From Pseudooceanicola onchidii (GTDB lineage: Bacteria > Pseudomonadota > Alphaproteobacteria > Rhodobacterales > Rhodobacteraceae), in contig NZ_SPUW01000002.1 of NCBI RefSeq assembly GCF_004959925.1, forward strand, positions 744,001 through 808,000: 64,000 bases of DNA, written 5' to 3'. Under the pieces are notes generated by a model. That model worked only from the letters and a program-made list of their open reading frames with translations, did no database searches and was not told where the DNA came from. This document shows positions 1 through 64,000 of this stretch, one piece after another. Position numbers and translations under genes: made by a program. Positions within the stretch are counted from its first letter, which is position 1. Each line of letters starts with the position of its first letter.

Positions 1-177
1 CTGCGCCAGGCGCTGCTGCTGCATGAGATCGTGCACAGCTGCAACAAGCCGCAGGCGCCGGTCGTCGGCGATCCGATCAGTGAGGACCAGATGCAGATGT
101 TGCAGTCCGACCCGCGCGGTTTCATGGCCTGGCTGCGGGATCACACGCTGTCGCTCGGGGATGCGACGCGGGCCTGA
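1..177 (+). CDS. C-terminal fragment of an unidentified protein
   Basis: An open frame enters from the left edge and stops with TGA at 175-177, giving 58 residues that include a HEIVHSC stretch near the start and the end LGDATRA. Codon use is GC3-rich like that of the neighbouring genes, so it looks like a real gene tail. No domain is recognised in this short piece. The next gene is on the opposite strand, so the two converge. The 121 bases between them hold nothing I can identify. Confidence 0.5.
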   Translation: MRQALLLHEIVHSCNKPQAPVVGDPISEDQMQMLQSDPRGFMAWLRDHTLSLGDATRA

Positions 178-298
178 CAGGGCGACCTTTCGCTGTCGTT
201 CGGATGACAGGATCGCCTGCGGTGCACCCGCCGGGGCGGCCTTGTATCGCGGACGCCTCGCCAGGCCCCGTTCCGGCCAGTCACCAGCCGCCGCGATG

Positions 299-1066
299 TT
301 ATCCCGACCGGATCACCCGGAAAGCCGCCGATGCCAGCCAGCCCGCCGCGATCGCGATGGCCAGGGCCAGAAATCCATAAAGCAGCGGTTGTTGGTGGGC
401 GAGCGTGTAAAGCCACCGCTCAAGCCCCACCTTGCGGACATCCAGCGCCGTATCGAACCGCGATACCACTCTGCCCTCGCGCAGCAGGAAGACCCGCGCG
501 TCATAGCTGCCTTCGGTCAGGTCCGAGGGCAGGGTGATGCGCGTGCGGAACAGCGTCTGCTGGTCCAGCTGCACGGTGCGTTCCAGGTTCTGGTAATGCC
601 CCCTCGCGCTGCGGATGCGGATCAGCGCGTCGATGTAATCCTGCGGGTGGTCGGTCATCGAAGCCGCGCCGACCCGCCGGATGGCCCGGGGCACGGTGAT
701 CGAATGGCGCAGGTCGGCGGTCTGGCGCAGGATCTCGTGCAGCGCCCCGGTGCTGGCCACGGCATAGAAGCTGGGGGCTTCGGGCAGACGCACGGTTTCG
801 GCGTTCACCCAGATGCCCAGGCGACGCGCCTTGTGGTGGATCATCACCGGGGTCGCGGGCCCCGCCACGGTGACGATCACGTCCAGCGGGGTGTCGGTGA
901 TCGGGCTTTCGCGTTTCACCGCGCCGAAGATCAGCAGGTCCGACCCGTCGAAGTTGGTGGTGATCCGCACGCGGTCCTGGCTCAGGCCCAGCACGATCTC
1001 CTCCTGCGCGGCGGCAGGGGCGGCGGGGGCGACCAGGAACATCAGAAGGGCGATCAGGCGTCTCAT
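299..1066 (-). CDS. TIGR02186 family membrane-anchored protein
   Basis: This 255-residue protein has an N-terminal signal peptide (MRRLIALLMFLVAPAAPAAAQ), a beta-rich periplasmic middle and one C-terminal membrane segment at about residues 225-248 (LLYGFLALAIAIAAGW). The pattern matches the TIGR02186 family of conserved alphaproteobacterial proteins, whose function is unknown and which often sit beside TauE/SafE transporters. The chosen ATG overlaps the stop of the upstream transporter gene as ATGA, so the two are translationally coupled. The topology suggests an accessory factor for that transporter; this is inference. Confidence 0.85.
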   Translation of the reverse strand: MRRLIALLMFLVAPAAPAAAQEEIVLGLSQDRVRITTNFDGSDLLIFGAVKRESPITDTPLDVIVTVAGPATPVMIHHKARRLGIWVNAETVRLPEAPSFYAVASTGALHEILRQTADLRHSITVPRAIRRVGAASMTDHPQDYIDALIRIRSARGHYQNLERTVQLDQQTLFRTRITLPSDLTEGSYDARVFLLREGRVVSRFDTALDVRKVGLERWLYTLAHQQPLLYGFLALAIAIAAGWLASAAFRVIRSG

Positions 1067-1983
1067 ACGGCCGGTCCGATCTCGTAAAGTTCGGCCGGGG
1101 GCAGCAGCAGGTCCAGCGCCAGCTTGCCGCAGACCGCCAGCACCAGAAGCGCCAGCAGGATACGCAACTGTTCGGCGCGCATCCGGGCGCCGATGCTGGT
1201 GCCGAACTGCGCCCCGATGACCCCGCCCAGCAGCAGGACCACCGCCAGCGGCAGGTCGACGGTCTGGTTCGTGACCGCATGGGCCAGGGTGGTAAAGCCG
1301 GTGACGAAGATGATCTGGAACAGCGACGTGCCGATCACGACCTTGGTGGGCATGTGCAGCAGATAGATCATCGCGGGCACCATGATGAAGCCGCCGCCGA
1401 CGCCCATGATGGCCGACAGGATACCCACGAACATCCCCACGAGGATCGGCGGGATGACCGAGATATAGAGGCCCGAGGTACGGAAGCGGACCTTGAAGGG
1501 CAGGATGTAGATCCAGCCTCTTTGTCCGCGCGGCTTGCGCGGGGCCGCGGGGCCTGCGGTCCGGGCCCGGCGCAGGGCGCGCAGGCTTTCGACCAGCATC
1601 AGCCCGCCGACGGTGCCCAGGAAGACCACGTAGCACAGGTTCACCAGCAGATCGACCTGGCCGAGGCTGCGGAGGTAGTTGAAGATCACGACGCCGACGG
1701 CCGATCCGATCAGGCCGCCGGTCAGCAGGACACTGCCCATACGCAGGTCGACGGTCTTGCGTCTGAGGTGGGCCAGTACGGCCGAGATAGACGAGGCGAC
1801 GATCTGGTTGGCCGAGGTCGCAACCGCCACGGCCGGCGGGATGCCGACGAAGAACAGCAGCGGCGTGATGAGAAAGCCTCCGCCGACGCCGAACATGCCC
1901 GACAGGATGCCCACGATCCCGCCGATCCCGAACAGCAGGAAGATGTTCACCGAAACTTCGGCTATCGGCAGGTAGAGTTGCAT
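1063..1983 (-). CDS. Sulfite exporter TauE/SafE (TSUP) family permease
   Basis: This 306-residue polytopic membrane protein carries the internally repeated TSUP signature: GGxxGxLSGMFGVGGGFL near residue 20 and a second copy (GMFVGILSAIMGVGGGF) near residue 185. Eight or so hydrophobic segments are visible. Members move sulfite, sulfonates or other small organic anions across the inner membrane; the substrate here cannot be read from sequence. It is co-transcribed with the TIGR02186 gene (4-base overlap). It lies 52 bases downstream of the purine ABC operon on the same strand and may be read through from it. Confidence 0.9.
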   Translation of the reverse strand: MQLYLPIAEVSVNIFLLFGIGGIVGILSGMFGVGGGFLITPLLFFVGIPPAVAVATSANQIVASSISAVLAHLRRKTVDLRMGSVLLTGGLIGSAVGVVIFNYLRSLGQVDLLVNLCYVVFLGTVGGLMLVESLRALRRARTAGPAAPRKPRGQRGWIYILPFKVRFRTSGLYISVIPPILVGMFVGILSAIMGVGGGFIMVPAMIYLLHMPTKVVIGTSLFQIIFVTGFTTLAHAVTNQTVDLPLAVVLLLGGVIGAQFGTSIGARMRAEQLRILLALLVLAVCGKLALDLLLPPAELYEIGPAV

Positions 1984-2035
1984 GGCCTTACGTAAGCCGG
2001 ATGCTGCGTTGCCGCAAGAGAGGCAACGCCGCCAG

Positions 2036-3016
2036 TTATCTTTCTTTCACGTAGGGCTCGCCGCCGGCACGCGGCGGAATGGCCTTGCCGACGAAGCCCG
2101 CGAGGATGATCACGGTCAGGATATAGGGCAGGGCGTCCAGCAGCTGCACCTGCACCTTCACGCCGACGGCGGTTTCGATCAGGTCGGGTCGCAGCGCCAG
2201 CGCCTGCAGGAAGCCGAACAGCAGCGTCGACATCAGGGCGTACCAGGGACGCCACTTGGCAAAGATCAGCGCGGCAAGGGCGATATAGCCCCGGCCTGCC
2301 GACATGTCCTTGACGAAGCCCGCCTGCAGCGCGGTCGCCAGGTAGGCCCCCGCGATGCCGCACAGCAGCCCGCAGATCCCCACGGCTGCAAAACGCAGCC
2401 CCACCACCGACACGCCGGCCGTGTCCACGGCGGCGGGGTTTTCGCCGACCGCACGCAGGCGCAGGCCAAACCGGGTCCGGTACAGGATCCACCAGGTCGC
2501 GGGCACGGCGAATAGCGCCATGTACACAAGGATCGAATGGCCCGAGATCAGCTCGGAATAGACCTGCATCAGCGGTCCGGCTTCCTTGATGTCGCGGATC
2601 CGGGTCAGGGCGCCGGGCCAGACGATGCCTTCGAACCGCGCGGCGCCGGACAGCGACGGGGTGCGCCCGCCCTGGCTGAACCAGTGCTGTGCAATCAGCA
2701 CGGTCATGCCGGCGGCCAGGAAGTTGATCGCCACCCCGGAAATCAGCTGATTGCCCCGGAAGGTGATCGAGGCCACGCCATGCAGCGCCGACAGCACCAT
2801 CGACGCGCCGATCCCGGCCAGCAGGCCGACCCAGACCGACCCGGTCATGAAGGCCACGGCGGCCGAGAAGAAGGCGGCGGCCAGCATCTTGCCTTCAAGC
2901 CCGATGTCGAAGATGCCTGCGCGTTCGGAAAAGAGGCCCGCAAGACAGGCCAGCAGCAGCGGTGTGGCCAGGCGGATGGTCGAGTCGAGGACCTGGACGA
3001 GTGTCAGGAAATCCAT
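2036..3016 (-). CDS. Nucleoside-type ABC transporter permease (second permease)
   Basis: This 326-residue inner-membrane protein belongs to the BPD_transp_2 permease family (PF02653). Shared features are the N-terminal LACLAGLFSERAGIFDIGLEG block and the ALIFAKWRPW segment. Around nine hydrophobic helices are visible. It pairs with the other permease (3650-4744), the ATPase (4737-6341) and the BMP binding protein (6667-7662) in what should be a purine or purine-nucleoside importer. Start codon 3016 has GGAG upstream and follows the LysE gene by only 3 bases, so the operon continues through it. Confidence 0.92.
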   Translation of the reverse strand: MDFLTLVQVLDSTIRLATPLLLACLAGLFSERAGIFDIGLEGKMLAAAFFSAAVAFMTGSVWVGLLAGIGASMVLSALHGVASITFRGNQLISGVAINFLAAGMTVLIAQHWFSQGGRTPSLSGAARFEGIVWPGALTRIRDIKEAGPLMQVYSELISGHSILVYMALFAVPATWWILYRTRFGLRLRAVGENPAAVDTAGVSVVGLRFAAVGICGLLCGIAGAYLATALQAGFVKDMSAGRGYIALAALIFAKWRPWYALMSTLLFGFLQALALRPDLIETAVGVKVQVQLLDALPYILTVIILAGFVGKAIPPRAGGEPYVKER

Positions 3017-3019
3017 GGT

Positions 3020-3646
3020 TCAGCTCCGGCTCGTTGCCAGTTTGAAGGCGAAGAAGGTGAAGAACAGGCCAAGCGTCGCTTCGACGCCGCGCCGTGCCGA
3101 TTGATAGGTCCGCCGCACCGGGGCCGAGGACAGCGCGATGGCATAGCCCATGTGCCCGGTCAGCGAGATCGCGAAGGCGCCGACCAGGAAGGCCGCCTTG
3201 ATCGTCAGCGGTGCGCCCGTGGTCGCCCCGATCGACGCGATGGCCAGCCAGAAGACGATCGCCTTGGGGTTGGTGATCTGCAGCAGATAGCCGGTCGCGA
3301 AGGCGCGCGCGGGCGACAGCGGCGGCATTTCGGCGGCGGCGACGCGCGGCGGGTTCAGCGCCTTGCGAAAGGCGCCATAGGCCAGCCACAGCAGGTAGGC
3401 CGATCCGACCAGCCGCAGCAGGGTGATCGCCCAGGCGGCCTTCTGCAGCAACAGCCCGACGCCCAGCATGGTCAGCAGCGCAATCGTCGCCGCCCCCGTG
3501 GCCACCCCGACCGAGGCGATGACGGCGGTGCCGCGCCCGCGCGACAGGCCCAGGCCCAGCAGCATGGCAACGGCGGGACCGGGCGACAGGACGGCGACCA
3601 GCAGGATCGAATAGGCGGCCAGGAAGCCGGGCAGGTATTCGGCCAT
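3020..3646 (-). CDS. LysE/RhtB family exporter inside the ABC operon
   Basis: This 208-residue protein has the LysE/RhtB layout: an N-terminal helix with LSPGPAVAMLLGLGLSRG, five to six membrane helices and ITNPKAIVFWLA in the middle. Family members export amino acids or small metabolites by proton antiport. It lies between the two ABC permease genes with 3-base spacers on each side, and its GGAGG ribosome site overlaps the end of the upstream permease. It is therefore expected to be made with the importer. Its substrate is unknown; the context suggests a purine-related or co-imported solute. Confidence 0.88.
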   Translation of the reverse strand: MAEYLPGFLAAYSILLVAVLSPGPAVAMLLGLGLSRGRGTAVIASVGVATGAATIALLTMLGVGLLLQKAAWAITLLRLVGSAYLLWLAYGAFRKALNPPRVAAAEMPPLSPARAFATGYLLQITNPKAIVFWLAIASIGATTGAPLTIKAAFLVGAFAISLTGHMGYAIALSSAPVRRTYQSARRGVEATLGLFFTFFAFKLATSRS

Positions 3647-3649
3647 GGC

Positions 3650-4744
3650 TCAGCCCTCCTTCCGGCGCATCGCGAGGAACAGCCGTTCCAGGGGCATCCG
3701 CACCATGTTGTCGAGCGCTCCGGTGAACAGGATCACCAGCGCCTGGATCACCACGATCAGCTCACGCGGGATCGAGGTCCAGAGCGCCAGCTCGGCGCCG
3801 CCCTGGTAGAGGAAGCCGAACAGGATCGCCGCCAGCAGCACGCCGAAGGGATGGTTGCGCCCCATCAGCGCCACCGCGATCCCGATAAAACCCGCGCCTT
3901 CGGTCATGTTGAGGATCAGCCGCTCGGCCTCGCCCTGCGTGGTGTTCACGGCCATCATGCCGGCCAGCCCGCCGGAAATCAGCATGGCGATGATGATGAT
4001 CTTGGTGCCGGAAATGCCCGCGTAATTGGCGCCGGTCTGCGACCAGCCGTAGGCGCGGATCTCGTACCCCAGGCGGGTGCGCCAGATCAGCAGCCAGACC
4101 AGCACGCAGGCCAGCAGCGCCAGGAAGAAGGTGACATTGGCCGGCGCGCCCCGGAAGAGCGGCATCGCGGCGGTCGAGAACATGTCCTGGAAGGTCGGCA
4201 GGTGCGTCGGTTCGGCAAACTGCGCGGTGGCCGGGTCCATCGCACCGACGGGGCGCAGGATGTTGACCAGCAGGTAGTTCAGCAGGGCCGCGGCGATAAA
4301 GTTGAACATGATCGTGGTGATCACGATGTGGCTGCCGCGTTTCGCCTGCAGATAGGCCGGGATCAACGCCCAGGCCGCGCCGAAGGTTGCCGCGCCGATG
4401 GACGAGCCGAGGATCGCGAGGCTCCAGTGCGGCCATGGCACGTAGAGGCAGGCCAGCGCCACGCCCAGGCCGCCCAGCATCGCCTGGCCTTCCCCGCCGA
4501 TGTTGAACATCCGCGCATGGAAGGCGACCGAAACGGCCAGCCCGGTAAAGATGAAGTTCGTCGCGTAATACAGCGTATAGCCCCAGCCCGACGACCGCAT
4601 CAGCGCCCCGTCGACCATCAGCTTGAAGGCGTCGATCGGGTTTTCCCCGATGCCAAGGATGACCAGCGCCGACAGCAGCGCCGCCAGCAGCAGCGAGATC
4701 AGCGGGATCAGGACCACATCGGCCCATGCGGGCATCTTATCCAT
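3650..4744 (-). CDS. Nucleoside-type ABC transporter permease (first permease)
   Basis: This is a BPD_transp_2 family permease of 364 residues from the chosen start (MDKMPAWADVV). Recognisable features are the FTGLAVSVAFHARMFNIGGEGQ region near residue 80 and the AEGAGFIGIAVALMGRNHP-type cytoplasmic loop that contacts the ATPase (TEGAGFIGIAVALMG here). The start at 4744 overlaps the end of the ATPase gene by 8 bases; an in-frame ATG at 4762 would add six residues, MERRRS. It forms the membrane channel with the permease at 2036-3016. Confidence 0.92.
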   Translation of the reverse strand: MDKMPAWADVVLIPLISLLLAALLSALVILGIGENPIDAFKLMVDGALMRSSGWGYTLYYATNFIFTGLAVSVAFHARMFNIGGEGQAMLGGLGVALACLYVPWPHWSLAILGSSIGAATFGAAWALIPAYLQAKRGSHIVITTIMFNFIAAALLNYLLVNILRPVGAMDPATAQFAEPTHLPTFQDMFSTAAMPLFRGAPANVTFFLALLACVLVWLLIWRTRLGYEIRAYGWSQTGANYAGISGTKIIIIAMLISGGLAGMMAVNTTQGEAERLILNMTEGAGFIGIAVALMGRNHPFGVLLAAILFGFLYQGGAELALWTSIPRELIVVIQALVILFTGALDNMVRMPLERLFLAMRRKEG

Positions 4745-6341
4745 GCTTCGGCGCCTCTCCATGTTCGACGGCGGTGAGGTTTTCTTCGACCGCGATGTGG
4801 TCGGGCTTGTCCGGCTCGCCTGCGATCCCGGCCATCAGCAGGCCCAGTTCGCGTTCGTCGGCGGCGGCGGGGTCGCGTTCGCCCATGATCTGGCCGTCGA
4901 ACATCACCGCGATGCGATCCGACAGCGACCGGATCTCGTCCAGCTCGACCGAGACCAGCAGGATCGCCTTGCCCTCGTCGCGCAGGCGGATGATCTCCTG
5001 GTGGATGAACTCGATCGCGCCGATGTCGACGCCGCGCGTCGGCTGGCCGATCAGCAGCAGGTCGGGGTTCTTCTCGATCTCGCGGGCCAGCACGATCTTC
5101 TGCTGGTTCCCGCCCGAGAAGTTCTTGGCCTTGAGCGTGGCGATCGGCGGGCGGACGTCGAAGCGTTCCATCTTCGCCTCGGCCTCCTTGATGATCGCCG
5201 CATTGTTCATCAGCGGGCCGGTGCCCCATTCGGGATCGCGGTGATAGCCGAAGATCATGTTTTCCCAGGCCGTGTAGTCGAGGATCAGCCCCTCGTCATG
5301 CCGGTCCTCGGGGACGTGTCCGATGCCGCGCGCACGGCGCGACTGGCCGTCGGAATACTTGCCGGTCAGGTCGATCTCCTGCCCGTTCATCGTGATGGTG
5401 CCGGTGCCGGATCGCATGCCGCCCAGCACCTCCATCAGTTCCGACTGGCCGTTGCCCGCGACACCCGCGATGCCATAGATCTCGCCCGCGCGGATATCGA
5501 AGGAAATGCCCTTCACCCGCTCGACGCCTGCGCTGTCGGTGACCTTCAGATCGCGCACCGACAGCACCACGTCACCCGGGGTGGCAGGCTTCTTGTCGAC
5601 GCGCAGCAGCACCTTGCGGCCGACCATCAGCTCGGCCAGCTGTTCGGGGTCGGTCTCGGCGGTCTTGACGGTCGCGGTCATCTCGCCCCGCCGCATCACC
5701 GACACGGTGTCGGTGTATTCCATGATCTCGCGCAGCTTGTGGGTGATCAGGATGATCGTCTTGCCCTCTTTCCTCAGGTTGTCGAGGATGCGGAACAGGT
5801 GGTCGGCCTCGGCCGGTGTCAGCACGCCTGTGGGTTCGTCGAGGATCAGGATATCCGCCTGGCGATACAGCGCCTTGAGGATCTCGACCCGCTGCTGGTG
5901 CCCGACCGACAGGTCTTCGACCAGCGCGTCCGGATCCACGTTCAATTCGTATTCTTCCGCAAGCTGTTTCAGCGACTTGCGCGCCTTCGAGATCGACGGG
6001 GTCAGCAGCGCGCCATCCTCGGCGCCCAGGATGACGTTTTCGATCACGGTGAAATTCTCGACCAGCTTGAAGTGCTGGAAGACCATGCCGATGCCGGCGG
6101 CGATGGCGGCCTGGCTGTCGGGGATCTCGGTCTTGGTGCCATTGACGAAGATCTCGCCCTTGTCGGCCTTGTAGAAGCCGTAGAGGATCGACATCAGCGT
6201 CGACTTGCCCGCGCCATTTTCGCCGATGATGCCGTGGATCGTGCCCGGCATCACGCGGATGGAAATGTCCTTGTTGGCCTGCACGGGGCCAAAGGCCTTG
6301 GAAATGCCTTTGAGTTCGATGGCGGGGGCGGTGTCAGTCAT
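4737..6341 (-). CDS. ABC transporter ATP-binding protein, double-domain, nucleoside type
   Basis: This 534-residue cytoplasmic ATPase has two fused nucleotide-binding domains. The first has Walker A GENGAGKST, signature LSVGHQQRVEI and Walker B ILILDEPT. The second has GVAGNGQS as a degenerate Walker A, signature FSGGNQQK and LLLIGQPTRG as a degenerate Walker B. This asymmetric layout is standard for the BMP-dependent and simple-sugar importer classes. It energises the two permeases encoded downstream. Its ATG lies 325 bases downstream of the BMP gene, behind a strong terminator-like hairpin, so it should be made in smaller amounts than the binding protein. Confidence 0.93.
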   Translation of the reverse strand: MTDTAPAIELKGISKAFGPVQANKDISIRVMPGTIHGIIGENGAGKSTLMSILYGFYKADKGEIFVNGTKTEIPDSQAAIAAGIGMVFQHFKLVENFTVIENVILGAEDGALLTPSISKARKSLKQLAEEYELNVDPDALVEDLSVGHQQRVEILKALYRQADILILDEPTGVLTPAEADHLFRILDNLRKEGKTIILITHKLREIMEYTDTVSVMRRGEMTATVKTAETDPEQLAELMVGRKVLLRVDKKPATPGDVVLSVRDLKVTDSAGVERVKGISFDIRAGEIYGIAGVAGNGQSELMEVLGGMRSGTGTITMNGQEIDLTGKYSDGQSRRARGIGHVPEDRHDEGLILDYTAWENMIFGYHRDPEWGTGPLMNNAAIIKEAEAKMERFDVRPPIATLKAKNFSGGNQQKIVLAREIEKNPDLLLIGQPTRGVDIGAIEFIHQEIIRLRDEGKAILLVSVELDEIRSLSDRIAVMFDGQIMGERDPAAADERELGLLMAGIAGEPDKPDHIAVEENLTAVEHGEAPKHG

Positions 6342-6666
6342 AATGTGTCCCCCGAACGGGTATCGGTAAGGGCAGCGCCCGAGCCTGGGTGGGCGCTTGC
6401 AAGATAGTCATAGAGAGATCCAGTGTCGCAATCATGCCGTTCGTCAGGTGCGGGCCGGTGAAGATGCGCCCTCCCGGGGGGAGGGTCCCCTTTCGAGCGA
6501 TTGCTCTGCAATCCTCTTTCGGGGCTGCGGGGCGCTGCCCGGCGTGCCGCAGGGCGAAGTTGCTCGAACAGAGCACCATGGCCGAACCTGAATTGAACAT
6601 GCTCCGAAAGAGCTGGAAAAAGGAAGGGGGCCGCACGAATGCGCGGCCCCCGGATCATTCACCGGA
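6342..6666 (-). other. Operon-internal intergenic region between BMP and ATPase genes
   Basis: This 325-base stretch carries no convincing gene; the open frames across it lack family features. It contains the hairpin of the BMP terminator at its right end and a second GC hairpin at 6469-6485 (CCCTCCC paired with GGGAGGG). On the minus strand it forms the leader of the ATPase-permease mRNA. Confidence 0.6.
6616..6651 (-). terminator. Rho-independent terminator or attenuator after the BMP gene
   Basis: A perfect 9-bp stem (GGGGGCCGC with GCGGCCCCC at 6626-6634 and 6643-6651) is followed on the minus strand by TTCCTTTTTCC. It begins 15 bases after the BMP stop codon. In high-affinity importer operons such an element lets most transcripts end after the binding-protein gene. 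Confidence 0.8.
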
Positions 6667-7662
6667 TCAGAAGTCCAGCGCGGGGCAGGTGTTGTCTGCC
6701 ATGTAGTCGTGAACCATCAGCTCGCCGCTGGCGATCTTGGCTTTCGCGTCGTCGACGGCGGTCTTCATCTCTTCGGACACCAGCTCGGCGTTGTTGTCAT
6801 CCAGCGCATAGTCGACGCCGCCGTTGGCGATGCCCATGACGTTGATGCCGGTTTCCAGCTCGGTGCCGGCGGTCATCGCGTCATAGACGGCGTTGTCGAC
6901 GCGCTTGAGCATGGAGGTCAGGACCTGGCCCGGGTGCAGGTAGTTCTGGTTGCTGTCCACGCCGACCGACAGGATGCCTTCGTCGGCCGCGGTCTGCAGG
7001 ACACCCACACCGGTGCCGCCAGCGGCCGCATAGACGACGTCCGCGCCCTGGCTGATCTGCGCCTTGGTCAGTTCCGACCCCTTCACCGGGTCGTTCCAGG
7101 CCGCGGGGGTGGTGCCGGTCATGTTGGCCACGACCTTGGCGTCGGCGTTCACGGCCTTCACACCCTGGGCATAGCCGCAGGCGAACTTGCGGATCAGCGG
7201 GATGTCCATGCCGCCGATGAAGCCGACGGTGCCGGATTCAGACGCCATCGCGGCCATCATGCCGACCAGGTAAGACCCTTCGTGTTCGTTGAAGACGACA
7301 GACCGGACGTTCGGCGCGTCAACGACCATGTCGATGATCGCGAACTTGGTGTCGGGGTAATCGGGGGCCACTTCGGACAGCACGTTGCCGAAGGCGAAGC
7401 CGGTCATGACGATCGGGTTGGCGCCCGCGTCGGCAAAGCGGCGCAGCGCCTGCTCGCGCTGGGCTTCGGACTGCAGCTCGATCTCGCGGAACTCGCCGCC
7501 GGTTTCCTCGGCCCAACGGGTCGCACCACCGAAGGCGGCTTCGTTGAAGGATTTGTCGAACTTGCCACCCAGATCGAAGATCAGGGCAGGTTCGGCCATG
7601 GCGGCGCCGGCGGTCAGCGCGACAGCGGCAGCGGCGCCAAGGAATTTGGTCATGAGGGTCAT
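6667..7662 (-). CDS. BMP family substrate-binding protein (purine nucleoside ABC importer)
   Basis: This 331-residue protein has a signal peptide (cleavage probably after GAAMA, about residue 23) and the Bmp domain (PF02608). Landmarks are FDLGGKFDKSFNEA near the start, the GSYLVGMMAAM helix, and VGVDSNQNY near the hinge. It is a periplasmic binding protein without a lipobox cysteine, as is usual for proteobacterial members. Known relatives bind purine nucleosides or related bases. The ATG at 7662 has GGGAG seven bases upstream. It heads the ABC operon. Two purine deaminase genes 12 kb away would use its likely cargo. Confidence 0.93.
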   Translation of the reverse strand: MTLMTKFLGAAAAVALTAGAAMAEPALIFDLGGKFDKSFNEAAFGGATRWAEETGGEFREIELQSEAQREQALRRFADAGANPIVMTGFAFGNVLSEVAPDYPDTKFAIIDMVVDAPNVRSVVFNEHEGSYLVGMMAAMASESGTVGFIGGMDIPLIRKFACGYAQGVKAVNADAKVVANMTGTTPAAWNDPVKGSELTKAQISQGADVVYAAAGGTGVGVLQTAADEGILSVGVDSNQNYLHPGQVLTSMLKRVDNAVYDAMTAGTELETGINVMGIANGGVDYALDDNNAELVSEEMKTAVDDAKAKIASGELMVHDYMADNTCPALDF

Positions 7663-7811
7663 AGGTAGTCTCCCAGTTGGCAGCGGGTGGTTGGCCCCAC
7701 CCCGCTTACGGCAGATCGTGGTTGATCAGATGGGATTAAGGCCGTGGCCCGGGCAAGGGTCAAGGGTGAATCCGGCCCACTGCCCGGGCAGATGCTGAAT
7801 CTTGCGCCACG

Positions 7812-8225
7812 TCAGGCGAGTGATTTGCCAAGGATTTGGGCATCGACGCGGCGGCCGTCGGGCGCGTGGTAATACTTTGGCCGGGTACCGGAAATCTGCC
7901 AGCCGTTTCCAAGGTATAGGGCGCGCGCGGCGGCATTGTCCGCCGCAACCTCAAGGAAGGCGGTGGTGGCGCCGCGGGTGCGGGCGGTGTCTTCGAAGGC
8001 GTCCAGGCAGCGGCGGCCCAGCCCCTGGCGGCGGACGTCGGGATCGGTGGCGATGGTCAGCAGCTCGGCCTCGTCGGCGATCACGCGGCCCATGGCAAAG
8101 GCCTGCGGCAGCTCGACCACGAAGACGAGGGGCGAGGCCAGGAGATCCGTGATTTCCGCCGCCGACCAGGGACGGGGCATGATGAAGGCGCGGGCGTGCA
8201 GGGCCGCCAGTTCCGAAGGCGTCAC
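7812..8225 (-). CDS. rimI: Ribosomal protein S18-alanine N-acetyltransferase
   Basis: This is a compact GNAT enzyme of 137 residues. The acetyl-CoA loop is V-R-R-Q-G-L-G-R-R at about residues 71-79, followed by the helix with DNAAARALYLGNGW. Length, sequence and gene order match RimI, which acetylates the N-terminus of ribosomal protein S18. Translation starts at a GTG (8225) whose GTGA overlaps the stop of tsaB. A tsaB-rimI pair is a common arrangement. Confidence 0.88.
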   Translation of the reverse strand: MTPSELAALHARAFIMPRPWSAAEITDLLASPLVFVVELPQAFAMGRVIADEAELLTIATDPDVRRQGLGRRCLDAFEDTARTRGATTAFLEVAADNAAARALYLGNGWQISGTRPKYYHAPDGRRVDAQILGKSLA

Positions 8226-8860
8226 GGAACGATCACGGGCGGCGTGTCGCGGGCCGGGGCGGCGTCGGCGGGGCGCAGGTAGAGCGGTGCGGGGGCGGGT
8301 CCGGGCGTCTTCCGGGCGGCGATCCGGGCGATGGCCTCGGCCAGCGGATGGCGCGGCGCGGTGGCCTGGCCCGCAAGGCGGTCGGCACAGTCGTCTGCGG
8401 GCGCGCCGACCCATGTGGCGCCCCGTGGCAGGCCCTCGTCCTCCAGCGTCTCCAGCGCGATCAGGCGTGGGTCGTCCCCGCCGGTCTGCACGTAGATCCG
8501 GTCGCGCGGGGCGGCGACCGTGGCGATCGTGCCCCCGGGCAGGTCCAGCGCCAGCGCCTCGAAACTCGTCACGCCCAGCACGGGCACCTTCAGCGACAGC
8601 CCCAGCCCGCGCGCCGCGCTGACCGCGATGCGGATGCCGGTGAAGTTGCCGGGGCCTGTGCCCACGCCGATGCGCGACAGGTCGGCCCAGGTGGCGCCGC
8701 CCTCGGTCAGCACCTCTTCCAGCAGGGGAAACAGCCGTTCCGCCTGGCCGCGCGTCATCTCTTCGGTGCGGGCGGCGATCACCCGGTCGCCCGACAGCAA
8801 AGCGGCCGCGCAATGCGCGGCCGATGTGTCGAACCCGAGGGTGAGCGGCTCAGACCGCAA
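8222..8860 (-). CDS. tsaB: tRNA threonylcarbamoyladenosine biosynthesis protein TsaB
   Basis: This 212-residue protein has the ASKHA-fold start LGFDTSAAHCAAALL, the GPGNFTGIRIAVSAARGL block and a GVTSFEALAL segment that mark TsaB (YeaZ). TsaB is the non-catalytic partner of TsaD in making the t6A modification of ANN-decoding tRNAs. The tsaC-type synthase of the same pathway is also in this window (51610-52548). The gene overlaps the nfu stop by 11 bases and rimI by 4, forming one operon. Confidence 0.93.
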   Translation of the reverse strand: MRSEPLTLGFDTSAAHCAAALLSGDRVIAARTEEMTRGQAERLFPLLEEVLTEGGATWADLSRIGVGTGPGNFTGIRIAVSAARGLGLSLKVPVLGVTSFEALALDLPGGTIATVAAPRDRIYVQTGGDDPRLIALETLEDEGLPRGATWVGAPADDCADRLAGQATAPRHPLAEAIARIAARKTPGPAPAPLYLRPADAAPARDTPPVIVP

Positions 8861-9413
8861 CGGGGCGGACCTCGGTCACCTCGGGGATGTAATGGCGCAG
8901 CAGGTTCTCGATCCCCATTTTCAGCGTCAGGGTCGAGGACGGGCAGCCCGCGCAGGCGCCCTGCATGTGCAGGTAGACGACGCCGCGTTCGAAGCCATGG
9001 AAGGTGATGTCGCCCCCATCCTGCGCCACGGCGGGACGGACGCGGGTGTCGAGCAGTTCCTTGATCTGGCCGACGATCTCTCCGTCTTCGCCATGGTGTT
9101 CGGCGTGGCCCGACGACGGCTGGTCGCCTTCGTCCATCACCGGCTGGCCGGACTGGAAATGTTCCATGATCGCGCCCAGCAGGGCGGGCTTGATATGGTC
9201 CCACTCAACCGCGTCGGCCTTGGTCACGGTGACGAAGTCGGTGCCGAAGAACACGCCGGTCACGCCGTCGACGGCAAAGAGGCGCGTCGCCAGCGGGGAT
9301 TTCCCGGCGGTGTCGGCGGTGGGAAAATCGGCGGTGCCGGCCTGCAGCACGGTGTTGCCGGGCAGGAACTTCAGCGTGGCCGGATTCGGCGTGGATTCGG
9401 TCTGAATGAACAT
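8850..9413 (-). CDS. NifU family (Nfu-type) Fe-S carrier protein
   Basis: This 187-residue protein has the Nfu architecture. The N-terminal domain starts IQTESTPNPATLKFLPG and runs to about residue 90. The C-terminal NifU domain (residues about 110-180) holds the CAGCPSSTLTLK motif, whose CxxC pair binds a labile 4Fe-4S cluster. It should hand clusters to client enzymes in the cytoplasm, and this alphaproteobacterial form is close to mitochondrial NFU1. It leads the operon nfu-tsaB-rimI. Confidence 0.92.
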   Translation of the reverse strand: MFIQTESTPNPATLKFLPGNTVLQAGTADFPTADTAGKSPLATRLFAVDGVTGVFFGTDFVTVTKADAVEWDHIKPALLGAIMEHFQSGQPVMDEGDQPSSGHAEHHGEDGEIVGQIKELLDTRVRPAVAQDGGDITFHGFERGVVYLHMQGACAGCPSSTLTLKMGIENLLRHYIPEVTEVRPVAV

Positions 9414-9507
9414 CTGCAGTCCCCTTTTTGGCTGACGTCCCCTATATGCGCCTGCCGTGGTCGGACGTCAAGATTTGGAACGATTCTAAATTACGGGGCG
9501 GTGGCGG

Positions 9508-10026
9508 TCACAGTTCCGACAGCGCGATGACCAGCGCCGACAGGTCCCCGGTGAACTGGTGGCCCTGACGCTCGACCGGGTACAGCCGCGCCTGCGGCAG
9601 CAGCGCCTTCCACGCCGTCAGGTGATCGACCGGGACCACGTCGTCGTCACGCGCATGGAACAGCCGGATGGGAAGGCGGGCCAGCGCCTCGGGCGCATAG
9701 GCGGGCAGGGCGAACCCGGGGACGTCCCAGCCCGGCTGGCCCCACAGCGGACAGGCCAGCCCGACAAAGGCGCGCGGGGTGACGGCGGGGCCAAGCTCGG
9801 CCAGGGTTTTCAGGATATGCGACCCGCCAAGCGAATGACCGATCAGGATCGCGCTTTCCATCTGCCGCAGCAGCGGCGCCAGCGTCGCGGTCCAGGTGTC
9901 GGGGTCGGGCGGGCCGAGGTCGGGGGCAGTGATCTGATACCCGGGGCCCAGCAGACGGCGCAGGGCGGGCAGGGGCGGGTCGTCGGGCGTGGCCCCCGCG
10001 CCGTGGGCGAAAAGGATCCGCGTCAC
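9508..10026 (-). CDS. Small alpha/beta-fold hydrolase
   Basis: From a GTG start at 10026 (VTRILFAHGAGATPDDPP) this is a 172-residue alpha/beta hydrolase of the TEX30/KANL3-like type. The nucleophile elbow is GHSLGGSH, the aspartate lies in HARDDDVVP, and the histidine in GHQFTGD near the C-terminus, so the full Ser-Asp-His triad is present. There is no signal peptide. The substrate is unknown. It lies 37 bases downstream of the universal stress protein gene on the same strand. Confidence 0.82.
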   Translation of the reverse strand: MTRILFAHGAGATPDDPPLPALRRLLGPGYQITAPDLGPPDPDTWTATLAPLLRQMESAILIGHSLGGSHILKTLAELGPAVTPRAFVGLACPLWGQPGWDVPGFALPAYAPEALARLPIRLFHARDDDVVPVDHLTAWKALLPQARLYPVERQGHQFTGDLSALVIALSEL

Positions 10027-10063
10027 GACCCGGGTCGGGCCACAGGTCGATCCACGGCGGCGC

Positions 10064-10519
10064 TCACGTGATGGCTTCCAGCTTTTCCTTCGACAGGTCG
10101 CCCGGCACGATCGTGACCGGCACCGGCAACGACCCCGAGGCGCGGGCCAATTGGCTGACCAGCGGACCGGGGCCGGATTTCTCGGTCCCCGCGCCCAGGA
10201 CAAGCACGCCGATGTCGGCGTCTTCGCGGATCTGGGCCAGGATCTCTGGCACCGGCTCGCCCTCGCGGATCACCAGTTCGGGGTCGATCCCCTGCCGGTC
10301 GCGCATCCACTTGGCGAAGACCTCGAAATGCACGACGATCCGCTCGCGGGCCTCTTCGCGCATGATGTCGGCCACGCCGATCCAGTGCTGGAATTCCTCG
10401 GGCGGGATCACCGACAGGATCGTGACCCCTCCGCCCGTGTGGGCGGCGCGCATGGCGGCAAAGCGCATGGCGTTCAGACATTCACGGCTGTCATCCAGGA
10501 TGACGAGGAACTTGCGCAT
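10064..10519 (-). CDS. Universal stress protein (UspA family)
   Basis: This is a single Usp domain of 151 residues starting MRKFLVILDDSRECLNAM. The DDS near the start fits the ATP-binding Usp fold, and the segment DIGVLVLGAGTEKSGPGPL followed by PVPVTIVPG carries a variant of the GxxGxxxS phosphate loop. It is cytoplasmic and of general stress type; no specific role can be read. The chosen ATG at 10519 has GGAGGCC upstream. Confidence 0.87.
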   Translation of the reverse strand: MRKFLVILDDSRECLNAMRFAAMRAAHTGGGVTILSVIPPEEFQHWIGVADIMREEARERIVVHFEVFAKWMRDRQGIDPELVIREGEPVPEILAQIREDADIGVLVLGAGTEKSGPGPLVSQLARASGSLPVPVTIVPGDLSKEKLEAIT

Positions 10520-10633
10520 GGTCGGCCTCCGGTTCCGGGGGAATATGGCGGAAGGGCCGGGGCGCGTCCACGGGTAACTGTCGGCTGTGCACGGCGGCGT
10601 GCCAGGCAGGGCCAAACGCGGCGCGGGTGCCGT

Positions 10634-11923
10634 TCAGGCCGGGGCGCCCCGCGGGGCTGCGGGCCGCGACAGGGCAAAGGCGATCTGGATGACCCCCGCC
10701 GTCAGGCCCATGCCCACGCCCAGCTGCCAGGCCAGCGTGTAATTGCCGTTCAGATCGAAGATCCAGCCGCCGCCAAGCGCGCCGGTAAAGCTGCCGAACT
10801 GGTGCGACATGAAGGCCAGCCCCTGCAGCATCGCCTGCCAGCGCAGGCCGAACATGTCGACGACTGATCCGGCGACCAGCGGCCCGACGCCCAGCCACAG
10901 GAACCCCATGACCGAGGCAAAGATCATCGTGGTCGCCGGGGTCGGCAGTTCGGTGAAATACCAGGCCAGCACCAGCGACCGGCAGACATAAATCAGTCCC
11001 AGCAGCACCTGCTTGTTCACCCGGCCCCCGGCCCAGCCGAAGAACAGCGATCCGGCGATGTTGAAGCCCCCGATCAGCGCCAGCGCGGTGGCCGCCAGCA
11101 TCGGGTCCAGTCCGCAGAGCGCGATATAGGCGGGAAGGTGGGTGGTCAGGAAGACCAGCTGCATGCCGCAGACGAAATAGGCCAGCGCCATGACCACGAA
11201 GTTCGGATTGCGGATCGCGGCGTGCAGGGCGGCGCGGGCCGTGGCGGCCTCGGTCGCGCTGGCGGGGGGCGGCGGCACCGGGCGGCGGTCGATCCGGCCC
11301 GCGATCCAGGCGGCGGGCAGCATCAGGCAGGCCAGCGCCGCGAACGAGATCATGCCGGCGTGCCAGTCGATGGAGGTGTTCAGCCATTGCCCGACAGGCG
11401 CGGCATAAAGCGCGCCCGCCGAACCGGCGGCCGAGATGATGCCAAGATACAGGCTGCGCTTGGCCGCAGGCACCGCGCGCGAGGTCACGGCCATGGTGAT
11501 CGCCGTGCCCGCACAGCCCATGGCCGGTCCGATGAGCAGCCCGGCGGTCATCATGACGTGCAGCGCCGAGGTCGCCATCGACAGGCCGATCAGCCCCGAC
11601 GCATACAGCACAGCACCGATCAGCATGACCGCCCGGAACCCGATGCGCGGCACCAGCGCGCCCGCGAAGGGCTGGAACACGCCCCAGGCCAGGTTCTGCA
11701 CCGCGATGGCGACGGTGAACTGCGCCACCTCGATCCCCAGGTCTTCCGTGATCGGTTGCATGAAGATGCCCAGGCTCTGCCGCAGGCCCATGGCCAGCGA
11801 CAGCAGCAGCCCGGCGCCGATCACGATCAGCAGGGTGTCGTCTTTGGTGCGCAGGGACAGGGTGGCTCTCCGGGGGGCAGGGGTGGGACAGGACGCGGCT
11901 CGGTCCAGGATCCGCGCCGGCAC
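10634..11923 (-). CDS. MFS transporter
   Basis: This is a major facilitator superfamily permease of 429 residues with twelve hydrophobic segments. The first begins at about residue 31 (TLLIVIGAGLLLSLAMGLRQSLGIFMQP). The RQSxGIFMQPI start resembles the monocarboxylate/oxalate-formate antiporter-like branch common in alphaproteobacteria; the substrate is not known. The start is a GTG at 11923, because no ATG lies before the first helix. A palindrome 15 bases upstream may be its operator. Confidence 0.87.
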   Translation of the reverse strand: MPARILDRAASCPTPAPRRATLSLRTKDDTLLIVIGAGLLLSLAMGLRQSLGIFMQPITEDLGIEVAQFTVAIAVQNLAWGVFQPFAGALVPRIGFRAVMLIGAVLYASGLIGLSMATSALHVMMTAGLLIGPAMGCAGTAITMAVTSRAVPAAKRSLYLGIISAAGSAGALYAAPVGQWLNTSIDWHAGMISFAALACLMLPAAWIAGRIDRRPVPPPPASATEAATARAALHAAIRNPNFVVMALAYFVCGMQLVFLTTHLPAYIALCGLDPMLAATALALIGGFNIAGSLFFGWAGGRVNKQVLLGLIYVCRSLVLAWYFTELPTPATTMIFASVMGFLWLGVGPLVAGSVVDMFGLRWQAMLQGLAFMSHQFGSFTGALGGGWIFDLNGNYTLAWQLGVGMGLTAGVIQIAFALSRPAAPRGAPA

Positions 11924-11937
11924 CCTCGCGCTATTCT

Positions 11938-11947
11938 ACCGATCGGT
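11938..11947. promoter_or_regulatory. Palindrome resembling a TetR-family operator
   Basis: ACCGATCGGT is a perfect 10-bp palindrome. It is embedded in TTGACCGATCGGTAGAA on the minus strand, 15-24 bases upstream of the MFS start. The GACCGxxCGGT core resembles AcrR/NemR-type TetR operators. No TetR gene lies nearby, so any regulator must be encoded elsewhere. Confidence 0.4.
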
Positions 11948-12015
11948 CAATTGGCGATGCTGCAGGTGCGCGATTGCACGGCAGTTGACGCCCCGCATCC
12001 CGGCCGCTATCGCCC

Positions 12016-12446
<431 letters not shown>

Positions 12447-12664
12447 CGCCCCGCAAAGGCGTCGTTTCACCCGCGATCGGTGGGAACCCGCTGCTTTTCT
12501 GCGCTGCGGCAGGCGGGAAGCCGCGTCACAGGCCAAACCCCGTCCGGAACGTCCCCCGGGACCCCGCCGTTGTTACCCCACAGCGACAGGAGCTGGCCCC
12601 CGGCGAAGGTTGGATCGGGATGATCGGTTGGCTTCTCCATATGGACACACAGAGGAGATGATCC

Positions 12665-13495
12665 ATGAAACGCATGCTTCAGACCGTTAGCCGTGGCGCC
12701 CTTATCACCATGCTCGCCGCAACCCCCGTGCTGGCCTATGCCCAGACGGACGATTCGGCCGCCACTGTCGACACCGAGATCAAGCAGAACGCCGACCAGG
12801 GTGCTGCCGTCGAATCGACCACCGAAGGCTCGGCCGATGTGGCTGCCGACGAAGGTGCCACCGACGACACGATGGCCCCGGCCGAAGATGTTGCCACGGA
12901 CGAAGCCGCGCCGGTCGAGGAAGAGACCGACATGGCCACGGACGAGGCCGCCCCGGCCGAGGACGACACCGATCTGGCGACGGATGAAACCCAGCCTGCC
13001 CAGGACGGCATGACCGCAGCACCTGCGACGGACGTTGCGACCGATGACGGCGCAATGGTCGAGGAAAGCGAACAGATGGCCGCCGAAGAACCCGCCAAGC
13101 CGGTGGAAGGCCAGATCACCATGCAGGACGCCGACACGGTGCTTGCCGAAGATCTGCTGGGCGCGACCGTCTATAATGGCTCTGACGAAAATGTCGGTGA
13201 CATCAACGACCTGATCATCGGTCTGGACGGATCCGTCAAAGGCGTCGTGATCGGCGTGGGCGGCTTCCTTGGCCTTGGTGAAAAAGACGTCGCCGTGGAA
13301 ATGGCCGCGCTTGACGTGATCGACAACGAAGGGACGCCGCGTCTGGTGACCTCGGCATCGAAGTCCGACCTTGAAGCCGCGCCGACCTTCGTGACCGCTG
13401 CCGATCAGGCCGCTGCCCAGCAGCAGACCGAGATGCAGTCAAGCGGTGACACCATGGGTGGCACGATGGGCGGCACCGCCCAGCCGACCGAATGA
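12665..13495 (+). CDS. Secreted PRC-barrel domain protein with acidic repeat region
   Basis: This 276-residue protein has a signal peptide (about residues 1-27, ending VLAYAQ). An acidic low-complexity stretch at about residues 35-150 is built from repeats such as ATDEAAPAEDD. A PRC-barrel domain (about 155-245) follows, with LLGATVYNGSDENVGDINDL and GVGGFLGLGEKDVAV. The C-terminal tail is rich in Gln, Gly and Met. PRC-barrel proteins of this type are periplasmic or envelope-associated and of unknown detailed role. AGGAG precedes the ATG. A strong terminator follows, so it is probably monocistronic. Confidence 0.88.
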   Translation: MKRMLQTVSRGALITMLAATPVLAYAQTDDSAATVDTEIKQNADQGAAVESTTEGSADVAADEGATDDTMAPAEDVATDEAAPVEEETDMATDEAAPAEDDTDLATDETQPAQDGMTAAPATDVATDDGAMVEESEQMAAEEPAKPVEGQITMQDADTVLAEDLLGATVYNGSDENVGDINDLIIGLDGSVKGVVIGVGGFLGLGEKDVAVEMAALDVIDNEGTPRLVTSASKSDLEAAPTFVTAADQAAAQQQTEMQSSGDTMGGTMGGTAQPTE

Positions 13496-13533
13496 TACCT
13501 CGTCCCTGAGGGGTCTCCTTGACGGGAGAAGGG

Positions 13534-13562
13534 GGAGGGCAGCGCAAGCTGCCCTCCTTTTT
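13534..13562 (+). terminator. Rho-independent terminator of the PRC-barrel gene
   Basis: A 10-bp perfect stem, GGAGGGCAGC with GCTGCCCTCC, has a GCAA tetraloop and is followed by TTTTT. It lies 39 bases after the stop codon. Confidence 0.9.
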
Positions 13563-13680
13563 GCGCACCATGTGGCGCCAGATCCGCCGATCGGCGGTTG
13601 ACATGGCCGAGATTCGCCGTAAAAGGCGGGCTTCATGAGATTTCGCGGGCATAGCTGTGCCCGGTGCAGGAGATGAGAAA

Positions 13681-13848
13681 ATGGCGAAGCCGACGACCAT
13701 CAAGATCCGTCTGAACTCGACCGCGGGCACGGGCCATTTCTACGTGACCAAGAAGAACGCGCGTACCATGACCGAAAAGATGACCGTACGAAAGTACGAT
13801 CCCGTGGTGCGGAAGCATGTCGAATACAAGGAAGGCAAGATCAAGTAA
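13681..13848 (+). CDS. rpmG: 50S ribosomal protein L33
   Basis: This 55-residue basic protein is full length for L33: [20 protein letters not shown], then [14 protein letters not shown] and a C-terminal [18 protein letters not shown]. It lacks the zinc-binding cysteines, as usual in alphaproteobacteria. It is a component of the large ribosomal subunit near the E site. It is transcribed alone and ends in a terminator. Confidence 0.97.
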
Positions 13849-13875
13849 GATCGCCAAACCCTTGAAAGACATGAA

Positions 13876-13902
13876 AGGCCGCGCCGCAGAGCGCGGCCTT
13901 TT
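13876..13902 (+). terminator. Terminator of rpmG
   Basis: The stem AGGCCGCGC with GCGCGGCCT, loop CGCAGA, is followed by TTTTC, 27 bases after the rpmG stop. Confidence 0.85.
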
Positions 13903-13956
13903 CAGTTTCGGGCCGCCCTCTGCCTCCCCTGATTTCCGGATGCTTAGGATTGCCAG

Positions 13957-14517
13957 ATGCCCGAACTCAATTCGTCCCATTGTCCATTGGCCCCACCAGA
14001 CGGTGCGGGCGCCCTTGCCGATATCCTGATCCGGCCCGCCATGCCCGCCGACACCGAAGGTGTCACGCGGATGCTGGCCCGGTCCTACCGCGCGCTGCTG
14101 GCGCCCGACTACGATCCCGCGCTGTTGCGCGAGGCGTTGCCGCTGATTTCCAACGCGCGTCCCTCGCTTCTGTCCTGCGGCACCTATTTCGTGGCCGAAC
14201 GGGATGACCGCATCCTTGCGGCGGGCGGCTGGACCGACCTGTCTCCGCACGGGGCGCCGGGCCGGGCCGGGGTCGGTCACGTCCGCCACGTCGCCTGCGA
14301 CCCGGCCTGCGTGCGGACCGGGGTCGGATCGCTGCTGATGTCGCGGGTGCTGTGTTCCGCCCGTGCCGCCGGGGTGGTGGACCTGCGCTGCCAGGCGACG
14401 CTGACGGCGGTCGGCTTCTACGAGGCGCACGGCTTCGACGCGCTGGGCGAGATCGCGGTCCGCCTGCCAACGGGCGTGCTGTTCCCGGCCGTGCAGATGC
14501 GGCGGGCCGAGGGGTAG
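13957..14517 (+). CDS. GNAT family N-acetyltransferase
   Basis: This 186-residue protein has a GNAT domain from about residue 25 (IRPAMPADTEGVTRMLARSY). The acetyl-CoA loop region is VACDPACVRTGVGSLLM, and the GFYEAHGFDALGE helix lies near the C-terminus. The substrate is unknown. The usual R/Q-x-x-G-x-G/A loop reads R-T-G-V-G-S here. The first 24 residues look non-conserved, and a later start is possible. Confidence 0.82.
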   Translation: MPELNSSHCPLAPPDGAGALADILIRPAMPADTEGVTRMLARSYRALLAPDYDPALLREALPLISNARPSLLSCGTYFVAERDDRILAAGGWTDLSPHGAPGRAGVGHVRHVACDPACVRTGVGSLLMSRVLCSARAAGVVDLRCQATLTAVGFYEAHGFDALGEIAVRLPTGVLFPAVQMRRAEG

Positions 14518-14622
14518 CGGCCCGCACCACGGGCCGATCCGGAAGGGCGGATCGCTCCGGCACGACATGGTTTGACTGTCGCCCCGGTCAGCCGCCCGTG
14601 CCGACCTCCCCGACACCACCCG

Positions 14623-14658
14623 CGCAAAAGGAAAGGGCCGGTCAATCGACCGGCCCTT
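14623..14658 (-). terminator. Terminator of the Bax inhibitor-1 gene
   Basis: The stem AAGGGCCGGTC with GACCGGCCCTT (14633-14658), loop AATC, is followed on the minus strand by TCCTTTTGCG. It sits 23 bases downstream of the Bax inhibitor stop. The stem could also stop plus-strand transcripts from the GNAT gene. Confidence 0.8.
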
Positions 14659-14680
14659 CGGATGTCTGTGCTGCGTCAGC

Positions 14681-15451
14681 TTATTCGCGGTTGCCCAGCA
14701 GCTGCAGCAGGAACATGAACATGTTGATGAAGTCGAGGTAGAGGTTCAGAGCGCCCATGATGGCCGCCTTGCCCAGCCACTCGGTGTCACCGGAATGTGC
14801 GTGCTGCAGGTAGGTGTTCTTGATGTTCTGCGTGTCATAGGCGGTCAGGCCCGCGAAGATCAGGACGCCGAGGATCGAAATGGCCAGAGCCAGACCGGGC
14901 ATCGGCCAGAACAGGTTAACAAGCGAAGCCGCGATCAGACCGAAGACGCCCATGATGAGGAAGGACCCCCACGCGGAGATATCTTTCTTGGTCGTATAGC
15001 CCCAGATCGACAGACCGGCGAAGGCGATCGCGGTGATCAGGAAGACCTGAATGATCGAATACCCGGTGAACACCAGGAAGATCGAGCTGATCGACACACC
15101 CATCACCGCCGCGAATGCGTAGAACACGGTCTGCGCGGTGGCGGCGGACATCCGGTTGATCATGGCGCTGAAGGCAAACACGAAGACGAGCGGTGCGAAC
15201 ATGACGACCCACTTCAGCGGCGAGGCGTAAAGCGCAACGCCAAGCGACGTCAGGTATTTGTCGGCGCCGATCTGGTAAGCCGTCGGGACATCCGTGACCG
15301 CGAGCCCGGCCAGAGCCCAAGCTGCAGCGAAAGTGATCAGCATACCCACGGACATGGTGCCGTAGACTTTGTTCATGTGGGCGCGCAGACCCGCATCAAT
15401 GGCTGCAGAGCGTGTGCCTGCCGCAGCGCGCATAGTGTTGAATTCAGCCAT
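14681..15451 (-). CDS. Bax inhibitor-1/YccA family membrane protein
   Basis: This 256-residue protein has about seven membrane segments and the family end GALNLYLDFINMFMFLLQLLG. The FAGLTAYDTQNIK motif near residue 205 contains the conserved Asp thought to take part in pH-dependent cation leak in BsYetJ-type proteins. It is an inner-membrane protein of the TMBIM superfamily. Monocistronic, with its own terminator. Confidence 0.94.
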   Translation of the reverse strand: MAEFNTMRAAAGTRSAAIDAGLRAHMNKVYGTMSVGMLITFAAAWALAGLAVTDVPTAYQIGADKYLTSLGVALYASPLKWVVMFAPLVFVFAFSAMINRMSAATAQTVFYAFAAVMGVSISSIFLVFTGYSIIQVFLITAIAFAGLSIWGYTTKKDISAWGSFLIMGVFGLIAASLVNLFWPMPGLALAISILGVLIFAGLTAYDTQNIKNTYLQHAHSGDTEWLGKAAIMGALNLYLDFINMFMFLLQLLGNRE

Positions 15452-15561
15452 TTAAGCCTCCGAAAAAGAAAGAACCCGAACCCTTGTGGGGGTGTTCGGG
15501 TTCAATATCGGGAAGCTTGGATACATTTTCAAGATCCGGCGGCGGTCGCCGGTGTCGAAAA

Positions 15562-15774
15562 TCACTTCAGCCAGCTGGTCGGCACATCCCAGACCGGGCG
15601 TGCGGCTTCGCGGCGGGCCTCGGAGGCCGTGACGCCGATGTCCTCGAGGGCGCGGGCGTCAAGATCGGCAAGCGCCTGGCGGGACCGGGACAGCGCCAGC
15701 AGCGAGAAGGTCGCGCCGATCAGGGAAAAGGACCGGGACAGCGATATGGAGGAGGAGCGGGACATCGTGGACAT
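15562..15774 (-). CDS. DUF1127 domain small protein
   Basis: This 70-residue basic protein starts MSTMSRSSS. It has a hydrophobic middle (SLIGATFSLLAL) and the C-terminal DUF1127 (YjiS-like) block LADLDARALEDIGVTASEARREAARP. Members are small arginine-rich proteins of alphaproteobacteria; some have been linked to phosphate and carbon metabolism and RNA turnover. The reading start is placed at the ATG with GGGGG upstream. It is divergent from the LysR gene at 15900. Confidence 0.85.
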   Translation of the reverse strand: MSTMSRSSSISLSRSFSLIGATFSLLALSRSRQALADLDARALEDIGVTASEARREAARPVWDVPTSWLK

Positions 15775-15899
15775 TGGGGGAGCCTTTCGTTTCGGTGATG
15801 CTTCAGTCCGTCTGCATGATTTCTGTTGATGTATATGGTTGAGTGTGATCATTATTGGAAATGAATGTTTCTGACGGTTATCATCACGGGAATTGATGG

Positions 15900-16799
15900 A
15901 TGAGAAATCTGGACATGACGGCCCTGCGCAGCTTCGTAGCGGTGGCGGATCACGGCGGTGTGACACGTGCGGCGGGTGTGCTGAACTTCACCCAGTCGGC
16001 GGTGTCGATGCAGTTGAAGCGGCTTGAGGAAATGATCGGCATCGACCTGCTGGACCGGTCGGCGCGCAAGATCGCACTGACGCCTTCGGGCGAACAGCTG
16101 CTGGGCTATGCGCGGCGGATCATCGACATGAATGACGAAGCCATGTCCCGCCTGACCTCCGAGGTTTTCGAGGGCCAGGTCACCATCGGCGTGCCGCATG
16201 ACATCGTCTACCCGGTGATTCCCCGGGTGCTGCAACGCTTCAACGCCGAATTCCCCCGGATGAAGGTGCAGCTGATCTCGGCCTACACCTCGAAGCTGAA
16301 GGACGATTTCGCGCGGGGGCAGGCCGATGTGGTGCTGACCACCGAAGCCAAGCCCGACGCCGAAGCCGAGGTGCTGGACGAACGCCCCATGGCCTGGGTC
16401 GGCGCCCCCGGCGGTACCGCCTGGCGGCAGCGGCCGTTGCGCTATGCCTCGGCCAAGACCTGCATCTTCCGCGCCGATGCGATCCGGGCGCTGGAACAGG
16501 CGGGGATCGACTGGGAAAGCGCGGTCGAGACCGAACAGGACCGGACGGTCGAGGCGACGATTTCCGCCGACCTGGGTGTCTGCGCGATGATCGAGGGCAC
16601 CGAACCGCCACAGCTGGCGCGCATCGACCACAACGGCGAACTGCCCGCGCTCGGGATCCAGAAGATCTGCATGTATGCCCAGACGCGCGGGTCGGCGCAG
16701 GTGCTCGACCGGCTGACCAGCCTGCTGCGGGCAGGCTACACGGGCGGCGAATCGCTGGAACGGCCGATGCTGCGCGAAGTGGTCCGCGCTACAGCGTGA
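15900..16799 (+). CDS. LysR family transcriptional regulator
   Basis: This 299-residue protein starts with a winged HTH (ALRSFVAVADHGGVTRAAGVL, FTQSAVSMQLKRLE) and has a LysR substrate-binding domain from about residue 90 (GQVTIGVPHDIVYPVIPRVL). The divergent DUF1127 gene and the 125 bases between them are the natural place for its operator. The 3' end overlaps the convergent quinone reductase gene by 11 bases. Confidence 0.93.
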   Translation: MRNLDMTALRSFVAVADHGGVTRAAGVLNFTQSAVSMQLKRLEEMIGIDLLDRSARKIALTPSGEQLLGYARRIIDMNDEAMSRLTSEVFEGQVTIGVPHDIVYPVIPRVLQRFNAEFPRMKVQLISAYTSKLKDDFARGQADVVLTTEAKPDAEAEVLDERPMAWVGAPGGTAWRQRPLRYASAKTCIFRADAIRALEQAGIDWESAVETEQDRTVEATISADLGVCAMIEGTEPPQLARIDHNGELPALGIQKICMYAQTRGSAQVLDRLTSLLRAGYTGGESLERPMLREVVRATA

Positions 16800-17748
16800 T
16801 CACCACCTTGCCGGTCGAGGCGCGGGATTTCAAAAGCTCCAGCCCCTCGGCCGCGCGGTCGAAGGACAGGGTGTGGCTGATGTGCGGCGTGATCCGCCCT
16901 TCGGCCGCCCAGGCGAACAGCGTGGCCAGGCTGCGCGTGACCACCTCGGGGCGGAACTTCAGGTAGCCGCCCCAGTAGAACCCCAGCACGTCGATGTTCT
17001 TGACCAGCAGGTGATTGGCCGGGATCTGCGGCACGTCGCCCGAGGCATGGCCGATCGCCAGGATACGTCCCTCGGGTTTCATCGCGCGGAACGCGGCGCG
17101 GAAGGGCTCTCCTCCGACCGCGTCATAGACCACGTCCGCCCCGCCAAGCGCCTTGATCTTTTCCCGCAGCTCGGGGTCCTCGGCGTCGATCAGGTGATCG
17201 GCCCCGGCGGTCCGCGCCACCTCAAGCTTCTCGGCCCCGCGCGCCACGGCGATCACCGTCGCGCCCATCAGGTGGCCCAGTTCGACCGCCGTCAGCCCGA
17301 CGCCCCCGGCCGCGCCCAGCACCACCAGCGTCTCGCCCGGCTGCATCCGCGCCTTGTGCTCCAGCGCGACGTGACTGGTGCCATAGGCGATCTGCAGCGC
17401 GGCGGCGGTCTCAAAGCTGACCGCATCGGGCAGGACCACGGCGCGGTCCACCGGATAGCACCCCAGCTCGGCCAAACCGCCGCTGCCGCCAAAGACCGCG
17501 ACCCGCGTGCCGGGGGCAGGGCCGTCGGTGTCGGGGCCAAGCGCCTCGACCACGCCTGCGGCCTCCATGCCAAGCGTGAAGGGGGCCTTGGGCGTGTCCT
17601 GGTACTTGCCCCGGATCATCAGCAGATCGGCAAAATTCAACCCGCAGGCGCGATTGCGCATCAGCAGCTGACCGGAAATCGGCTTGCAATCAGGAAGTGT
17701 GGAGTGTTCGGGGGCGGCCCCCTCTGTCGGGACGATGAACGCGCGCAT
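16789..17748 (-). CDS. NADPH:quinone oxidoreductase (zinc-free MDR family)
   Basis: This 319-residue medium-chain dehydrogenase/reductase has an N-terminal GroES-like domain (RNRACGLNFADLLMIRGKY) and a Rossmann domain with AAGGVGLTAVELGHLMGA. It lacks the structural zinc cysteine cluster, so it fits the QOR branch that reduces quinones or enones with NADPH. It is cytoplasmic and convergent with the LysR gene. The natural substrate is unknown. Confidence 0.9.
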   Translation of the reverse strand: MRAFIVPTEGAAPEHSTLPDCKPISGQLLMRNRACGLNFADLLMIRGKYQDTPKAPFTLGMEAAGVVEALGPDTDGPAPGTRVAVFGGSGGLAELGCYPVDRAVVLPDAVSFETAAALQIAYGTSHVALEHKARMQPGETLVVLGAAGGVGLTAVELGHLMGATVIAVARGAEKLEVARTAGADHLIDAEDPELREKIKALGGADVVYDAVGGEPFRAAFRAMKPEGRILAIGHASGDVPQIPANHLLVKNIDVLGFYWGGYLKFRPEVVTRSLATLFAWAAEGRITPHISHTLSFDRAAEGLELLKSRASTGKVVITL

Positions 17749-18052
17749 TTCTGGCCTTCGTGAATGATTCGGATCGTTGGTACGCTGGCGACCGAAAACT
17801 GGGCAAGTCGTCGGCCGGACGACAATCCTTTTGGATAGGGGCGATTGTTTGATGATCGGAAAGTTAAGTAACCTTTACCCTTACGTCAAAGTGAAGGGGG
17901 TTAAGGCAATTTACTTGCGCAAATGACTGAAAATGGTACGCTTCCCCAACCCAACGAGGGTTGTGGGAAAGAATTTTGCAACCCTTGGCTGATTTAGTGT
18001 GTGCTGGGACTGCTTGGTATTTCCCGGATTTGATTGAGTAAGGAGCAGCGTC
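17749..18052 (+). promoter_or_regulatory. AT-rich upstream region of the XRE regulator with CtrA-like motif
   Basis: This 304-base gap holds no gene. It is visibly richer in A+T than its surroundings. TTAA-N7-TTAC at 17864-17878 is close to the CtrA consensus TTAA-N7-TTAA, and a second near-match with 6-base spacing is at 17901-17914. GGAG lies 7 bases before the regulator's ATG. Confidence 0.4.
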
Positions 18053-18418
18053 ATGACGCACCCTGTTGATGTTCATGTAGGCAAACGGATTAGGCATCGC
18101 AGGTGGCTGGTCGGGATGACCCAGCAGCAGCTGGCCGAAAGTGTCGGGATCAAATTCCAGCAAATTCAGAAATATGAAACAGGCGCCAACCGCGTCTCCG
18201 CTTCCCGTCTTTGGGATATTGCGGACGCTCTCGAGGTGCCGGTGAGCTTCTTCTTCGAAGGTATCGACGAAGACGACGCCAAGCCCGTCACGATGGTGCC
18301 GGCGGATATCATGGGCGACAAGGAAGCGCTGGACCTGGTCCGGTCCTACTACGCCATTCCCGAGGCGCAACGTCGCCGCCTGTTCGAACTTGCCCGGGTC
18401 TTGAGCGACGTGGCCTGA
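18053..18418 (+). CDS. XRE/Cro-type HTH transcriptional regulator
   Basis: This 121-residue protein has an HTH_3 domain at about residues 12-66 (IRHRRWLVGMTQQQLAESVG, FQQIQKYETGANRVSASRLW) followed by a C-terminal helix pair (REALDLVRSYY-like, ending ARVLSDVA). It resembles the PraR/PhrR-type regulators of alphaproteobacteria, some of which control attachment and quorum sensing. Its unusually long AT-rich promoter suggests heavy regulation. Assigned by similarity only; its targets are unknown. Confidence 0.9.
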   Translation: MTHPVDVHVGKRIRHRRWLVGMTQQQLAESVGIKFQQIQKYETGANRVSASRLWDIADALEVPVSFFFEGIDEDDAKPVTMVPADIMGDKEALDLVRSYYAIPEAQRRRLFELARVLSDVA

Positions 18419-18441
18419 CGACGGTCGGCTCAAGTCTTCGG

Positions 18442-18466
18442 GGGCGCCTTGGGCGCCCTTTTCTTT
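18442..18466 (+). terminator. Terminator of the XRE regulator gene
   Basis: The stem GGGCGCC with GGCGCCC and a TTG loop is followed by TTTTCTTTT. It lies 23 bases after the stop. Confidence 0.88.
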
Positions 18467-18539
18467 TGCCCGCTTCCCTTCCCGCCACCCGTTTGATTTA
18501 TGCAGCTCTACGCAGGGGACGAACGGGGCAGGGGGTCCG

Positions 18540-19328
18540 ATGAACACCGACGACATCATCACCACGGCGCATGAGATGGCCGATGCCGCAAGGGCGGCGA
18601 TCCTGCCGCATTTCCGCACCACCGCGCTGACGGCCGACAACAAGCTGGCCGATGGCTTCGATCCCGTCACCGTGGCGGACCGTGATGCCGAAACCGCCAT
18701 GCGCGCGGTTCTGGCCCGCCGCCGCCCCGACGATGCCATCCTGGGCGAGGAACACGGCACCAAGCCCGGCACCAGCGGGCTGACCTGGGTGCTGGACCCG
18801 ATCGACGGCACGCGCGGTTTCATCACCGGCACGCCGACCTGGGGCGTACTGATCGCGCTGTCGGATGACACCGGCCCGATCTACGGGCTGATCGACCAGC
18901 CCTATATCGGTGAACGGTTCGAGGGCGGCTTTGGCCGCGCGGGCCTTGCGGGGCCCCATGGCGACCACCCGCTGGCGGTCAGCGGCTGCACGACACTGGC
19001 CGAAGCGCGTCTGTTCACCACCTTCCCCGAGGTCGGCACGCCGCAGGACCGCGCCGGGTTCGAAACGATCGCGGCCCGGGCCAAGCTCACCCGCTACGGC
19101 ATGGATTGCTACGGCTACGCGCTGGTCGCCCTCGGACAGGCCGACCTGGTGATCGAGGCGGGTTTGAACGCCTATGACATCCAGGCGCCGATCGCGGTGA
19201 TCCAGGCGGCGGGCGGCATCGTCACCGACTGGTCCGGCAATCCGGCCCACCCTGGCGGGCGCGCCGTTGCGGCTGCCACCGAAACCCTGCACGCTGAGGT
19301 TCTGGAGCTTCTGAAACCCTTCACCTGA
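18540..19328 (+). CDS. hisN: Histidinol-phosphatase, inositol monophosphatase superfamily
   Basis: This 262-residue Mg-dependent phosphatase has the lithium-sensitive phosphatase motifs GEEHG, WVLDPIDGTRGFI (residues about 82-94) and the C-terminal YDIQAPIAVIQAAGG (about 217-231). The sequence matches the HisN type that dephosphorylates histidinol phosphate in histidine synthesis, although myo-inositol monophosphatase activity cannot be excluded. It is followed 7 bases later by the 8-oxoguanine deaminase gene. Confidence 0.85.
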   Translation: MNTDDIITTAHEMADAARAAILPHFRTTALTADNKLADGFDPVTVADRDAETAMRAVLARRRPDDAILGEEHGTKPGTSGLTWVLDPIDGTRGFITGTPTWGVLIALSDDTGPIYGLIDQPYIGERFEGGFGRAGLAGPHGDHPLAVSGCTTLAEARLFTTFPEVGTPQDRAGFETIAARAKLTRYGMDCYGYALVALGQADLVIEAGLNAYDIQAPIAVIQAAGGIVTDWSGNPAHPGGRAVAAATETLHAEVLELLKPFT

Positions 19329-19335
19329 GGTGCCC

Positions 19336-20670
19336 ATGGCCGAAATCCTGATCCGGGGTGCCGACACCCTTCTGACGATGGACGACGACCGCCGCGAACT
19401 GACCGGCGCCGACATCCGCATCACCGACGGCGTGATTGCCGAAATCGGCCAGGGGCTGGAGACGACGGGCGAGGTCATCCACGCCACCGGCTGCGTCGTC
19501 ACGCCGGGGTTGGTGAACACGCACCACCACCTGTACCAGACGCTGACCCGCGCGGTGCCGGGCGGGCAGGATGCGCTGCTGTTCGGCTGGCTCAAGACGC
19601 TTTACCCGATCTGGTCGCGCTTTGGCCCCGATGAAATGCGCGTGTCGGCGCTTGCGGGGCTGGCCGAACTGGCGCTCTCGGGCTGCACGCTGACCTCGGA
19701 TCACCTGTACCTGTATCCAAACGGTGCGCGGCTGGACGATACGATCCACGCCGCGCGCGACATCGGGATGCGGTTCCACCCGACGCGCGGCGCGATGAGC
19801 ATCGGGGAAAGCGCGGGCGGCCTGCCCCCCGACAGCCTGGTCGAAGGCGAATCCGCGATCCTCGACGATTGCATCCGGGTGATCGACGCCTTCCACGACC
19901 CCTCCGTCGGGTCCATGACTCGCGTGGGCGTCGCGCCCTGTTCGCCGTTCTCGGTCTCGCAGGGGCTGATGCGCGATGCCGCCCTGCTGGCCCGCGACAA
20001 GGGCGTCATGCTGCACACCCATCTGGCCGAGAACGACGAAGACATCGCCTATTCGCTGGCGCAGTTCGGCTGCCGCCCCGGCCAGTATGCCGAAGACCTG
20101 GGGTGGACCGGCCCGGACGTCTGGCATGCCCACTGCGTGAAACTCGACGGGGCCGAGATCGACCTCTTCGCCCGCACCCGCACCGGCGTCGCACATTGCC
20201 CCTGTTCGAACTGTCGCCTCGGCTCCGGCATTGCGCCCGTCCGCGCCATGCGCGACGCGGGCGTGCCGGTCGGGCTGGGCGTCGACGGATCGGCGTCGAA
20301 CGACGCCGCCAACCTGATCGGCGAGGCACGGCAGGCGATGTTGCTGCAACGCGTGTCGCGCGGCGCCGATGCCATGTCCGCCCGCGAGGCGTTGGAGATC
20401 GCGACCCGTGGCGGCGCCGACGTACTGGGCCGCCCCGACTGCGGCCGGATCGAGGTCGGCGCGCGGGGCGACGTGGCGATCTGGGACGTCTCGGGCGTGG
20501 ACAGCGCCGGATCCTGGGATCCTGCCGCGCTGCTACTTGCGGGTCCGACCCGGGTGCGCGATCTGCTGGTCGAAGGCCGTCAGGTGGTGCGCGACGGTCA
20601 GGTCATGACCATCGACCTGCCCCGGGTGATCGAGGATGCGAACCGGATGGCCCGGGCGCTGGCCGGGTAG
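19336..20670 (+). CDS. 8-oxoguanine deaminase (amidohydrolase)
   Basis: This 444-residue member of the amidohydrolase superfamily has metal ligands in NTHHHLYQT (about residues 57-65), a histidine in HTHLAENDED, a later histidine in WHAHCVKL, and the aspartate in GLGVDGSASND. The gap between motifs and the start ILIRGADTLLTMDDDRREL match 8-oxoguanine deaminases, which convert 8-oxoguanine to urate. It could also act on other triazine-like or purine substrates. Start at the ATG at 19336 with GAGG upstream, in operon with hisN. Confidence 0.85.
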   Translation: MAEILIRGADTLLTMDDDRRELTGADIRITDGVIAEIGQGLETTGEVIHATGCVVTPGLVNTHHHLYQTLTRAVPGGQDALLFGWLKTLYPIWSRFGPDEMRVSALAGLAELALSGCTLTSDHLYLYPNGARLDDTIHAARDIGMRFHPTRGAMSIGESAGGLPPDSLVEGESAILDDCIRVIDAFHDPSVGSMTRVGVAPCSPFSVSQGLMRDAALLARDKGVMLHTHLAENDEDIAYSLAQFGCRPGQYAEDLGWTGPDVWHAHCVKLDGAEIDLFARTRTGVAHCPCSNCRLGSGIAPVRAMRDAGVPVGLGVDGSASNDAANLIGEARQAMLLQRVSRGADAMSAREALEIATRGGADVLGRPDCGRIEVGARGDVAIWDVSGVDSAGSWDPAALLLAGPTRVRDLLVEGRQVVRDGQVMTIDLPRVIEDANRMARALAG

Positions 20671-20729
20671 CGGCGGGCTCCTGAAAGGGGGCGCCGACGG
20701 GAGGGGCGTTCGGACGACGGGGTCTTTCG

Positions 20730-20746
20730 GATAAGCTGAGCTTATC
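20730..20746. repeat. Inverted repeat between convergent purine deaminase genes
   Basis: GATAAGC-TGA-GCTTATC is a perfect 7-bp inverted repeat between the two convergent stop codons. It lacks a T-run, so a terminator role is unproven. Confidence 0.4.
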
Positions 20747-20816
20747 GATCTTCGATTTCTTCAGCGAAACTTATGCAGAGGGCGATTTCTCAGAAACCCT
20801 TCAGCATTCCAACGCC

Positions 20817-22109
20817 TTACGCATTAACCTTTCCGCTGATCCAGGTCGCCCGCACCGCGCGGTCGTCGCCCATCATGATCGTCGCGAAAAGCTCCTCCCA
20901 GCTGTCCTCTGCCCGTTCGGCCCGTTGCGCGATCGCGGGGGTCGACGACAGGTTCAGCACAGCCAGATCGGCCTCCGCCCCCTTGGTCAGCGCGCCGATC
21001 CGGTCGCCCATCCCAAGCGCATGGGCCGACCCGGCCGTGGCCAGCCAGATCAGCTGAGCCGCGTGCAGGGGGGTTCCGCGTAACTGCCCGATTTCATAGG
21101 CAGAAGCCATCGTGCGCAGCATCGAGAATGACGACCCGCCGCCGGTGTCCGTGGCCAGTCCGACGCGCACACCGGCCCCCGTCAGCCCCGCCATGTCGAA
21201 CAGCCCCGAGCCGATGAAGGTGTTCGACGTCGGGCAATGCACGAGCCCCGCGCCGACCTCTCTCAGCCGGTCGCGTTCACGATCCTCCAGGTGAATCGCA
21301 TGGCCATAAAGCCCGTTCGCCCCCAGCAGCCCATGCGCCTCGTAGGTGTCCAGATAGTCCCGCGCGGTCGGGTAGAGCGACTTTACCCATTCGATTTCAT
21401 CAGTCTGTTCAGATAGATGCGTCTGCATCAGGCAATCGGGGTGTTCCGCCCAAAGCGCCCCCATGGCCGCCATCTGGTCGGGGGTGGAGGTCGGCGAAAA
21501 CCGCGGCGTGATCGCATAGGACAGGCGGTCCACGCCGTGCCATTTCTCCAAGAGCGCCTTGCTGTCGTCATAGGCCGATTGCGCGGTGTCCTGCAGCCCC
21601 TCGGGCGCGTTGCGGTCCATGCAGGTCTTGCCCGCCACGATCCGCTGCCCCCGCGCCTGCGCCTCGGCCATCAGGGCATCCACCGATGCGGGGTGAATCG
21701 TGCAGAAAGAACAGACGGTTGTGGTGCCGTGGGCCGCCGTCAGATCAAGGTACCGCGCGGCGATTTTGGCGGCGTAACCCGGGTCGGCAAAACGCATCTC
21801 CTCGGGGAAGGTGTAGGTGTTGAGCCAGTCGATCAGCCGCTTGCCCCAGGAGGCGATGATGGCGGTCTGCGGATAATGCACGTGGGCATCGACGAAGCCG
21901 GGGCAGATCAGATCTTTTCCGTAAGCGATTTCGGTGACTTGCGGCCAATTCTGCCGCAGCACCTCGGCCGGGCCGATATCCGCGATCCGCCCGCCTTCCA
22001 GCATCACGCCCCAGCCATCCTCGATCCGCAGCGCCTCTTCGGGCGGCAGGTCGAACGGCGAACCAAGGGTGCGCAGCACGCGGCCGGTCAGCAGGGTAGG
22101 TTGGGGCAT
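20817..22109 (-). CDS. guaD: Guanine deaminase
   Basis: This 430-residue amidohydrolase starts MPQPTLLTGRVLRTLGSP. It has the metal motif DAHVHYPQTAIIASWG (HxH at about residues 73-75), MQTHLSEQTDEIEWVK, and the aspartate in GLATDTGGGSSFSML. These are hallmarks of GuaD, which turns guanine into xanthine and ammonia. GGAG eight bases before the ATG supports this start. It faces the 8-oxoguanine deaminase gene tail to tail. Together with the BMP importer the window holds purine uptake and its first catabolic steps. Confidence 0.95.
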   Translation of the reverse strand: MPQPTLLTGRVLRTLGSPFDLPPEEALRIEDGWGVMLEGGRIADIGPAEVLRQNWPQVTEIAYGKDLICPGFVDAHVHYPQTAIIASWGKRLIDWLNTYTFPEEMRFADPGYAAKIAARYLDLTAAHGTTTVCSFCTIHPASVDALMAEAQARGQRIVAGKTCMDRNAPEGLQDTAQSAYDDSKALLEKWHGVDRLSYAITPRFSPTSTPDQMAAMGALWAEHPDCLMQTHLSEQTDEIEWVKSLYPTARDYLDTYEAHGLLGANGLYGHAIHLEDRERDRLREVGAGLVHCPTSNTFIGSGLFDMAGLTGAGVRVGLATDTGGGSSFSMLRTMASAYEIGQLRGTPLHAAQLIWLATAGSAHALGMGDRIGALTKGAEADLAVLNLSSTPAIAQRAERAEDSWEELFATIMMGDDRAVRATWISGKVNA

Positions 22110-22241
22110 TTGGGGTCTCCGGTTCCGCATTGCAGCGTAGCCTCTGGGCGCAGGGTCGTAAACGGCCACGACCTGCCGCCCGGGGCATTGTTTTCATCAA
22201 GCTTTGTCCTTTATGAGAGGAGCAAGCAGAAGGAGCACCGC

Positions 22242-23660
22242 ATGACCGACGGCGACGAAGAGATCAAGGAAAAGGACGATCTCTTGCCCGAGGACGAGGC
22301 GGAGGTCGAAGAGGACGGCTATACGCTCGACCGGAAGACCATCGCGGCCATCCTGTTCTCTGTCGACGCCGATGACCGGGACAAGCTGGTCGAGCTGATG
22401 GAGCCGCTGCACGCGGCCGACATCGCCGACCTTCTGGAACAGATCAACGCCTATGACCGGCGGCGCCTGATCGAGCTTTACGGCAAGGAATTCGATGGTG
22501 AAATCCTGTCCGAACTGGGCGAGTCGATCCGGGAGGAGGTCATCTCGGTCCTCAATCCCGAAGTGCTGGCCGACGCGGTTCGAGAGCTTGACTCGGATGA
22601 CGTCGTCGACCTGGTCGAGGATCTTGAGGACGAACAGCAGGTGGCTATCCTCGGCGCGCTCGAGGAAAGCGACCGGGCGGCCGTCGAACAGGCGCTGTCC
22701 TATCCCGAGGAATCCGCAGGCCGCCTCATGCAGCGCGAGGTCGTCGCGGTGCCCGAGTTCTGGAATGTCGGTCAAGCCATTGATTACATGCGGGAACGTG
22801 ACGGTCTGCCCGAGCAATTCTATCACGTCATTCTGACCGATCCGCGGTTCAAGCCGGTGGCGCATGTCACGCTAGGCAAACTGATGGCCTCAAAGCGGGC
22901 GACCCCGCTGATGGAGATCACGGAGCCCGGGTTCATGACCTTCGAGGCGACCGAGGACGAGGGCGACGTCGCCTATGCCTTCAACCAGTACCACCTGATT
23001 TCCGGCCCCGTGGTCGATGAAAACGACCGGCTGGTCGGCGTCATCACCATCGACGACGCGATGATCGTGCTGGACGAGGAACACGACGAGGACATGCTGC
23101 GTCTGGCGGGTGTGAGCGAGGAAAGCTCGCTGACCGACCGCGTGGTCGAGACGACCAAGCGGCGTTTCCCGTGGCTGGCGGTGAACCTTGTGACGGCGAT
23201 CCTCGCGTCGCTGGTGATCGCGCAGTTCGAAGCCACGATCGCCGAATTCGTGGCGCTGGCGGTGCTGATGCCGATCGTTGCCTCAATGGGCGGGAACGCG
23301 GGCACGCAGTCGCTGACCGTTGCGGTAAGATCCATTGCGACCAAGGACTTGACCGGCGCGAACGTCTGGCGGGTCATCCGCCGTGAATGCCTTGTGGGGC
23401 TGGTGAACGGGGTGATTTTCGCGGTGGTGATGGGGATCGTGGGGATCCTCTGGTTTGGCTCTCCGGGGCTGGGGTACGTGATCGCGGCGGCGATGGTGAT
23501 CAACCTTGTCGTGGCCGGTCTGGCGGGCACGGTGATCCCGGTGGTGCTGGAACGCGTGGGCGTCGACCCGGCGCTGGCTTCGGGGGCCTTTGTCACCACG
23601 GTGACGGATATCGTTGGCTTTTTCGCCTTCCTCGGGCTGGCAGGGGTGATCCTGCTGTGA
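22242..23660 (+). CDS. mgtE: Magnesium transporter MgtE
   Basis: This 472-residue channel-type Mg2+ transporter has an acidic N-terminal extension, the MgtE_N superhelical domain (about residues 35-140), a CBS pair (about 145-270) and five C-terminal membrane helices. The pore motif PIVASMGGNAGTQSL is present. Mg2+ binding to the N and CBS domains closes the pore in characterised members. AGGAG precedes the ATG at 22242. The stop overlaps the start of the next gene. Confidence 0.95.
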   Translation: MTDGDEEIKEKDDLLPEDEAEVEEDGYTLDRKTIAAILFSVDADDRDKLVELMEPLHAADIADLLEQINAYDRRRLIELYGKEFDGEILSELGESIREEVISVLNPEVLADAVRELDSDDVVDLVEDLEDEQQVAILGALEESDRAAVEQALSYPEESAGRLMQREVVAVPEFWNVGQAIDYMRERDGLPEQFYHVILTDPRFKPVAHVTLGKLMASKRATPLMEITEPGFMTFEATEDEGDVAYAFNQYHLISGPVVDENDRLVGVITIDDAMIVLDEEHDEDMLRLAGVSEESSLTDRVVETTKRRFPWLAVNLVTAILASLVIAQFEATIAEFVALAVLMPIVASMGGNAGTQSLTVAVRSIATKDLTGANVWRVIRRECLVGLVNGVIFAVVMGIVGILWFGSPGLGYVIAAAMVINLVVAGLAGTVIPVVLERVGVDPALASGAFVTTVTDIVGFFAFLGLAGVILL

Positions 23661-24214
23661 CCGGGGATCCCAAGGCTGCCGCCCGGGCCGAGGCCTTCGC
23701 GCGTCGCAAAGAGGCCCATGCGCTGGATCGCGGCGCGGCGTCTGGCGTGCTGTCCGAGGTGCTGGCGGGCTATCGCGGTGTGCCTTTGTCGGGCTATCTG
23801 CCGATCCGGACGGAAATCGACCCCCGCCCCGCCATGGCCGAGGCCGCGGCGCATGGGGTGGTCGGCGTGCCGGTGATCGCGGCGGCGGGCCAACCGCTTG
23901 ATTTCGCGACATGGGTGCCGGACGGCCCGCTGGTGCCGGGGCCCTTCGGGGCAGAGGTGCCCGAGGTCATCGTGCCGATGGTGCCGCAGATCCTGATCGT
24001 GCCGCTGGTGGCCTTTGACCGCAAGGGCGGGCGTCTGGGCTATGGCGGCGGGTTCTATGACCGGACGCTGGAAGGCCTGCGTGCGCGTGGCCCGGTGTTG
24101 GCGATCGGATTTACCTATGCGGCGCAGGAACTTGACGGCCTGCCGCTGGAGCCGACGGATCAACCGCTCGACATGATCGTGACGGATCACGGGGTGATCG
24201 AGGTGGGGGCGTAG
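23657..24214 (+). CDS. 5-formyltetrahydrofolate cyclo-ligase
   Basis: From a GTG whose GTGA overlaps the mgtE stop, this is a 185-residue protein of the 5-FTHF cyclo-ligase family. Features are the GYLPIRTEIDPRPAM region, the basic nucleotide loop GGRLGYGGGFYDRTL near residue 124, and the end LPLEPTDQPLDMIVT. It converts 5-formyl-THF to 5,10-methenyl-THF with ATP. Coupling to mgtE is tight but functionally unexplained. Confidence 0.93.
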   Translation: MTGDPKAAARAEAFARRKEAHALDRGAASGVLSEVLAGYRGVPLSGYLPIRTEIDPRPAMAEAAAHGVVGVPVIAAAGQPLDFATWVPDGPLVPGPFGAEVPEVIVPMVPQILIVPLVAFDRKGGRLGYGGGFYDRTLEGLRARGPVLAIGFTYAAQELDGLPLEPTDQPLDMIVTDHGVIEVGA

Positions 24215-24232
24215 GCGCAGCCCCCTCCCCAT

Positions 24233-24255
24233 CCCTCCCCCGTGGCGGGGGAGGG
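24233..24255 (+). other. GC-rich hairpin upstream of aroA
   Basis: CCCTCCCCC and GGGGGAGGG form a 9-bp perfect stem around a GTGGC loop in the gap between the cyclo-ligase gene and aroA. No T-run follows, so it may be a weak terminator or a simple intergenic hairpin. Confidence 0.5.
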
Positions 24256-24338
24256 GGCCGCGCCGGCCAGCGCCCGCACCCCATGGACGCCCCGGACCCT
24301 CCGCGCTATGACGTCCTGCACCACGAAGGAGGCCCGAC

Positions 24339-25685
24339 ATGTCCGCCCATGGCACCCCGATCCCGATGATGTCCGAGGCCGCTGGCCCGCTGACCGGCAC
24401 CGCCGATGTTCCGGGCGACAAGTCGATCTCTCACCGGTCGCTGATCCTTGGCGCGATGGCCGTCGGGGAAACCCGGATTTCCGGCCTGCTTGAAGGGCAG
24501 GACGTGCTGGATACGGCCAAGGCGATGCAGGCCTTTGGCGCGGACGTGGAAAACCTTGGTGACGGCAACTGGCGGGTGCATGGCGTGGGCGTCGGCGGCT
24601 TTGCCGAACCGGGCAATGTCATCGACTGTGGCAATTCCGGCACCGGCGTGCGGCTGATCATGGGGGCCATGGCGACCTGCCCGATCACCGCGACCTTCAC
24701 CGGCGACGCGAGCCTCAACAAGCGGCCGATGGCGCGGGTGACCGACCCCCTGGCGCTGTTCGGAACGCAGGCGGTCGGGCGCGAGGGCGGGCGACTGCCC
24801 ATGACCATCGTGGGCGCCAAGGATCCTGTGCCGGTGCGCTATACCGTGCCCGTGCCTTCGGCGCAGGTGAAATCCGCGGTGCTGCTGGCCGGGCTGAACG
24901 CCCCGGGCCAGACCGTGGTGATCGAGAAAGAAGCGACCCGCGATCACACCGAACGGATGCTGGCGGGGTTCGGCGCGACCATCACGGTCGAGGACACCGA
25001 CGAGGGCCGCGTCATCACCCTGACCGGCCAGCCGGAGCTGGTGCCGCAGACCATCGTCGTGCCGCGGGATCCGTCCTCGGCCGCGTTTCCGGTCTGTGCG
25101 GCGCTGATCGTGCCGGGATCAGACGTTCTGGTGCCCAACATCGGGCTGAACCCGACCCGCGCGGGCCTGTTCGAGACGCTGCGCGAGATGGGCGCGGACC
25201 TGACCTACGAGAACCCGCGCGAAGAGGGCGGAGAGCCGGTGGCCGACCTGCGCGCGAAATTCTCGCCCGACCTCAAGGGGATCGAAGTGCCGCCCGAGCG
25301 CGCGGCCTCGATGATCGACGAATATCCGGTGCTGTCGGTCGTCGCGGCCTTTGCCGAAGGGCAGACGGTGATGCGCGGGGTCAAGGAGCTAAGGGTCAAG
25401 GAATCCGACCGGATCGAGGCGATGGCCACAGGCCTGCGCGCCAATGGCATCGAGGTCGAGGATGGCGAGGACTGGTGGATCGTCACCGGTCGTGGCCATG
25501 GCAAGGTTCCGGGCGGCGCGACGGTGGAAACCCATCTGGACCACCGGATCGCGATGTCCTTCCTCTGCCTCGGCATGGCGTCGGACGCGCCGGTCACGCT
25601 GGATGACGGTCAGCCGATCGCGACGTCCTTTCCGATCTTCGAGCCGCTGATGACCACGCTCGGCGCCCGCATCCGGCGGGTGTGA
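24339..25685 (+). CDS. aroA: 3-phosphoshikimate 1-carboxyvinyltransferase (EPSP synthase), class II type
   Basis: This 448-residue enzyme transfers enolpyruvate from PEP to shikimate 3-phosphate. It carries GDKSISHRS (26-34), [14 protein letters not shown] and NPTR. This set marks the class II (CP4-like) branch rather than the E. coli class I branch. At the key loop it reads GNSGTGVR, with Gly101 where CP4 EPSPS has Ala100. It starts the conserved aroA-cmk-rpsA-ihfB-trpF neighbourhood. Confidence 0.96.
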
Positions 25686-25707
25686 CGGCGCGGTCGGGGG
25701 CGGCGCG

Positions 25708-26265
25708 ATGATCTTCTGGGCCCTGACCGGCGCGGCGGTGACGCTGTTTCTTGCCATGATGGTGCTGACGGTGCCGACCCTGCTGACCGAGGCGGCGGGG
25801 ATGCTGCCCTTCGACCTGCGCCCTTGGGGCTACTCGGTCGAGGCGGTTCAAAGCTATCTCGTCACCATCAGCGAAGAGGGGCTGGCGACCTACCTTGGCC
25901 CGCAGCATCAGCTGGACCTGATCTTTCCGCTGGTGCTGGCGATGGCCTTCATCACGGGGTTCCGGCGGTTCCTTGGCCCGGTCGGCGGGCTGGTGATGAC
26001 GGTGGTGGCAGTTGCCGGGGCCGTGGCGGATTATTCGGAAAACGCGCTGGTCGCGGCGATCCTGACCGAACCGGCGACGGTGGAACAGGTCACGCTGGCC
26101 TCGGCCATGACCATCGCGAAATGGCTGTTCTACCTGGTCTGTCTGGGCGTCATGGCCTGGATCGGGGTGCGGGCCTGGCGGTCGCGGCCGCGCAAGACCC
26201 CGAAACGCAAGACCGGCGGGACGAAGCGCAAGGCCGCGCCCAAGGGCGGCAAGGCTGGCAAATGA
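25708..26265 (+). CDS. Polytopic membrane protein with basic C-terminal tail, function unknown
   Basis: This 185-residue protein has four likely membrane segments: about residues 2-25, 73-88, 93-112 and 135-158. It ends in a lysine-rich tail (PRKTPKRKTGGTKRKAAPKGG) that should face the cytoplasm. It sits between aroA (22 bases) and cmk (45 bases) and is probably co-transcribed. I do not recognise a named family. Similar small membrane proteins occur at this spot in Rhodobacteraceae, but this is recollection rather than a search. Confidence 0.8.
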   Translation: MIFWALTGAAVTLFLAMMVLTVPTLLTEAAGMLPFDLRPWGYSVEAVQSYLVTISEEGLATYLGPQHQLDLIFPLVLAMAFITGFRRFLGPVGGLVMTVVAVAGAVADYSENALVAAILTEPATVEQVTLASAMTIAKWLFYLVCLGVMAWIGVRAWRSRPRKTPKRKTGGTKRKAAPKGGKAGK

Positions 26266-26310
26266 TGCGCAAGGGTGGCATCAAGGGCGTCCACATCGGG
26301 TGAGGGCCAC

Positions 26311-26934
26311 ATGAGACTGACAATCGCCATCGACGGGCCGGCCGCAGCCGGGAAGGGCACGCTGAGCCGCGCGCTGGCGGAGGCCTTCGGGCTGGCGCAC
26401 CTTGATACCGGTCTGATCTATCGCGCGGCCGGGCGGCGTACGCTGGACGGGACCCCCGCGCTTGAGGCCGCGCAGTCGCTCACGGCCGCGGATCTTGAGG
26501 CCGATGACCTGCGTACGCCCGACGTCGCCCGGGCCGCGTCCGTCGTGGCCGCCATTCCGGACGTGCGCGCGGCGCTGGTGGATTTCCAGCGCGCCTTCGC
26601 CCGGCGGCAGGGGGGCGCGGTGCTGGACGGGCGCGACATCGGCACGGTCATCTGCCCCGAAGCCGAGGTGAAGTTCTTCGTCACTGCCTCGGACGATGTG
26701 CGGGCCGAACGCCGGTTCATCGAGCTGCGGGACGGCGGCCACGACGTGACCCTGGGCCAGGTGCTGGCCGACCTGCGCGAACGCGACGCCCGTGACAGTG
26801 CCCGTGCCGCCGCGCCCCTGAAACCGGCCGAGGATGCGGTGGTGCTGGATACCTCGGGTATGGATATCAACGCGGTGGTGGCCGCCGCGATCGCCCTGGT
26901 GACGGACCGGACCGGGATCGCCCCTGTCGCCTGA
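26311..26934 (+). CDS. cmk: Cytidylate kinase
   Basis: This 207-residue P-loop kinase starts [17 protein letters not shown] (Walker [10 protein letters not shown]) and has [10 protein letters not shown], the [19 protein letters not shown] motif and [13 protein letters not shown]. It phosphorylates CMP and dCMP. The ATG at 26311 was chosen over an upstream GTG-type extension because homology begins at MRLTIAI. In many alphaproteobacteria rpsA follows directly; here 5.3 kb of other genes intervene. Confidence 0.95.
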
Positions 26935-27065
26935 TCGGCACGACTGTCCTCAAATTGTCCGCAAACCCGTGTTGATGCCGGGGTTTGTCCATTATCCTGC
27001 CACGGTTGCATGTGACACTGGCCGTCAGAGCCGGGCATTTGCGCGGGCAGGACAAGGCGTCAGCC

Positions 27066-28520
27066 ATGACACAGGCAGAATACATCGAACCCTTGGGCGA
27101 TGCGCGCCCGGTGCTGGTCTGCGACCTCGACGGGGTGCTGATCCGGACTGAAATGCTGGATGAAACCTTCTGGGCGTCGGTGGCGGCAGGCTGGACCGCC
27201 CCTCTGGTCGCGATTCGGGCGCTGATGCGGGGGCGCGCGGCGCTCAAGCAGGTGCTGGCCGATCGCGGGCCGGTCGACCCCGAGCACTTGCCCTATCGGC
27301 CCGAGATCGTGGCGCGCCTGACCGCGTGGCGTGCGGCAGGCGGGCGGACGGCGCTGGTCACCTCTGCCGATCAGGCCGTGGCCGAAGGGATCGCCGATCA
27401 CCTGCAGGTCTTTGACGAGGTGCATGGATCGAACGGCCGCCGCAACCTGCGGGCGGCGACCAAGGCGGCCTTCCTTGTCGATCGCTTCGGCGAAGGCGGC
27501 TACAACTACATCGGCGGCGTGGCGACGGACCGCCCGGTCTGGGCCACGGCCACGATGGCGACGACCATCGGGCTGACCGATGCGGCGCGGGCCAAGGTCA
27601 CCGCGCTTGGCAAGGTCGCCCACCTGGACCGCGAGCCGACGAATTTCCCCCGTGCCCTGATGCGCGCCATGCGGCCGCATCAGTGGCTGAAGAACCTGCT
27701 GATCTTCCTGCCGCTTCTGGCCGCGCACCAGCTGGATGCCGTGTCGCTGGCGCAGGCGGTGCTGGCCTTCATCACCTTCGGGCTGGTGGCCTCGTCCGTC
27801 TATGTGCTGAACGACCTGCTGGATCTGCCGTCGGACCGGGCCCATCCGCGCAAACGCAACCGGCCCTTCGCTTCGGGACATCTGGCGCTGCGCCACGGGC
27901 TGTGGCTTGCGCCGGGGCTGTTTGGCGCGGGCGTCGTCTTTGGCGCGCTGCTGGGCTGGCGGTTCCTGGCGGTGCTGGGCGTCTACTATGCCACGACGAC
28001 GGCCTATTCGCTCTGGCTCAAGCGGCAGCCGGTGGTCGATATCTGCACCCTGGCGGCGCTTTATTCGCTGCGGATCGCGGCGGGGGCGGCGGCGACGGCG
28101 ATCCCGATCTCGATCTGGCTGATGGCCTTCGCGATCTTCTTTTTCTTCTCGCTTGCGGCGGTGAAACGGCAGGCGGAACTGGTGGATGCGGTCAAGTCCA
28201 GGCGCGCGCTCAACACCCGGCGCGGCTACCGGGCCGAGGATCTGCCGCTGGTCGCCATGATGGCGGTCGGGGCGGGCTATGTCTCGGTCCTTGTCATGGC
28301 GCTTTACGTGAATTCCCCGGCCGTCACGGCGCTTTATTCGACGCCCGAGGTGCTGTTCGGCATCTGCGTCGTGCTGCTGTTCTGGATCAGCCGCGTGGTG
28401 ATGTTGGCGCACCGGGGCGAGATGCACGACGATCCGGTGGTCTTTGCCGCCCGTGACAAGGTCAGCCTTGGCGCCTTTGCACTGGTCTGCGCGATCGTGG
28501 CGCTTGGGGCGCAGATATGA
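27066..28520 (+). CDS. HAD-UbiA fusion: decaprenyl-phosphate phosphoribosyltransferase-like
   Basis: This 484-residue protein has two parts. Residues 15-170 form a HAD-type domain: motif I CDLDGVL with D20 and D22, Ser100 in ALVTSAD, Lys133, and D155 in GGVATD. Residues 200-484 form a UbiA prenyltransferase with MRPHQWLKNLLIFLPL and the metal site NDLLDLPSD (249-257). UbiA proteins of this branch (mycobacterial Rv3806c, rhizobial NoeC) add phosphoribose to decaprenyl phosphate. The fused HAD domain could then remove the 5-phosphate (inference). The first acidic residue of HAD motif IV is replaced by Gly151. It leads a four-gene coupled operon. Confidence 0.88.
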   Translation: MTQAEYIEPLGDARPVLVCDLDGVLIRTEMLDETFWASVAAGWTAPLVAIRALMRGRAALKQVLADRGPVDPEHLPYRPEIVARLTAWRAAGGRTALVTSADQAVAEGIADHLQVFDEVHGSNGRRNLRAATKAAFLVDRFGEGGYNYIGGVATDRPVWATATMATTIGLTDAARAKVTALGKVAHLDREPTNFPRALMRAMRPHQWLKNLLIFLPLLAAHQLDAVSLAQAVLAFITFGLVASSVYVLNDLLDLPSDRAHPRKRNRPFASGHLALRHGLWLAPGLFGAGVVFGALLGWRFLAVLGVYYATTTAYSLWLKRQPVVDICTLAALYSLRIAAGAAATAIPISIWLMAFAIFFFFSLAAVKRQAELVDAVKSRRALNTRRGYRAEDLPLVAMMAVGAGYVSVLVMALYVNSPAVTALYSTPEVLFGICVVLLFWISRVVMLAHRGEMHDDPVVFAARDKVSLGAFALVCAIVALGAQI

Positions 28521-28921
28521 GCCTGCCTGGCCTGATTTTGCGCTACGGCGCCTTTGCCGTGCTGGCGGTGCTGGTCAATCTGGCCGTGCAGCGCGGCGTG
28601 CTGGCCGTGGGCTTGGGTCTGCTGGCGGCGCTGGTGGCCGGCACGGCAGCGGGGCTGGTGGTGAAGTATGTGCTCGACAAGGTCTGGATCTTTGGCGACC
28701 GCACGGCCGGTGTCGCGGCGGAGGGGCGGAAGTTCACGCTCTATACGCTGATGGGCGTTGCCACGACGGCGATCTTCTGGGGGACCGAGGCTGCCGCCTG
28801 GGCGATCTGGCAGACCGACATGGCGCGCGAGGTCGGGGCGGTTGTCGGGCTGGCGGTCGGTTATGTGGTGAAATACCGGCTCGACCGGCGGTTCGTCTTT
28901 GGCGGGGGGCTGGCGGCATGA
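28517..28921 (+). CDS. GtrA family membrane protein
   Basis: This 134-residue protein has four membrane segments and the GtrA features VKYVLDKVWIFGDR after helix 2 and VKYRLDRRFVFGGG at the end. GtrA proteins are proposed to flip or bind polyprenyl-linked sugars; Rv3789 is the member in the mycobacterial arabinogalactan locus. The ATG overlaps the stop of the UbiA gene (ATGA), and its own stop overlaps the next start the same way. Its place between the UbiA and DprE1-like genes supports a role with decaprenyl-phosphoryl pentose. Confidence 0.88.
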   Translation: MSLPGLILRYGAFAVLAVLVNLAVQRGVLAVGLGLLAALVAGTAAGLVVKYVLDKVWIFGDRTAGVAAEGRKFTLYTLMGVATTAIFWGTEAAAWAIWQTDMAREVGAVVGLAVGYVVKYRLDRRFVFGGGLAA

Positions 28922-30234
28922 GGCGCGATGTCTCGGGCTGGGGCCGGTTCCCACGGATCGAGGCCGAGGTCGCGCGGCCCCGCGACGAGGCGAGCCTGCG
29001 TGATCTGCTGGGGCGCGGCCCCGTGATCGCGCGCGGCAATGGCCGCAGCTATGGCGACAGCGCGGCGCAGCCCAAGGGCACCGTGGACATGCGCGGTTTC
29101 GCCCGGATGCTGGAGTTCGACGCCACAACCGGCGTGCTGACCGCCGAGGCCGGGGTGATCCTGGGCGACGTCATCGCCGCCTTCCTGCCGCGCGGATGGT
29201 TTCCGCCGGTGACGCCGGGGACCAAGTTCGTGACCCTTGGCGGGATGATCGCGGCGGATGTGCATGGCAAGAACCATCGGCGCGACGGGTCCTTTGGTCG
29301 GCACCTTGCGTGGGTCGACGTGATGGGCCCGGACGGCACTGTCACGCGCGCGGCGCCGGGGGATGAGCTTTTCGCCATGACCGTCGGCGGCATGGGGCTG
29401 ACCGGGGTGATCCTGCGCTGCGCGGTGCGGCTGATGCCCGTCACGACCGGCTGGATCCGGCAGGAGATGCACGTGACCCCGGATCTGGATGCCGCGATGC
29501 AGGTGTTCGAGGCGGCGCAGTCGCAATATGCCGTGGCCTGGTTCGATTGCCTGGGGCGCGGCGCCTCGCTTGGCCGGTCGCTGGTGATGCTGGGGGATCA
29601 TGCGGCGGTGGCGGATCTGCCCGCCGCGCGTCAGGCCCGGCCGTTCGAGGTGCCGCTGCGGCGGCGCAAGTCGGTGCCGCTGGATGTGCCGGGGGGCGCG
29701 CTCAACCGCCACACGATCCGCGCTTTCAACGCGGTCTACCATGCCGCCAATGCCCGCAAGGCGGGGGCGTCTCTGGTGGATTGGGACCGGTACTTCTATC
29801 CGCTGGACGCGGTGCAGGACTGGAACCGGATCTATGGCCGCAAGGGGTTCGCGCAGTACCAGGTGGTGCTGCCGCTGGCCTCGGCGCGGGCGGGTCTTGC
29901 GGCGCTGCTCGACACCATTGCCAAGGCGGGGCAGGGGTCTTTCCTGGCCGTGCTCAAGCGGCTCGGGCCGCAGGACAGCCGCCTGTCCTTCCCGATGGAG
30001 GGCTACACTCTGGCGCTGGATTTCCCGGCGCGCGCATCGGCGCTGGCATTGCTGGACCGGCTGGACCGCATCACGCTGGATCATGGTGGGCGGTACTACC
30101 TGGCCAAGGACGCGCGGGTCAGTGCCGAAACGCTGCATCGGGCCGACCCCCGCGTGCCGGACTTCCGGGCGGCCCGGGTGGCACAAAACATGGCGGGCTT
30201 TGCCTCCGCCCAATCGGAAAGGCTGGGGCTATGA
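28918..30234 (+). CDS. FAD-dependent decaprenylphosphoryl-ribose 2'-oxidase, DprE1-like
   Basis: This 438-residue protein has an N-terminal VAO/PCMH FAD domain (ARGNGRSYGDSAAQ at 38-51, HGKNH at 116-120) and a C-terminal cap domain. Alignment by eye to M. tuberculosis DprE1 places Lys397 (AKDAR) at the catalytic Lys418. Ala366 (GYTLALDFP) falls at Cys387, the residue attacked by benzothiazinones. DprE1 oxidises decaprenyl-phosphoryl ribose at C2. It is coupled by ATGA overlaps at both ends. FAD-linked oxidase is certain; the exact substrate is inferred from the cluster. Confidence 0.88.
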   Translation: MRRDVSGWGRFPRIEAEVARPRDEASLRDLLGRGPVIARGNGRSYGDSAAQPKGTVDMRGFARMLEFDATTGVLTAEAGVILGDVIAAFLPRGWFPPVTPGTKFVTLGGMIAADVHGKNHRRDGSFGRHLAWVDVMGPDGTVTRAAPGDELFAMTVGGMGLTGVILRCAVRLMPVTTGWIRQEMHVTPDLDAAMQVFEAAQSQYAVAWFDCLGRGASLGRSLVMLGDHAAVADLPAARQARPFEVPLRRRKSVPLDVPGGALNRHTIRAFNAVYHAANARKAGASLVDWDRYFYPLDAVQDWNRIYGRKGFAQYQVVLPLASARAGLAALLDTIAKAGQGSFLAVLKRLGPQDSRLSFPMEGYTLALDFPARASALALLDRLDRITLDHGGRYYLAKDARVSAETLHRADPRVPDFRAARVAQNMAGFASAQSERLGL

Positions 30235-30959
30235 GCCGACAGGTGACACTCCTTGGCGCGCGGTCGGATATCGCGCTGGCCTGCGCGCATGAATTCGCGG
30301 CGGCCGGCGACCTGGTGACCCTGGCCGCACGCCGGGCCGAGACGCTGACGGCGGACGCGAGGGACATCGAACTGCGCCACGGCGGCACGGTCACGCTGCG
30401 CGAGTTCGACGCGCTGGCGCCGGACCATGCGGAATTCGTCGCGGGCGCGGACCTGCCCGACGTGGTGATCTGCGCCGTGGGCCTGCTGGGCGACCAGACG
30501 TCAGACGAACGGGACGCGGCGGCGGCAAGTGCGGTGTTCAGAACGAATTTCGAAGGCCCGGCGCTGGCGCTGGCAGCCTATGCCAATGCGATGGAGGCAC
30601 GGGGATCGGGCGTGATCGTCGGGATTTCCTCGGTCGCGGGGGATCGCGGACGGGCGACGAATTATATCTACGGGTCCGCCAAGGCGGGCTTCACCGCCTA
30701 TCTGTCGGGCCTGCGCAACCGGCTGGCCAAGACAGGCGTGCACGTGGTCACGGTCAAGCCCGGGTTCGTGGCGACGCAGATGACCGAACACCTCGATCTT
30801 CCCGACAAATTGACCGCACAACCGGCCGAGATTGGCCGAGCCGTGAAAACAGCCGTTGAGCGGCGCAAGGACGTGATCTATGTGCGCGGCGTCTGGCGGC
30901 TGATCATGGGAATCATCCGCGCGATTCCGGAGCGCGTGTTCAAGAAACTATCCATCTGA
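30231..30959 (+). CDS. Short-chain dehydrogenase, DprE2-like
   Basis: This 242-residue SDR has the nucleotide loop LLGARSDIALACA near the N-terminus, catalytic serine in ISSVAGDRG (133-134), Tyr147 and Lys151 in Y-G-S-A-K, and a C-terminal hydrophobic amphipathic tail. DprE2 reduces the 2-keto intermediate to decaprenyl-phosphoryl arabinose with NADH. The ATGA overlap with the DprE1-like gene and the shared operon make this pairing convincing, though SDR specificity cannot be proven by sequence. Confidence 0.88.
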   Translation: MSRQVTLLGARSDIALACAHEFAAAGDLVTLAARRAETLTADARDIELRHGGTVTLREFDALAPDHAEFVAGADLPDVVICAVGLLGDQTSDERDAAAASAVFRTNFEGPALALAAYANAMEARGSGVIVGISSVAGDRGRATNYIYGSAKAGFTAYLSGLRNRLAKTGVHVVTVKPGFVATQMTEHLDLPDKLTAQPAEIGRAVKTAVERRKDVIYVRGVWRLIMGIIRAIPERVFKKLSI

Positions 30960-31052
30960 TCGGGGCAGACCGGGGCAACCGGCACACCCCCCGAGGGGCT
31001 GAGAGTGGGAGGAACAATGAGCGACGCGAGAGACCAAACATACAGGTGAACC

Positions 31053-31208
31053 ATGAGTATCCAGACCACCCCCCTGACCCCGTCGGCCCCGCAGCCGAAT
31101 GCCCAGCCGATGCCGTCCGCCCCGCAGGCGGCGCAGATCGACTGGCGGCAGATTGATTTCGCCGCCGACTGCCTGATCGTGCGCAGCGCGCCCACGTCGA
31201 ACGACTGA
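31053..31208 (+). CDS. Small protein A, 51 aa, with W-R-x-x-D-F-x-x-D-C-L-I block
   Basis: The frame gives 51 residues: a Thr/Pro/Gln-rich N-terminal half without signal peptide or membrane segment, then W31-R32, D35-F36 and D39-C40-L41-I42, then a polar tail. AGG six bases upstream of the ATG is a reasonable ribosome site. A 10-codon upstream frame ends 3 bases before it. A second gene 200 bases downstream has the same block, which argues strongly that both are real. No known family is recognised. A modified peptide precursor, a regulatory peptide and a small structural protein are all possible. Confidence 0.72.
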   Translation: MSIQTTPLTPSAPQPNAQPMPSAPQAAQIDWRQIDFAADCLIVRSAPTSND

Positions 31209-31213
31209 TCTTC

Positions 31214-31237
31214 GGGCCGCCTGTCAGGCGCGGCTTT
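31214..31237 (+). terminator. Possible weak terminator after small protein A
   Basis: GCCGCCTG and CAGGCGCGGC can pair with a 2-base bulge and a very tight loop, followed by TTTC. It lies just after the small gene's stop. A further hairpin at 31245-31264 (GGCGGG with CCCGCC) has no T-run. Confidence 0.35.
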
Positions 31238-31405
31238 CGAAGGGGGCGGGCTGCCCGGCCCGCCACCCCGCCACATTGACGCCCGATCGGTTAATTCCCG
31301 ATCAGAAACGGTCTGTCCGGCATTCGCTTCTCAGAGATTTCTCGGAACCGGTGTACCATGTACCCGTTGATTTATTGAAAATCTGACACTTCAGGAGTGA
31401 ATTTC

Positions 31406-31573
31406 ATGTCCTATATCTTTGACCAGGCGAGCGTCACGCCGCCGTCGTCCGACACCCCCAAGCGCCGCCCCGTTCCCGAGAAAGAGTGGCGGAAATTTGA
31501 CTTCGGGATGGATTGCCTGATCCCGGCAGAAGATTACGCCCTGCCGAAAAATCACGAGAACTACCGGGACTGA
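31406..31573 (+). CDS. Small protein B, 55 aa, paralogue of small protein A
   Basis: The frame encodes 55 residues: MSYIFDQ start, Pro/Ser-rich linker with KRRP, then W28-R29, D32-F33 and D36-C37-L38-I39, then an acidic and Asn-rich tail. Eight of the twelve positions of the block match small protein A at identical spacing, including the single cysteine of each protein. AGGAG eight bases before the ATG is a good ribosome site, and the AT-rich stretch upstream suggests its own promoter. No known family is recognised. It converges on the DoxX-like gene, with only 3 bases between them. Confidence 0.75.
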   Translation: MSYIFDQASVTPPSSDTPKRRPVPEKEWRKFDFGMDCLIPAEDYALPKNHENYRD

Positions 31574-31576
31574 TCC

Positions 31577-31963
31577 CTAGCGGCGCCGGACGGGCCAGAC
31601 CGTCCGCACCGCCGGATCCCGCAGCCACAGACCGGCCCACATCACGGTGCCGAGGTAGAGGCTGAACAAGGTGTGGCTGAACAGCGGACTGCCGGCCCTG
31701 ATCTGGGTCACCATGGCCCCACCCAGCACCGCCATCGACAGGCACGCACCCAAAAGGCCGGTGCGCGGGACCAGATACAGCACCGTGCACAGCAATTCGA
31801 TCACTCCGATCAGCAGGATCGGGCTGTCCGGCCAGCCAAGGTCCGCCAGCGTCTGCGACCCGATGTCCGACACGAACTTCGGCATCACCGAGGCGCCCAG
31901 CATGAACAGGCCGTAAAGGATCGACAGGGCCCAGCCGGCCCGGATCATCATCTTGTCCGACAT
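31577..31963 (-). CDS. DoxX-like family membrane protein
   Basis: This 128-residue protein has four membrane segments and the DoxX-like pattern: ILYGLFMLGASVMPKF near the N-terminus, LIGVIELLCTVLYLVPRTGLLGA in the middle and a final helix LYLGTVMWAGLWL. DoxX-like proteins of this small class are quinone- or redox-associated but poorly defined. A perfect inverted repeat lies directly upstream and may bind a repressor. Monocistronic. Confidence 0.85.
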   Translation of the reverse strand: MSDKMMIRAGWALSILYGLFMLGASVMPKFVSDIGSQTLADLGWPDSPILLIGVIELLCTVLYLVPRTGLLGACLSMAVLGGAMVTQIRAGSPLFSHTLFSLYLGTVMWAGLWLRDPAVRTVWPVRRR

Positions 31964-32288
31964 CGCGGCGCTCTCTCACTTATTAACAATATAGTTAATC
32001 ATGTGTGCCCCAAGGTCTTTGCCCTGTCAATCGGGCGGCATTTGCCGGTCGTCTTGCAGGGGCCAGAGATCCCCAAAGCGTGCATATAAAGGCGATGAGG
32101 TGTTGATTTCTTCGGATCACGGGGGTATCTGGCGCGGGTCGACAAGGCGCAAAGCCGCGATGAAGAGAGCGAGCAGGGTCGGAATCACCGGCCCTCTTTC
32201 CATTTGCGGCGGCTCTACTGACCAACCCCAAGACCGGCGGAGACAACCGCTCGGCCAGCATAAACCTTGAAAAGGACATCAAAGCCAC
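31964..32288 (+). promoter_or_regulatory. Divergent promoter region of DoxX-like gene and rpsA
   Basis: This 325-base gap holds no gene I can support. At its left end is the inverted repeat of the DoxX-like promoter. The right part must hold the rpsA promoter and a leader that could exceed 150 bases; AAGGA lies about 11 bases before the rpsA ATG. Several weak hairpins are possible, but none matches an RNA family I know. Confidence 0.5.
31982..31999. promoter_or_regulatory. Inverted repeat ATTAAC-N6-GTTAAT upstream of the DoxX-like gene
   Basis: A perfect 6+6 inverted repeat with centre AATATA starts 19 bases upstream of the DoxX-like ATG. It has the size and symmetry of an operator for a small dimeric repressor of the ArsR, MarR or HxlR kind. 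No such gene lies nearby. Confidence 0.5.
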
Positions 32289-33971
32289 ATGGCTCAGAAC
32301 GCATCCATGGAGGAATTCGAAGCCCTCCTTAATGAAAGCTTCGAAATGGACACGCCCGAAGAAGGGTCTGTTGTCAAAGGCAAGGTCATCGCAGTTGAAG
32401 CGGGCCAGGCCATCATCGACGTCGGCTACAAGATGGAAGGCCGCGTTGATCTGAAAGAATTCGCGAACCCCGGTGAAGCGCCCGAGATCTCTGTCGGTGA
32501 CGAGGTCGAAGTCTACCTGCGCGCCGCCGAAAACGCCCGTGGCGAAGCCGTCATCTCGCGCGAGATGGCCCGCCGCGAAGAAGCCTGGGACCGCCTGGAA
32601 AAAGCCTACGCCGACGACGCCCGTGTCGAAGGCGCGATCTTCGGCCGCGTCAAGGGTGGCTTCACCGTCGACCTCGGCGGCGCCGTGGCCTTCCTGCCCG
32701 GTTCGCAGGTTGACGTCCGCCCCGTGCGCGACGCAGGCCCGCTCATGGGTCTCAAGCAGCCGTTCCAGATCCTCAAGATGGACCGTCGTCGTGGCAACAT
32801 CGTCGTGTCCCGCCGCGCGATCCTCGAAGAGAGCCGTGCCGAACAGCGTGCCGAAGTCATCTCGAACCTTGAAGAAGGTCAGACGGTCGACGGCGTGGTC
32901 AAGAACATCACCGAGTACGGCGCATTCGTCGACCTCGGCGGCGTTGACGGCCTGCTGCACGTCACCGACATGGCATGGCGCCGCGTCAACCACCCGTCCG
33001 AGATCCTGTCGATCGGCGAGACCGTGAAGGTCCAGGTCATCAAGATCAACAAGGACACGCACCGTATCTCCCTCGGCATGAAGCAGCTGCAGGAAGATCC
33101 GTGGGATCTGGTTGCCGCCAAGTACCCGCTGTCTTCGGTCCACCAGGGCCGCGTGACCAACATCACCGACTACGGCGCGTTCGTCGAGCTGGAGCCCGGT
33201 GTCGAAGGTCTGGTCCACGTCTCCGAGATGTCCTGGACCAAGAAGAACGTGCACCCCGGCAAGATCGTGTCGACCTCGCAGGAAGTCGACGTCATGGTTC
33301 TGGAAATCGACGGTGCCAAGCGCCGCGTGTCCCTTGGCCTCAAGCAGACCATGCGCAACCCGTGGGAAGTGTTCGCTGAAAAGCACCCCGAGGGCACCGT
33401 TGTCGAAGGCGAAGTCAAGAACATCACCGAATTCGGTCTGTTCGTCGGCCTCGACGGCGACATCGACGGCATGGTTCACCTGTCGGACCTGTCGTGGGAC
33501 GAGCGTGGCGAAGACGCCATCCAGAACTACCGCAAGGGCGACATGGTTCAGGCCGTGGTGTCCGAAGTCGACATCGACAAGGAACGCATTTCGCTGTCCA
33601 TCAAGAACGTCGGCGGCGACAAGTTCGCCGAAGCCGTTGGTGGCGTGAAGCGCGGTTCGATCATCACCGTCAACGTGACGGCGATCGAAGACGGCGGCAT
33701 CGAAGTGGAATACGAAGGCATGAAGTCCTTCATCCGCCGCTCCGACCTGTCGCGCGACCGTTCCGAACAGCGCCCCGAGCGTTTCTCGGTCGGTGACCAC
33801 GTCGACGTCCGCGTCACCAACGTCGACAGCAAGACCCGTCGTCTTGGCCTGTCGATCAAGGCACGCGAGATCGCAGAAGAGAAGGAAGCCGTGGAACAGT
33901 ACGGTTCCTCCGACTCGGGCGCATCGCTTGGCGACATTCTGGGCGCAGCCCTGAAGTCCGGCGACGAGTAA
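32289..33971 (+). CDS. rpsA: 30S ribosomal protein S1
   Basis: This 560-residue protein consists of six S1 (OB-fold) repeats. Repeats 3-6 are easily seen through the recurring pattern G-x-V-x-x-I-T-E/D-[YF]-G-A/L-F-V (DGVVKNITEYGAFVDLGG near 200; later copies at about 285, 375 and 460). S1 binds mRNA leaders on the 30S subunit. Codon use is strongly biased to C-ending codons, as in highly expressed genes. A terminator follows. It is normally preceded by cmk in this lineage. Confidence 0.97.
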   Translation: MAQNASMEEFEALLNESFEMDTPEEGSVVKGKVIAVEAGQAIIDVGYKMEGRVDLKEFANPGEAPEISVGDEVEVYLRAAENARGEAVISREMARREEAWDRLEKAYADDARVEGAIFGRVKGGFTVDLGGAVAFLPGSQVDVRPVRDAGPLMGLKQPFQILKMDRRRGNIVVSRRAILEESRAEQRAEVISNLEEGQTVDGVVKNITEYGAFVDLGGVDGLLHVTDMAWRRVNHPSEILSIGETVKVQVIKINKDTHRISLGMKQLQEDPWDLVAAKYPLSSVHQGRVTNITDYGAFVELEPGVEGLVHVSEMSWTKKNVHPGKIVSTSQEVDVMVLEIDGAKRRVSLGLKQTMRNPWEVFAEKHPEGTVVEGEVKNITEFGLFVGLDGDIDGMVHLSDLSWDERGEDAIQNYRKGDMVQAVVSEVDIDKERISLSIKNVGGDKFAEAVGGVKRGSIITVNVTAIEDGGIEVEYEGMKSFIRRSDLSRDRSEQRPERFSVGDHVDVRVTNVDSKTRRLGLSIKAREIAEEKEAVEQYGSSDSGASLGDILGAALKSGDE

Positions 33972-33993
33972 TCGCACCGCCTGAAAGATCAGA

Positions 33994-34020
33994 AAGCCCC
34001 GGTTCGCGCCGGGGCTTTTT
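33994..34020 (+). terminator. Terminator of rpsA
   Basis: The stem AAGCCCCGG with CCGGGGCTT is followed by TTTTT, 22 bases after the stop codon. Confidence 0.92.
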
Positions 34021-34120
34021 CTTTCCCTATTATCCACCAAACGAAGTCAGGCCCGCAGCCACCACGGCTCGCTCCTCCAGCGCAGGAAATATCGGAAGCA
34101 AACGATGATAGGAGTTGGGC

Positions 34121-34609
34121 TTAGAAGTCCTTGAAGTTCCGACCACGGCTCCAATCGCCAAGATAGCTACCCATCCATGCAGAAAATGAGTCCGAGACGC
34201 GCTCAGTCTCGTCGAAGTCGTGATCCCAGAAGTAGATCGGTGCCGATGCGACCGATTGACCTTTAAGGTCATTTTCATCGACGCAGAACTTGCTTCCACC
34301 GGCGTCATTGCCGATGGCGATCAGATTGCCCGGCATCCCGATTTCACGCCAGCCAAGTGTCTCATCCACGACCTCTTCGGGCGAGAGAAGGTCAGCCAGA
34401 TCACGCAAGTCCAGTTCCTTGTCAACGATGGCGCTGAGCAGGGCCAAGGTGGGAGAAGGCAATCCGACGGCCAACACCGAAGACCTGTAATCTTCAGGAA
34501 ACACCACACCAAGCTTGTGCTCTGCGGCGAGTAAATCGTCAGCATTGACTGTAGTTGGCGGGTAGTCCGGATGGCACCATTTCCGCGTAAAGTCGTTTAG
34601 CGTATTCAT
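34121..34609 (-). CDS. SMI1/KNR4 (SUKH) family protein
   Basis: This 162-residue protein has a SUKH fold signature: LLAAEHKLGVVFPEDYRSSVLAVG at about residues 26-49, and MPGNLIAIGNDAGGSKFCVDEN, followed by IYFWDHDFDE. SUKH proteins often act as immunity proteins against polymorphic or contact-dependent toxins. No toxin gene is present. Base composition is visibly less GC-rich than that of the flanking rpsA, and an insertion sequence lies beside it, so acquisition by transfer is likely. Confidence 0.88.
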   Translation of the reverse strand: MNTLNDFTRKWCHPDYPPTTVNADDLLAAEHKLGVVFPEDYRSSVLAVGLPSPTLALLSAIVDKELDLRDLADLLSPEEVVDETLGWREIGMPGNLIAIGNDAGGSKFCVDENDLKGQSVASAPIYFWDHDFDETERVSDSFSAWMGSYLGDWSRGRNFKDF

Positions 34610-34643
34610 GTCCGGTCACCACCCACACTTGCGAACCAATAGA

Positions 34644-35765
34644 CGAGCATCAGACTCCCCGGGGGAAAGATGTCAACGCCCGCAATCGGAACGTTGCGCA
34701 ATTCCCTCACAGCGGCTTACGGCCAGCGAAGCCCCCACGCCGGTGTCCGTCTCATCTGGCGGCCAACGGCGCAACGGAGCAGCCCGCGCATCTGGTCGAC
34801 GACCGGGATTGGCTTCCAGACAATGGTAGCTTCGGCAGTAGCATGCCCCGAAGGCGATTTTCGGGTCCGGACCTTCGTCGTCGGCACACGGTGGTTCCAA
34901 CGCCACAGGATCTCATCGAGATACCGCTGAAGGTGCTGTCTCCCCAGCCGATGGTAGACCCCGATCAACGCGCGCTGCACTACAGCGTTCACGGCCTCCA
35001 CGGTGTTGATATGCGCTCCGGTTCGGCGGTCGGCATATTCGTGCTTGTTGTGCTGCACCGTCATGTGCCCCGCAAAGGCGGTGCCGATTTTCTTGTAGGT
35101 CGAGTTCTTGTCGGTGATCATGACCGAGCCCAGGTCGATCCAATCTTTGATGACCGGCCCCATTGTCCGCCCCTGGGCATTCGGAACGAGAACGGCGCGC
35201 GCCTGGCCATTTCGAGCGGCAGCCACAAGGACGATCGGCTTTCCGGTCCCGCGCCCCCTCTTGTTCTTTACCCCGTGCTTGAACTTCGGCTTCCCACCGA
35301 CAAAGGCCTCATCGACCTCGACGACGCCGGACAACTGGCCGGCGATCCCCTCACGGTCGTCCATCAGTTCCCGGATCGCGTGGCCGAGCTTCCACGCCGT
35401 TTTCTGGTTCACCCCAAGGATGCGCGCCATGACGACGGATGAAATCCCCTTGGACGAAGTCAGCACGAGGAACATGGCGGCGATCCAGATGCGCAGGTCG
35501 AGCTTCGTCGCGTGGAGCGGCGTCTTCGTGGTGACGGTGAACTGCCGCCGACACTCCTTCTCGGCGCACTGGTAGAGACCGGCGCGCGGGGTGTCGCCCT
35601 GAAGCCGTGTCGAGCGCAAGCTGCCGCAATGCGGGCAGAAGCGATCCCCGGCCCAGATCGCCTGCTCGAGGAAGATCCTGGCATGGCGTTCGGTCGGCAT
35701 CTTCTTCCAGACATCACGCACGGACTTGAGTTCGGTGATCATGATCGAGCCTCGCTTTGGGGGAC
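34644..35765 (-). mobile_element. IS1595-family insertion sequence, ends tentative
   Basis: The transposase gene defines the element. The octamer CCAATAGA occurs at 34636-34643 and again at 35766-35773. This fits the 8-bp target duplication of IS1595 elements and would make a 1,122-bp element. However, the expected terminal inverted repeats do not line up at those borders; only a TCCCC...AAAG similarity is seen near both ends. Boundaries are therefore provisional. Confidence 0.45.
34717..35742 (-). CDS. IS1595 family transposase (ISXO2-like DDE)
   Basis: From the ATG at 35742 (MITELKSVRDVW) this gives 341 residues; an in-frame ATG at 35769 would add nine. An N-terminal zinc ribbon (FCPHCGSLRS, YQCAEKECRRQF) is followed by the ISXO2-like DDE domain. 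VVEVDEAFVGGK supplies the first Asp, SVMITDKNSTY the second, and the terminal region YLDEILWRWNHR is typical. The frame is intact, so the element may be active. The chosen start lies inside the proposed right border. Confidence 0.92.
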   Translation of the reverse strand: MITELKSVRDVWKKMPTERHARIFLEQAIWAGDRFCPHCGSLRSTRLQGDTPRAGLYQCAEKECRRQFTVTTKTPLHATKLDLRIWIAAMFLVLTSSKGISSVVMARILGVNQKTAWKLGHAIRELMDDREGIAGQLSGVVEVDEAFVGGKPKFKHGVKNKRGRGTGKPIVLVAAARNGQARAVLVPNAQGRTMGPVIKDWIDLGSVMITDKNSTYKKIGTAFAGHMTVQHNKHEYADRRTGAHINTVEAVNAVVQRALIGVYHRLGRQHLQRYLDEILWRWNHRVPTTKVRTRKSPSGHATAEATIVWKPIPVVDQMRGLLRCAVGRQMRRTPAWGLRWP

Positions 35766-35914
35766 CCAATAGATTGGCTCTTTCCTGAAAAGGCGAAGCG
35801 ACTACGTGATGGCCGTCGTTAGGCGCCGATGTGGCAACCTACATTGGACCCGTAGCAGATGATGCTTTGTTTCGTGGATAATGGCTTTTTCTTTTGCGCC
35901 TGATGCTTTGGCCG

Positions 35915-36331
35915 TCAGTGATCCTGTGCGCAAAGGTCGTGATCGGCCAGCGCGGTCATGACATGGCAGTCCCCGGCCGCGCCCTTTCCGTCACACCCCG
36001 CGACGATCCGGTCCAGCTCTGACTCCAGGGCCTGCAGGCGGGCGATGCGGTTGCGGACGTCGTCCAGCTGGGCCTGTGCAAGGTCCCCTGCCGCCTGACA
36101 GGACCGGTCCGGGTGGGTCTGCAATTCGATCAGGGCCGAGATCGCATCGATCGGGAAACCAAGCCCCCGCGCATGACGGATGAAGCTGAGCCGTTCCAGA
36201 CCGTCGGTGTCATAGCGGCGCTGGTTGCCGGAGGTCCGATCTGCCGGGGGCATCAGACCAGTCTGTTCGTAATAGCGGATGGTGGGAACCTTGACGCCCG
36301 TGCGGCGGGACAGCTGACCGATGGAGTACAT
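35915..36331 (-). CDS. MerR family regulator, ZntR/CadR-like soft-metal type
   Basis: This 138-residue protein has a MerR HTH (YSIGQLSRRTGVKVPTIRYYEQTGLMP) and a dimerisation helix. It has cysteines at positions like those of ZntR: one in RSCQAA before the long helix, then GC-x8-C (GCDGKGAAGDC) and a last cysteine near the C-terminus. The first cysteine of the ZntR CC pair is Gly here. It probably senses a soft or divalent metal. It is divergent from the transglutaminase gene, and the shared 69-base gap holds a MerR-type promoter. Confidence 0.88.
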   Translation of the reverse strand: MYSIGQLSRRTGVKVPTIRYYEQTGLMPPADRTSGNQRRYDTDGLERLSFIRHARGLGFPIDAISALIELQTHPDRSCQAAGDLAQAQLDDVRNRIARLQALESELDRIVAGCDGKGAAGDCHVMTALADHDLCAQDH

Positions 36332-36341
36332 GATTTTGCCC

Positions 36342-36372
36342 TTGAAGCTCTAGTTGCTAGAGGTTTTACAAG
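36342..36372 (+). promoter_or_regulatory. MerR-type promoter with 19-bp spacer and dyad operator
   Basis: TTGAAG (36342-36347) and TACAAG (36367-36372) are separated by 19 bases. The spacer holds the perfect dyad CTCTAG-TTG-CTAGAG (36348-36362). A long 19-20 bp spacer with a central dyad is the hallmark of MerR activation by DNA untwisting. It points at the transglutaminase gene, whose ATG is 28 bases after the -10 element. Confidence 0.8.
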
Positions 36373-36400
36373 GGGAGGGTGACTGATTCCAGAGGGTTCC

Positions 36401-37171
36401 ATGACCGACATTCACCTGACCGCCACCCCGCTTCTTGATTTCAACAGCGCCCCGCTGCGCGGGCTGATCGCCGACCGTGGCTGGGCCGACCTGCCCCCGG
36501 CCGCGCGGATCGGCGCGGCCTATGATTTCGTCCGGAACGAGATCCGCTTCGGCTACAATGCCGAGGATGCGCTGCCGGCCTCTCGCGTGCTTGCCGACGG
36601 CTATGGGCAGTGCAACACCAAGGCGATCCTGCTGATGGCCCTGTTGCGGGGCCTTGGCATCCGGTGCCGGTTCCACGGTTTCACGATCGACAAAGGCCTG
36701 CAACGCGGCGTCGTGCCGGAACTGATCTATCCGCTGGTGCCCCGTGACATCCTGCACAGCTGGGTCGAAGTCTGGCACGATGGAGGTTGGCTGGACCTCG
36801 AGGGCTTCATTCTTGATGCGCCAGTGCTGGCGGCCCTGCAGGCGCGGTTTCCGGGGCGGCAGACGCTTTGCGCCTACGGGGCCGGGACAGACTGCCTGCA
36901 GGCGCCACAGGTCGGCTGGACCGGGCAAAGCACCTATATCCAGAGAACCGGCATCAACCGCGACCTCGGTGTCTTCGATGCGCCGGACGAATTCTACGCG
37001 CGCCATCGCCAATTGTCCGGACTTCGCGGGCTTCTGTATCGCGGGTTTGTCCGCCATTGGATGAACCGTCGCGTCGCCCGGATCCGCGCGGGCGAGGTGC
37101 CTGTCATTCCCGGAGGCAGCACACGTCTTGAGCCAGGCCATGCCCCGGTGACGCTGGACACCGAGGCTTGA
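36401..37171 (+). CDS. Transglutaminase-like domain protein
   Basis: This 256-residue protein has a transglutaminase-like core. The Cys lies in DGYGQCNTKA (about residue 68), the His in HSWVEVW (about 123) and the Asp in GWLDLEG (about 132), so the papain-like triad is complete. There is no signal peptide, so it acts in the cytoplasm unless exported otherwise. Bacterial relatives are proteases, amidases or of unknown use. It is expected to be induced by the divergent MerR regulator, an uncommon pairing. Confidence 0.87.
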   Translation: MTDIHLTATPLLDFNSAPLRGLIADRGWADLPPAARIGAAYDFVRNEIRFGYNAEDALPASRVLADGYGQCNTKAILLMALLRGLGIRCRFHGFTIDKGLQRGVVPELIYPLVPRDILHSWVEVWHDGGWLDLEGFILDAPVLAALQARFPGRQTLCAYGAGTDCLQAPQVGWTGQSTYIQRTGINRDLGVFDAPDEFYARHRQLSGLRGLLYRGFVRHWMNRRVARIRAGEVPVIPGGSTRLEPGHAPVTLDTEA

Positions 37172-37320
37172 ACATTCCCGGCAAAAGCGTTGCGAATCAG
37201 CGTCTGATGCCGCAGTGCGGCGTTCCGTGATTCCGACCGCGTGAATACGGGGCAAGGGTTAATCGCTCAAAATATCCGCGCAAAACCCCGTTTTCTCATG
37301 AAAATTTCCGCCGATCCCGC

Positions 37321-37349
37321 TTTCGAGTCTGTTTCGGCACCTCTCGAAA
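37321..37349. promoter_or_regulatory. Inverted repeat upstream of ihfB
   Basis: TTTCGAG and CTCGAAA are perfect inverted arms 15 bases apart. They are followed closely by TATAGT, a good -10 hexamer, about 45 bases before the ihfB ATG. It may be an operator or a hairpin; no known regulator is implied. Confidence 0.35.
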
Positions 37350-37405
37350 CCTCCTATAGTCGTGAAGTGTCAAAGCCTGCCGTGGGACCTTGGGGAGTAC
37401 TGTCG

Positions 37406-37690
37406 ATGATCCGTTCCGAACTCATCCAGAAAATCGCTGATGAAAATCCGCATCTTTATCAGCGGGATGTCGAAAAGATCGTCAATGTGATCTTCGAAGA
37501 GATCATCGAAGCCATGGCCCGGGGCGACCGTGTCGAGCTGCGCGGATTTGGGGCCTTTTCCGTGAAGAAGCGGGATGCGAGAACCGGACGGAACCCGCGC
37601 ACCGGCGAGGCGGTTGATGTCGAAGAGAAGCACGTGCCTTTCTTCAAGACCGGCAAGCTTCTGCGCGACAGGCTGAACGGACAGGCTTGA
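37406..37690 (+). CDS. ihfB: Integration host factor subunit beta
   Basis: This 94-residue protein is full length: [20 protein letters not shown], then [26 protein letters not shown] with the DNA-intercalating Pro arm, and [15 protein letters not shown]. It pairs with IhfA to bend DNA. GGAG lies 9 bases upstream of the ATG at 37406. It is followed one base later by a LapA gene and then trpF, the usual order in the group. Confidence 0.96.
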
Positions 37691-37691
37691 A

Positions 37692-38033
37692 ATGAGATAC
37701 ATTCGCTACTTGATCCTCGCCGTGATCGGCGTGGCCTTGATCGCCGTGGCGCTGGCCAATCGTGATCTGGTGACCCTGACGCTTCTGCCCGAAGGGCTGG
37801 CCCGCGTCGTCGGCATGAACCAGTCGATCCAGCTTCCGCTGTTCGTCGTGATCTTTGGCGGCGTCGTGGCCGGCGTGCTGATCGGGTTCATCTGGGAATG
37901 GCTGCGCGAACACAAGCACCGCGCCGAGGTCAGCCGGAAATCCAAGGAAGTCGGCAAGCTCGAGCGTGAAGTGAAGAAGCTCAAGGGCGAAAAGCACCAG
38001 GGCAAGGACGAGGTCCTCGCGCTGCTGGACTGA
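37692..38033 (+). CDS. LapA domain (DUF1049) membrane protein
   Basis: This 113-residue protein has two membrane segments (about 4-22 and 46-66) and a C-terminal cytoplasmic coiled coil rich in Lys and Glu (SRKSKEVGKLEREVKKLK). It matches the lipopolysaccharide assembly protein A domain. In E. coli LapA works with LapB in LPS control; here only the domain is shared. It is in an operon with ihfB and trpF. Confidence 0.9.
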   Translation: MRYIRYLILAVIGVALIAVALANRDLVTLTLLPEGLARVVGMNQSIQLPLFVVIFGGVVAGVLIGFIWEWLREHKHRAEVSRKSKEVGKLEREVKKLKGEKHQGKDEVLALLD

Positions 38034-38060
38034 CGGCCCCGGCGCGCGTAACACCGCCCC

Positions 38061-38714
38061 ATGGATATCCGTGTCAAGATCTGCGGCCTGAGCCGCCCCG
38101 AGGACGTTGCCGCCGCCGCGCAGGCGGGGGCGGTGTATGGCGGCTTTGTCTTCTTCCCGAAATCCCCGCGCAACGTGACGGTCGATACGGCACGGGCGCT
38201 GGCAGTGGATGCCCCCGTCGGGCTGGCAAAGGTCGCGCTGGTGGTCGATCCGGACGATGCGCTGATCGATGCGATCACTGCGGCGGTGCCTCTCGACATG
38301 TTGCAGTTGCACGGCAAGGAAAGCCCCGACCGCGTGGCCGAACTGCGCGCGCGGACCGGTCTGCCGGTGATGAAGGCGATCGGTGTGGCGGGGCCCGAGG
38401 ACTTGGCCGCGATCGATGTCTATTCGCAGGTGGCCGATCAGCTCCTGATCGACGCCAAGGCGCCCAAGGGGGCCGATCTGCCGGGCGGCAACGGGTTGTC
38501 GTTTGACTGGCGGCTGCTGGCCGGACGCAAGTACTGGACGCGGCCCTGGATGCTGGCCGGTGGTCTGACCCCGGACAACGTGGCCGAGGCCGTGCGCCTG
38601 ACCGGGGCGCGGCAGGTCGATGTGTCGTCCGGCGTGGAAAGCGCGCCGGGCGTGAAGGACGTGGGCCTGATCGACAGCTTCGTGGCGGCGGCTCAGGCGA
38701 AGGTCACGGGCTGA
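38061..38714 (+). CDS. trpF: Phosphoribosylanthranilate isomerase
   Basis: This 217-residue (beta-alpha)8 enzyme has the N-terminal [11 protein letters not shown] with the catalytic Cys, and the Asp in [33 protein letters not shown] and [15 protein letters not shown] supply the phosphate site. It isomerises N-(5-phosphoribosyl)anthranilate in tryptophan synthesis. Its 3' end overlaps ispE by 22 bases tail to tail. trpB, often its neighbour, is 23 kb away. Confidence 0.96.
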
Positions 38715-39523
38715 ACCCACCAGCCGGGTCGGGTGAGGGCGCGGGCCATGGCCTCGGCCTGCGCGCGGGTGGCCGTCAGCGCGAAACAGGTGGCGCCTGA
38801 CCCGGACATGCGGGCGATCAGGCAGGCGGGCTGCGCAGACATCTCGGACAGGACATGGTCGATCTCGGGCGCGATCTGGCGGGCCGGGGGTTCCAGATCA
38901 TTGCGCATCGTGCCCATCCATCCGGCCAGCGCGGCGGCGTCGGGCCAGGTCGGCAAGGTGTCGGGCATCGGGGCATTGTCGCGGCGGGCGAGGCGGGCAA
39001 AGACCCTTGGCGTCGGTACGTCGACACCGGGGTTGACCAGAACGCCGTGCAGATCGGGCAGGGGAGGCAGCGGTGTCACGTCTTCGCCGACGCCGCGCAT
39101 CCGGGCGGCGCGGGCCAGCATGCAGACGGGCACATCGGCCCCCAGCCGTTCGGTCTGAGCGGGGAGGGGCGTGCCATGCAGCACCGACAGCCCGCGCAGG
39201 GCCGCCGCCGCGTCCGATGATCCGCCGCCAATTCCGGCCATGGCGGGCAGGTGCTTGTCGAGCGTGATCGTGGCGAAATGCCCGGCCAGGGTCGCGGCCT
39301 TCAGCACCAGGTTCGATCCGTCGGTCGGCACACCCGCCGCGCGGGGGCCGGTGACGGTCAGCGTGGTTTCATCGGCCGGGGCGAGCGTCAGCCGGTCGCC
39401 GACATCCGCAAAGACCACGAGGCTGTCGAGCAGATGATAGCCATCCGCCCGTTGCCCCGTGACATGCAGGGTAAGGTTGATCTTGGCCGGTGCAAAGACC
39501 TGCACCGGCGCCGCCTTGGTCAT
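38693..39523 (-). CDS. ispE: 4-diphosphocytidyl-2-C-methyl-D-erythritol kinase
   Basis: This 276-residue GHMP kinase starts with [21 protein letters not shown] and has the ATP loop [20 protein letters not shown]. The C-terminal motif is [12 protein letters not shown]. It acts in the non-mevalonate isoprenoid pathway. It starts 3 bases after the TPR gene stop, so the pair is probably one transcript. Confidence 0.96.
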
Positions 39524-39526
39524 GGA

Positions 39527-41233
39527 TCAGCCGCCGTTCGTGCCGTCCTGCGCGACCTTCAGCGGCTCGGAGCCTTCCTCGGCCAGCACGGCGTCGAGGC
39601 CCACCTTCAGCTTGCGGCGGATGCGGGTGGCGTCCTTGTCTTCGGGGTCGAACGACAGGGCGCGGTTCCACTGGAACTGCGCTTCACGCAGGCGACCCAC
39701 GGCCCAGTAGACGTCGCCCAGGTGGTCGGTGACGACCGGATCGACCGGCATCAGTTCCGCCGCGCGTTCCATGTGGCCAACGGATTCGTCATAGCGGCCA
39801 AGGCGATAGAGCGCCCAACCCAGGCTGTCGAGGATATAGCCGCTGTCGGGGCGGGCCGCGGCGGCGCGTTCGATCATGTCGAGCGCCTCGTCGAGGTTCT
39901 GCTGTTTTTCGACCAGCGAATAGCCAAGGTAGTTCAGCACGCGCGGGTGGCCCGGGTTCAGGGCCAGCGCGTCGCGGAAATCCGTCTCGGCCTCGGGCCA
40001 GTGGTTCAGGCGTTCATGGCTGATACCGCGCACATATAGGACGAACCACTGCCCCGGATCGTCCGAGGCATACAGCGACAGGGACCGGTCGTAGGCCTGG
40101 ATCGCCTCGACATAACGGTCCATCCCGCGCAGCACGTCGCCGCGCGTGGTGTGCACGATCGGCAGGTCGCTGTAGGTGACGGCCAGGTTGTCCAGCACCT
40201 CGAGAGCGGCGTCGTCACGGCCCGCCTTGCGCAGGGCATCGGCGCGACCCAGTTCGGCGACGTGGAAGGCCGGGCTGGACTGCGGCACGCGGCGATAGGC
40301 GCGCGTGGCGAGGTCGGGCTGGCCCATGTCTTCCAGAAGTTCGGCCGACAGCAGGATGGCGTCGACGTGATCGTTGCGCAGGGCCTCGGCCACGCGGGAA
40401 TAGATCAGCGTATAGTCGTCGGTCGCCTCGCCACGCAGGGCGGCGGCGACGGAAAAGAAGATCTCGGCCACGCCATCGGTGACCTTGGTCACATGGGTGA
40501 AGGGCAGGGTCTTGCCCGCGCCCAGGTCTTCGCGCATCTGCGTCAGGCCCGGGTCCAGGTCGGTGCCGAACAGCCGGTCCAGCATGGCCAGCGCGTCGTC
40601 GTTGCGATCCAGCTGGCTCAGCACTTCGATCCGGGCCATGGCGCCGCGGCGGGTCATCTGCACGCGTTCGTCGTCGCCGGAATAGATCGCCTCGGACCCT
40701 TCGAAGTCGCCGACCATCGCAAGCGCCAGCGCCTTGTGGTAAAGCGCAAAGCCGCGCATGCCCTTGGTCTCGGCCACGTCGTCGAAGGCGGCCAGCGCCT
40801 TGGACATGTCGCCGGCGCCCAGCTGCGCCCAGGCCACCATCAGGCCGTCGACCAGCGGGCCGACGCCCTTGTCGGCGGCGACACGGTCAAGCACGGCCTG
40901 GAAGTCGCCCTCGGTGAAATCATGTGCGGCCAGGATCGCCTGGGAGATCTGGCTTTCGATCCCGGCGTCCTCCATCCGTTCGGAGACGGCCACGGCGCGC
41001 GGCAGGTCGCCGGCCGACAGCTGCGACAGGGCCGAGCCTTCAAGCAACTGCGGGTTGCGCGGGTCAGCGCCCAGGGCGCGGATGTAGTAATAGACGGCGG
41101 CATCGAAGTCGCTGGACAACCGGGCCTGTCGGGCCGCCAGGTAGTCGCCGGAGTTTCCTGCCATGACCGGGGTGGTCGTCGCGGTAAGTGCCAGCGCCAT
41201 AGTCACGGCGCGCCATAGTCTTGTCTTCGACAT
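39527..41233 (-). CDS. Exported tetratricopeptide repeat protein
   Basis: This 568-residue protein has a signal peptide (about 1-25, ending TPVMAG) and TPR-like helical repeats along its length. The best-formed copies are near residues 400-540 (FRDALALNPGHPRVLNYLGY, DSGYILDSLGWALYRLGRYDES, DPVVTDHLGDVYWAVGRLREAQ). It is a periplasmic or outer-membrane-associated scaffold of unknown partner, upstream of and coupled to ispE. Confidence 0.9.
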   Translation of the reverse strand: MSKTRLWRAVTMALALTATTTPVMAGNSGDYLAARQARLSSDFDAAVYYYIRALGADPRNPQLLEGSALSQLSAGDLPRAVAVSERMEDAGIESQISQAILAAHDFTEGDFQAVLDRVAADKGVGPLVDGLMVAWAQLGAGDMSKALAAFDDVAETKGMRGFALYHKALALAMVGDFEGSEAIYSGDDERVQMTRRGAMARIEVLSQLDRNDDALAMLDRLFGTDLDPGLTQMREDLGAGKTLPFTHVTKVTDGVAEIFFSVAAALRGEATDDYTLIYSRVAEALRNDHVDAILLSAELLEDMGQPDLATRAYRRVPQSSPAFHVAELGRADALRKAGRDDAALEVLDNLAVTYSDLPIVHTTRGDVLRGMDRYVEAIQAYDRSLSLYASDDPGQWFVLYVRGISHERLNHWPEAETDFRDALALNPGHPRVLNYLGYSLVEKQQNLDEALDMIERAAAARPDSGYILDSLGWALYRLGRYDESVGHMERAAELMPVDPVVTDHLGDVYWAVGRLREAQFQWNRALSFDPEDKDATRIRRKLKVGLDAVLAEEGSEPLKVAQDGTNGG

Positions 41234-41366
41234 GTCGTCCCTCGCCTGTTCCGGGTCTGGACAAGACTACGGGATCGATTCCCCGAAAAGCAATGCGGGG
41301 AATCCGCCAGATCCCCCGCATTCTAATTATTGTGACCTGCGCATGACACATGCGCGGGTTGATTGA

Positions 41367-43016
41367 TCACATATTGGGATAGTTCGGCCCGTCGCCGCCC
41401 TGCGGCGTGGTCCAGACGATGTTCTGCGCAGGATCCTTGATGTCGCAGGTCTTGCAGTGCACGCAGTTCTGGAAGTTGATCACGAACTTCGTGTCCTTGC
41501 CCTCTTCCTGCACGAATTCGTAGACCCCGGCCGGGCAATATCTTGCTGAGGGGCCCGCGTATTTCGGCAGGTTGTCGAGCACGGGGATCATCGGATCCTT
41601 CAGTTTCAGGTGCGCGGGCTGGCTTTCCTCGTGGTTGGTCATCGAGAAGCTGACGTTGGTCAGCCGGTCAAACGACAGCTTGCCGTCGGGCTTGGGGTAG
41701 TCGATCGGCTTGTGGACCGCCGCGATCTCGGTCGCCTCGGCGTCGGTCTTGCCGTGCTTGAGCGTGCCGAGCAGCGAGAAGCCGAAGGTGTTGGTCCACA
41801 TGTCGAAGCCGCCAAGCGCCAGCGATGCGGTGAGGCCGTACTTGGACCACAGCGGTTTGACGTTGCGTACCTTCTTGAGGTCCTTGCCGATCGCGCCCTT
41901 GCGCACCTCGGTCTCGTAATCATGCAGTTCGTCGCCCGACCGGCCCGCCTTGATCGCGGCATGGGCGGCTTCGGCCGCGGCCTTGCCGGACAGCATGGCG
42001 TTGTGGTTGCCCTTGATGCGCGGCACGTTGACCATGCCGACCGAACAGCCCAGCAGCGCGACACCCGGCGCCACCATCTGCGGCATCGACTGGTAGCCGC
42101 CTTCGGAAATCGCCCGCGCGCCATAGGCCACGCGCTTGCCGCCTTCCAGCAGGTCGGCGACGATCGGGTGATGCTTGAACCGCTGGAATTCCATGTAGGG
42201 GAAGAGGTGCGGGTTCTTGTAGTTCAGGTGCACCACGAAACCGACCAGAACCTGGTTGTTCTCGAAGTGGTAGATGAACGACCCGCCCCCGGCATTGCCG
42301 CCAAGCGGCCAGCCCATGGTGTGGGTCACGGTGCCTTCGCGGTGCTTGGCCGGGTCGATCTCCCAGATCTCCTTCATGCCAAGGCCGTATTTCTGCGGTT
42401 CTTTTCCGTCGGACAGGCCGTATTTGTCGATCACCTGCTTGGACAGCGACCCACGCACGCCTTCGGACAGGAAGACGTATTTGCCATGCAGCTCCATCCC
42501 CGGCTCGTAGCCCGGGCCTTCGGTGCCGTCGGGGTTGCGGCCAAACTCGCCCGCGACCACGCCCTTCACGTCGCCGTTGTCGCCATAGACCAGTTCCGAA
42601 CAGGCCATGCCCGGGAAGATCTCGACGCCCAGTTCCTCGGCCTGTTCGGCCATCCAGCGGCAGACGTTGCCCATGGAGACGATGTAGTTGCCGTGGTTGT
42701 TCATCAGCGGCGGCATGGGGAAATTCGGCACGCGCAGCTTGCCCGCTTCGCCCAGCATGTAGAAGTTGTCTTCCTTGACCGGCACGTTCAGCGGCGCGCC
42801 CTTTTCCTTCCAGTCGGGGATCAGCGCGTCGAGGCCGCAGGGATCAAGAACCGCGCCCGACAGGATATGGGCGCCGACTTCAGAACCCTTTTCCAGCACC
42901 ACGACTTCCATGTCGGGGTCAAGCTGCTTCAGACGGATCGCGGCGGACAGGCCGGCCGGGCCTGCACCCACGATGACAACATCGTATTCCATCGTCTCGC
43001 GCTGCGTCTCGGTCAT
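41367..43016 (-). CDS. Electron transfer flavoprotein-ubiquinone oxidoreductase
   Basis: This 549-residue inner-membrane-associated flavoprotein starts with the FAD fold VVIVGAGPAGLSAAIRLKQ. It ends with the 4Fe-4S ligands: one Cys in ARYCPAGVYEF and three in NCVHCKTCDIKDP. It passes electrons from ETF to ubiquinone and so links fatty-acid-type acyl-CoA dehydrogenases, including the one at 49755-51479, to respiration. Confidence 0.96.
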   Translation of the reverse strand: MTETQRETMEYDVVIVGAGPAGLSAAIRLKQLDPDMEVVVLEKGSEVGAHILSGAVLDPCGLDALIPDWKEKGAPLNVPVKEDNFYMLGEAGKLRVPNFPMPPLMNNHGNYIVSMGNVCRWMAEQAEELGVEIFPGMACSELVYGDNGDVKGVVAGEFGRNPDGTEGPGYEPGMELHGKYVFLSEGVRGSLSKQVIDKYGLSDGKEPQKYGLGMKEIWEIDPAKHREGTVTHTMGWPLGGNAGGGSFIYHFENNQVLVGFVVHLNYKNPHLFPYMEFQRFKHHPIVADLLEGGKRVAYGARAISEGGYQSMPQMVAPGVALLGCSVGMVNVPRIKGNHNAMLSGKAAAEAAHAAIKAGRSGDELHDYETEVRKGAIGKDLKKVRNVKPLWSKYGLTASLALGGFDMWTNTFGFSLLGTLKHGKTDAEATEIAAVHKPIDYPKPDGKLSFDRLTNVSFSMTNHEESQPAHLKLKDPMIPVLDNLPKYAGPSARYCPAGVYEFVQEEGKDTKFVINFQNCVHCKTCDIKDPAQNIVWTTPQGGDGPNYPNM

Positions 43017-43108
43017 TGTACTTTCCTCTCCCTCAGCGGGTCGTGTGCGAAATTAAGTTTCGCAGTGATTATCGTGCGGCGGTGCGGCGGGTCAATTGCG
43101 ACACCGCG

Positions 43109-43597
43109 TTAAAACCCATTTTGCCGCTCTGCATCCCGATTTTCCATCTGTGCGGGGCTGTCCCCCATCAGATAGCGCGGTCCCGGCCCATGTCGCGCGG
43201 CGCGGTCGTCGGGATTGTAAAGGCGGCAGCGATCCAGGGACAGGCAGCCGCACCCGATGCAGCCGTCCAGATCGTCGCGCAGTTTTTCCAGCGTGGCGAT
43301 GCGGCGGTCCAGGTCGGCGCGATAGGTGGACGACAGGTGCCGCCAGTCGGCGGCGGTCGGGGTGCGCCCCTTGGGCAGGGTTGCCAGCTGTTGCCGGATC
43401 TCGGCGATCGAAAACCCAAGCTGCTGCGCGATCATCACGAAAGACAGGCGGCGGATGTCGGATTTTTCGAACTGCCGGTGCCCGCCGGGGCCGCGCCCGG
43501 GCGCAATCAGCCCTTCATCTTCGTAATAGCGGATGGCCGAGGGGGCGAGCCCCGTGCGCGCAGCGAGGGTGCTGATCGGCAAGCCCCTGGATTTCAT
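43109..43597 (-). CDS. soxR: Redox-sensing transcriptional activator SoxR
   Basis: This 162-residue MerR-family protein starts at 43597. The HTH is ISTLAARTGLAPSAIRYYEDEGL, and the 2Fe-2S site is CIGCGCLSLDRC with its four cysteines in the diagnostic spacing. It is activated by redox-cycling compounds. A perfect SoxR box lies between it and the divergent VOC gene, so it should control both that gene and itself. No soxS gene is present, as expected outside enterics. Confidence 0.96.
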   Translation of the reverse strand: MKSRGLPISTLAARTGLAPSAIRYYEDEGLIAPGRGPGGHRQFEKSDIRRLSFVMIAQQLGFSIAEIRQQLATLPKGRTPTAADWRHLSSTYRADLDRRIATLEKLRDDLDGCIGCGCLSLDRCRLYNPDDRAARHGPGPRYLMGDSPAQMENRDAERQNGF

Positions 43598-43610
43598 CGA
43601 CTCATTCCCC

Positions 43611-43641
43611 TTGATCTCAAGTTAACTTGAGAAATTACAAA
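43611..43641 (+). promoter_or_regulatory. SoxR-dependent promoter with SoxR box
   Basis: The 18-base palindrome TCTCAAGTTAACTTGAGA (43615-43632) matches the SoxR box consensus CCTCAAGTTAACTTGAGG at all but the outermost positions. It sits between TTGATC (43611-43616) and TACAAA (43636-43641), which are 19 bases apart. That spacing is the MerR-family type and directs transcription to the VOC gene. Confidence 0.93.
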
Positions 43642-43669
43642 AGGACCGTCAACCAAAGGAGGACCCCTC

Positions 43670-44053
43670 ATGATCAAGCTGGAGCATGCCAATGTCACCG
43701 TATCGGACCCCGAAGCGACGGCGCAGTGGCTGGGCGAAGTATTTGGCTGGGCTGTTCGCTGGTCCGGACCTGCGATGCAGACCGGTCGAACCATCCACGT
43801 GGGAACGCCCGAGGGGTACGTCGCGCTCTTTTGCCCAGGCGAAACGCGGGCATCAGACGCGGACAGCTATCGGACGGCCGGGATGCTGAATCACCTTGCG
43901 GTCTTCACCGACGAAGACATCGATGCCGTCGAGGGCCGCGTCAGGGCGGCCGGGTTCGCGCCGGTCAACCACGGCACCTATGCCCCCGGTCGCCGGTTCT
44001 ATTTCCACGATGCCGACGGGATCGAGTGGGAGGTCGCGTCGCATCAAAGCTGA
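43670..44053 (+). CDS. VOC family protein (glyoxalase/dioxygenase superfamily)
   Basis: This 127-residue protein has two beta-alpha-beta-beta-beta modules with [21 protein letters not shown] at the start, [10 protein letters not shown] in the middle and [19 protein letters not shown] at the end. His and Glu at the usual metal positions are present in LEHANV and IEWEVA. SoxR control suggests a role against redox-active or electrophilic compounds. AGGAGG is followed 7 bases later by ATG. Confidence 0.9.
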
Positions 44054-44112
44054 CGCCATTTCGCTTGCAATTGCCGCCCGGATTGGGTGTTGTAGCTGGA
44101 CGTAAACGACCG

Positions 44113-44140
44113 CGAAGGGGCCTTTTGGAAGGCCCCTTCG
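44113..44140 (+). other. Hairpin in the greA leader
   Basis: CGAAGGGGCC and GGCCCCTTCG form a perfect 10-bp stem around TTTTGGAA, ending 20 bases before the greA ATG. It follows the VOC stop by 60 bases. There is no T-run, so it could be a rho-type stop for the VOC mRNA or a leader structure of greA. Confidence 0.6.
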
Positions 44141-44160
44141 TCATTGCCGTGGAGATGATT

Positions 44161-44631
44161 ATGGAAAAGATTCCAATGACGCGCACCGGGTTCAGCGCCC
44201 TCGAGAAGGAGCTGAAGCACCTGAAATCGGTGGAACGTCCGGCGATCATCCAGGCCATCGCCGAAGCGCGAGAGCTGGGCGATCTGTCGGAAAACGCGGA
44301 ATATCATTCGGCGCGCGAAAAGCAGTCGTTCATCGAAGGCCGCATCAAGGAACTTGAGGGCGTGCTGTCCCTGGCCGACGTGATCGATCCGTCGCAGATG
44401 ACCGGCAACGTCAAGTTCGGTGCGAAGGTCACCGTGGTCGACGAAGACACGGACGAGGAAAAGGTCTGGCAGATCGTTGGCGAATACGAAGCCAACATCG
44501 AGAAGGGTCTTCTGAACATCAAGTCGCCCATTGCGCGGGCGCTGATCGGCAAGGACGAAGGCGATTCCGTCGAAGTCCGCACCCCGGGCGGTGAGCGCGC
44601 TTACGAGATCCTCAAGATCGAGTATGGTTGA
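44161..44631 (+). CDS. greA: Transcription elongation factor GreA
   Basis: This 156-residue protein is full length. An N-terminal coiled coil contains [21 protein letters not shown] (acidic tip D, E, E conserved) and a C-terminal FKBP-like domain ends in [20 protein letters not shown]. GreA stimulates transcript cleavage in backtracked RNA polymerase. An in-frame ATG two codons upstream is equally possible; homology starts at MEKIPMT. Confidence 0.96.
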
Positions 44632-44689
44632 GGAATTCCGCCCGGCCACATGACGGCCCCGGCGCAAGGCATTTGAGACAGGACCGAAG

Positions 44690-45706
44690 ATGAGTGACAA
44701 ACCGGACACCCGGCCAACACCGATTGGTGTCTACGGCGGGGCAGCCACGGGTCGGCTGACCTCTCTCGAGGTGGTGGCACTTGCCGTGTCGGCCATCTGG
44801 GTTCTGGGATCACTGATCTTCTGGATGACCCTCGGGTCCGAGGACGCCGCGCCGATCGATCCGCTGACCCGGGCCATGGTCCTGTTGGCGGTGGTCCTGC
44901 CGCTGGCGATGTTCTGGGTGGCGGTCCTGGCCGTGCGCACCGGGCGGCAGATCCGCGAGGAAAGCCGCCGGATGCAGGCGACGGTCGATGCGATCCGCGA
45001 AAGCTATCAGTCTGGTATCGCGCTTGAGGCCGGACTGGGCGGGGCCGACACGATCACCCGCAAGCTGGATGAAATCGCGGCGGCGCAGCTCAAGACCGAA
45101 ACCGCACTGGCCACCTTCCAGTCGACCCGCAAGGCCGAGACCCCGAAGAAGGAAGAGCCGACCGCGCCGCCCAAGGTCCAGGTGGCCGAGGAACAGGCAG
45201 ACCTGCCGCTTGAGGTGGTCGGCGATGCCGAGGTCACCCTGCCGAAAAGCACGCTGATCCGGGCGCTGAATTTCCCCGAAACCGCCGAGGACGAGGACGG
45301 CTTTGCCGCCCTGCGCACCGCGCTGCGCGATCGGGTGACGGCGAACCTCGTGCAGGCGTCGCAGGATGTGCTGACCCTGCTCAGCCAGGACGGCATCTAC
45401 ATGGACGCCCTGCGCCCCGACATGGCCCGGCCCGAGCTGTGGCGCAGGTTCGCCCAGGGCGAGAGGGGGCGGCAGGTGGCCGCGCTTGGCGGCATTCGCG
45501 ACCGGTCCTCGCTGGCGCTGACGGCGGGGCGGATGCGGCAGGATCCGATCTTCCGTGACGCGGCGCATCATTTCCTGCGGCGGTTCGATTCCATGCTGCA
45601 ACAGTTCGAAGGATCGGCCACGGACCAGGAGATCTCGGCCCTGGCCGAAACCCGGACCGCGCGGGCCTTCATGCTGCTGGGCCGGGTCGCGGGCGTCTTT
45701 ACCTGA
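44690..45706 (+). CDS. Membrane protein with coiled coil, function unknown
   Basis: This 338-residue protein has a short cytoplasmic start and two membrane helices (about 25-48 and 62-84). A predicted coiled coil of about 85-150 is rich in Arg, Glu and Gln (GRQIREESRRMQATVDAIRE). A charged linker follows, then a helical C-terminal domain of about 190-338. I recognise no named domain. It lies 58 bases after greA and ends 2 bases before the convergent mobA stop. Confidence 0.8.
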   Translation: MSDKPDTRPTPIGVYGGAATGRLTSLEVVALAVSAIWVLGSLIFWMTLGSEDAAPIDPLTRAMVLLAVVLPLAMFWVAVLAVRTGRQIREESRRMQATVDAIRESYQSGIALEAGLGGADTITRKLDEIAAAQLKTETALATFQSTRKAETPKKEEPTAPPKVQVAEEQADLPLEVVGDAEVTLPKSTLIRALNFPETAEDEDGFAALRTALRDRVTANLVQASQDVLTLLSQDGIYMDALRPDMARPELWRRFAQGERGRQVAALGGIRDRSSLALTAGRMRQDPIFRDAAHHFLRRFDSMLQQFEGSATDQEISALAETRTARAFMLLGRVAGVFT

Positions 45707-45708
45707 AA

Positions 45709-46305
45709 TCAGCCGATCGCCGCTTCGGCGGTGGCCAGGTCTTCGGGCGTGTTCACGTTGAAGAAGGCATCGGGCGTGGTGTCGGGGAAGGGCACCGCCG
45801 TGGCCCCCGCCTGCGCGGTCCAGTCGGTCATGCGCCGGGTGCCCGTCGCAAGCGCCTGCGCCAGCGCGTCACGCAAGGCCACAGGCCAAAGCCCCGCAAC
45901 CGGATGCACCCGCCCGCCGCTTTGAGCCAAGACCGGCGTAGTGGCGCTGGCTTCAGCGGCCAGCATCAGCTGCGGGATCAGGTCGCCGGGCAGGAAGGGC
46001 GTATCGCCGGGCACGGTCGCGACATGGGTGTGTCCGCCCTGCAAGGCCCAGTCCATCGCCGTCAGAACCCCGGCCAGCGGTCCGGGCCGGTCGGGGATCA
46101 CATCGGGCAGAAGCGGAAGGCCGAAACCCGCGAAGTCCGCAGCCGCGCCATTGGTGTTGATCGCCAGGTCATCGCATTGCGGCGCGATCCGGTCGATCAC
46201 ATGCGCCACAAGCGGGCGACCCGCCAGCATCCGCAGCCCCTTGTCGCCGCCGCCCATCCGCCGCGACGCCCCGCCCGCCAGGATCATGACCGGCGGGGGT
46301 CTCAT
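45709..46305 (-). CDS. mobA: Molybdenum cofactor guanylyltransferase
   Basis: This 198-residue nucleotidyltransferase has the GTP-binding start ILAGGASRRMGGGDKGLRML, DRPGPLAGVLTAMDWA and the metal site PGDTPFLP. It adds GMP to molybdopterin to make the bis-MGD cofactor used by DMSO-reductase-type enzymes. moaB of the same pathway is at 59404-59931. Confidence 0.94.
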   Translation of the reverse strand: MRPPPVMILAGGASRRMGGGDKGLRMLAGRPLVAHVIDRIAPQCDDLAINTNGAAADFAGFGLPLLPDVIPDRPGPLAGVLTAMDWALQGGHTHVATVPGDTPFLPGDLIPQLMLAAEASATTPVLAQSGGRVHPVAGLWPVALRDALAQALATGTRRMTDWTAQAGATAVPFPDTTPDAFFNVNTPEDLATAEAAIG

Positions 46306-46419
46306 GCCGGGGCCCCGCAGTGGGTTGCGGCAAAGGCGGATTTGTCCCCCGGGGTAGATTGCATCACGGTCGCTGGCGTCCTAGGCAGTGGCTTCCGGTC
46401 CTTTTACGAGCTTTCCCCG

Positions 46420-47136
46420 ATGACGACCACTCCGCAAGCTGCCTATTGGCAAGGGTTCCGTGATGGGCTGCCCTTCCTGCTGGTGATCATGCCCTTCTCC
46501 GTGCTGTTCGGCGTCGTGGCAACCGAAGCCGGGTTGAACGTGCTCGAGGCGCTGACCTTTTCGGTCGTCGTGATCGCGGGGGCGGCGCAGTTCACTGCGC
46601 TTCACCTGCTGCAGAATGACACGCCGACGCTGATCGTGATCCTGTCGGCCCTGGCGGTGAATCTGCGGATGGCGATGTATTCGGCCTCGCTCACGCCACA
46701 TCTGGGGGCGGCGCCGATCTGGCAGCGGGCCCTGGTGGCCTATTTCACGGTCGATCAAAGCTATGCCCTGTCGATCGTCACCTTCGACAAGCGCAAGGAC
46801 TGGGGCGTGGCCCAGAAGGTCGCCTATTTCTTCGGGACGGTAACCCCGATCTGTCCGATGTGGTACCTGATGACCATCGTCGGGGCGCTGATCGGCAGCA
46901 CGATCCCGCCCGAATTCGCGCTGGATTTCGCGCTGCCCATCACCTTCATCGCGATGATCGCGCCGATGCTGCGGTCGGTGCCGCACCTGATCGCGGCGGG
47001 GGCTTCGGTTACGGGATCGCTGCTGCTGGCAGGGCTGCCGCTGAACATGGGGCTGTTGCTGGCTGCGGTGATCGGCATGGCCGCCGGGGCGCAGGCCGAG
47101 GTGTGGATGTCGCGCAAGACAGGAGAGACGGCATGA
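46420..47136 (+). CDS. azlC: AzlC family branched-chain amino acid exporter, large subunit
   Basis: This 238-residue protein has about six membrane helices and the AzlC pattern: FRDGLPFLLVIMPFSVLFGVVA at the start, GAAQFTALHLL, then LAVNLRMAMYSASL. With AzlD it exports branched-chain amino acids or analogues. The ATG at 46420 was chosen because homology begins at MTTTPQAAYWQGFRDG. Divergent from mobA. Confidence 0.92.
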   Translation: MTTTPQAAYWQGFRDGLPFLLVIMPFSVLFGVVATEAGLNVLEALTFSVVVIAGAAQFTALHLLQNDTPTLIVILSALAVNLRMAMYSASLTPHLGAAPIWQRALVAYFTVDQSYALSIVTFDKRKDWGVAQKVAYFFGTVTPICPMWYLMTIVGALIGSTIPPEFALDFALPITFIAMIAPMLRSVPHLIAAGASVTGSLLLAGLPLNMGLLLAAVIGMAAGAQAEVWMSRKTGETA

Positions 47137-47459
47137 TCGACCGCGTCGACCTTTGGCTGACGATCATCGCGCTCGGGCTTGGCAGCTTCGGGCTGCGGTT
47201 CGTCTTTCTCGGGATCATCGGTGACCGGGCGCTGCCCGAATGGGTGCTGCGCCACCTGCGTTACACCGCCGTGGCCGTCCTGCCCGCGCTGGTTGCGCCA
47301 CTGGTTGTCTGGCCACAGGCGGCAGGCGGAGAGCCGGACCCGGCCCGCATGGGGGCGGCGATTGTCGCGCTCGTGGTCGGGCTGACCACCGGACGCGTGA
47401 TCGCCGCGATCCTTGCGGGCTTCGCGGCGCTCTACGGGTTTCTCTGGCTGTTGGGCTGA
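47133..47459 (+). CDS. azlD: AzlD family small exporter subunit
   Basis: This 108-residue protein has three to four membrane segments and the AzlD pattern GSFGLRFVFLGIIGDRALPEWVLRHLRYTAVAVLPAL-like core (split here by charged residues). The ATG overlaps the azlC stop as ATGA, as expected for a two-subunit exporter. Confidence 0.9.
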   Translation: MIDRVDLWLTIIALGLGSFGLRFVFLGIIGDRALPEWVLRHLRYTAVAVLPALVAPLVVWPQAAGGEPDPARMGAAIVALVVGLTTGRVIAAILAGFAALYGFLWLLG

Positions 47460-47464
47460 CGCGG

Positions 47465-48025
47465 TCAGTCTTCTTCGATCAGCGTCTCGGTCCGGCCGCC
47501 GGTGATCGCGATGAAGCTTTCCTCGAGATCCTTGGGATAATACGTCTGCTTGATGCCGCCAAAGCCGGGCAGGGTCTGCAGGATCGACGAGGTGCTTTGC
47601 GCGCAAAGTGCCGCGCCGACCGGGCCGTTCGCCTTGACCTTCTGCATCGCCAGCGCCGCGACCTCGGGCGAGACGGGGACAGTGACCTTGCGGACCAGGA
47701 AGGCACTGCGGGCATGGCCGCTCATGTAGGACTTTTCGACGCCGGGGGTGAAGCCATAGAGGACATCGCCGGACCGCGGCACGCCCTGGGCCTTGAAGCT
47801 ACCCGCAGGATCGAACAGCACCACCTCGTCCGACGCGACCTCAAGCGCGGTGTGCGCGCCCGCGCCGCTGCGGCGGTTGATGACCGTATAGAGGGTCAGT
47901 TCGGTCGGGCCGGTGTTGCGGTAGGACACCTGCGCGAGCTCTGCCGGGGGCAGCACGGCGGGGTTGCGCGGGGCGCAGGCTGCAAGGGCAGCCACGGCCG
48001 CCAAGGCAAGAAACACGCGTTTCAT
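47465..48025 (-). CDS. Putative lipoprotein, function unknown
   Basis: This 186-residue protein has a lipoprotein signal with lipobox LAAC (cysteine about residue 17). The beta-rich body that follows contains TVINRRSGAGAHTALEV, DVLYGFTPG and LCAQSTSSILQTLPGFGG. It should be anchored to the outer membrane or inner-membrane face. The body has a look of an envelope protein acting on cell-wall material, but I do not recognise a family. Convergent with azlD, 5 bases apart. Confidence 0.82.
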   Translation of the reverse strand: MKRVFLALAAVAALAACAPRNPAVLPPAELAQVSYRNTGPTELTLYTVINRRSGAGAHTALEVASDEVVLFDPAGSFKAQGVPRSGDVLYGFTPGVEKSYMSGHARSAFLVRKVTVPVSPEVAALAMQKVKANGPVGAALCAQSTSSILQTLPGFGGIKQTYYPKDLEESFIAITGGRTETLIEED

Positions 48026-48064
48026 CGTCGTCTCCTGTCAGGGCGGCAGGCGCCCGGGATCGGG

Positions 48065-48199
48065 TCAGCCGTTGACGAGGGCCATGAAGATCAGGATGCC
48101 GACGATGGCAATGCAGGACCAGGTGGTCGCCTTGATGAAGCCTTCGTAGGTCTTTTTCTGAACCGTGATGTCCATTTCGCCGTGCTTGTGTTCGGCCAT
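48065..48199 (-). CDS. aa3-type cytochrome c oxidase subunit IV
   Basis: This 44-residue protein has a polar start MAEHKHGEMDITVQKKTYEGF followed by one membrane helix (TTWSCIAIVGILIFMALV) and the end NG. It matches the small subunit IV of alphaproteobacterial aa3 oxidases (PF07835). It is encoded away from the other oxidase genes, as is often the case. GATTGAC precedes the ATG; no strong ribosome site is evident. Confidence 0.9.
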   Translation of the reverse strand: MAEHKHGEMDITVQKKTYEGFIKATTWSCIAIVGILIFMALVNG

Positions 48200-48256
48200 G
48201 TCAGTCAATCCTCTGATACGTGGTCGGGGCGTGATTAGCCGATTCAGTCCGGCCTG

Positions 48257-48718
48257 TCACGCCTTCGGGTCGGTGGTGGTCGAGTTTTCCAGATCCCGCT
48301 GAAGCCGGAAGCCGATGCGGTTGGGTTCCTTGCGCTCGGGCATCTTCGGCATGGCGCGCAGGGCGACCGACAACTGGCTGACGTGCTGGACCAGCTGGGT
48401 GCGAACGCCCTGGGTGTCGGTGCCGTAGAAGGTCAGGATGTCGGGGTCGAAAAAGCCCATGCCCTCGATCCGCAGCACACCGGTGTCGTTGCCGACGAAC
48501 CCCATGGCGACTTCCTGATCCGCATCAAGGCCTTCCTCGAAGGACTGAATGTAAAGGATCAGCCGCTCATAGGCCCATTCGGCGGGGCTTTTCGACTTGG
48601 TGGGCTTTTCCGTCACGTGGTTGGGCAAGGGCGTGGTGCCGTCGCGCAGGGCCTCGTGGCGGCGCGGCAGGGCGTCGGCCTCTTCGGCTTCGGCCGAGGT
48701 CTGGATGCTGTCGTCCAT
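48257..48718 (-). CDS. DUF6173-type small protein
   Basis: This 153-residue protein starts at 48718 with MDDSIQTSAEAEEAD. The core has PAEWAYERLILYIQSFEEGLDADQE and VGNDTGVLRIEGMGFFDPDILTFYG, and ends with a charged tail. It fits the conserved Rhodobacteraceae DUF6173 family, of unknown role. Its start codon overlaps the stop of the MBL-fold hydrolase gene (TGATG), so the two are coupled. Confidence 0.85.
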   Translation of the reverse strand: MDDSIQTSAEAEEADALPRRHEALRDGTTPLPNHVTEKPTKSKSPAEWAYERLILYIQSFEEGLDADQEVAMGFVGNDTGVLRIEGMGFFDPDILTFYGTDTQGVRTQLVQHVSQLSVALRAMPKMPERKEPNRIGFRLQRDLENSTTTDPKA

Positions 48719-49758
48719 CAGATCGCCTGCCATTCATAGGCGCCATCGTCCCGCAGGGTGCGGCTGGCGCGGCCCGTCTTGTAGAGATGCTGAAGATGGG
48801 CATAGGCCTCGACCATGGCAAGGTTGTAGATCGCATCCACGATCTCGCGCTTGAACAGCGGCGAGAAGCAGGCGACCGCCACCTTCGGCTCGCGGATGTG
48901 ATCCAGCAGCCGGTCGAGGCAGGAGTGGTGGTTTTCGATCAGGTCGTTCATCCGGCGGGGCAGGCCGGTGAAGGGCAGCTTGTGACCGCCGATCACCACG
49001 TGATCCTCGCGCGCCATGGGTTGCAGGCGTTCGCAGGCCTCAAGCCATTCGGCCAGCGGGTCGGCCTCGGGTTCGGCGGGCTGGACGCCGACGTTCGGGC
49101 TGATCGTTGGCAGCACCTGATCGCCCGCGATCACGAGGTTGTCGTCGCGGGACCACATGGTCACATGTTCCGGCGCATGGCCGTTGCCCATGTGGATGTC
49201 CCAGTCGCGCCCACCCGCGCGGATCACGTCGCCCTGCTGGATGCGGGTGTGGCCGACCGGCACGTCGTGGCAGATGTCGGCGAAGTTGAAGGGGCGTTCC
49301 TTCTTTTTCTGTTCGATGCGCGCGGCGGGCATCCCGGCGCGGTGCCAGTAGCGGATCGAGGCCTCGGTCGGGCGTTCCTCGATATCCATGACCAGCATCC
49401 GGGTCAGCAGGTAGGTGGTGCGCGACGCCCAGTGTTCGGCGTCGTGGCGTTGCATGAACCAACCGGTCATGCCGACGTGGTCGGGGTGGTGATGGGTCGA
49501 GATCACGCGCCCGACCGGCTTGCCCTTCAGCGGTCCCGCCAGGTTCTGTTCCCAGTAGCCGACGGTCTTTTTCGAATAGGTGCCGGTGTCGATCAGCGTC
49601 CAGCTGTCGCCGTCGTCCAGCGCCACCACGTTGATCCACTTGAGAGGGGATTCCAGCGGCAGCGCCATCCACAGCACGCCCTCCGCGATCTCTACGGCCT
49701 CGCCCGCTTCGGGGACGTCGGGCCAGGGAAAGGCGAGGGCGGCGTGGTCGGATTTCAA
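48718..49758 (-). CDS. MBL-fold metallo-hydrolase
   Basis: This 346-residue protein begins at a TTG (49758) with GGAG upstream; the TTGA overlaps the stop of the acyl-CoA dehydrogenase. It has the metallo-beta-lactamase fold: TLIDTGTYSKK, metal site THHHPDHVGM, GNGHAPEHV and IAGDQVLP. It also has the extra helical C-terminal region seen in ETHE1-like and LACTB2-like hydrolases. Co-expression with an acyl-CoA dehydrogenase suggests a thioester or related substrate. Confidence 0.88.
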   Translation of the reverse strand: MKSDHAALAFPWPDVPEAGEAVEIAEGVLWMALPLESPLKWINVVALDDGDSWTLIDTGTYSKKTVGYWEQNLAGPLKGKPVGRVISTHHHPDHVGMTGWFMQRHDAEHWASRTTYLLTRMLVMDIEERPTEASIRYWHRAGMPAARIEQKKKERPFNFADICHDVPVGHTRIQQGDVIRAGGRDWDIHMGNGHAPEHVTMWSRDDNLVIAGDQVLPTISPNVGVQPAEPEADPLAEWLEACERLQPMAREDHVVIGGHKLPFTGLPRRMNDLIENHHSCLDRLLDHIREPKVAVACFSPLFKREIVDAIYNLAMVEAYAHLQHLYKTGRASRTLRDDGAYEWQAI

Positions 49759-51479
49759 GCTGTCAGCTCCTCGGTCGTGAAGGCGTAAAGGTCGTCGGCG
49801 CCGCAGGTGGCGTGGGCGAGGTGGCCGGCGTGTTCCGGCAGCAGTCGGTCGATATAGAACTTGGCCAGCCGAGTGCGCGGGCCATCGCCGCCTTCGGCCA
49901 TCGCGGCTTTCAGGTGATAGTGCCCGCCCAGAACACGGGCGAAGCCCATCAGGTAGGGCACGGCGCCAGCGAAACGATCGTTCAACTCGCCCTGCGCGAC
50001 CATCCACTCGGTGGCCTCGCGCAGGGTTTCGGCGGCCTGCCACACGGCGTTGCCCAGGTCGGGGAAATCGGCACGGGCGGCTTCGGCGTTGGCTTCGACC
50101 TCGTCGATCAGGGCCACGGCCATTTCACCGCCGTCCATCATCTTGCGCGCGACCATGTCCATCGCCTGGATGCCATTGGTGCCCTCGTAGATCGCGGTCA
50201 CGCGGACATCGCGGCTGAATTGCGCGGCGCCGGTTTCCTCGATGAAGCCCATGCCACCGTGAATCTGCACACCGATCTCGGAGACGGTGATGCCGGTTTC
50301 GGTGCCGAAGGTCTTGGCGATCGGGGTCAGGAAGGCCGCGCGGGTCTTCCAGGTGGCGTCGCCGGTTGCCGTGGCCATGTCGATCGCCACACCGCAGGCC
50401 AGCGCGATGGCGCGGGCGGCGAAGGTGTCTGCCTTCATCGTGGCCAGCATCCGGCGCACATCGGCGAAATCGGCAATGGTGCCGGTGCCGCCCTTGCCCT
50501 CAAGCGGGGTGCGACCCTGTTTGCGGTCCAGCGCATAGGACTGGGCGTGCTGCATCGCGCCTTCGGCGATGCCGATGCCCTGGATGCCGACGCCGAGCCG
50601 GGCGTTGTTCATCATGGTGAACATCGCGGCCATGCCCTTGTTTTCCTCGCCCACGAGCCAACCGGTCGCGTCCGAGAATTCCATCACGCAAGTCGGCGAT
50701 CCGTGGATGCCCATCTTGTGTTCCAGCGACACGACACGCAGCGCATTGGCGTCGCCAAGCGATCCGTCGTCGTTCGGGATGAACTTGGGCACCATGAAAA
50801 GACTGATGCCCTTGGTGCCGGGGGCGGCTTCGGGCAGACGGGCCAGGACAAGGTGGCAGACGTTGCCGCCAAAGTCGTGATCCCCCCAGGAGATATAGAT
50901 CTTCTGGCCCGAGATCCTGTAGGTGCCGTCACCGTTCGGCACCGCCTTCGAGGTCAGCGCGCCCACGTCGGACCCGGCCTGCGGTTCGGTCAGGTTCATC
51001 GTGCCCGACCATTCGCCGGAAATCAGCTTGGGCAGGTACAGCTCTTTCATCCAGTCGGGGGCGTGGTGTTCCAGCGCCTCGATCTGGCCCTGCGTCAGCA
51101 GCGGGTTGAGGCCAAGCGCCATGCAGGACCCGGCAAACAGGTCATTGACCGCGCAGTTCAGCGTCTGCGGCAGGCCCATGCCGCCATGATCGGCGGGCGC
51201 AGCAAGGCCAACCCAACCGCCTTCGGTGATCGCGGCGTAACCGTCGGAAAACCCCTTGGAGGTCCGCACGACGCCGTTTTCCAGCTTGGCCGGGTCCAGG
51301 TCGCCATTGCGGTTGAGCGGGGCAAGCACTTCATCCGCCAGGCGGCCAACCTCGGTCAGGATCGCCTCGACCGTGTCGGGGGTCGCCTCGGCGTAGGTGT
51401 CGGTCTCGGCGACCTGGGAAAAGCCGACGATTTCGTCCAGCACGAACTTGTATTCGGCGACGGGGGAACGATAGGGCAT
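49755..51479 (-). CDS. Acyl-CoA dehydrogenase, DmdC type
   Basis: This 574-residue enzyme starts at 51479 (MPYRSPVAEYKFVLDEIVGF) with GGAGGA upstream. It has FAD/substrate motifs MNLTEPQAGSDVG, KIYISWGDHDF, MFTMMNNARLGVGIQGIG and QIHGGMGFIEETGAAQ, and a long C-terminal extension. The length and these motifs match DmdC, the 3-methylmercaptopropionyl-CoA dehydrogenase of DMSP demethylation in marine roseobacters. dmdB and dmdD are not nearby, so another acyl-CoA substrate is possible. It should feed electrons to ETF and ETF-QO. Confidence 0.88.
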   Translation of the reverse strand: MPYRSPVAEYKFVLDEIVGFSQVAETDTYAEATPDTVEAILTEVGRLADEVLAPLNRNGDLDPAKLENGVVRTSKGFSDGYAAITEGGWVGLAAPADHGGMGLPQTLNCAVNDLFAGSCMALGLNPLLTQGQIEALEHHAPDWMKELYLPKLISGEWSGTMNLTEPQAGSDVGALTSKAVPNGDGTYRISGQKIYISWGDHDFGGNVCHLVLARLPEAAPGTKGISLFMVPKFIPNDDGSLGDANALRVVSLEHKMGIHGSPTCVMEFSDATGWLVGEENKGMAAMFTMMNNARLGVGIQGIGIAEGAMQHAQSYALDRKQGRTPLEGKGGTGTIADFADVRRMLATMKADTFAARAIALACGVAIDMATATGDATWKTRAAFLTPIAKTFGTETGITVSEIGVQIHGGMGFIEETGAAQFSRDVRVTAIYEGTNGIQAMDMVARKMMDGGEMAVALIDEVEANAEAARADFPDLGNAVWQAAETLREATEWMVAQGELNDRFAGAVPYLMGFARVLGGHYHLKAAMAEGGDGPRTRLAKFYIDRLLPEHAGHLAHATCGADDLYAFTTEELTA

Positions 51480-51609
51480 GGGGTCCTCCTCCACTCATGA
51501 CCGGCGCTTGGCAAGCGGCACGGCGTTCTCTATGCACAGGTTTTGCCGGGAAGGCTAGACAAGCCCGGTTTTGCCGCAACCCCAAACGCGGCGTCACAAG
51601 AGGATGACG

Positions 51610-52548
51610 ATGACCGAGGTTCTGCCGTCGACCGAGGAAGGGATCGCCCGCGCGGCGGGCCTGCTGCGCGACGGGGCGTTGGTCGCCATGCCGACGGAAA
51701 CCGTCTACGGGCTGGCCGGGCTGGCGCGTGACGACCGGGCGGTGGCGGGGATCTACGAGGCCAAGGGGCGTCCGTCGTTCAACCCGCTGATCGTGCATGT
51801 GGCCGAAGCCGCGCAGCTTGAGGACCTGGTCGAGGTGCCCGCAGTCGCGCGGCCGGTAATCGACGCCTTCTGGCCCGGCCCGCTGACCATCGTCCTGCCG
51901 TTGAAGCCGGGCGCGCCGGTGTCGCCGCTGGTCACCGCCGGTCTGCGCACGCTGGCCGTGCGGATGCCCGCCCATCCCGTGGCGCGGGCGCTGTTGCGCG
52001 GCGTCGGAGCCGGGGTCGCGGCGCCGTCTGCGAACCCTTCGGGGCGGATCAGCCCGACGACGGCGGCGCATGTGATGGCGGGGCTGGACGGGCGCATCGC
52101 GGCGGTGCTGGACGGCGGCGATTGCGCGGTCGGGGTGGAAAGCACGATCCTGGGCTTCCCGGAGGGGCGTGCCGTCATCCTGCGCGAGGGCGGCGTGACC
52201 GCCGAGGCGCTGGCGCAGGTGCTGGGCTACACCCCGCGTCACCGGGCCGAGGGTGATGCCATCGACGCACCCGGCCAGTTGGCCAGCCATTACGCCCCAC
52301 AGGGCCGCGTGCGTCTGGGCGTTACCAGGCCCGAGCCGCACGAGGTTTACCTGGGCTTTGGCGACATGGCCTGTGATCTGAACCTGTCCGCGTCCGGTGA
52401 CCTGGCCGAGGCCGCGGCCAACCTGTTTCGCCATTTCCACGCGATGGATGCCCGGGGCGCCGAGCGGATCGCCGTGGCGCCGGTGCCCGAAGAGGGGCTG
52501 GGCGCGGCGATCAACGACCGTCTGCGGCGGGCGGCGGCACCGCGCTAG
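51610..52548 (+). CDS. L-threonylcarbamoyladenylate synthase (Sua5/YwlC family)
   Basis: This 312-residue enzyme has a YrdC domain (about residues 10-195) with AMPTETVYGLAGLA, KGRPSFNPLIVHV, PLTIVLPL and APSANPSGRISPTTA. A C-terminal Sua5 domain (about 220-312) starts PGQLASHYAPQ. It makes the threonylcarbamoyl-AMP used for t6A in tRNA, the same pathway as tsaB at 8222. Two nearby ATGs (51604 and 51610) are possible. Confidence 0.95.
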   Translation: MTEVLPSTEEGIARAAGLLRDGALVAMPTETVYGLAGLARDDRAVAGIYEAKGRPSFNPLIVHVAEAAQLEDLVEVPAVARPVIDAFWPGPLTIVLPLKPGAPVSPLVTAGLRTLAVRMPAHPVARALLRGVGAGVAAPSANPSGRISPTTAAHVMAGLDGRIAAVLDGGDCAVGVESTILGFPEGRAVILREGGVTAEALAQVLGYTPRHRAEGDAIDAPGQLASHYAPQGRVRLGVTRPEPHEVYLGFGDMACDLNLSASGDLAEAAANLFRHFHAMDARGAERIAVAPVPEEGLGAAINDRLRRAAAPR

Positions 52549-53111
52549 GCGCGCCCCGCCGTCGTCGACAGCGTCAGGGCCGAGATCTTTTCATTGGCCA
52601 GCGCGGCTTCCCATTTTTTCGGGTCCGGGGTGGCGAAGATCAGCGGCAGCGGCGCCTCGCCCACCAGCCAGGCGTTCTGGGCGATTTCGCTTTCCAGCTG
52701 CCCGGGGCCCCAGCCGCAGTAGCCAAGGCAGATCAGCGCGACGTCCGGCCCGGTGCCTTCGACCAGGTCCTCGATGATGTCGAGCGTCCCGGTCATTGCG
52801 ATCTGGTCCGTCACCTCGAGCGTCGAGAGAGAGCTGGTGTAGTCGGTCGTGTGCAGGACGAATCCGCGTTCCTGTTCCACCGGGCCGCCGGTGTGCACGG
52901 GACGGTTCTGGAACCCGCCGATCCGGTCGATATCCAGCTGTTCGGCAAGATGCGACAGGGTGATGCCGTCCGACAGGACGTTGACCATCAGGCCCATGGC
53001 GCCTTCGTCGGAATGCGCGCACAGAAGGATCACGCTTCGGTCGAAGCGGCTGTCGCCCATGTCTGGCATGGCGATCAGGGTCTTGCCGGTCAGGTTCGTC
53101 GTCTCTTCCAC
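52545..53111 (-). CDS. YqgE/AlgH family protein
   Basis: This 188-residue protein has the YqgE/AlgH pattern: LTGKTLIAMPDMGDSRFDRSVILLCAH, EGAMGLMVN, then VHTGGPVEQERGFVLH and GYCGWGPGQLESEI. Function is not settled; it has been tied to alginate regulation in Pseudomonas. Its 3' end overlaps the tsaC-type gene by 4 bases tail to tail. Confidence 0.94.
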   Translation of the reverse strand: MEETTNLTGKTLIAMPDMGDSRFDRSVILLCAHSDEGAMGLMVNVLSDGITLSHLAEQLDIDRIGGFQNRPVHTGGPVEQERGFVLHTTDYTSSLSTLEVTDQIAMTGTLDIIEDLVEGTGPDVALICLGYCGWGPGQLESEIAQNAWLVGEAPLPLIFATPDPKKWEAALANEKISALTLSTTAGRA

Positions 53112-53177
53112 TCGGTCCGTTCCTCGGGGCCTTGGTTGGGGGCTAGGTTGTCCCGTCTCAGGATAACTTGTGCCGAT

Positions 53178-53205
53178 TGTGACCGGGTTTCAACGGTTGG
53201 TCACA
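53178..53205. promoter_or_regulatory. Inverted repeat in the algH/DsbD-domain divergent region
   Basis: TGTGACC and GGTCACA are perfect 7-bp arms 14 bases apart, with an inner ACCG...CGGT pairing. They lie in the divergent gap, 67 bases after the algH start and 64 bases before the other start. It could be an operator or a hairpin; nothing specific can be assigned. Confidence 0.4.
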
Positions 53206-53268
53206 GATTCGGGAGTCGCATCAATGTGAGTTGGACAGACCAATGGGTTGCGGCATGAGATCGAAGTC

Positions 53269-54069
53269 ATGACCCTGATGCGATCCCTTGCCCTTTGTTG
53301 TGCCTTTGCAGCCGGCCCGCTTGCCGCCAATCCTTACGCGGACAAGGTTACCGTCCGGCTACTGCCCGGGTGGCAGCAGGCCGATGGCAGCCATGTCGCC
53401 GGACTTGAGGTGCGGCTGGCCGAAGGATGGAAGACCTACTGGCGCGCGCCCGGCGATGCCGGGGTGCCGCCCGTGTTCTCGTGGTCCGGGTCCGACAACG
53501 TCGCCGCCGTCGATGTGATCTGGCCCCGGCCCGAAGTCTTTCACCAGAACGGCCTGCGGTCGATCGGCTATTCCGACCGGGTGGTCCTGCCGCTTCGGGT
53601 GCAGCCCCGGGGCGACGGCACGGTGCAGCTGGACGGAGAGCTTCAGTTCGGCATCTGTTCGGACATCTGCGTGCCGCTGACCGTGAACCTGAACGAAGTC
53701 GTCCTGCCGCCCGTGTCGCGCCCGGTGCCGTCGATTGCGGCGGCATTGGCGAACCGGCCCTATTCGCAGCGCGATGCCGGGGTGGGGCGGGTGACCTGCG
53801 CGGTTCGGCCCGAGGGCAAGCGCACCATCGTCCGGGCCGAGATCGACCTGCCCGCCATGGGCGGAGAGGAGATCGTGGTGCTCGAGGCTTCGGACCCGAC
53901 GATCTGGGTGTCGGAAGCCGAGGTGCACCGCGACGGTCGCCGCCTGATCGCCGAGGCCGAGATGGTGCCGATGCGCGGCGGGGCGCTGATGTTCGACCGC
54001 TCGGGCGTGCGGATGACCGTACTGGGCGGGTCGAAGGCGGTCGAGATCAAGGGCTGTTCGGGCGGCTAG
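53269..54069 (+). CDS. Periplasmic DsbD-alpha domain protein
   Basis: This 266-residue protein starts at 53269 with a signal peptide (MTLMRSLALCCAFAAGPLAA). The region of about 40-145 contains the DsbD-alpha-like pattern: GWKTYWRAPGDAGVPPVFSW, DVIWPRPEVFHQNGLRSIGY and FGICSDICVPL, with a CxxxC pair. It lacks the thioredoxin and membrane domains of full DsbD, so it is probably a stand-alone periplasmic redox or copper-handling protein. Confidence 0.87.
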   Translation: MTLMRSLALCCAFAAGPLAANPYADKVTVRLLPGWQQADGSHVAGLEVRLAEGWKTYWRAPGDAGVPPVFSWSGSDNVAAVDVIWPRPEVFHQNGLRSIGYSDRVVLPLRVQPRGDGTVQLDGELQFGICSDICVPLTVNLNEVVLPPVSRPVPSIAAALANRPYSQRDAGVGRVTCAVRPEGKRTIVRAEIDLPAMGGEEIVVLEASDPTIWVSEAEVHRDGRRLIAEAEMVPMRGGALMFDRSGVRMTVLGGSKAVEIKGCSGG

Positions 54070-54073
54070 GCGC

Positions 54074-57000
54074 TCAGGCGGCCGGTCGGCGCAGGGCATA
54101 GGTGGCCGCCGAGGCGATATAGACCATCAGGATCATCGCACCCGTTCCCGCGACGAACAGAGCCAGGGCTGCGACCATCGGCGACAGGCCTGCCAGGATC
54201 GGCAGCGCGGTGCCCAGAACGGCGGGCAAGGTGCCCGTCACGGCCGTGACGCCAAGGGTCGCGCCCAGCCATGCCAGCATCACGACGCCCGTGACCGCTG
54301 TCACCAGCCGCAGCCCGGTTGCCCGGCTGCGCAGGGCGCGACGCGCGGCAGTCACCTGCCGCGTGATGTCGTGCTGGATCGCCAGAAGCGCAGGCACCAG
54401 CATCAGCACCAGCACCATCCCGAAGCCCAGCCCGTAGACCAGCGAAATCACCGTCGGGCGCAGGAACTGGGCCTGGCTTGACTGTTCGTACAGCAGCGGG
54501 GCAAGGCCCAGCACGGTGGTCAGCGTCGTCAGCATCACCGGGCGCAGACGGTCCGCAGTGCCGTCGATGATCGACGGGATCAGCCCGCGGTCTTCGGCGT
54601 ATTCGTCGATGGTGGTCACCAGCACGATGGAATCGTTGATGATGATCCCGGTCATGCCGATCACGCCGATGACAGTGAACATCGACAGCGGCACATCCCA
54701 CAGGTAATGGCCATAGATCGTGCCGATCAGCCCGAAGGGAATGATCGCCATGACGACCAGGGGCTTGGTCCAGCTGGAAAACACCCAGGCGAGGACTAGG
54801 AAGATGCCCAGCAGCACAAGGATCGTGCCGTTGCCCGCGTCGGTAAGGAATTCGTTCTCTTGTTCGCTAAGCCCCGAAAGCCGCCATTCGACCTGATGTT
54901 CGCTGGCGATGCGGGGCAGGATGTCGTCCTGCAGGGTTTGCTGGATCTCGACCGCGCGGGCCGGATCGTCGTCCGATATGTCGCCGGTCACGGAAATCAG
55001 GCGCAGCCCGTTTTCGCGCCGGATGGTCGAGAACCCGGTGCGTCGGTCGACCTGCACGATATCGGCCAGCGGCACGTAGATGCCCGAGGGTGCGCGCATC
55101 TGGGTGCGGTCCAGGAAATCTGCCGTCAGCTCTCCCTCGGGCAGCTCGACACGGACGGTTGCGCTGCGGGGGCCGACGGGGAAGGTCGCGGCCTCGATCC
55201 CGTTCAGACGGTTGCGCAGCACGCGGCCCAGGTCGTCGATGGTAAAGCCGAGCGCCTGCCCCTGCGGCGTCAGTTCCAGGATCAGCTCTTCCTTGTCGTA
55301 GGCCAGGTTGTCCTCGACCGCCGAGACCTCGGCATAGGGCAGAAGCGCCTGTTTCAACGCCTCGCTCGCGGCCTTCAGCCCTTCGGAGGTCGCGCCGGAA
55401 AACTGCACGTCCAGCGCATCGCCCCCGGGCCCGGATCGCCAGCCCCGGAAGCTGACTTCTTCAAGCAGGGGGTGGCGCTGAATGCGGTCCTGAAGATCGG
55501 CCAGGAACTGGAAGCTGGAATAGGGGCGGTCGTCCGGGTCGATCAGTTCGATCGAGATGCCACCCAGAAGGTCGGCGTCCTTGGTGTCGGCGCCCGACAG
55601 GCCGCGCCCCGATCCGCCGCCGATCTGGCCGATGGAATAGTCGATCGGATTGCGGCCATGCGTCGCCTCGTAATCCGCGCCGACCTCTTCGACCGACTGC
55701 TGCAGAAGGCGCAGCTGGGCCAGGGTGTCTTCGCGCACCGCGCCTTCGGCCATCATGAAGTTGCCGGAAATCGACGGGCGTTCGGGCGAATTGAAGAACC
55801 GCCAGGGTACGTCGCCCTTGATGAACAGGGCGGCCTGCCAGGCGAAGGCGACCATGATCAGGGCCAGCACCGGATAGCGCAGGATAATCACCCCGGCGGT
55901 GAAGGGCCGGAAGATGCGGGTCTGCACCCAGTCGAAGCCCCGGTTGAACTGCCGCGAGGGCCAGTCGTACCAGTGGTTTTCGCCGACATGCACCAGCGCG
56001 TGGGCCATGTGGCGCGGCAGGATCAGGAAGCATTCCACCAGCGAGGCCAGCAGCACCATGATCACCGTGATCGGGATATCCGAGATCATGTCGCCGAACC
56101 GCCCCCCGATCGAGGTCAGGCCGAAAAAGGCGATGACGGTGGTGAGCGTGGCGGAGAAGACCGGCAGGGCCATGCGGCGCGCCGCGTTCTCGGCGGCCTG
56201 CATCGGGCCTTCACCCAGACGGCGGGCGCGGGCATCGGCATGTTCGCCCACCACGATGGCGTCGTCGACCACGATGCCGGTGGTGATGATCAGCGCAAAA
56301 AGCGAGATCATGTTGAGCGTCAGGCCGAACATGTACATCAGCGCGATGGCGGTCAGCATCGACACGGGGATACCGGCCGCCACCCAGATTGCCGTGCGCG
56401 CGTTCAGGAACAGGAACAGCAGGATGACGACCAGCCCCAGCCCCATCAGCCCGTTGTCGAGCAGGATGTTGAGCCGACCCGTGATGGCCTCGGCCCGGGT
56501 GCGGATCAGTTCGATCGACGACCCTTCGGGCAAGGTCGGCTCCATCCGTTCCGCCACCTGTTCGACGCGGTGCTGGATGTCGATGGCGTCGCCCTTGTCG
56601 GACCGGTCGACGCGCACCGACACGGCCGCGTTGTCGCCGACGAAATAGGCCTCGTCACGGTCGGCGCCTTCGGTGCGCACGGTGGCCACATCGCCGATGG
56701 TCAGCGACGTGCCGTCCTGCCCCGAGCGCAACACGATGGCCGCGATCTGGTCGGCCGAGCGTTTTTCGACACCGGTGCGGACGCGGGCATTGGCGCCGGT
56801 GACGCTGCCTGCGGGATCGGCGTCGACCTCGCCCGCGATGGCGGTCGAAATTTCGGCCATGGTCAGGTCGAAGCGGATCAGGCTGACCGTCGGCACCTCG
56901 ACCACGATGCCGGGGGCGGCGACGCCGCTGATCGTGGTGCGGGTGACGCCTTCGGCAAAGAGCCGGGTGGTGAATTCATCGGCAAAGCGGCCCAGCTGCG

Positions 57001-57466
57001 TGGTGTCGACGGGGCCGGTGATGACCACGTCCGTCACCCGGTCGCGCCAGCCGCCCCGGCGGATCGTCGGATCCTCGGCCTCGGCGGGCAGGTTGGTGAC
57101 CGACTCGACCGCCGTCTGCACGTCATCGCCGGCGCGCGCCATGTCCCAGCCCGGTTCGAATTCAAGCCGGATCGAGGCGCGCCCTTCGCGCGAGGTGCTT
57201 TCGCTGCTTTCCACCCCTTCGATGGCCAGCAGGGTCGGTTCCATGATCTGCACGATCGCGGCGTCGATGTCTTCGGCCCCGGCGCCGTCCCAGGTAACCG
57301 ACACGGTCATGTCGTCGACGATGGTGTCGGGGAAGAACTGCGCCCGCATGTTGGGCACGGCGGCGATGCCAAGCGCCAGCAGGATGATCAGCAGCAGGTT
57401 CGCCGCCGTCCGATGGCGGGTGAAGTAGGACAGAAGCCCGCCACCGGGCCGGGGCAGGTCCCGCAT
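54074..57466 (-). CDS. RND efflux transporter permease (AcrB/HAE1-like)
   Basis: This 1130-residue inner-membrane pump has twelve membrane helices and two large periplasmic loops. The proton-relay motif in helix 4 is GIVVDDAIVVGEH, with its Asp pair. The later half has MTGIIINDSIVLV. It is about 80-100 residues longer than E. coli AcrB. It starts MRDLPRPGGGLLSYFTRHR directly after the adaptor gene. It forms a tripartite exporter with that adaptor; no outer-membrane channel is encoded here. Confidence 0.94.
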   Translation of the reverse strand: MRDLPRPGGGLLSYFTRHRTAANLLLIILLALGIAAVPNMRAQFFPDTIVDDMTVSVTWDGAGAEDIDAAIVQIMEPTLLAIEGVESSESTSREGRASIRLEFEPGWDMARAGDDVQTAVESVTNLPAEAEDPTIRRGGWRDRVTDVVITGPVDTTQLGRFADEFTTRLFAEGVTRTTISGVAAPGIVVEVPTVSLIRFDLTMAEISTAIAGEVDADPAGSVTGANARVRTGVEKRSADQIAAIVLRSGQDGTSLTIGDVATVRTEGADRDEAYFVGDNAAVSVRVDRSDKGDAIDIQHRVEQVAERMEPTLPEGSSIELIRTRAEAITGRLNILLDNGLMGLGLVVILLFLFLNARTAIWVAAGIPVSMLTAIALMYMFGLTLNMISLFALIITTGIVVDDAIVVGEHADARARRLGEGPMQAAENAARRMALPVFSATLTTVIAFFGLTSIGGRFGDMISDIPITVIMVLLASLVECFLILPRHMAHALVHVGENHWYDWPSRQFNRGFDWVQTRIFRPFTAGVIILRYPVLALIMVAFAWQAALFIKGDVPWRFFNSPERPSISGNFMMAEGAVREDTLAQLRLLQQSVEEVGADYEATHGRNPIDYSIGQIGGGSGRGLSGADTKDADLLGGISIELIDPDDRPYSSFQFLADLQDRIQRHPLLEEVSFRGWRSGPGGDALDVQFSGATSEGLKAASEALKQALLPYAEVSAVEDNLAYDKEELILELTPQGQALGFTIDDLGRVLRNRLNGIEAATFPVGPRSATVRVELPEGELTADFLDRTQMRAPSGIYVPLADIVQVDRRTGFSTIRRENGLRLISVTGDISDDDPARAVEIQQTLQDDILPRIASEHQVEWRLSGLSEQENEFLTDAGNGTILVLLGIFLVLAWVFSSWTKPLVVMAIIPFGLIGTIYGHYLWDVPLSMFTVIGVIGMTGIIINDSIVLVTTIDEYAEDRGLIPSIIDGTADRLRPVMLTTLTTVLGLAPLLYEQSSQAQFLRPTVISLVYGLGFGMVLVLMLVPALLAIQHDITRQVTAARRALRSRATGLRLVTAVTGVVMLAWLGATLGVTAVTGTLPAVLGTALPILAGLSPMVAALALFVAGTGAMILMVYIASAATYALRRPAA

Positions 57467-57470
57467 GGCG

Positions 57471-58940
57471 TCAGCCCCCCATCCGTTGTTCGATGCGCTC
57501 GATCATTGTGGCTGGCACGCGGTCGGCCTCGAGCTGGGCGAGGATCCGGGTCTTGACGTCATCGGGCAGGCGCTGGTTGGCGCTGATGAAGGCCTTGAGC
57601 TTTTCGCGACGTTCCGGCGTCAGTTCGACCAGCGCGGGTTCGTCGGGTTCCGCATCCCCGGCAGGGCGCAGCGGCGTGACCTTGATACCGCTGCCCAAGA
57701 GGGGCGAGCGCTGTGCGACGATGTCCTGCCCGTTCAACTCGGGCCCCCGCACCAGCACGTCGTCGCCCTGACGACGCAGCAGGCGGACGCTCAGCGCCTC
57801 AAGACGGCTTTCGTCGTTGATCGCCAGAACGGTGTTGTCGGCGTCCAGCGCGGTGGCGGGCAGGCGGACGACGCGTTCAAGCGGGGGTTCGGTGATGGCG
57901 GTGGTCACGAAATCCCCGGGCTTCAGACCCCGCGCGCTGTCGAGCCGGGCAAAGACCAGCCGCCCGGTCTGGCCTTCCCCCACGGCGGCGCTGTCACGGG
58001 TGATCGTGCCGTCGGCCGTCAGCGCAATGCCCTGCACGTCCAGCGACACGGTGATCGGGGCCTTCAGCAGGCGGCCGTCGTCGTCCAGCAGCCGCGCGTA
58101 TTGGGCTGTCGACACGCGGAAGGCGACCTCAAGCGCGGAGGCATCGACCAGCTGCGCCAGCTGTTCGTTGGCGGTAACCAGCCCGCCTTCGACCACGGCG
58201 ACATCCGACAGGGTGCCGTCGAATTCGGCGGTGATGGTGGTGTCGTCCAGCGCGCGCTGCGCCTCGTCCCGGGCGATGCGGGCGCGGTTGACCTCGCTTT
58301 CCGTGGTCGAGACGCGATTTTCGGCCTGTGCCAGGGCGTTGCGGGCGGAGATCACGGATTGGCGGGCGCCGGCGGTCGACAGTTCCGCCGCCTCGACGGC
58401 CGAGGCGCTGCCGACACCCCGTGCGCGCAGATCCTGCTGGCGTTCGTAGGCGCGCTGCTGCAGCGTCTGCTGTTCCTGCGAGGCGGTGAGCGTGTCCTGC
58501 GCCAGCTCGATGGCGCGCTTGGCGTCGGCGGCATCGGCTTCGGCGTCCCGCAGGTTGGCCTCGGCCCGTTCCAGCGCGAACCGGGCGTTCGTCGGGTCGA
58601 TCCGGGCCAGGGTCTGGCCTGCCGTGACCTCGGCCCCTTCTTCGAAATCTTCCGACAGTTCGATGATCTGTCCGGCCGAGGACGCGCGGATCTGCAGCGT
58701 GCGGCGGCTGCGGATTTCGCCAAAGGCGGTCAGGGTCGGGGTGATGGTTTCCGGCGTGGCGGTGACGACGTTGACGGTAAAGACCCGTTCCCGCGCGGTC
58801 GGGCGGAAGGGTTCGTCGGCCAGCCGCGCCTGCACGGCATCGCGCACCAGCACGCCGGCGTAGACCAGCATGCCAAGTGTCAGGGCAAGAAGGAAAAGCC
58901 CGCTCAGGCTATGTCGCAGAAACCGCATTCCGTAATCCAT
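57471..58940 (-). CDS. RND efflux periplasmic adaptor subunit
   Basis: This 489-residue membrane-fusion protein has one N-terminal anchor helix (about residues 12-34) and lipoyl-type halves around IRSRRTLQIRASSAGQIIEL. Its long coiled coil spans about 120-240 (AEANLRDAEADAADAKRA, QQQTLQQRAYE-type heptads). The beta-barrel is near 290-370. It links the RND pump downstream (4-base gap) to an outer-membrane channel encoded elsewhere. Confidence 0.92.
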   Translation of the reverse strand: MDYGMRFLRHSLSGLFLLALTLGMLVYAGVLVRDAVQARLADEPFRPTARERVFTVNVVTATPETITPTLTAFGEIRSRRTLQIRASSAGQIIELSEDFEEGAEVTAGQTLARIDPTNARFALERAEANLRDAEADAADAKRAIELAQDTLTASQEQQTLQQRAYERQQDLRARGVGSASAVEAAELSTAGARQSVISARNALAQAENRVSTTESEVNRARIARDEAQRALDDTTITAEFDGTLSDVAVVEGGLVTANEQLAQLVDASALEVAFRVSTAQYARLLDDDGRLLKAPITVSLDVQGIALTADGTITRDSAAVGEGQTGRLVFARLDSARGLKPGDFVTTAITEPPLERVVRLPATALDADNTVLAINDESRLEALSVRLLRRQGDDVLVRGPELNGQDIVAQRSPLLGSGIKVTPLRPAGDAEPDEPALVELTPERREKLKAFISANQRLPDDVKTRILAQLEADRVPATMIERIEQRMGG

Positions 58941-59059
58941 TCAGACGCCGGGGGTTACCGTACCGAATTGAAGGTCCGTGCCAAGCCACGACGGCGTTAT
59001 CACAGATGATACGCCGCATGTGCCACTTTCGGTCGAAAATAATTTGGGCGCCGGGGCGG

Positions 59060-59096
59060 GCGATCCCCCGACTGGCGATCCCGGACTAGCGATCCC
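59060..59096. repeat. Short tandem repeat with GCGATCCC unit (three copies)
   Basis: GCGATCCC occurs at 59060-59067, 59075-59082 and 59089-59096, giving units of 15 and 14 bases. The last copy overlaps the end of the DUF1272 gene. A related pair lies at 61391-61413. Confidence 0.6.
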
Positions 59097-59400
59097 GGGG
59101 CGCGGTGTCGCGCAGGCGGGCGACGTGGGCTGCGATATCCTCGGCCGTGTAGGGCGAGGTCACCCGGGTGGTCGAGGCCGGGTGATGAGCCAGGCCAAGC
59201 CGCTTGCCCTCGCGATGGTTGCGCGCGGGCCGGATGGGGCGGGGCGCGAAGCCTCCGCCGCAGGTCGGGCAGACGTTATGCAGCACCGTTTCGACGCAAT
59301 GGGCGCAATAGGTGCATTCATAGGAACAGATCCGCGCGTCCCCGGACTGGGGCGGCAGGTCGCGGTCGCAGAGTTCGCAGTTCGGACGCAGTTCAAGCAT
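59086..59400 (-). CDS. DUF1272 domain zinc-binding protein
   Basis: This 104-residue protein begins MLELRPNCELCDRDLPP. It has cysteine pairs CELC, CSYECTYCAHC and CPTCGGGF, which should bind zinc in a double zinc-ribbon layout. The C-terminus is polar. The family has no known function. It starts 3 bases after the moaB stop, so it is likely the last gene of the moaB operon. Confidence 0.9.
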   Translation of the reverse strand: MLELRPNCELCDRDLPPQSGDARICSYECTYCAHCVETVLHNVCPTCGGGFAPRPIRPARNHREGKRLGLAHHPASTTRVTSPYTAEDIAAHVARLRDTAPRDR

Positions 59401-59403
59401 GGG

Positions 59404-59931
59404 TCATTTCCGGCGCAGGTGTTCGTCGAGGCGGGGCATTATCTCGACAAAATTGCAGGGGCTGTGGCGGTAGTCGAACTGGTGCACGAGGATTTCGTCC
59501 CAGGCGTCCTTGCAGGCCCCGGTGCTGCCGGGCAGGGCAAAAAGATAGGTCCCCCCCGCGACCCCGGCGGTGGCGCGGGACTGCACGGCCGAGGTGCCGA
59601 TCTTCTTCATTGAGACGATGGTGAAGACGGTCCCGAAGGCGTCGATTTCCTTTTCATAGACATCGCGGTGCGCCTCGACCGTGACGTCGCGGCCGGTCAG
59701 GCCGGTGCCGCCGGTCGTCACGATGGCGTCGATGGCGGGGTCTGCGATCCAGTCGCGCAGCTGGGCGCTGATCAGGTCGCGGTCGTCGATGGTGATGGCC
59801 CGGGCCGCCAGCCGATGGCCCGCGTCTTCGATCCGGGCGACCAGCGTGTCGCCCGACCGGTCCTCGGCCAGGGTGCGGGTGTCAGAGACCGTCAGGACGG
59901 CGATGCCAATGGGGATGAAGTCGCGGGTCAT
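59404..59931 (-). CDS. moaB: Molybdenum cofactor biosynthesis protein B
   Basis: This 175-residue protein has the MoaB/MogA fold: GIAVLTVSDTRTLAEDRSGD, TTGGTGLTGRDVTVEA and the end ALPGSTGACKDAWDE with HCNFV-like tail (HSPCNFVEI). It acts in molybdopterin adenylylation or a related step. Its ATG overlaps the stop of the LysE-type gene (ATGA). Confidence 0.94.
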   Translation of the reverse strand: MTRDFIPIGIAVLTVSDTRTLAEDRSGDTLVARIEDAGHRLAARAITIDDRDLISAQLRDWIADPAIDAIVTTGGTGLTGRDVTVEAHRDVYEKEIDAFGTVFTIVSMKKIGTSAVQSRATAGVAGGTYLFALPGSTGACKDAWDEILVHQFDYRHSPCNFVEIMPRLDEHLRRK

Positions 59932-60539
59932 GTCTGCTCCAACAGCGCCAGGCGCAGGGCCAACAGGCCGAAGATCCCGGCGCTAACCCGGCCCAGCCAA
60001 CGGGAAAACCGTTCGGAGGCGGCCATCTGCCGACCGGCGCCACCGGCCAGGTGGCCGACAGTGCCGTTGATGACAAAGCCGCCGATCCCAAGCGCGGCGC
60101 CGAAGATCAGGAACTGCGGCAGCAGCGGGCGGGCCGGGTCGACGAACTGCGGCAGGAAGGCCAGCACGAACAGGATCACCTTGGGGTTCGTCAGGTTCAC
60201 CAGAAGTCCTTCGCGAAAGGCGTGCGACGGTGCGTCCCGGGGGATGTCGGGGCGAGAGGCGCGCAGGGATTTGACCGCGAGCCACAGCAGATAGCCGACG
60301 CCCAGCCAGCGGATCGCCGTCAGGATGCCGGGATGCGCCGCGATCAGCGCGGCCAGGCCCAGGCCGGCCACCAGCGCGTGGATCATCCCGCCCGTCGCCA
60401 CCCCGGCCGAGGCCGCCCAGGCCGCGCGCGGCCCGCGCCGCAAGCCTTGCGCGAAACAGAACATCATGTCCGCCCCGGGGGTGATGTTCAGGGCAAGGCT
60501 TGCCGGCAGAAAGGCCAGCAGTATCAGCGGATCGATCAT
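59928..60539 (-). CDS. LysE family translocator
   Basis: From the ATG at 60539 (MIDPLILLAFLPASLALNITPGADMMF) this is a 203-residue LysE/RhtB exporter with six hydrophobic segments and the family motif NLTNPKVILFVLAFLPQFVDP. It overlaps the UDG gene stop (60536-60539) and the moaB start by four bases each, so the three are tightly coupled. The substrate is unknown. Confidence 0.9.
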   Translation of the reverse strand: MIDPLILLAFLPASLALNITPGADMMFCFAQGLRRGPRAAWAASAGVATGGMIHALVAGLGLAALIAAHPGILTAIRWLGVGYLLWLAVKSLRASRPDIPRDAPSHAFREGLLVNLTNPKVILFVLAFLPQFVDPARPLLPQFLIFGAALGIGGFVINGTVGHLAGGAGRQMAASERFSRWLGRVSAGIFGLLALRLALLEQT

Positions 60540-61306
60540 GTCAGACGGGCTTTCAGGGACAGCAGGTCGGCCCAGGCGTCGCGTTTGGCGTGGGGCGTAC
60601 GCAGCAGGTAGGCGGGGTGGGTCATCGGCAGGGCAGGGCGGCCGAAGGCTTCGGACCACTGGCCGCGAAGGCGCAGGATGCCCTGTTTCTTCAGCCCCGC
60701 GCGACAGGCGATATTGCCCATCAGCACGATGATGTCGGGGTTCACCAGTTCGATGTGCTTCTGCACGAAGGGCAGCATCATCGCGATTTCCTCGGCCTCG
60801 GGGTCGCGGTTCTGCGGCGGGCGCCAGGGCAGGACGTTGGTGATATAGACCGCGCGGTCGGGGGTGTCGGCGCTGCGGTCCAGGCCGATCGCGTCCAGCA
60901 TCCGGTCCAGCAGGTGTCCGGCGCGTCCGACAAAGGGGCGGCCCTCGCGGTCTTCCTCGCGGCCCGGGGCTTCGCCCAGGATCAGCACGCGGGCGGCGGG
61001 GTTGCCGTCGGCAAAGACCAGCGACTTGGCGCCGCGCTTGAGGTCACAGTGATCGTAGCCCGCCAGCGCCTCGCGCAGGGCATCCAGCGTGTCGGCCTGG
61101 GTCGCGGCCTGCCGGGCGATGTCGACCGCGTCGATCTCCTGCCGCTTGACGATCTGGACGGGGGCGTTGTCGGCGGCTTTCTTGGGCGTCTCTTCGGCCA
61201 CGGCAAAGCGGTCGACCGGCGCATCGCCGATCGCCTCGTCCGCGCCAAGGTCGACCTGCCAGTCCAGCAGGGCCAGCGCGCTGTGCCAGTCGAGAGCCGA
61301 TTCCAT
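60536..61306 (-). CDS. Family 4-like uracil-DNA glycosylase lacking Fe-S ligands
   Basis: This 256-residue protein has the UDG superfamily core: ILGEAPGREEDREGRPFVGRAG (residues about 109-130), NVLPWRPPQNRDP and MTHPAYLLRTP. Family 4 enzymes bind a 4Fe-4S cluster through four cysteines. Here only Cys87 of the first pair remains, and Trp161 (LPWRPP) and Met176-Met177 stand where the last two should be. It therefore probably lacks the cluster. It should excise uracil or a related base. The first 75 residues are a poorly conserved extension. Confidence 0.87.
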   Translation of the reverse strand: MESALDWHSALALLDWQVDLGADEAIGDAPVDRFAVAEETPKKAADNAPVQIVKRQEIDAVDIARQAATQADTLDALREALAGYDHCDLKRGAKSLVFADGNPAARVLILGEAPGREEDREGRPFVGRAGHLLDRMLDAIGLDRSADTPDRAVYITNVLPWRPPQNRDPEAEEIAMMLPFVQKHIELVNPDIIVLMGNIACRAGLKKQGILRLRGQWSEAFGRPALPMTHPAYLLRTPHAKRDAWADLLSLKARLT

Positions 61307-61390
61307 GCGCCGACACTATCCCGTCGCGCCCGCAGGGGGAACGGGGTCGGGTCGGTGGCGGCACCCGAATTGCGTGCGGGGGTCTTTCCG

Positions 61391-61413
61391 ACTGCGATCC
61401 CCAACTGCGATCC
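61391..61413. repeat. Short tandem repeat ACTGCGATCC (two copies)
   Basis: ACTGCGATCC occurs at 61391-61400 and again at 61404-61413, a 13-base period, in the gap between the UDG gene and trpB. It shares its core GCGATCC with the repeats at 59060-59096. Confidence 0.55.
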
Positions 61414-61484
61414 ATTGCCGCAAAAGGCTGGTCATCGCCCCTTTTCCCCCTTAATCACGGGCGAAACCGCAGGGAGCGACGGCG

Positions 61485-62735
61485 ATGGACGATCTTTTCA
61501 ACTCCTTCATGAACGGCCCCGACGACAAGGGGCGGTTCGGGCAATTCGGCGGGCGTTTCGTGTCGGAAACGCTGATGCCGCTGATCCTCGATCTCGAGAA
61601 GGAATATGAACACGCCAAGACGGACCAGACCTTCTGGGACGAGATGGACGACCTGTGGAAGCATTATGTCGGGCGGCCCTCGCCGCTGTATCACGCCGAA
61701 CGGCTGACGGCGCATCTGGGCGGGGCGAAGATCTACCTCAAGCGGGACGAGCTGAACCACACCGGCGCGCACAAGATCAACAACGTGCTGGGCCAGATCA
61801 TCCTGGCCCGCCGCATGGGCAAGACCCGGATCATCGCGGAAACGGGCGCGGGCCAGCACGGCGTGGCGACCGCGACGGTCTGTGCCAAGTTCGGCCTGAA
61901 ATGCGTGATCTACATGGGCGCGCATGACGTGCAGCGGCAGGCGCCGAACGTGTTCCGGATGCGTCTTCTGGGGGCCGAGGTCGTTCCCGTCACCTCGGGT
62001 CGGGGCACGCTGAAGGATGCGATGAACGACGCGCTGCGCGACTGGGTGACCAACGTGCGCGACACGTTCTACTGTATCGGCACCGTGGCGGGCCCGCACC
62101 CCTATCCGGCGATGGTGCGCGATTTCCAGTCGATCATCGGCCGCGAAGTCCGCTGGCAGCTGGCCGAGCAGGAAGGCGAAGGCCGCCTGCCCGACACCGT
62201 GATCGCGGCGATCGGCGGCGGGTCCAACGCCATGGGTCTGTTCTATGAATTCCTCGACGAGAAGTCGGTGAACATCATCGGGGTCGAGGCCGGCGGCAAG
62301 GGTGTCGACGACAAGATGGAGCACTGCGCCTCGCTCACCGGCGGGCGTCCGGGGGTGCTGCATGGCAACCGGACCTACCTGTTGCAGGACGACGAGGGGC
62401 AGATCCTCGAGGGCTACTCGATCTCGGCGGGCCTTGATTATCCGGGCATCGGACCGGAACATTCCTGGCTGCATGACATCGGGCGCGCGCAGTACGTGTC
62501 GATCACCGACAAGGAGGCGCTTGAGGCGTTCCAGCTGTCCTGTTCGACCGAAGGCATCATCCCCGCGCTGGAGCCCTGTCACGCGCTGGCGCATGTGATG
62601 AAGATCGCGCCGACCCTGCCCAAGGACCACATCATCGTGATGAACATGTGCGGCCGGGGCGACAAGGACGTGCAGACCGTCGCGCGCTATCTGGGCTTCG
62701 ACATGTCGGATACCGAGGGCCGCAGCGCCGACTGA
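61485..62735 (+). CDS. trpB: Tryptophan synthase beta chain
   Basis: This 416-residue PLP enzyme has the lysine in [10 protein letters not shown] (Lys97), [13 protein letters not shown], the phosphate loop GGGSNAMG and [10 protein letters not shown] near the end. It condenses indole with serine. It is transcribed alone, with a hairpin downstream, and divergent from the UDG gene. trpF is 23 kb to the left and trpA is not in the window. Confidence 0.97.
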
Positions 62736-62763
62736 CGGTCCTTACCGGTTTCCCAAGTTCACG

Positions 62764-62790
62764 CCACCCCCGGTTCATCGCCGGGGGTGG
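62764..62790 (+). terminator. Terminator-like hairpin after trpB
   Basis: CCACCCCCGG and CCGGGGGTGG form a perfect 10-bp stem around TTCATCG, 28 bases after the trpB stop. The following TGTCGTTT is only weakly T-rich. It lies between two convergent genes and may serve both. Confidence 0.65.
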
Positions 62791-62809
62791 TGTCGTTTAA
62801 AGGGGCGAC

Positions 62810-63346
62810 TTACCAGGTGGTGGGCGCCCCTGCGATGGCGTCCCTGAGGCTGGCGTAGGCCCAGGTTTCGGTTCCGGCGCGCAGGCGGATTTCCTCAAGC
62901 TGCTCGACCGCGCCGACCAGGTCGCCCTCGGCCATCAGCCCCTGGCCCATGTAGGACCGGGCCAGCACGTAGTCCGGGTCGATCGCCAAAGCCGCGCGGT
63001 AATAGTCCATCGCGACCTCGGTGTGACCCAGCTTGCGGTTGGTGAAGCCGTAGTAGTTCAGGATGCGCGGATCGTTCTGGTTCTGGGCCGCGGCCAGGAC
63101 ATCCAGCGCGCGGTCATACTGACCGTCGTAGGCCAGTTCGCGCGCGGCGAGATAGCGGTCGTCGTCGGTCACGGCGTCGGATTTCACGTCGAGACAGGTC
63201 TTGGTCTTCTCGTCCCAGACCTCACCGGATTTGCAGTCGGTCGAGGTCTTGGTCGTCTTTGGCGGTTCGCTGCTGTCGGACCCCGCGGACAGCGCGGGCG
63301 TGGCAAGGGACAGGGCAAGAAGGCTGGCGGCAAAAAGGCGGGTCAT
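62810..63346 (-). CDS. Exported tetratricopeptide repeat protein
   Basis: This 178-residue protein has a signal peptide (about 1-20, ending PALSAG). A short region with two cysteines (DCKSGEVWDEKTKTCLD) precedes three TPR units at about residues 70-170 (ARELAYDGQYDRALDVL, ILNYYGFTNRKLGHTEVAM, VLARSYMGQGLMAEGDLVGAV). It is probably periplasmic. The role is unknown. Monocistronic by position. Confidence 0.9.
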   Translation of the reverse strand: MTRLFAASLLALSLATPALSAGSDSSEPPKTTKTSTDCKSGEVWDEKTKTCLDVKSDAVTDDDRYLAARELAYDGQYDRALDVLAAAQNQNDPRILNYYGFTNRKLGHTEVAMDYYRAALAIDPDYVLARSYMGQGLMAEGDLVGAVEQLEEIRLRAGTETWAYASLRDAIAGAPTTW

Positions 63347-63486
63347 GGGCGTTCCCTCTGAGTTGGGGCAGCGTCCCTGCGGGCAGCACGGGCCGGTGCC
63401 TGATACAGAAGGTACGTTGCCAACGCCGAAAGTGATCCATCGAGACGCGAAAAAACGCGCCCCAACCGGCCTGACCTTTGAGCCCG

Positions 63487-63864
63487 TTAGGTTTTTTCCG
63501 CGTGTTCGCGCAGCACCTCGATCGGCACGATATCAAGCGCGCCTTGGTGCGTGGCGCCTAGGTGGACCTCGGGCGCGCAGCCTTCGTCGTGGGCCTGCAG
63601 GAACCGCGCCGCGCAAAGGCACCAGCGGTCGCCGGGCCTGAGGCCGGGAAAGTTGAACTGCGGCAGGGGCGTCGACAGGTCGTTGCCGACGTATTTCGAA
63701 TAGGCCAGGAATTCGGCCGTCATCACCGCGCAGACCGTGTGGGATCCCTGATCCTCAGCGCAGGTGTTGCAGTGGCCGTCGCGGAAGAAGCCGGTGACCG
63801 GCGCGGTCGAACAGGGCTCAAGCACTGTGCCGAGGACGTTGATGGCGGGATCTTTGCGGGTCAT
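63487..63864 (-). CDS. DUF2237 family protein
   Basis: From the ATG at 63864 (AAGGAG seven bases upstream) this gives 125 residues. The family pattern includes NVLGTVLEPCS at the start, GFFRDGHCNTCAEDQGSHTVCAVMT, GDRWCLCAARFLQA and APEVHLGATHQGALDIV. It is a small cysteine-rich cytoplasmic protein conserved across bacteria, of unknown function. Confidence 0.93.
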   Translation of the reverse strand: MTRKDPAINVLGTVLEPCSTAPVTGFFRDGHCNTCAEDQGSHTVCAVMTAEFLAYSKYVGNDLSTPLPQFNFPGLRPGDRWCLCAARFLQAHDEGCAPEVHLGATHQGALDIVPIEVLREHAEKT

Positions 63865-63913
63865 GGGGTGCTCCTTGCCGGTCAATCTAGCGCCCCGGCG
63901 GGTGCGCCGCCAG

Positions 63914-64000
63914 TCAGAGTGCGAAGGGCGCGGCGGCCTCGACGGTGATCCCGTGGGCGTTCATCCGGCCAAGGTCCAGCACCTGCGGGGCGTCTCCGGT
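63914..64000 (-). CDS. C-terminal fragment of an unidentified protein
   Basis: An open frame enters from the right edge on the minus strand and stops with TGA at 63914-63916, giving 28 residues ending ITVEAAAPFAL. It lies 49 bases downstream of the DUF2237 start and on the same strand. The piece is too short to identify. Confidence 0.5.
   Translation of the reverse strand, partial: TGDAPQVLDLGRMNAHGITVEAAAPFAL

Follow-up and report, generated by a model that had tools for sequence, protein, structure and literature searches.

smA and smB, a pair of small proteins in Pseudooceanicola with a shared conserved block and a putative EcfG-type promoter at one member

smA and smB are neighboring genes in the 64-kb window, i.e., the whole stretch of DNA that was analyzed (Table 1). 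The initial annotation proposed two frames of 51 and 55 codons about 200 bases apart; its coordinates are right, and the gap between the genes is 197 bases. It also described a 12-residue block shared by the two proteins, which is indeed present in both, with identical W, R, D, F, D, C, L, and I residues at equal spacing (8 of 12 positions). Moreover, both proteins have the Pro-rich part that it saw ahead of the block (seven Pro in smA and five in smB, counted by eye), both genes have a plausible ribosome-binding site, each protein contains a single Cys residue, and neither contains a hydrophobic signal stretch by eye, in agreement with its view that a signal peptide is absent. In smB, the block is directly followed by the tail PAEDYALPK, which is common to four of the five smB proteins.

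Table 1. Features of the smA/smB locus in window coordinates; the genes are given from the ATG to the end of the stop codon
Feature	Position	Strand	Basis
Operon of HAD-UbiA protein, DprE1-like FAD oxidase, and DprE2-like dehydrogenase (context, outside the family)	26985..30959	+	Pfam, synteny
smA Shine-Dalgarno-like sequence AGGTGA	31044..31049	+	Sequence
smA, A-type family member, 51 codons	31053..31208	+	ORF; genus relatives; codon constraint
smA conserved block WRQIDFAADCLI	31143..31178	+	W, R, D, F, D, C, L invariant in 13/13 members
Putative EcfG-type promoter of smB, GGAAC-N16-CGTT	31344..31368	+	Position scan, nepR controls, consensus PMC6599016
smB Shine-Dalgarno-like sequence AGGAG	31393..31397	+	Sequence
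smB, B-type family member, 55 codons	31406..31573	+	ORF; genus relatives; codon constraint
smB conserved block WRKFDFGMDCLI	31487..31522	+	Sequence comparison, codon constraint
rpsA (presumed), conserved right-hand neighbor	32289..33971	+	ORF, synteny

Two lines of evidence indicate that smA and smB almost certainly form a translated family. First, homologs with the block occur in other genomes. Profile A1, which consists of 13 rows taken from these genomes' own family sequences, matched 8 of 22 Pseudooceanicola genomes, with 13 genes in total (E ≤ 1.8e-15), and these E-values are not independent because the rows come from the genomes on which the profile was run. With smA as the lone query, six other genomes were recovered at E 1.9e-7 to 3.2e-4 and genome G164 at E 0.039. 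Because both the profile and the searches with smA alone recover relatives, the block shared by smA and smB is not a chance resemblance. Both genes are present in five genomes, i.e., that of the window (G000), P. batsensis (G154), a strain deposited as Primorskyibacter flagellatus (G156), P. nitratireducens (G161), and MAG SP158 (G165), while G153, P. pacificus (G162), and Oceanicola sp. 22II-s10i (G164) have a single gene; those relatives whose records carry names belong to Pseudooceanicola or are close to it. In the block W-R-x-x-D-F-x-x-D-C-L, the W, R, D, F, D, C, and L residues are invariant in all 13 members. The single Cys noted by the initial annotation, although correct for the two window proteins, is not a family trait, as four of the 13 members have two Cys residues and nine have one.

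Second, the family is under codon-level constraint. The 13-codon core has a pN/pS of 0.309 when all 13 genes are taken together; the six A-like genes give 0.275, and the seven B-like genes give 0.185. Over 21 codons of four smB genes, a set that leaves out MAG SP158 with its differing tail, pN/pS is 0.075 (pS 0.63), as opposed to 0.703 for the ten codons preceding the block. In a 12-codon stretch, the ratio is 0.26 in frame and the alternative frames give 1.37 and 0.89, i.e., the constraint is confined to the proposed reading frame and acts on the protein. From these contrasts, the block is the constrained part and the remainder of the proteins is loose. The proposal that the two frames represent a new family of translated small proteins is, therefore, supported by block-bearing homologs in other genomes and by constraint at the codon level.

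As far as our searches reach, the family appears to be confined to Pseudooceanicola. Profile searches of 293 Rhodobacteraceae genomes from other genera confirmed no member; matches in 14 other genomes of this family had E-values of 0.009 to 0.097, where no more than 22 candidates were scored for each genome. A single-protein search with smB in 149 genomes of the Rhodobacteraceae gave a best E of 0.0035 beyond the own genome, and many matches contained stop codons. Similarly, no member was confirmed in a sample of 385 genomes of Alphaproteobacteria (own genome included), in which six matches (E 0.009 to 0.018) agreed at 8 to 10 of 16 positions, or in plasmid and phage collections queried with smB and in viral contigs. 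A scan of genome contigs with the pattern [FY]DF[GA][MAE]DCL, which misses most A-type genes, gave 67 matches of which six were confirmed, all within the genus, and a regular expression for the block matched only genus loci among loci L001 to L096, a set that covers part of the smB-query matches. In a short rpsA tree, in which several nodes are weakly supported, carriers are scattered among noncarriers, which suggests that smA and smB are an old pair that was lost repeatedly. Genome G159 contains a weak A1 match (E 0.088) directly upstream of rpsA that reads CRGVDCAMDCLVP. Because the W and F residues of the block are replaced and an EcfG-type site is absent, this sequence is a probable decaying copy of smB; it is located about 490 to 210 bases before rpsA in locus L132.

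The 13 members had no significant match in Pfam (best E 0.19) or PHROGs (best E 0.055) and no match to the NepR model PF18557 at E ≤ 1, and the two window proteins had no match in NCBIfam. A sequence search of the PDB returned nothing significant; its best match, mevalonate diphosphate decarboxylase (DFTEDCLI, E 1.5), was taken as chance. An AlphaFold2 model based on a 12-row alignment had a mean pLDDT of 65 and a pTM of 0.21 with two four-residue helical turns inside the block. This weak model supports no claim about a fold and is no proof of disorder; smA and smB are probably mostly unstructured outside the short turns in the block. We also considered that a second block-bearing protein in the own genome might be a partner that is mimicked by smA and smB; this idea was rejected because no such protein was found at E ≤ 10, and this search, thus, gives no pointer to a partner. 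In the open-license literature, we found no paper joining Pseudooceanicola with EcfG and, for broader topics, no title on the smA/smB family among the best matches.

The genes upstream of smA are, in order, an aroA-type gene, a cytidylate kinase gene, and genes for a HAD-UbiA protein, an FAD-binding oxidase, and a short-chain dehydrogenase, as judged from Pfam; we take the last three to be UbiA, DprE1, and DprE2. Enzymes of the UbiA/DprE1/DprE2 type make the polyprenyl-phosphoryl-arabinose donor. Downstream of smB are a DoxX-like gene on the opposite strand and then the gene that we presume to encode ribosomal protein S1 (rpsA), of which a 94 to 97% identical gene is found at the same place in six named relatives. 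The DoxX-like gene (31577 to 31963) occupies this position in L092 and L096 as well; it was not found in L091, L093, L094, and L095. Beyond rpsA, a SUKH-type (SMI1/KNR4) gene lies beside an IS1595-type transposase (34121 to 35769); the two look like a recent insertion because neither has a match at the loci from the six named relatives. The Pfam matches of ten neighboring ORFs (21417 to 35769) include no modification enzyme, in agreement with the initial annotation, and no exporter. It had left a peptide precursor, a secreted signal, and a small regulatory protein open as functions. A precursor of a modified or secreted peptide would agree with the small size of the proteins and with a conserved stretch that is flanked by variable parts; however, given these neighbors, a conserved part that is central rather than N-terminal, and the lack of a hydrophobic signal stretch, this explanation is implausible in the extreme.

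All five genomes with both genes have the order DprE2-smA-smB-rpsA. The family genes directly follow DprE2 or a DprE2 remnant in G153 and at the six named loci; rpsA comes next inside the locus at the latter six and is separated from the family gene by ∼1.6 kb in G153. Thus, the place after the arabinose-donor operon, the relevance of which had been left undecided, is conserved, but the operon itself is not. P. nitratireducens has no UbiA match between cmk and DprE1 (L093, 7296 to 7366). In MAG SP158 (77% complete), the interval between cmk and smA (L094, 9339 to 9524) contains neither UbiA nor DprE1 and only a small part of DprE2, and DprE1 was not found elsewhere in this genome; both small genes are nevertheless kept. 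These two genomes argue against the idea that smA and smB are accessory proteins of arabinose-donor synthesis that bind or tune UbiA, DprE1, or DprE2, with smB adjusting arabinosylation of envelope glycans under stress. This idea is favored by the fact that all seven relatives examined have the family next to DprE2 or a remnant of it, by the distribution of DprE1, and by the coincidence of the decayed G159 copy with absence of DprE1. DprE1 is present in 15 of the 22 genus genomes; eight of these have it shortly upstream of rpsA and oriented like rpsA, and the family is carried by seven of the eight. The exception, G168, has ∼230 bases between DprE2 and rpsA and no NepR match. In other genus genomes, DprE1 is far from rpsA or oppositely oriented. 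However, DprE1 is present in seven of eight carriers versus 8 of 14 noncarriers, a co-occurrence that is not decisive as proof of a common function, and 50 of 148 other sampled Rhodobacteraceae genomes contain a DprE1-like gene while no family member was found there. Altogether, we regard an accessory role in arabinose-donor synthesis as rather unlikely.

The initial annotation overlooked the putative EcfG-type promoter of smB and its absence at smA; EcfG is the sigma factor of the general stress response. The motif GGAAC...GTT first became visible as conserved in an alignment of the regions upstream of smB. Within the 150 bases before each ATG, GGAAC-N16-[C/T/G]GTT is present at −60 to −62 in 7 of the 13 family genes, with C in five sites, T in one, and G in one before the GTT; the site in the window starts at −62 and ends 37 bases ahead of the ATG. 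These seven comprise the complete set of five smB genes plus the genes present singly in P. pacificus and 22II-s10i. The latter two proteins read DCLIP and are counted as B-like partly for this reason and partly because of the EcfG-type site itself. In the remaining six genes (five smA genes and the G153 gene), no EcfG-type site was found within 150 bases. A search of the window for GGAAC-N15..18-CGTT gave two matches versus 1.9 expected by chance. Because a single match in the window is, thus, expected by chance, the case for the promoter rests on its repeated position, and the sites are not independent because the genomes are related. Counted on both strands, the window and the six named loci together (184,711 bases) contain nine GGAAC-N17-GTT sequences, seven of which are the sites described here. 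As a control, all nepR loci in the genus (20 of 20) have GGAAC-N16/17-CGTT upstream of nepR on the same strand. The EcfG consensus described for Sphingomonas melonis is GGAAC-N17-20-GTT, which is overrepresented at distances up to 100 bp from the start (PMC6599016). In the own genome, NepR, an EcfG-like sigma factor, and PhyR are encoded side by side. NepR was matched in 20 of the 22 genus genomes, the exceptions being G168 and P. pacificus (66% complete), which carries a B-like gene. Two findings speak against a simple stress explanation: 13 of the 20 NepR-bearing genomes are without the smA/smB family, and G153, which is NepR bearing, has only an A-type gene. Altogether, the recurrent position and the nepR controls make it very probable that smB is under EcfG control, and this putative promoter allows the list of possible functions to be narrowed. 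In the closely related genomes G151 and G160 (L139 and L141), GGAAC-N16-CGTT is also found 112 bases before rpsA; these matches may be due to chance in a conserved rpsA leader.

EcfG regulons contain small RNAs, e.g., GsrN in Caulobacter, and the smB transcript might therefore function mainly as a regulatory RNA that is induced by stress and codes for a peptide as well. Because the constraint is at the codon level and specific for one frame, we consider this highly improbable; in addition, Rfam gave no match in 30900 to 32300, which excludes described families only. A candidate RNA element, GGGGCTGAGAG at 30995 to 31005, resembled part of a TPP box and was dismissed, as Rfam gave no match. In another scenario, the stress-type promoter at smB and the invariance of the Cys residue and two Asp residues in all 13 members would reflect a thiol or metal peptide in which Cys and the neighboring Asp react with oxidants or bind metal during stress. 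This scenario leaves the equally invariant W, R, F, and L residues unexplained, and a lone Cys, as in nine of the 13 members, is unlike common metal sites; we judge it improbable.

Because smB carries a putative EcfG-type promoter, we suggest that smA and smB are most likely small stress-response proteins. In the PhyR-NepR-EcfG pathway as described in PMC5830050, phosphorylated PhyR binds NepR and in that way frees EcfG, and smB would then be made. By contrast, smA would probably be made by read-through from the DprE operon, as its ATG is 93 bases past the DprE2 stop codon and no terminator-like site was found between DprE2 and smA. We suggest that the block W-R-x-x-D-F-x-x-D-C-L is a short motif by which the proteins dock to a single protein partner, that smA is the basal ligand and smB the stress-induced ligand of this same partner, and that smB adds its own conserved tail. 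The odds that the block is a docking motif with a shared partner are about even. The more specific scenario in which basal and stress-induced peptides from duplicated neighboring genes use the common 11-residue motif to occupy or compete for one conserved partner, i.e., an EcfG-coupled switch at the peptide level, is tentative and on balance doubtful. For the reading as a whole, i.e., a genus-restricted pair in which the block serves in docking, smA is expressed with the upstream operon, and smB is induced by stress, we estimate a probability of roughly 0.5. In Rhodobacter sphaeroides, the function of PhyR is described as specialized for membrane stress and not as general (PMC5830050); therefore, the regulon may differ in Rhodobacterales.

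Similar to genes of the EcfG (SigT, RpoE2) general stress regulons of Alphaproteobacteria, smB has a promoter of the GGAAC-N17-GTT type at the usual distance, and many EcfG targets of Sphingomonas melonis are "hypothetical proteins" (PMC6599016). Different from such genes, the smA/smB family occurs in one genus and includes a sister gene without this promoter. smA and smB resemble the anti-sigma factor NepR in being small and, by the proposed model, in belonging to the same pathway; however, they are unrelated to NepR in sequence, and NepR is encoded elsewhere in the genome. They also resemble lineage-restricted small stress proteins in being short, narrowly distributed, and absent from the libraries searched, but differ from these in being paralogous, in their split promoter type, and in having seven motif residues that are invariant. 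Annotation easily overlooks the small proteins of bacterial stress regulons, and few studies have addressed the general stress response in Rhodobacterales; a 2018 paper states that the role of PhyR had not previously been analyzed in any member of this group (PMC5830050). smA and smB provide a testable case with an invariant seven-residue motif and a sister gene lacking the EcfG-type site as a built-in control, and P. batsensis and P. nitratireducens are named species with both genes.

A further observation concerns the region directly upstream of smA. By eye, a 10-codon frame (MSDARDQTYR, 31017 to 31049) with its own GGAGG-like site ends within the Shine-Dalgarno sequence of smA, and matching frames are found in place in L092 (10 codons, MKTRANHSYR) and L094 (8 codons). 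This short frame could reflect translational coupling or chance.
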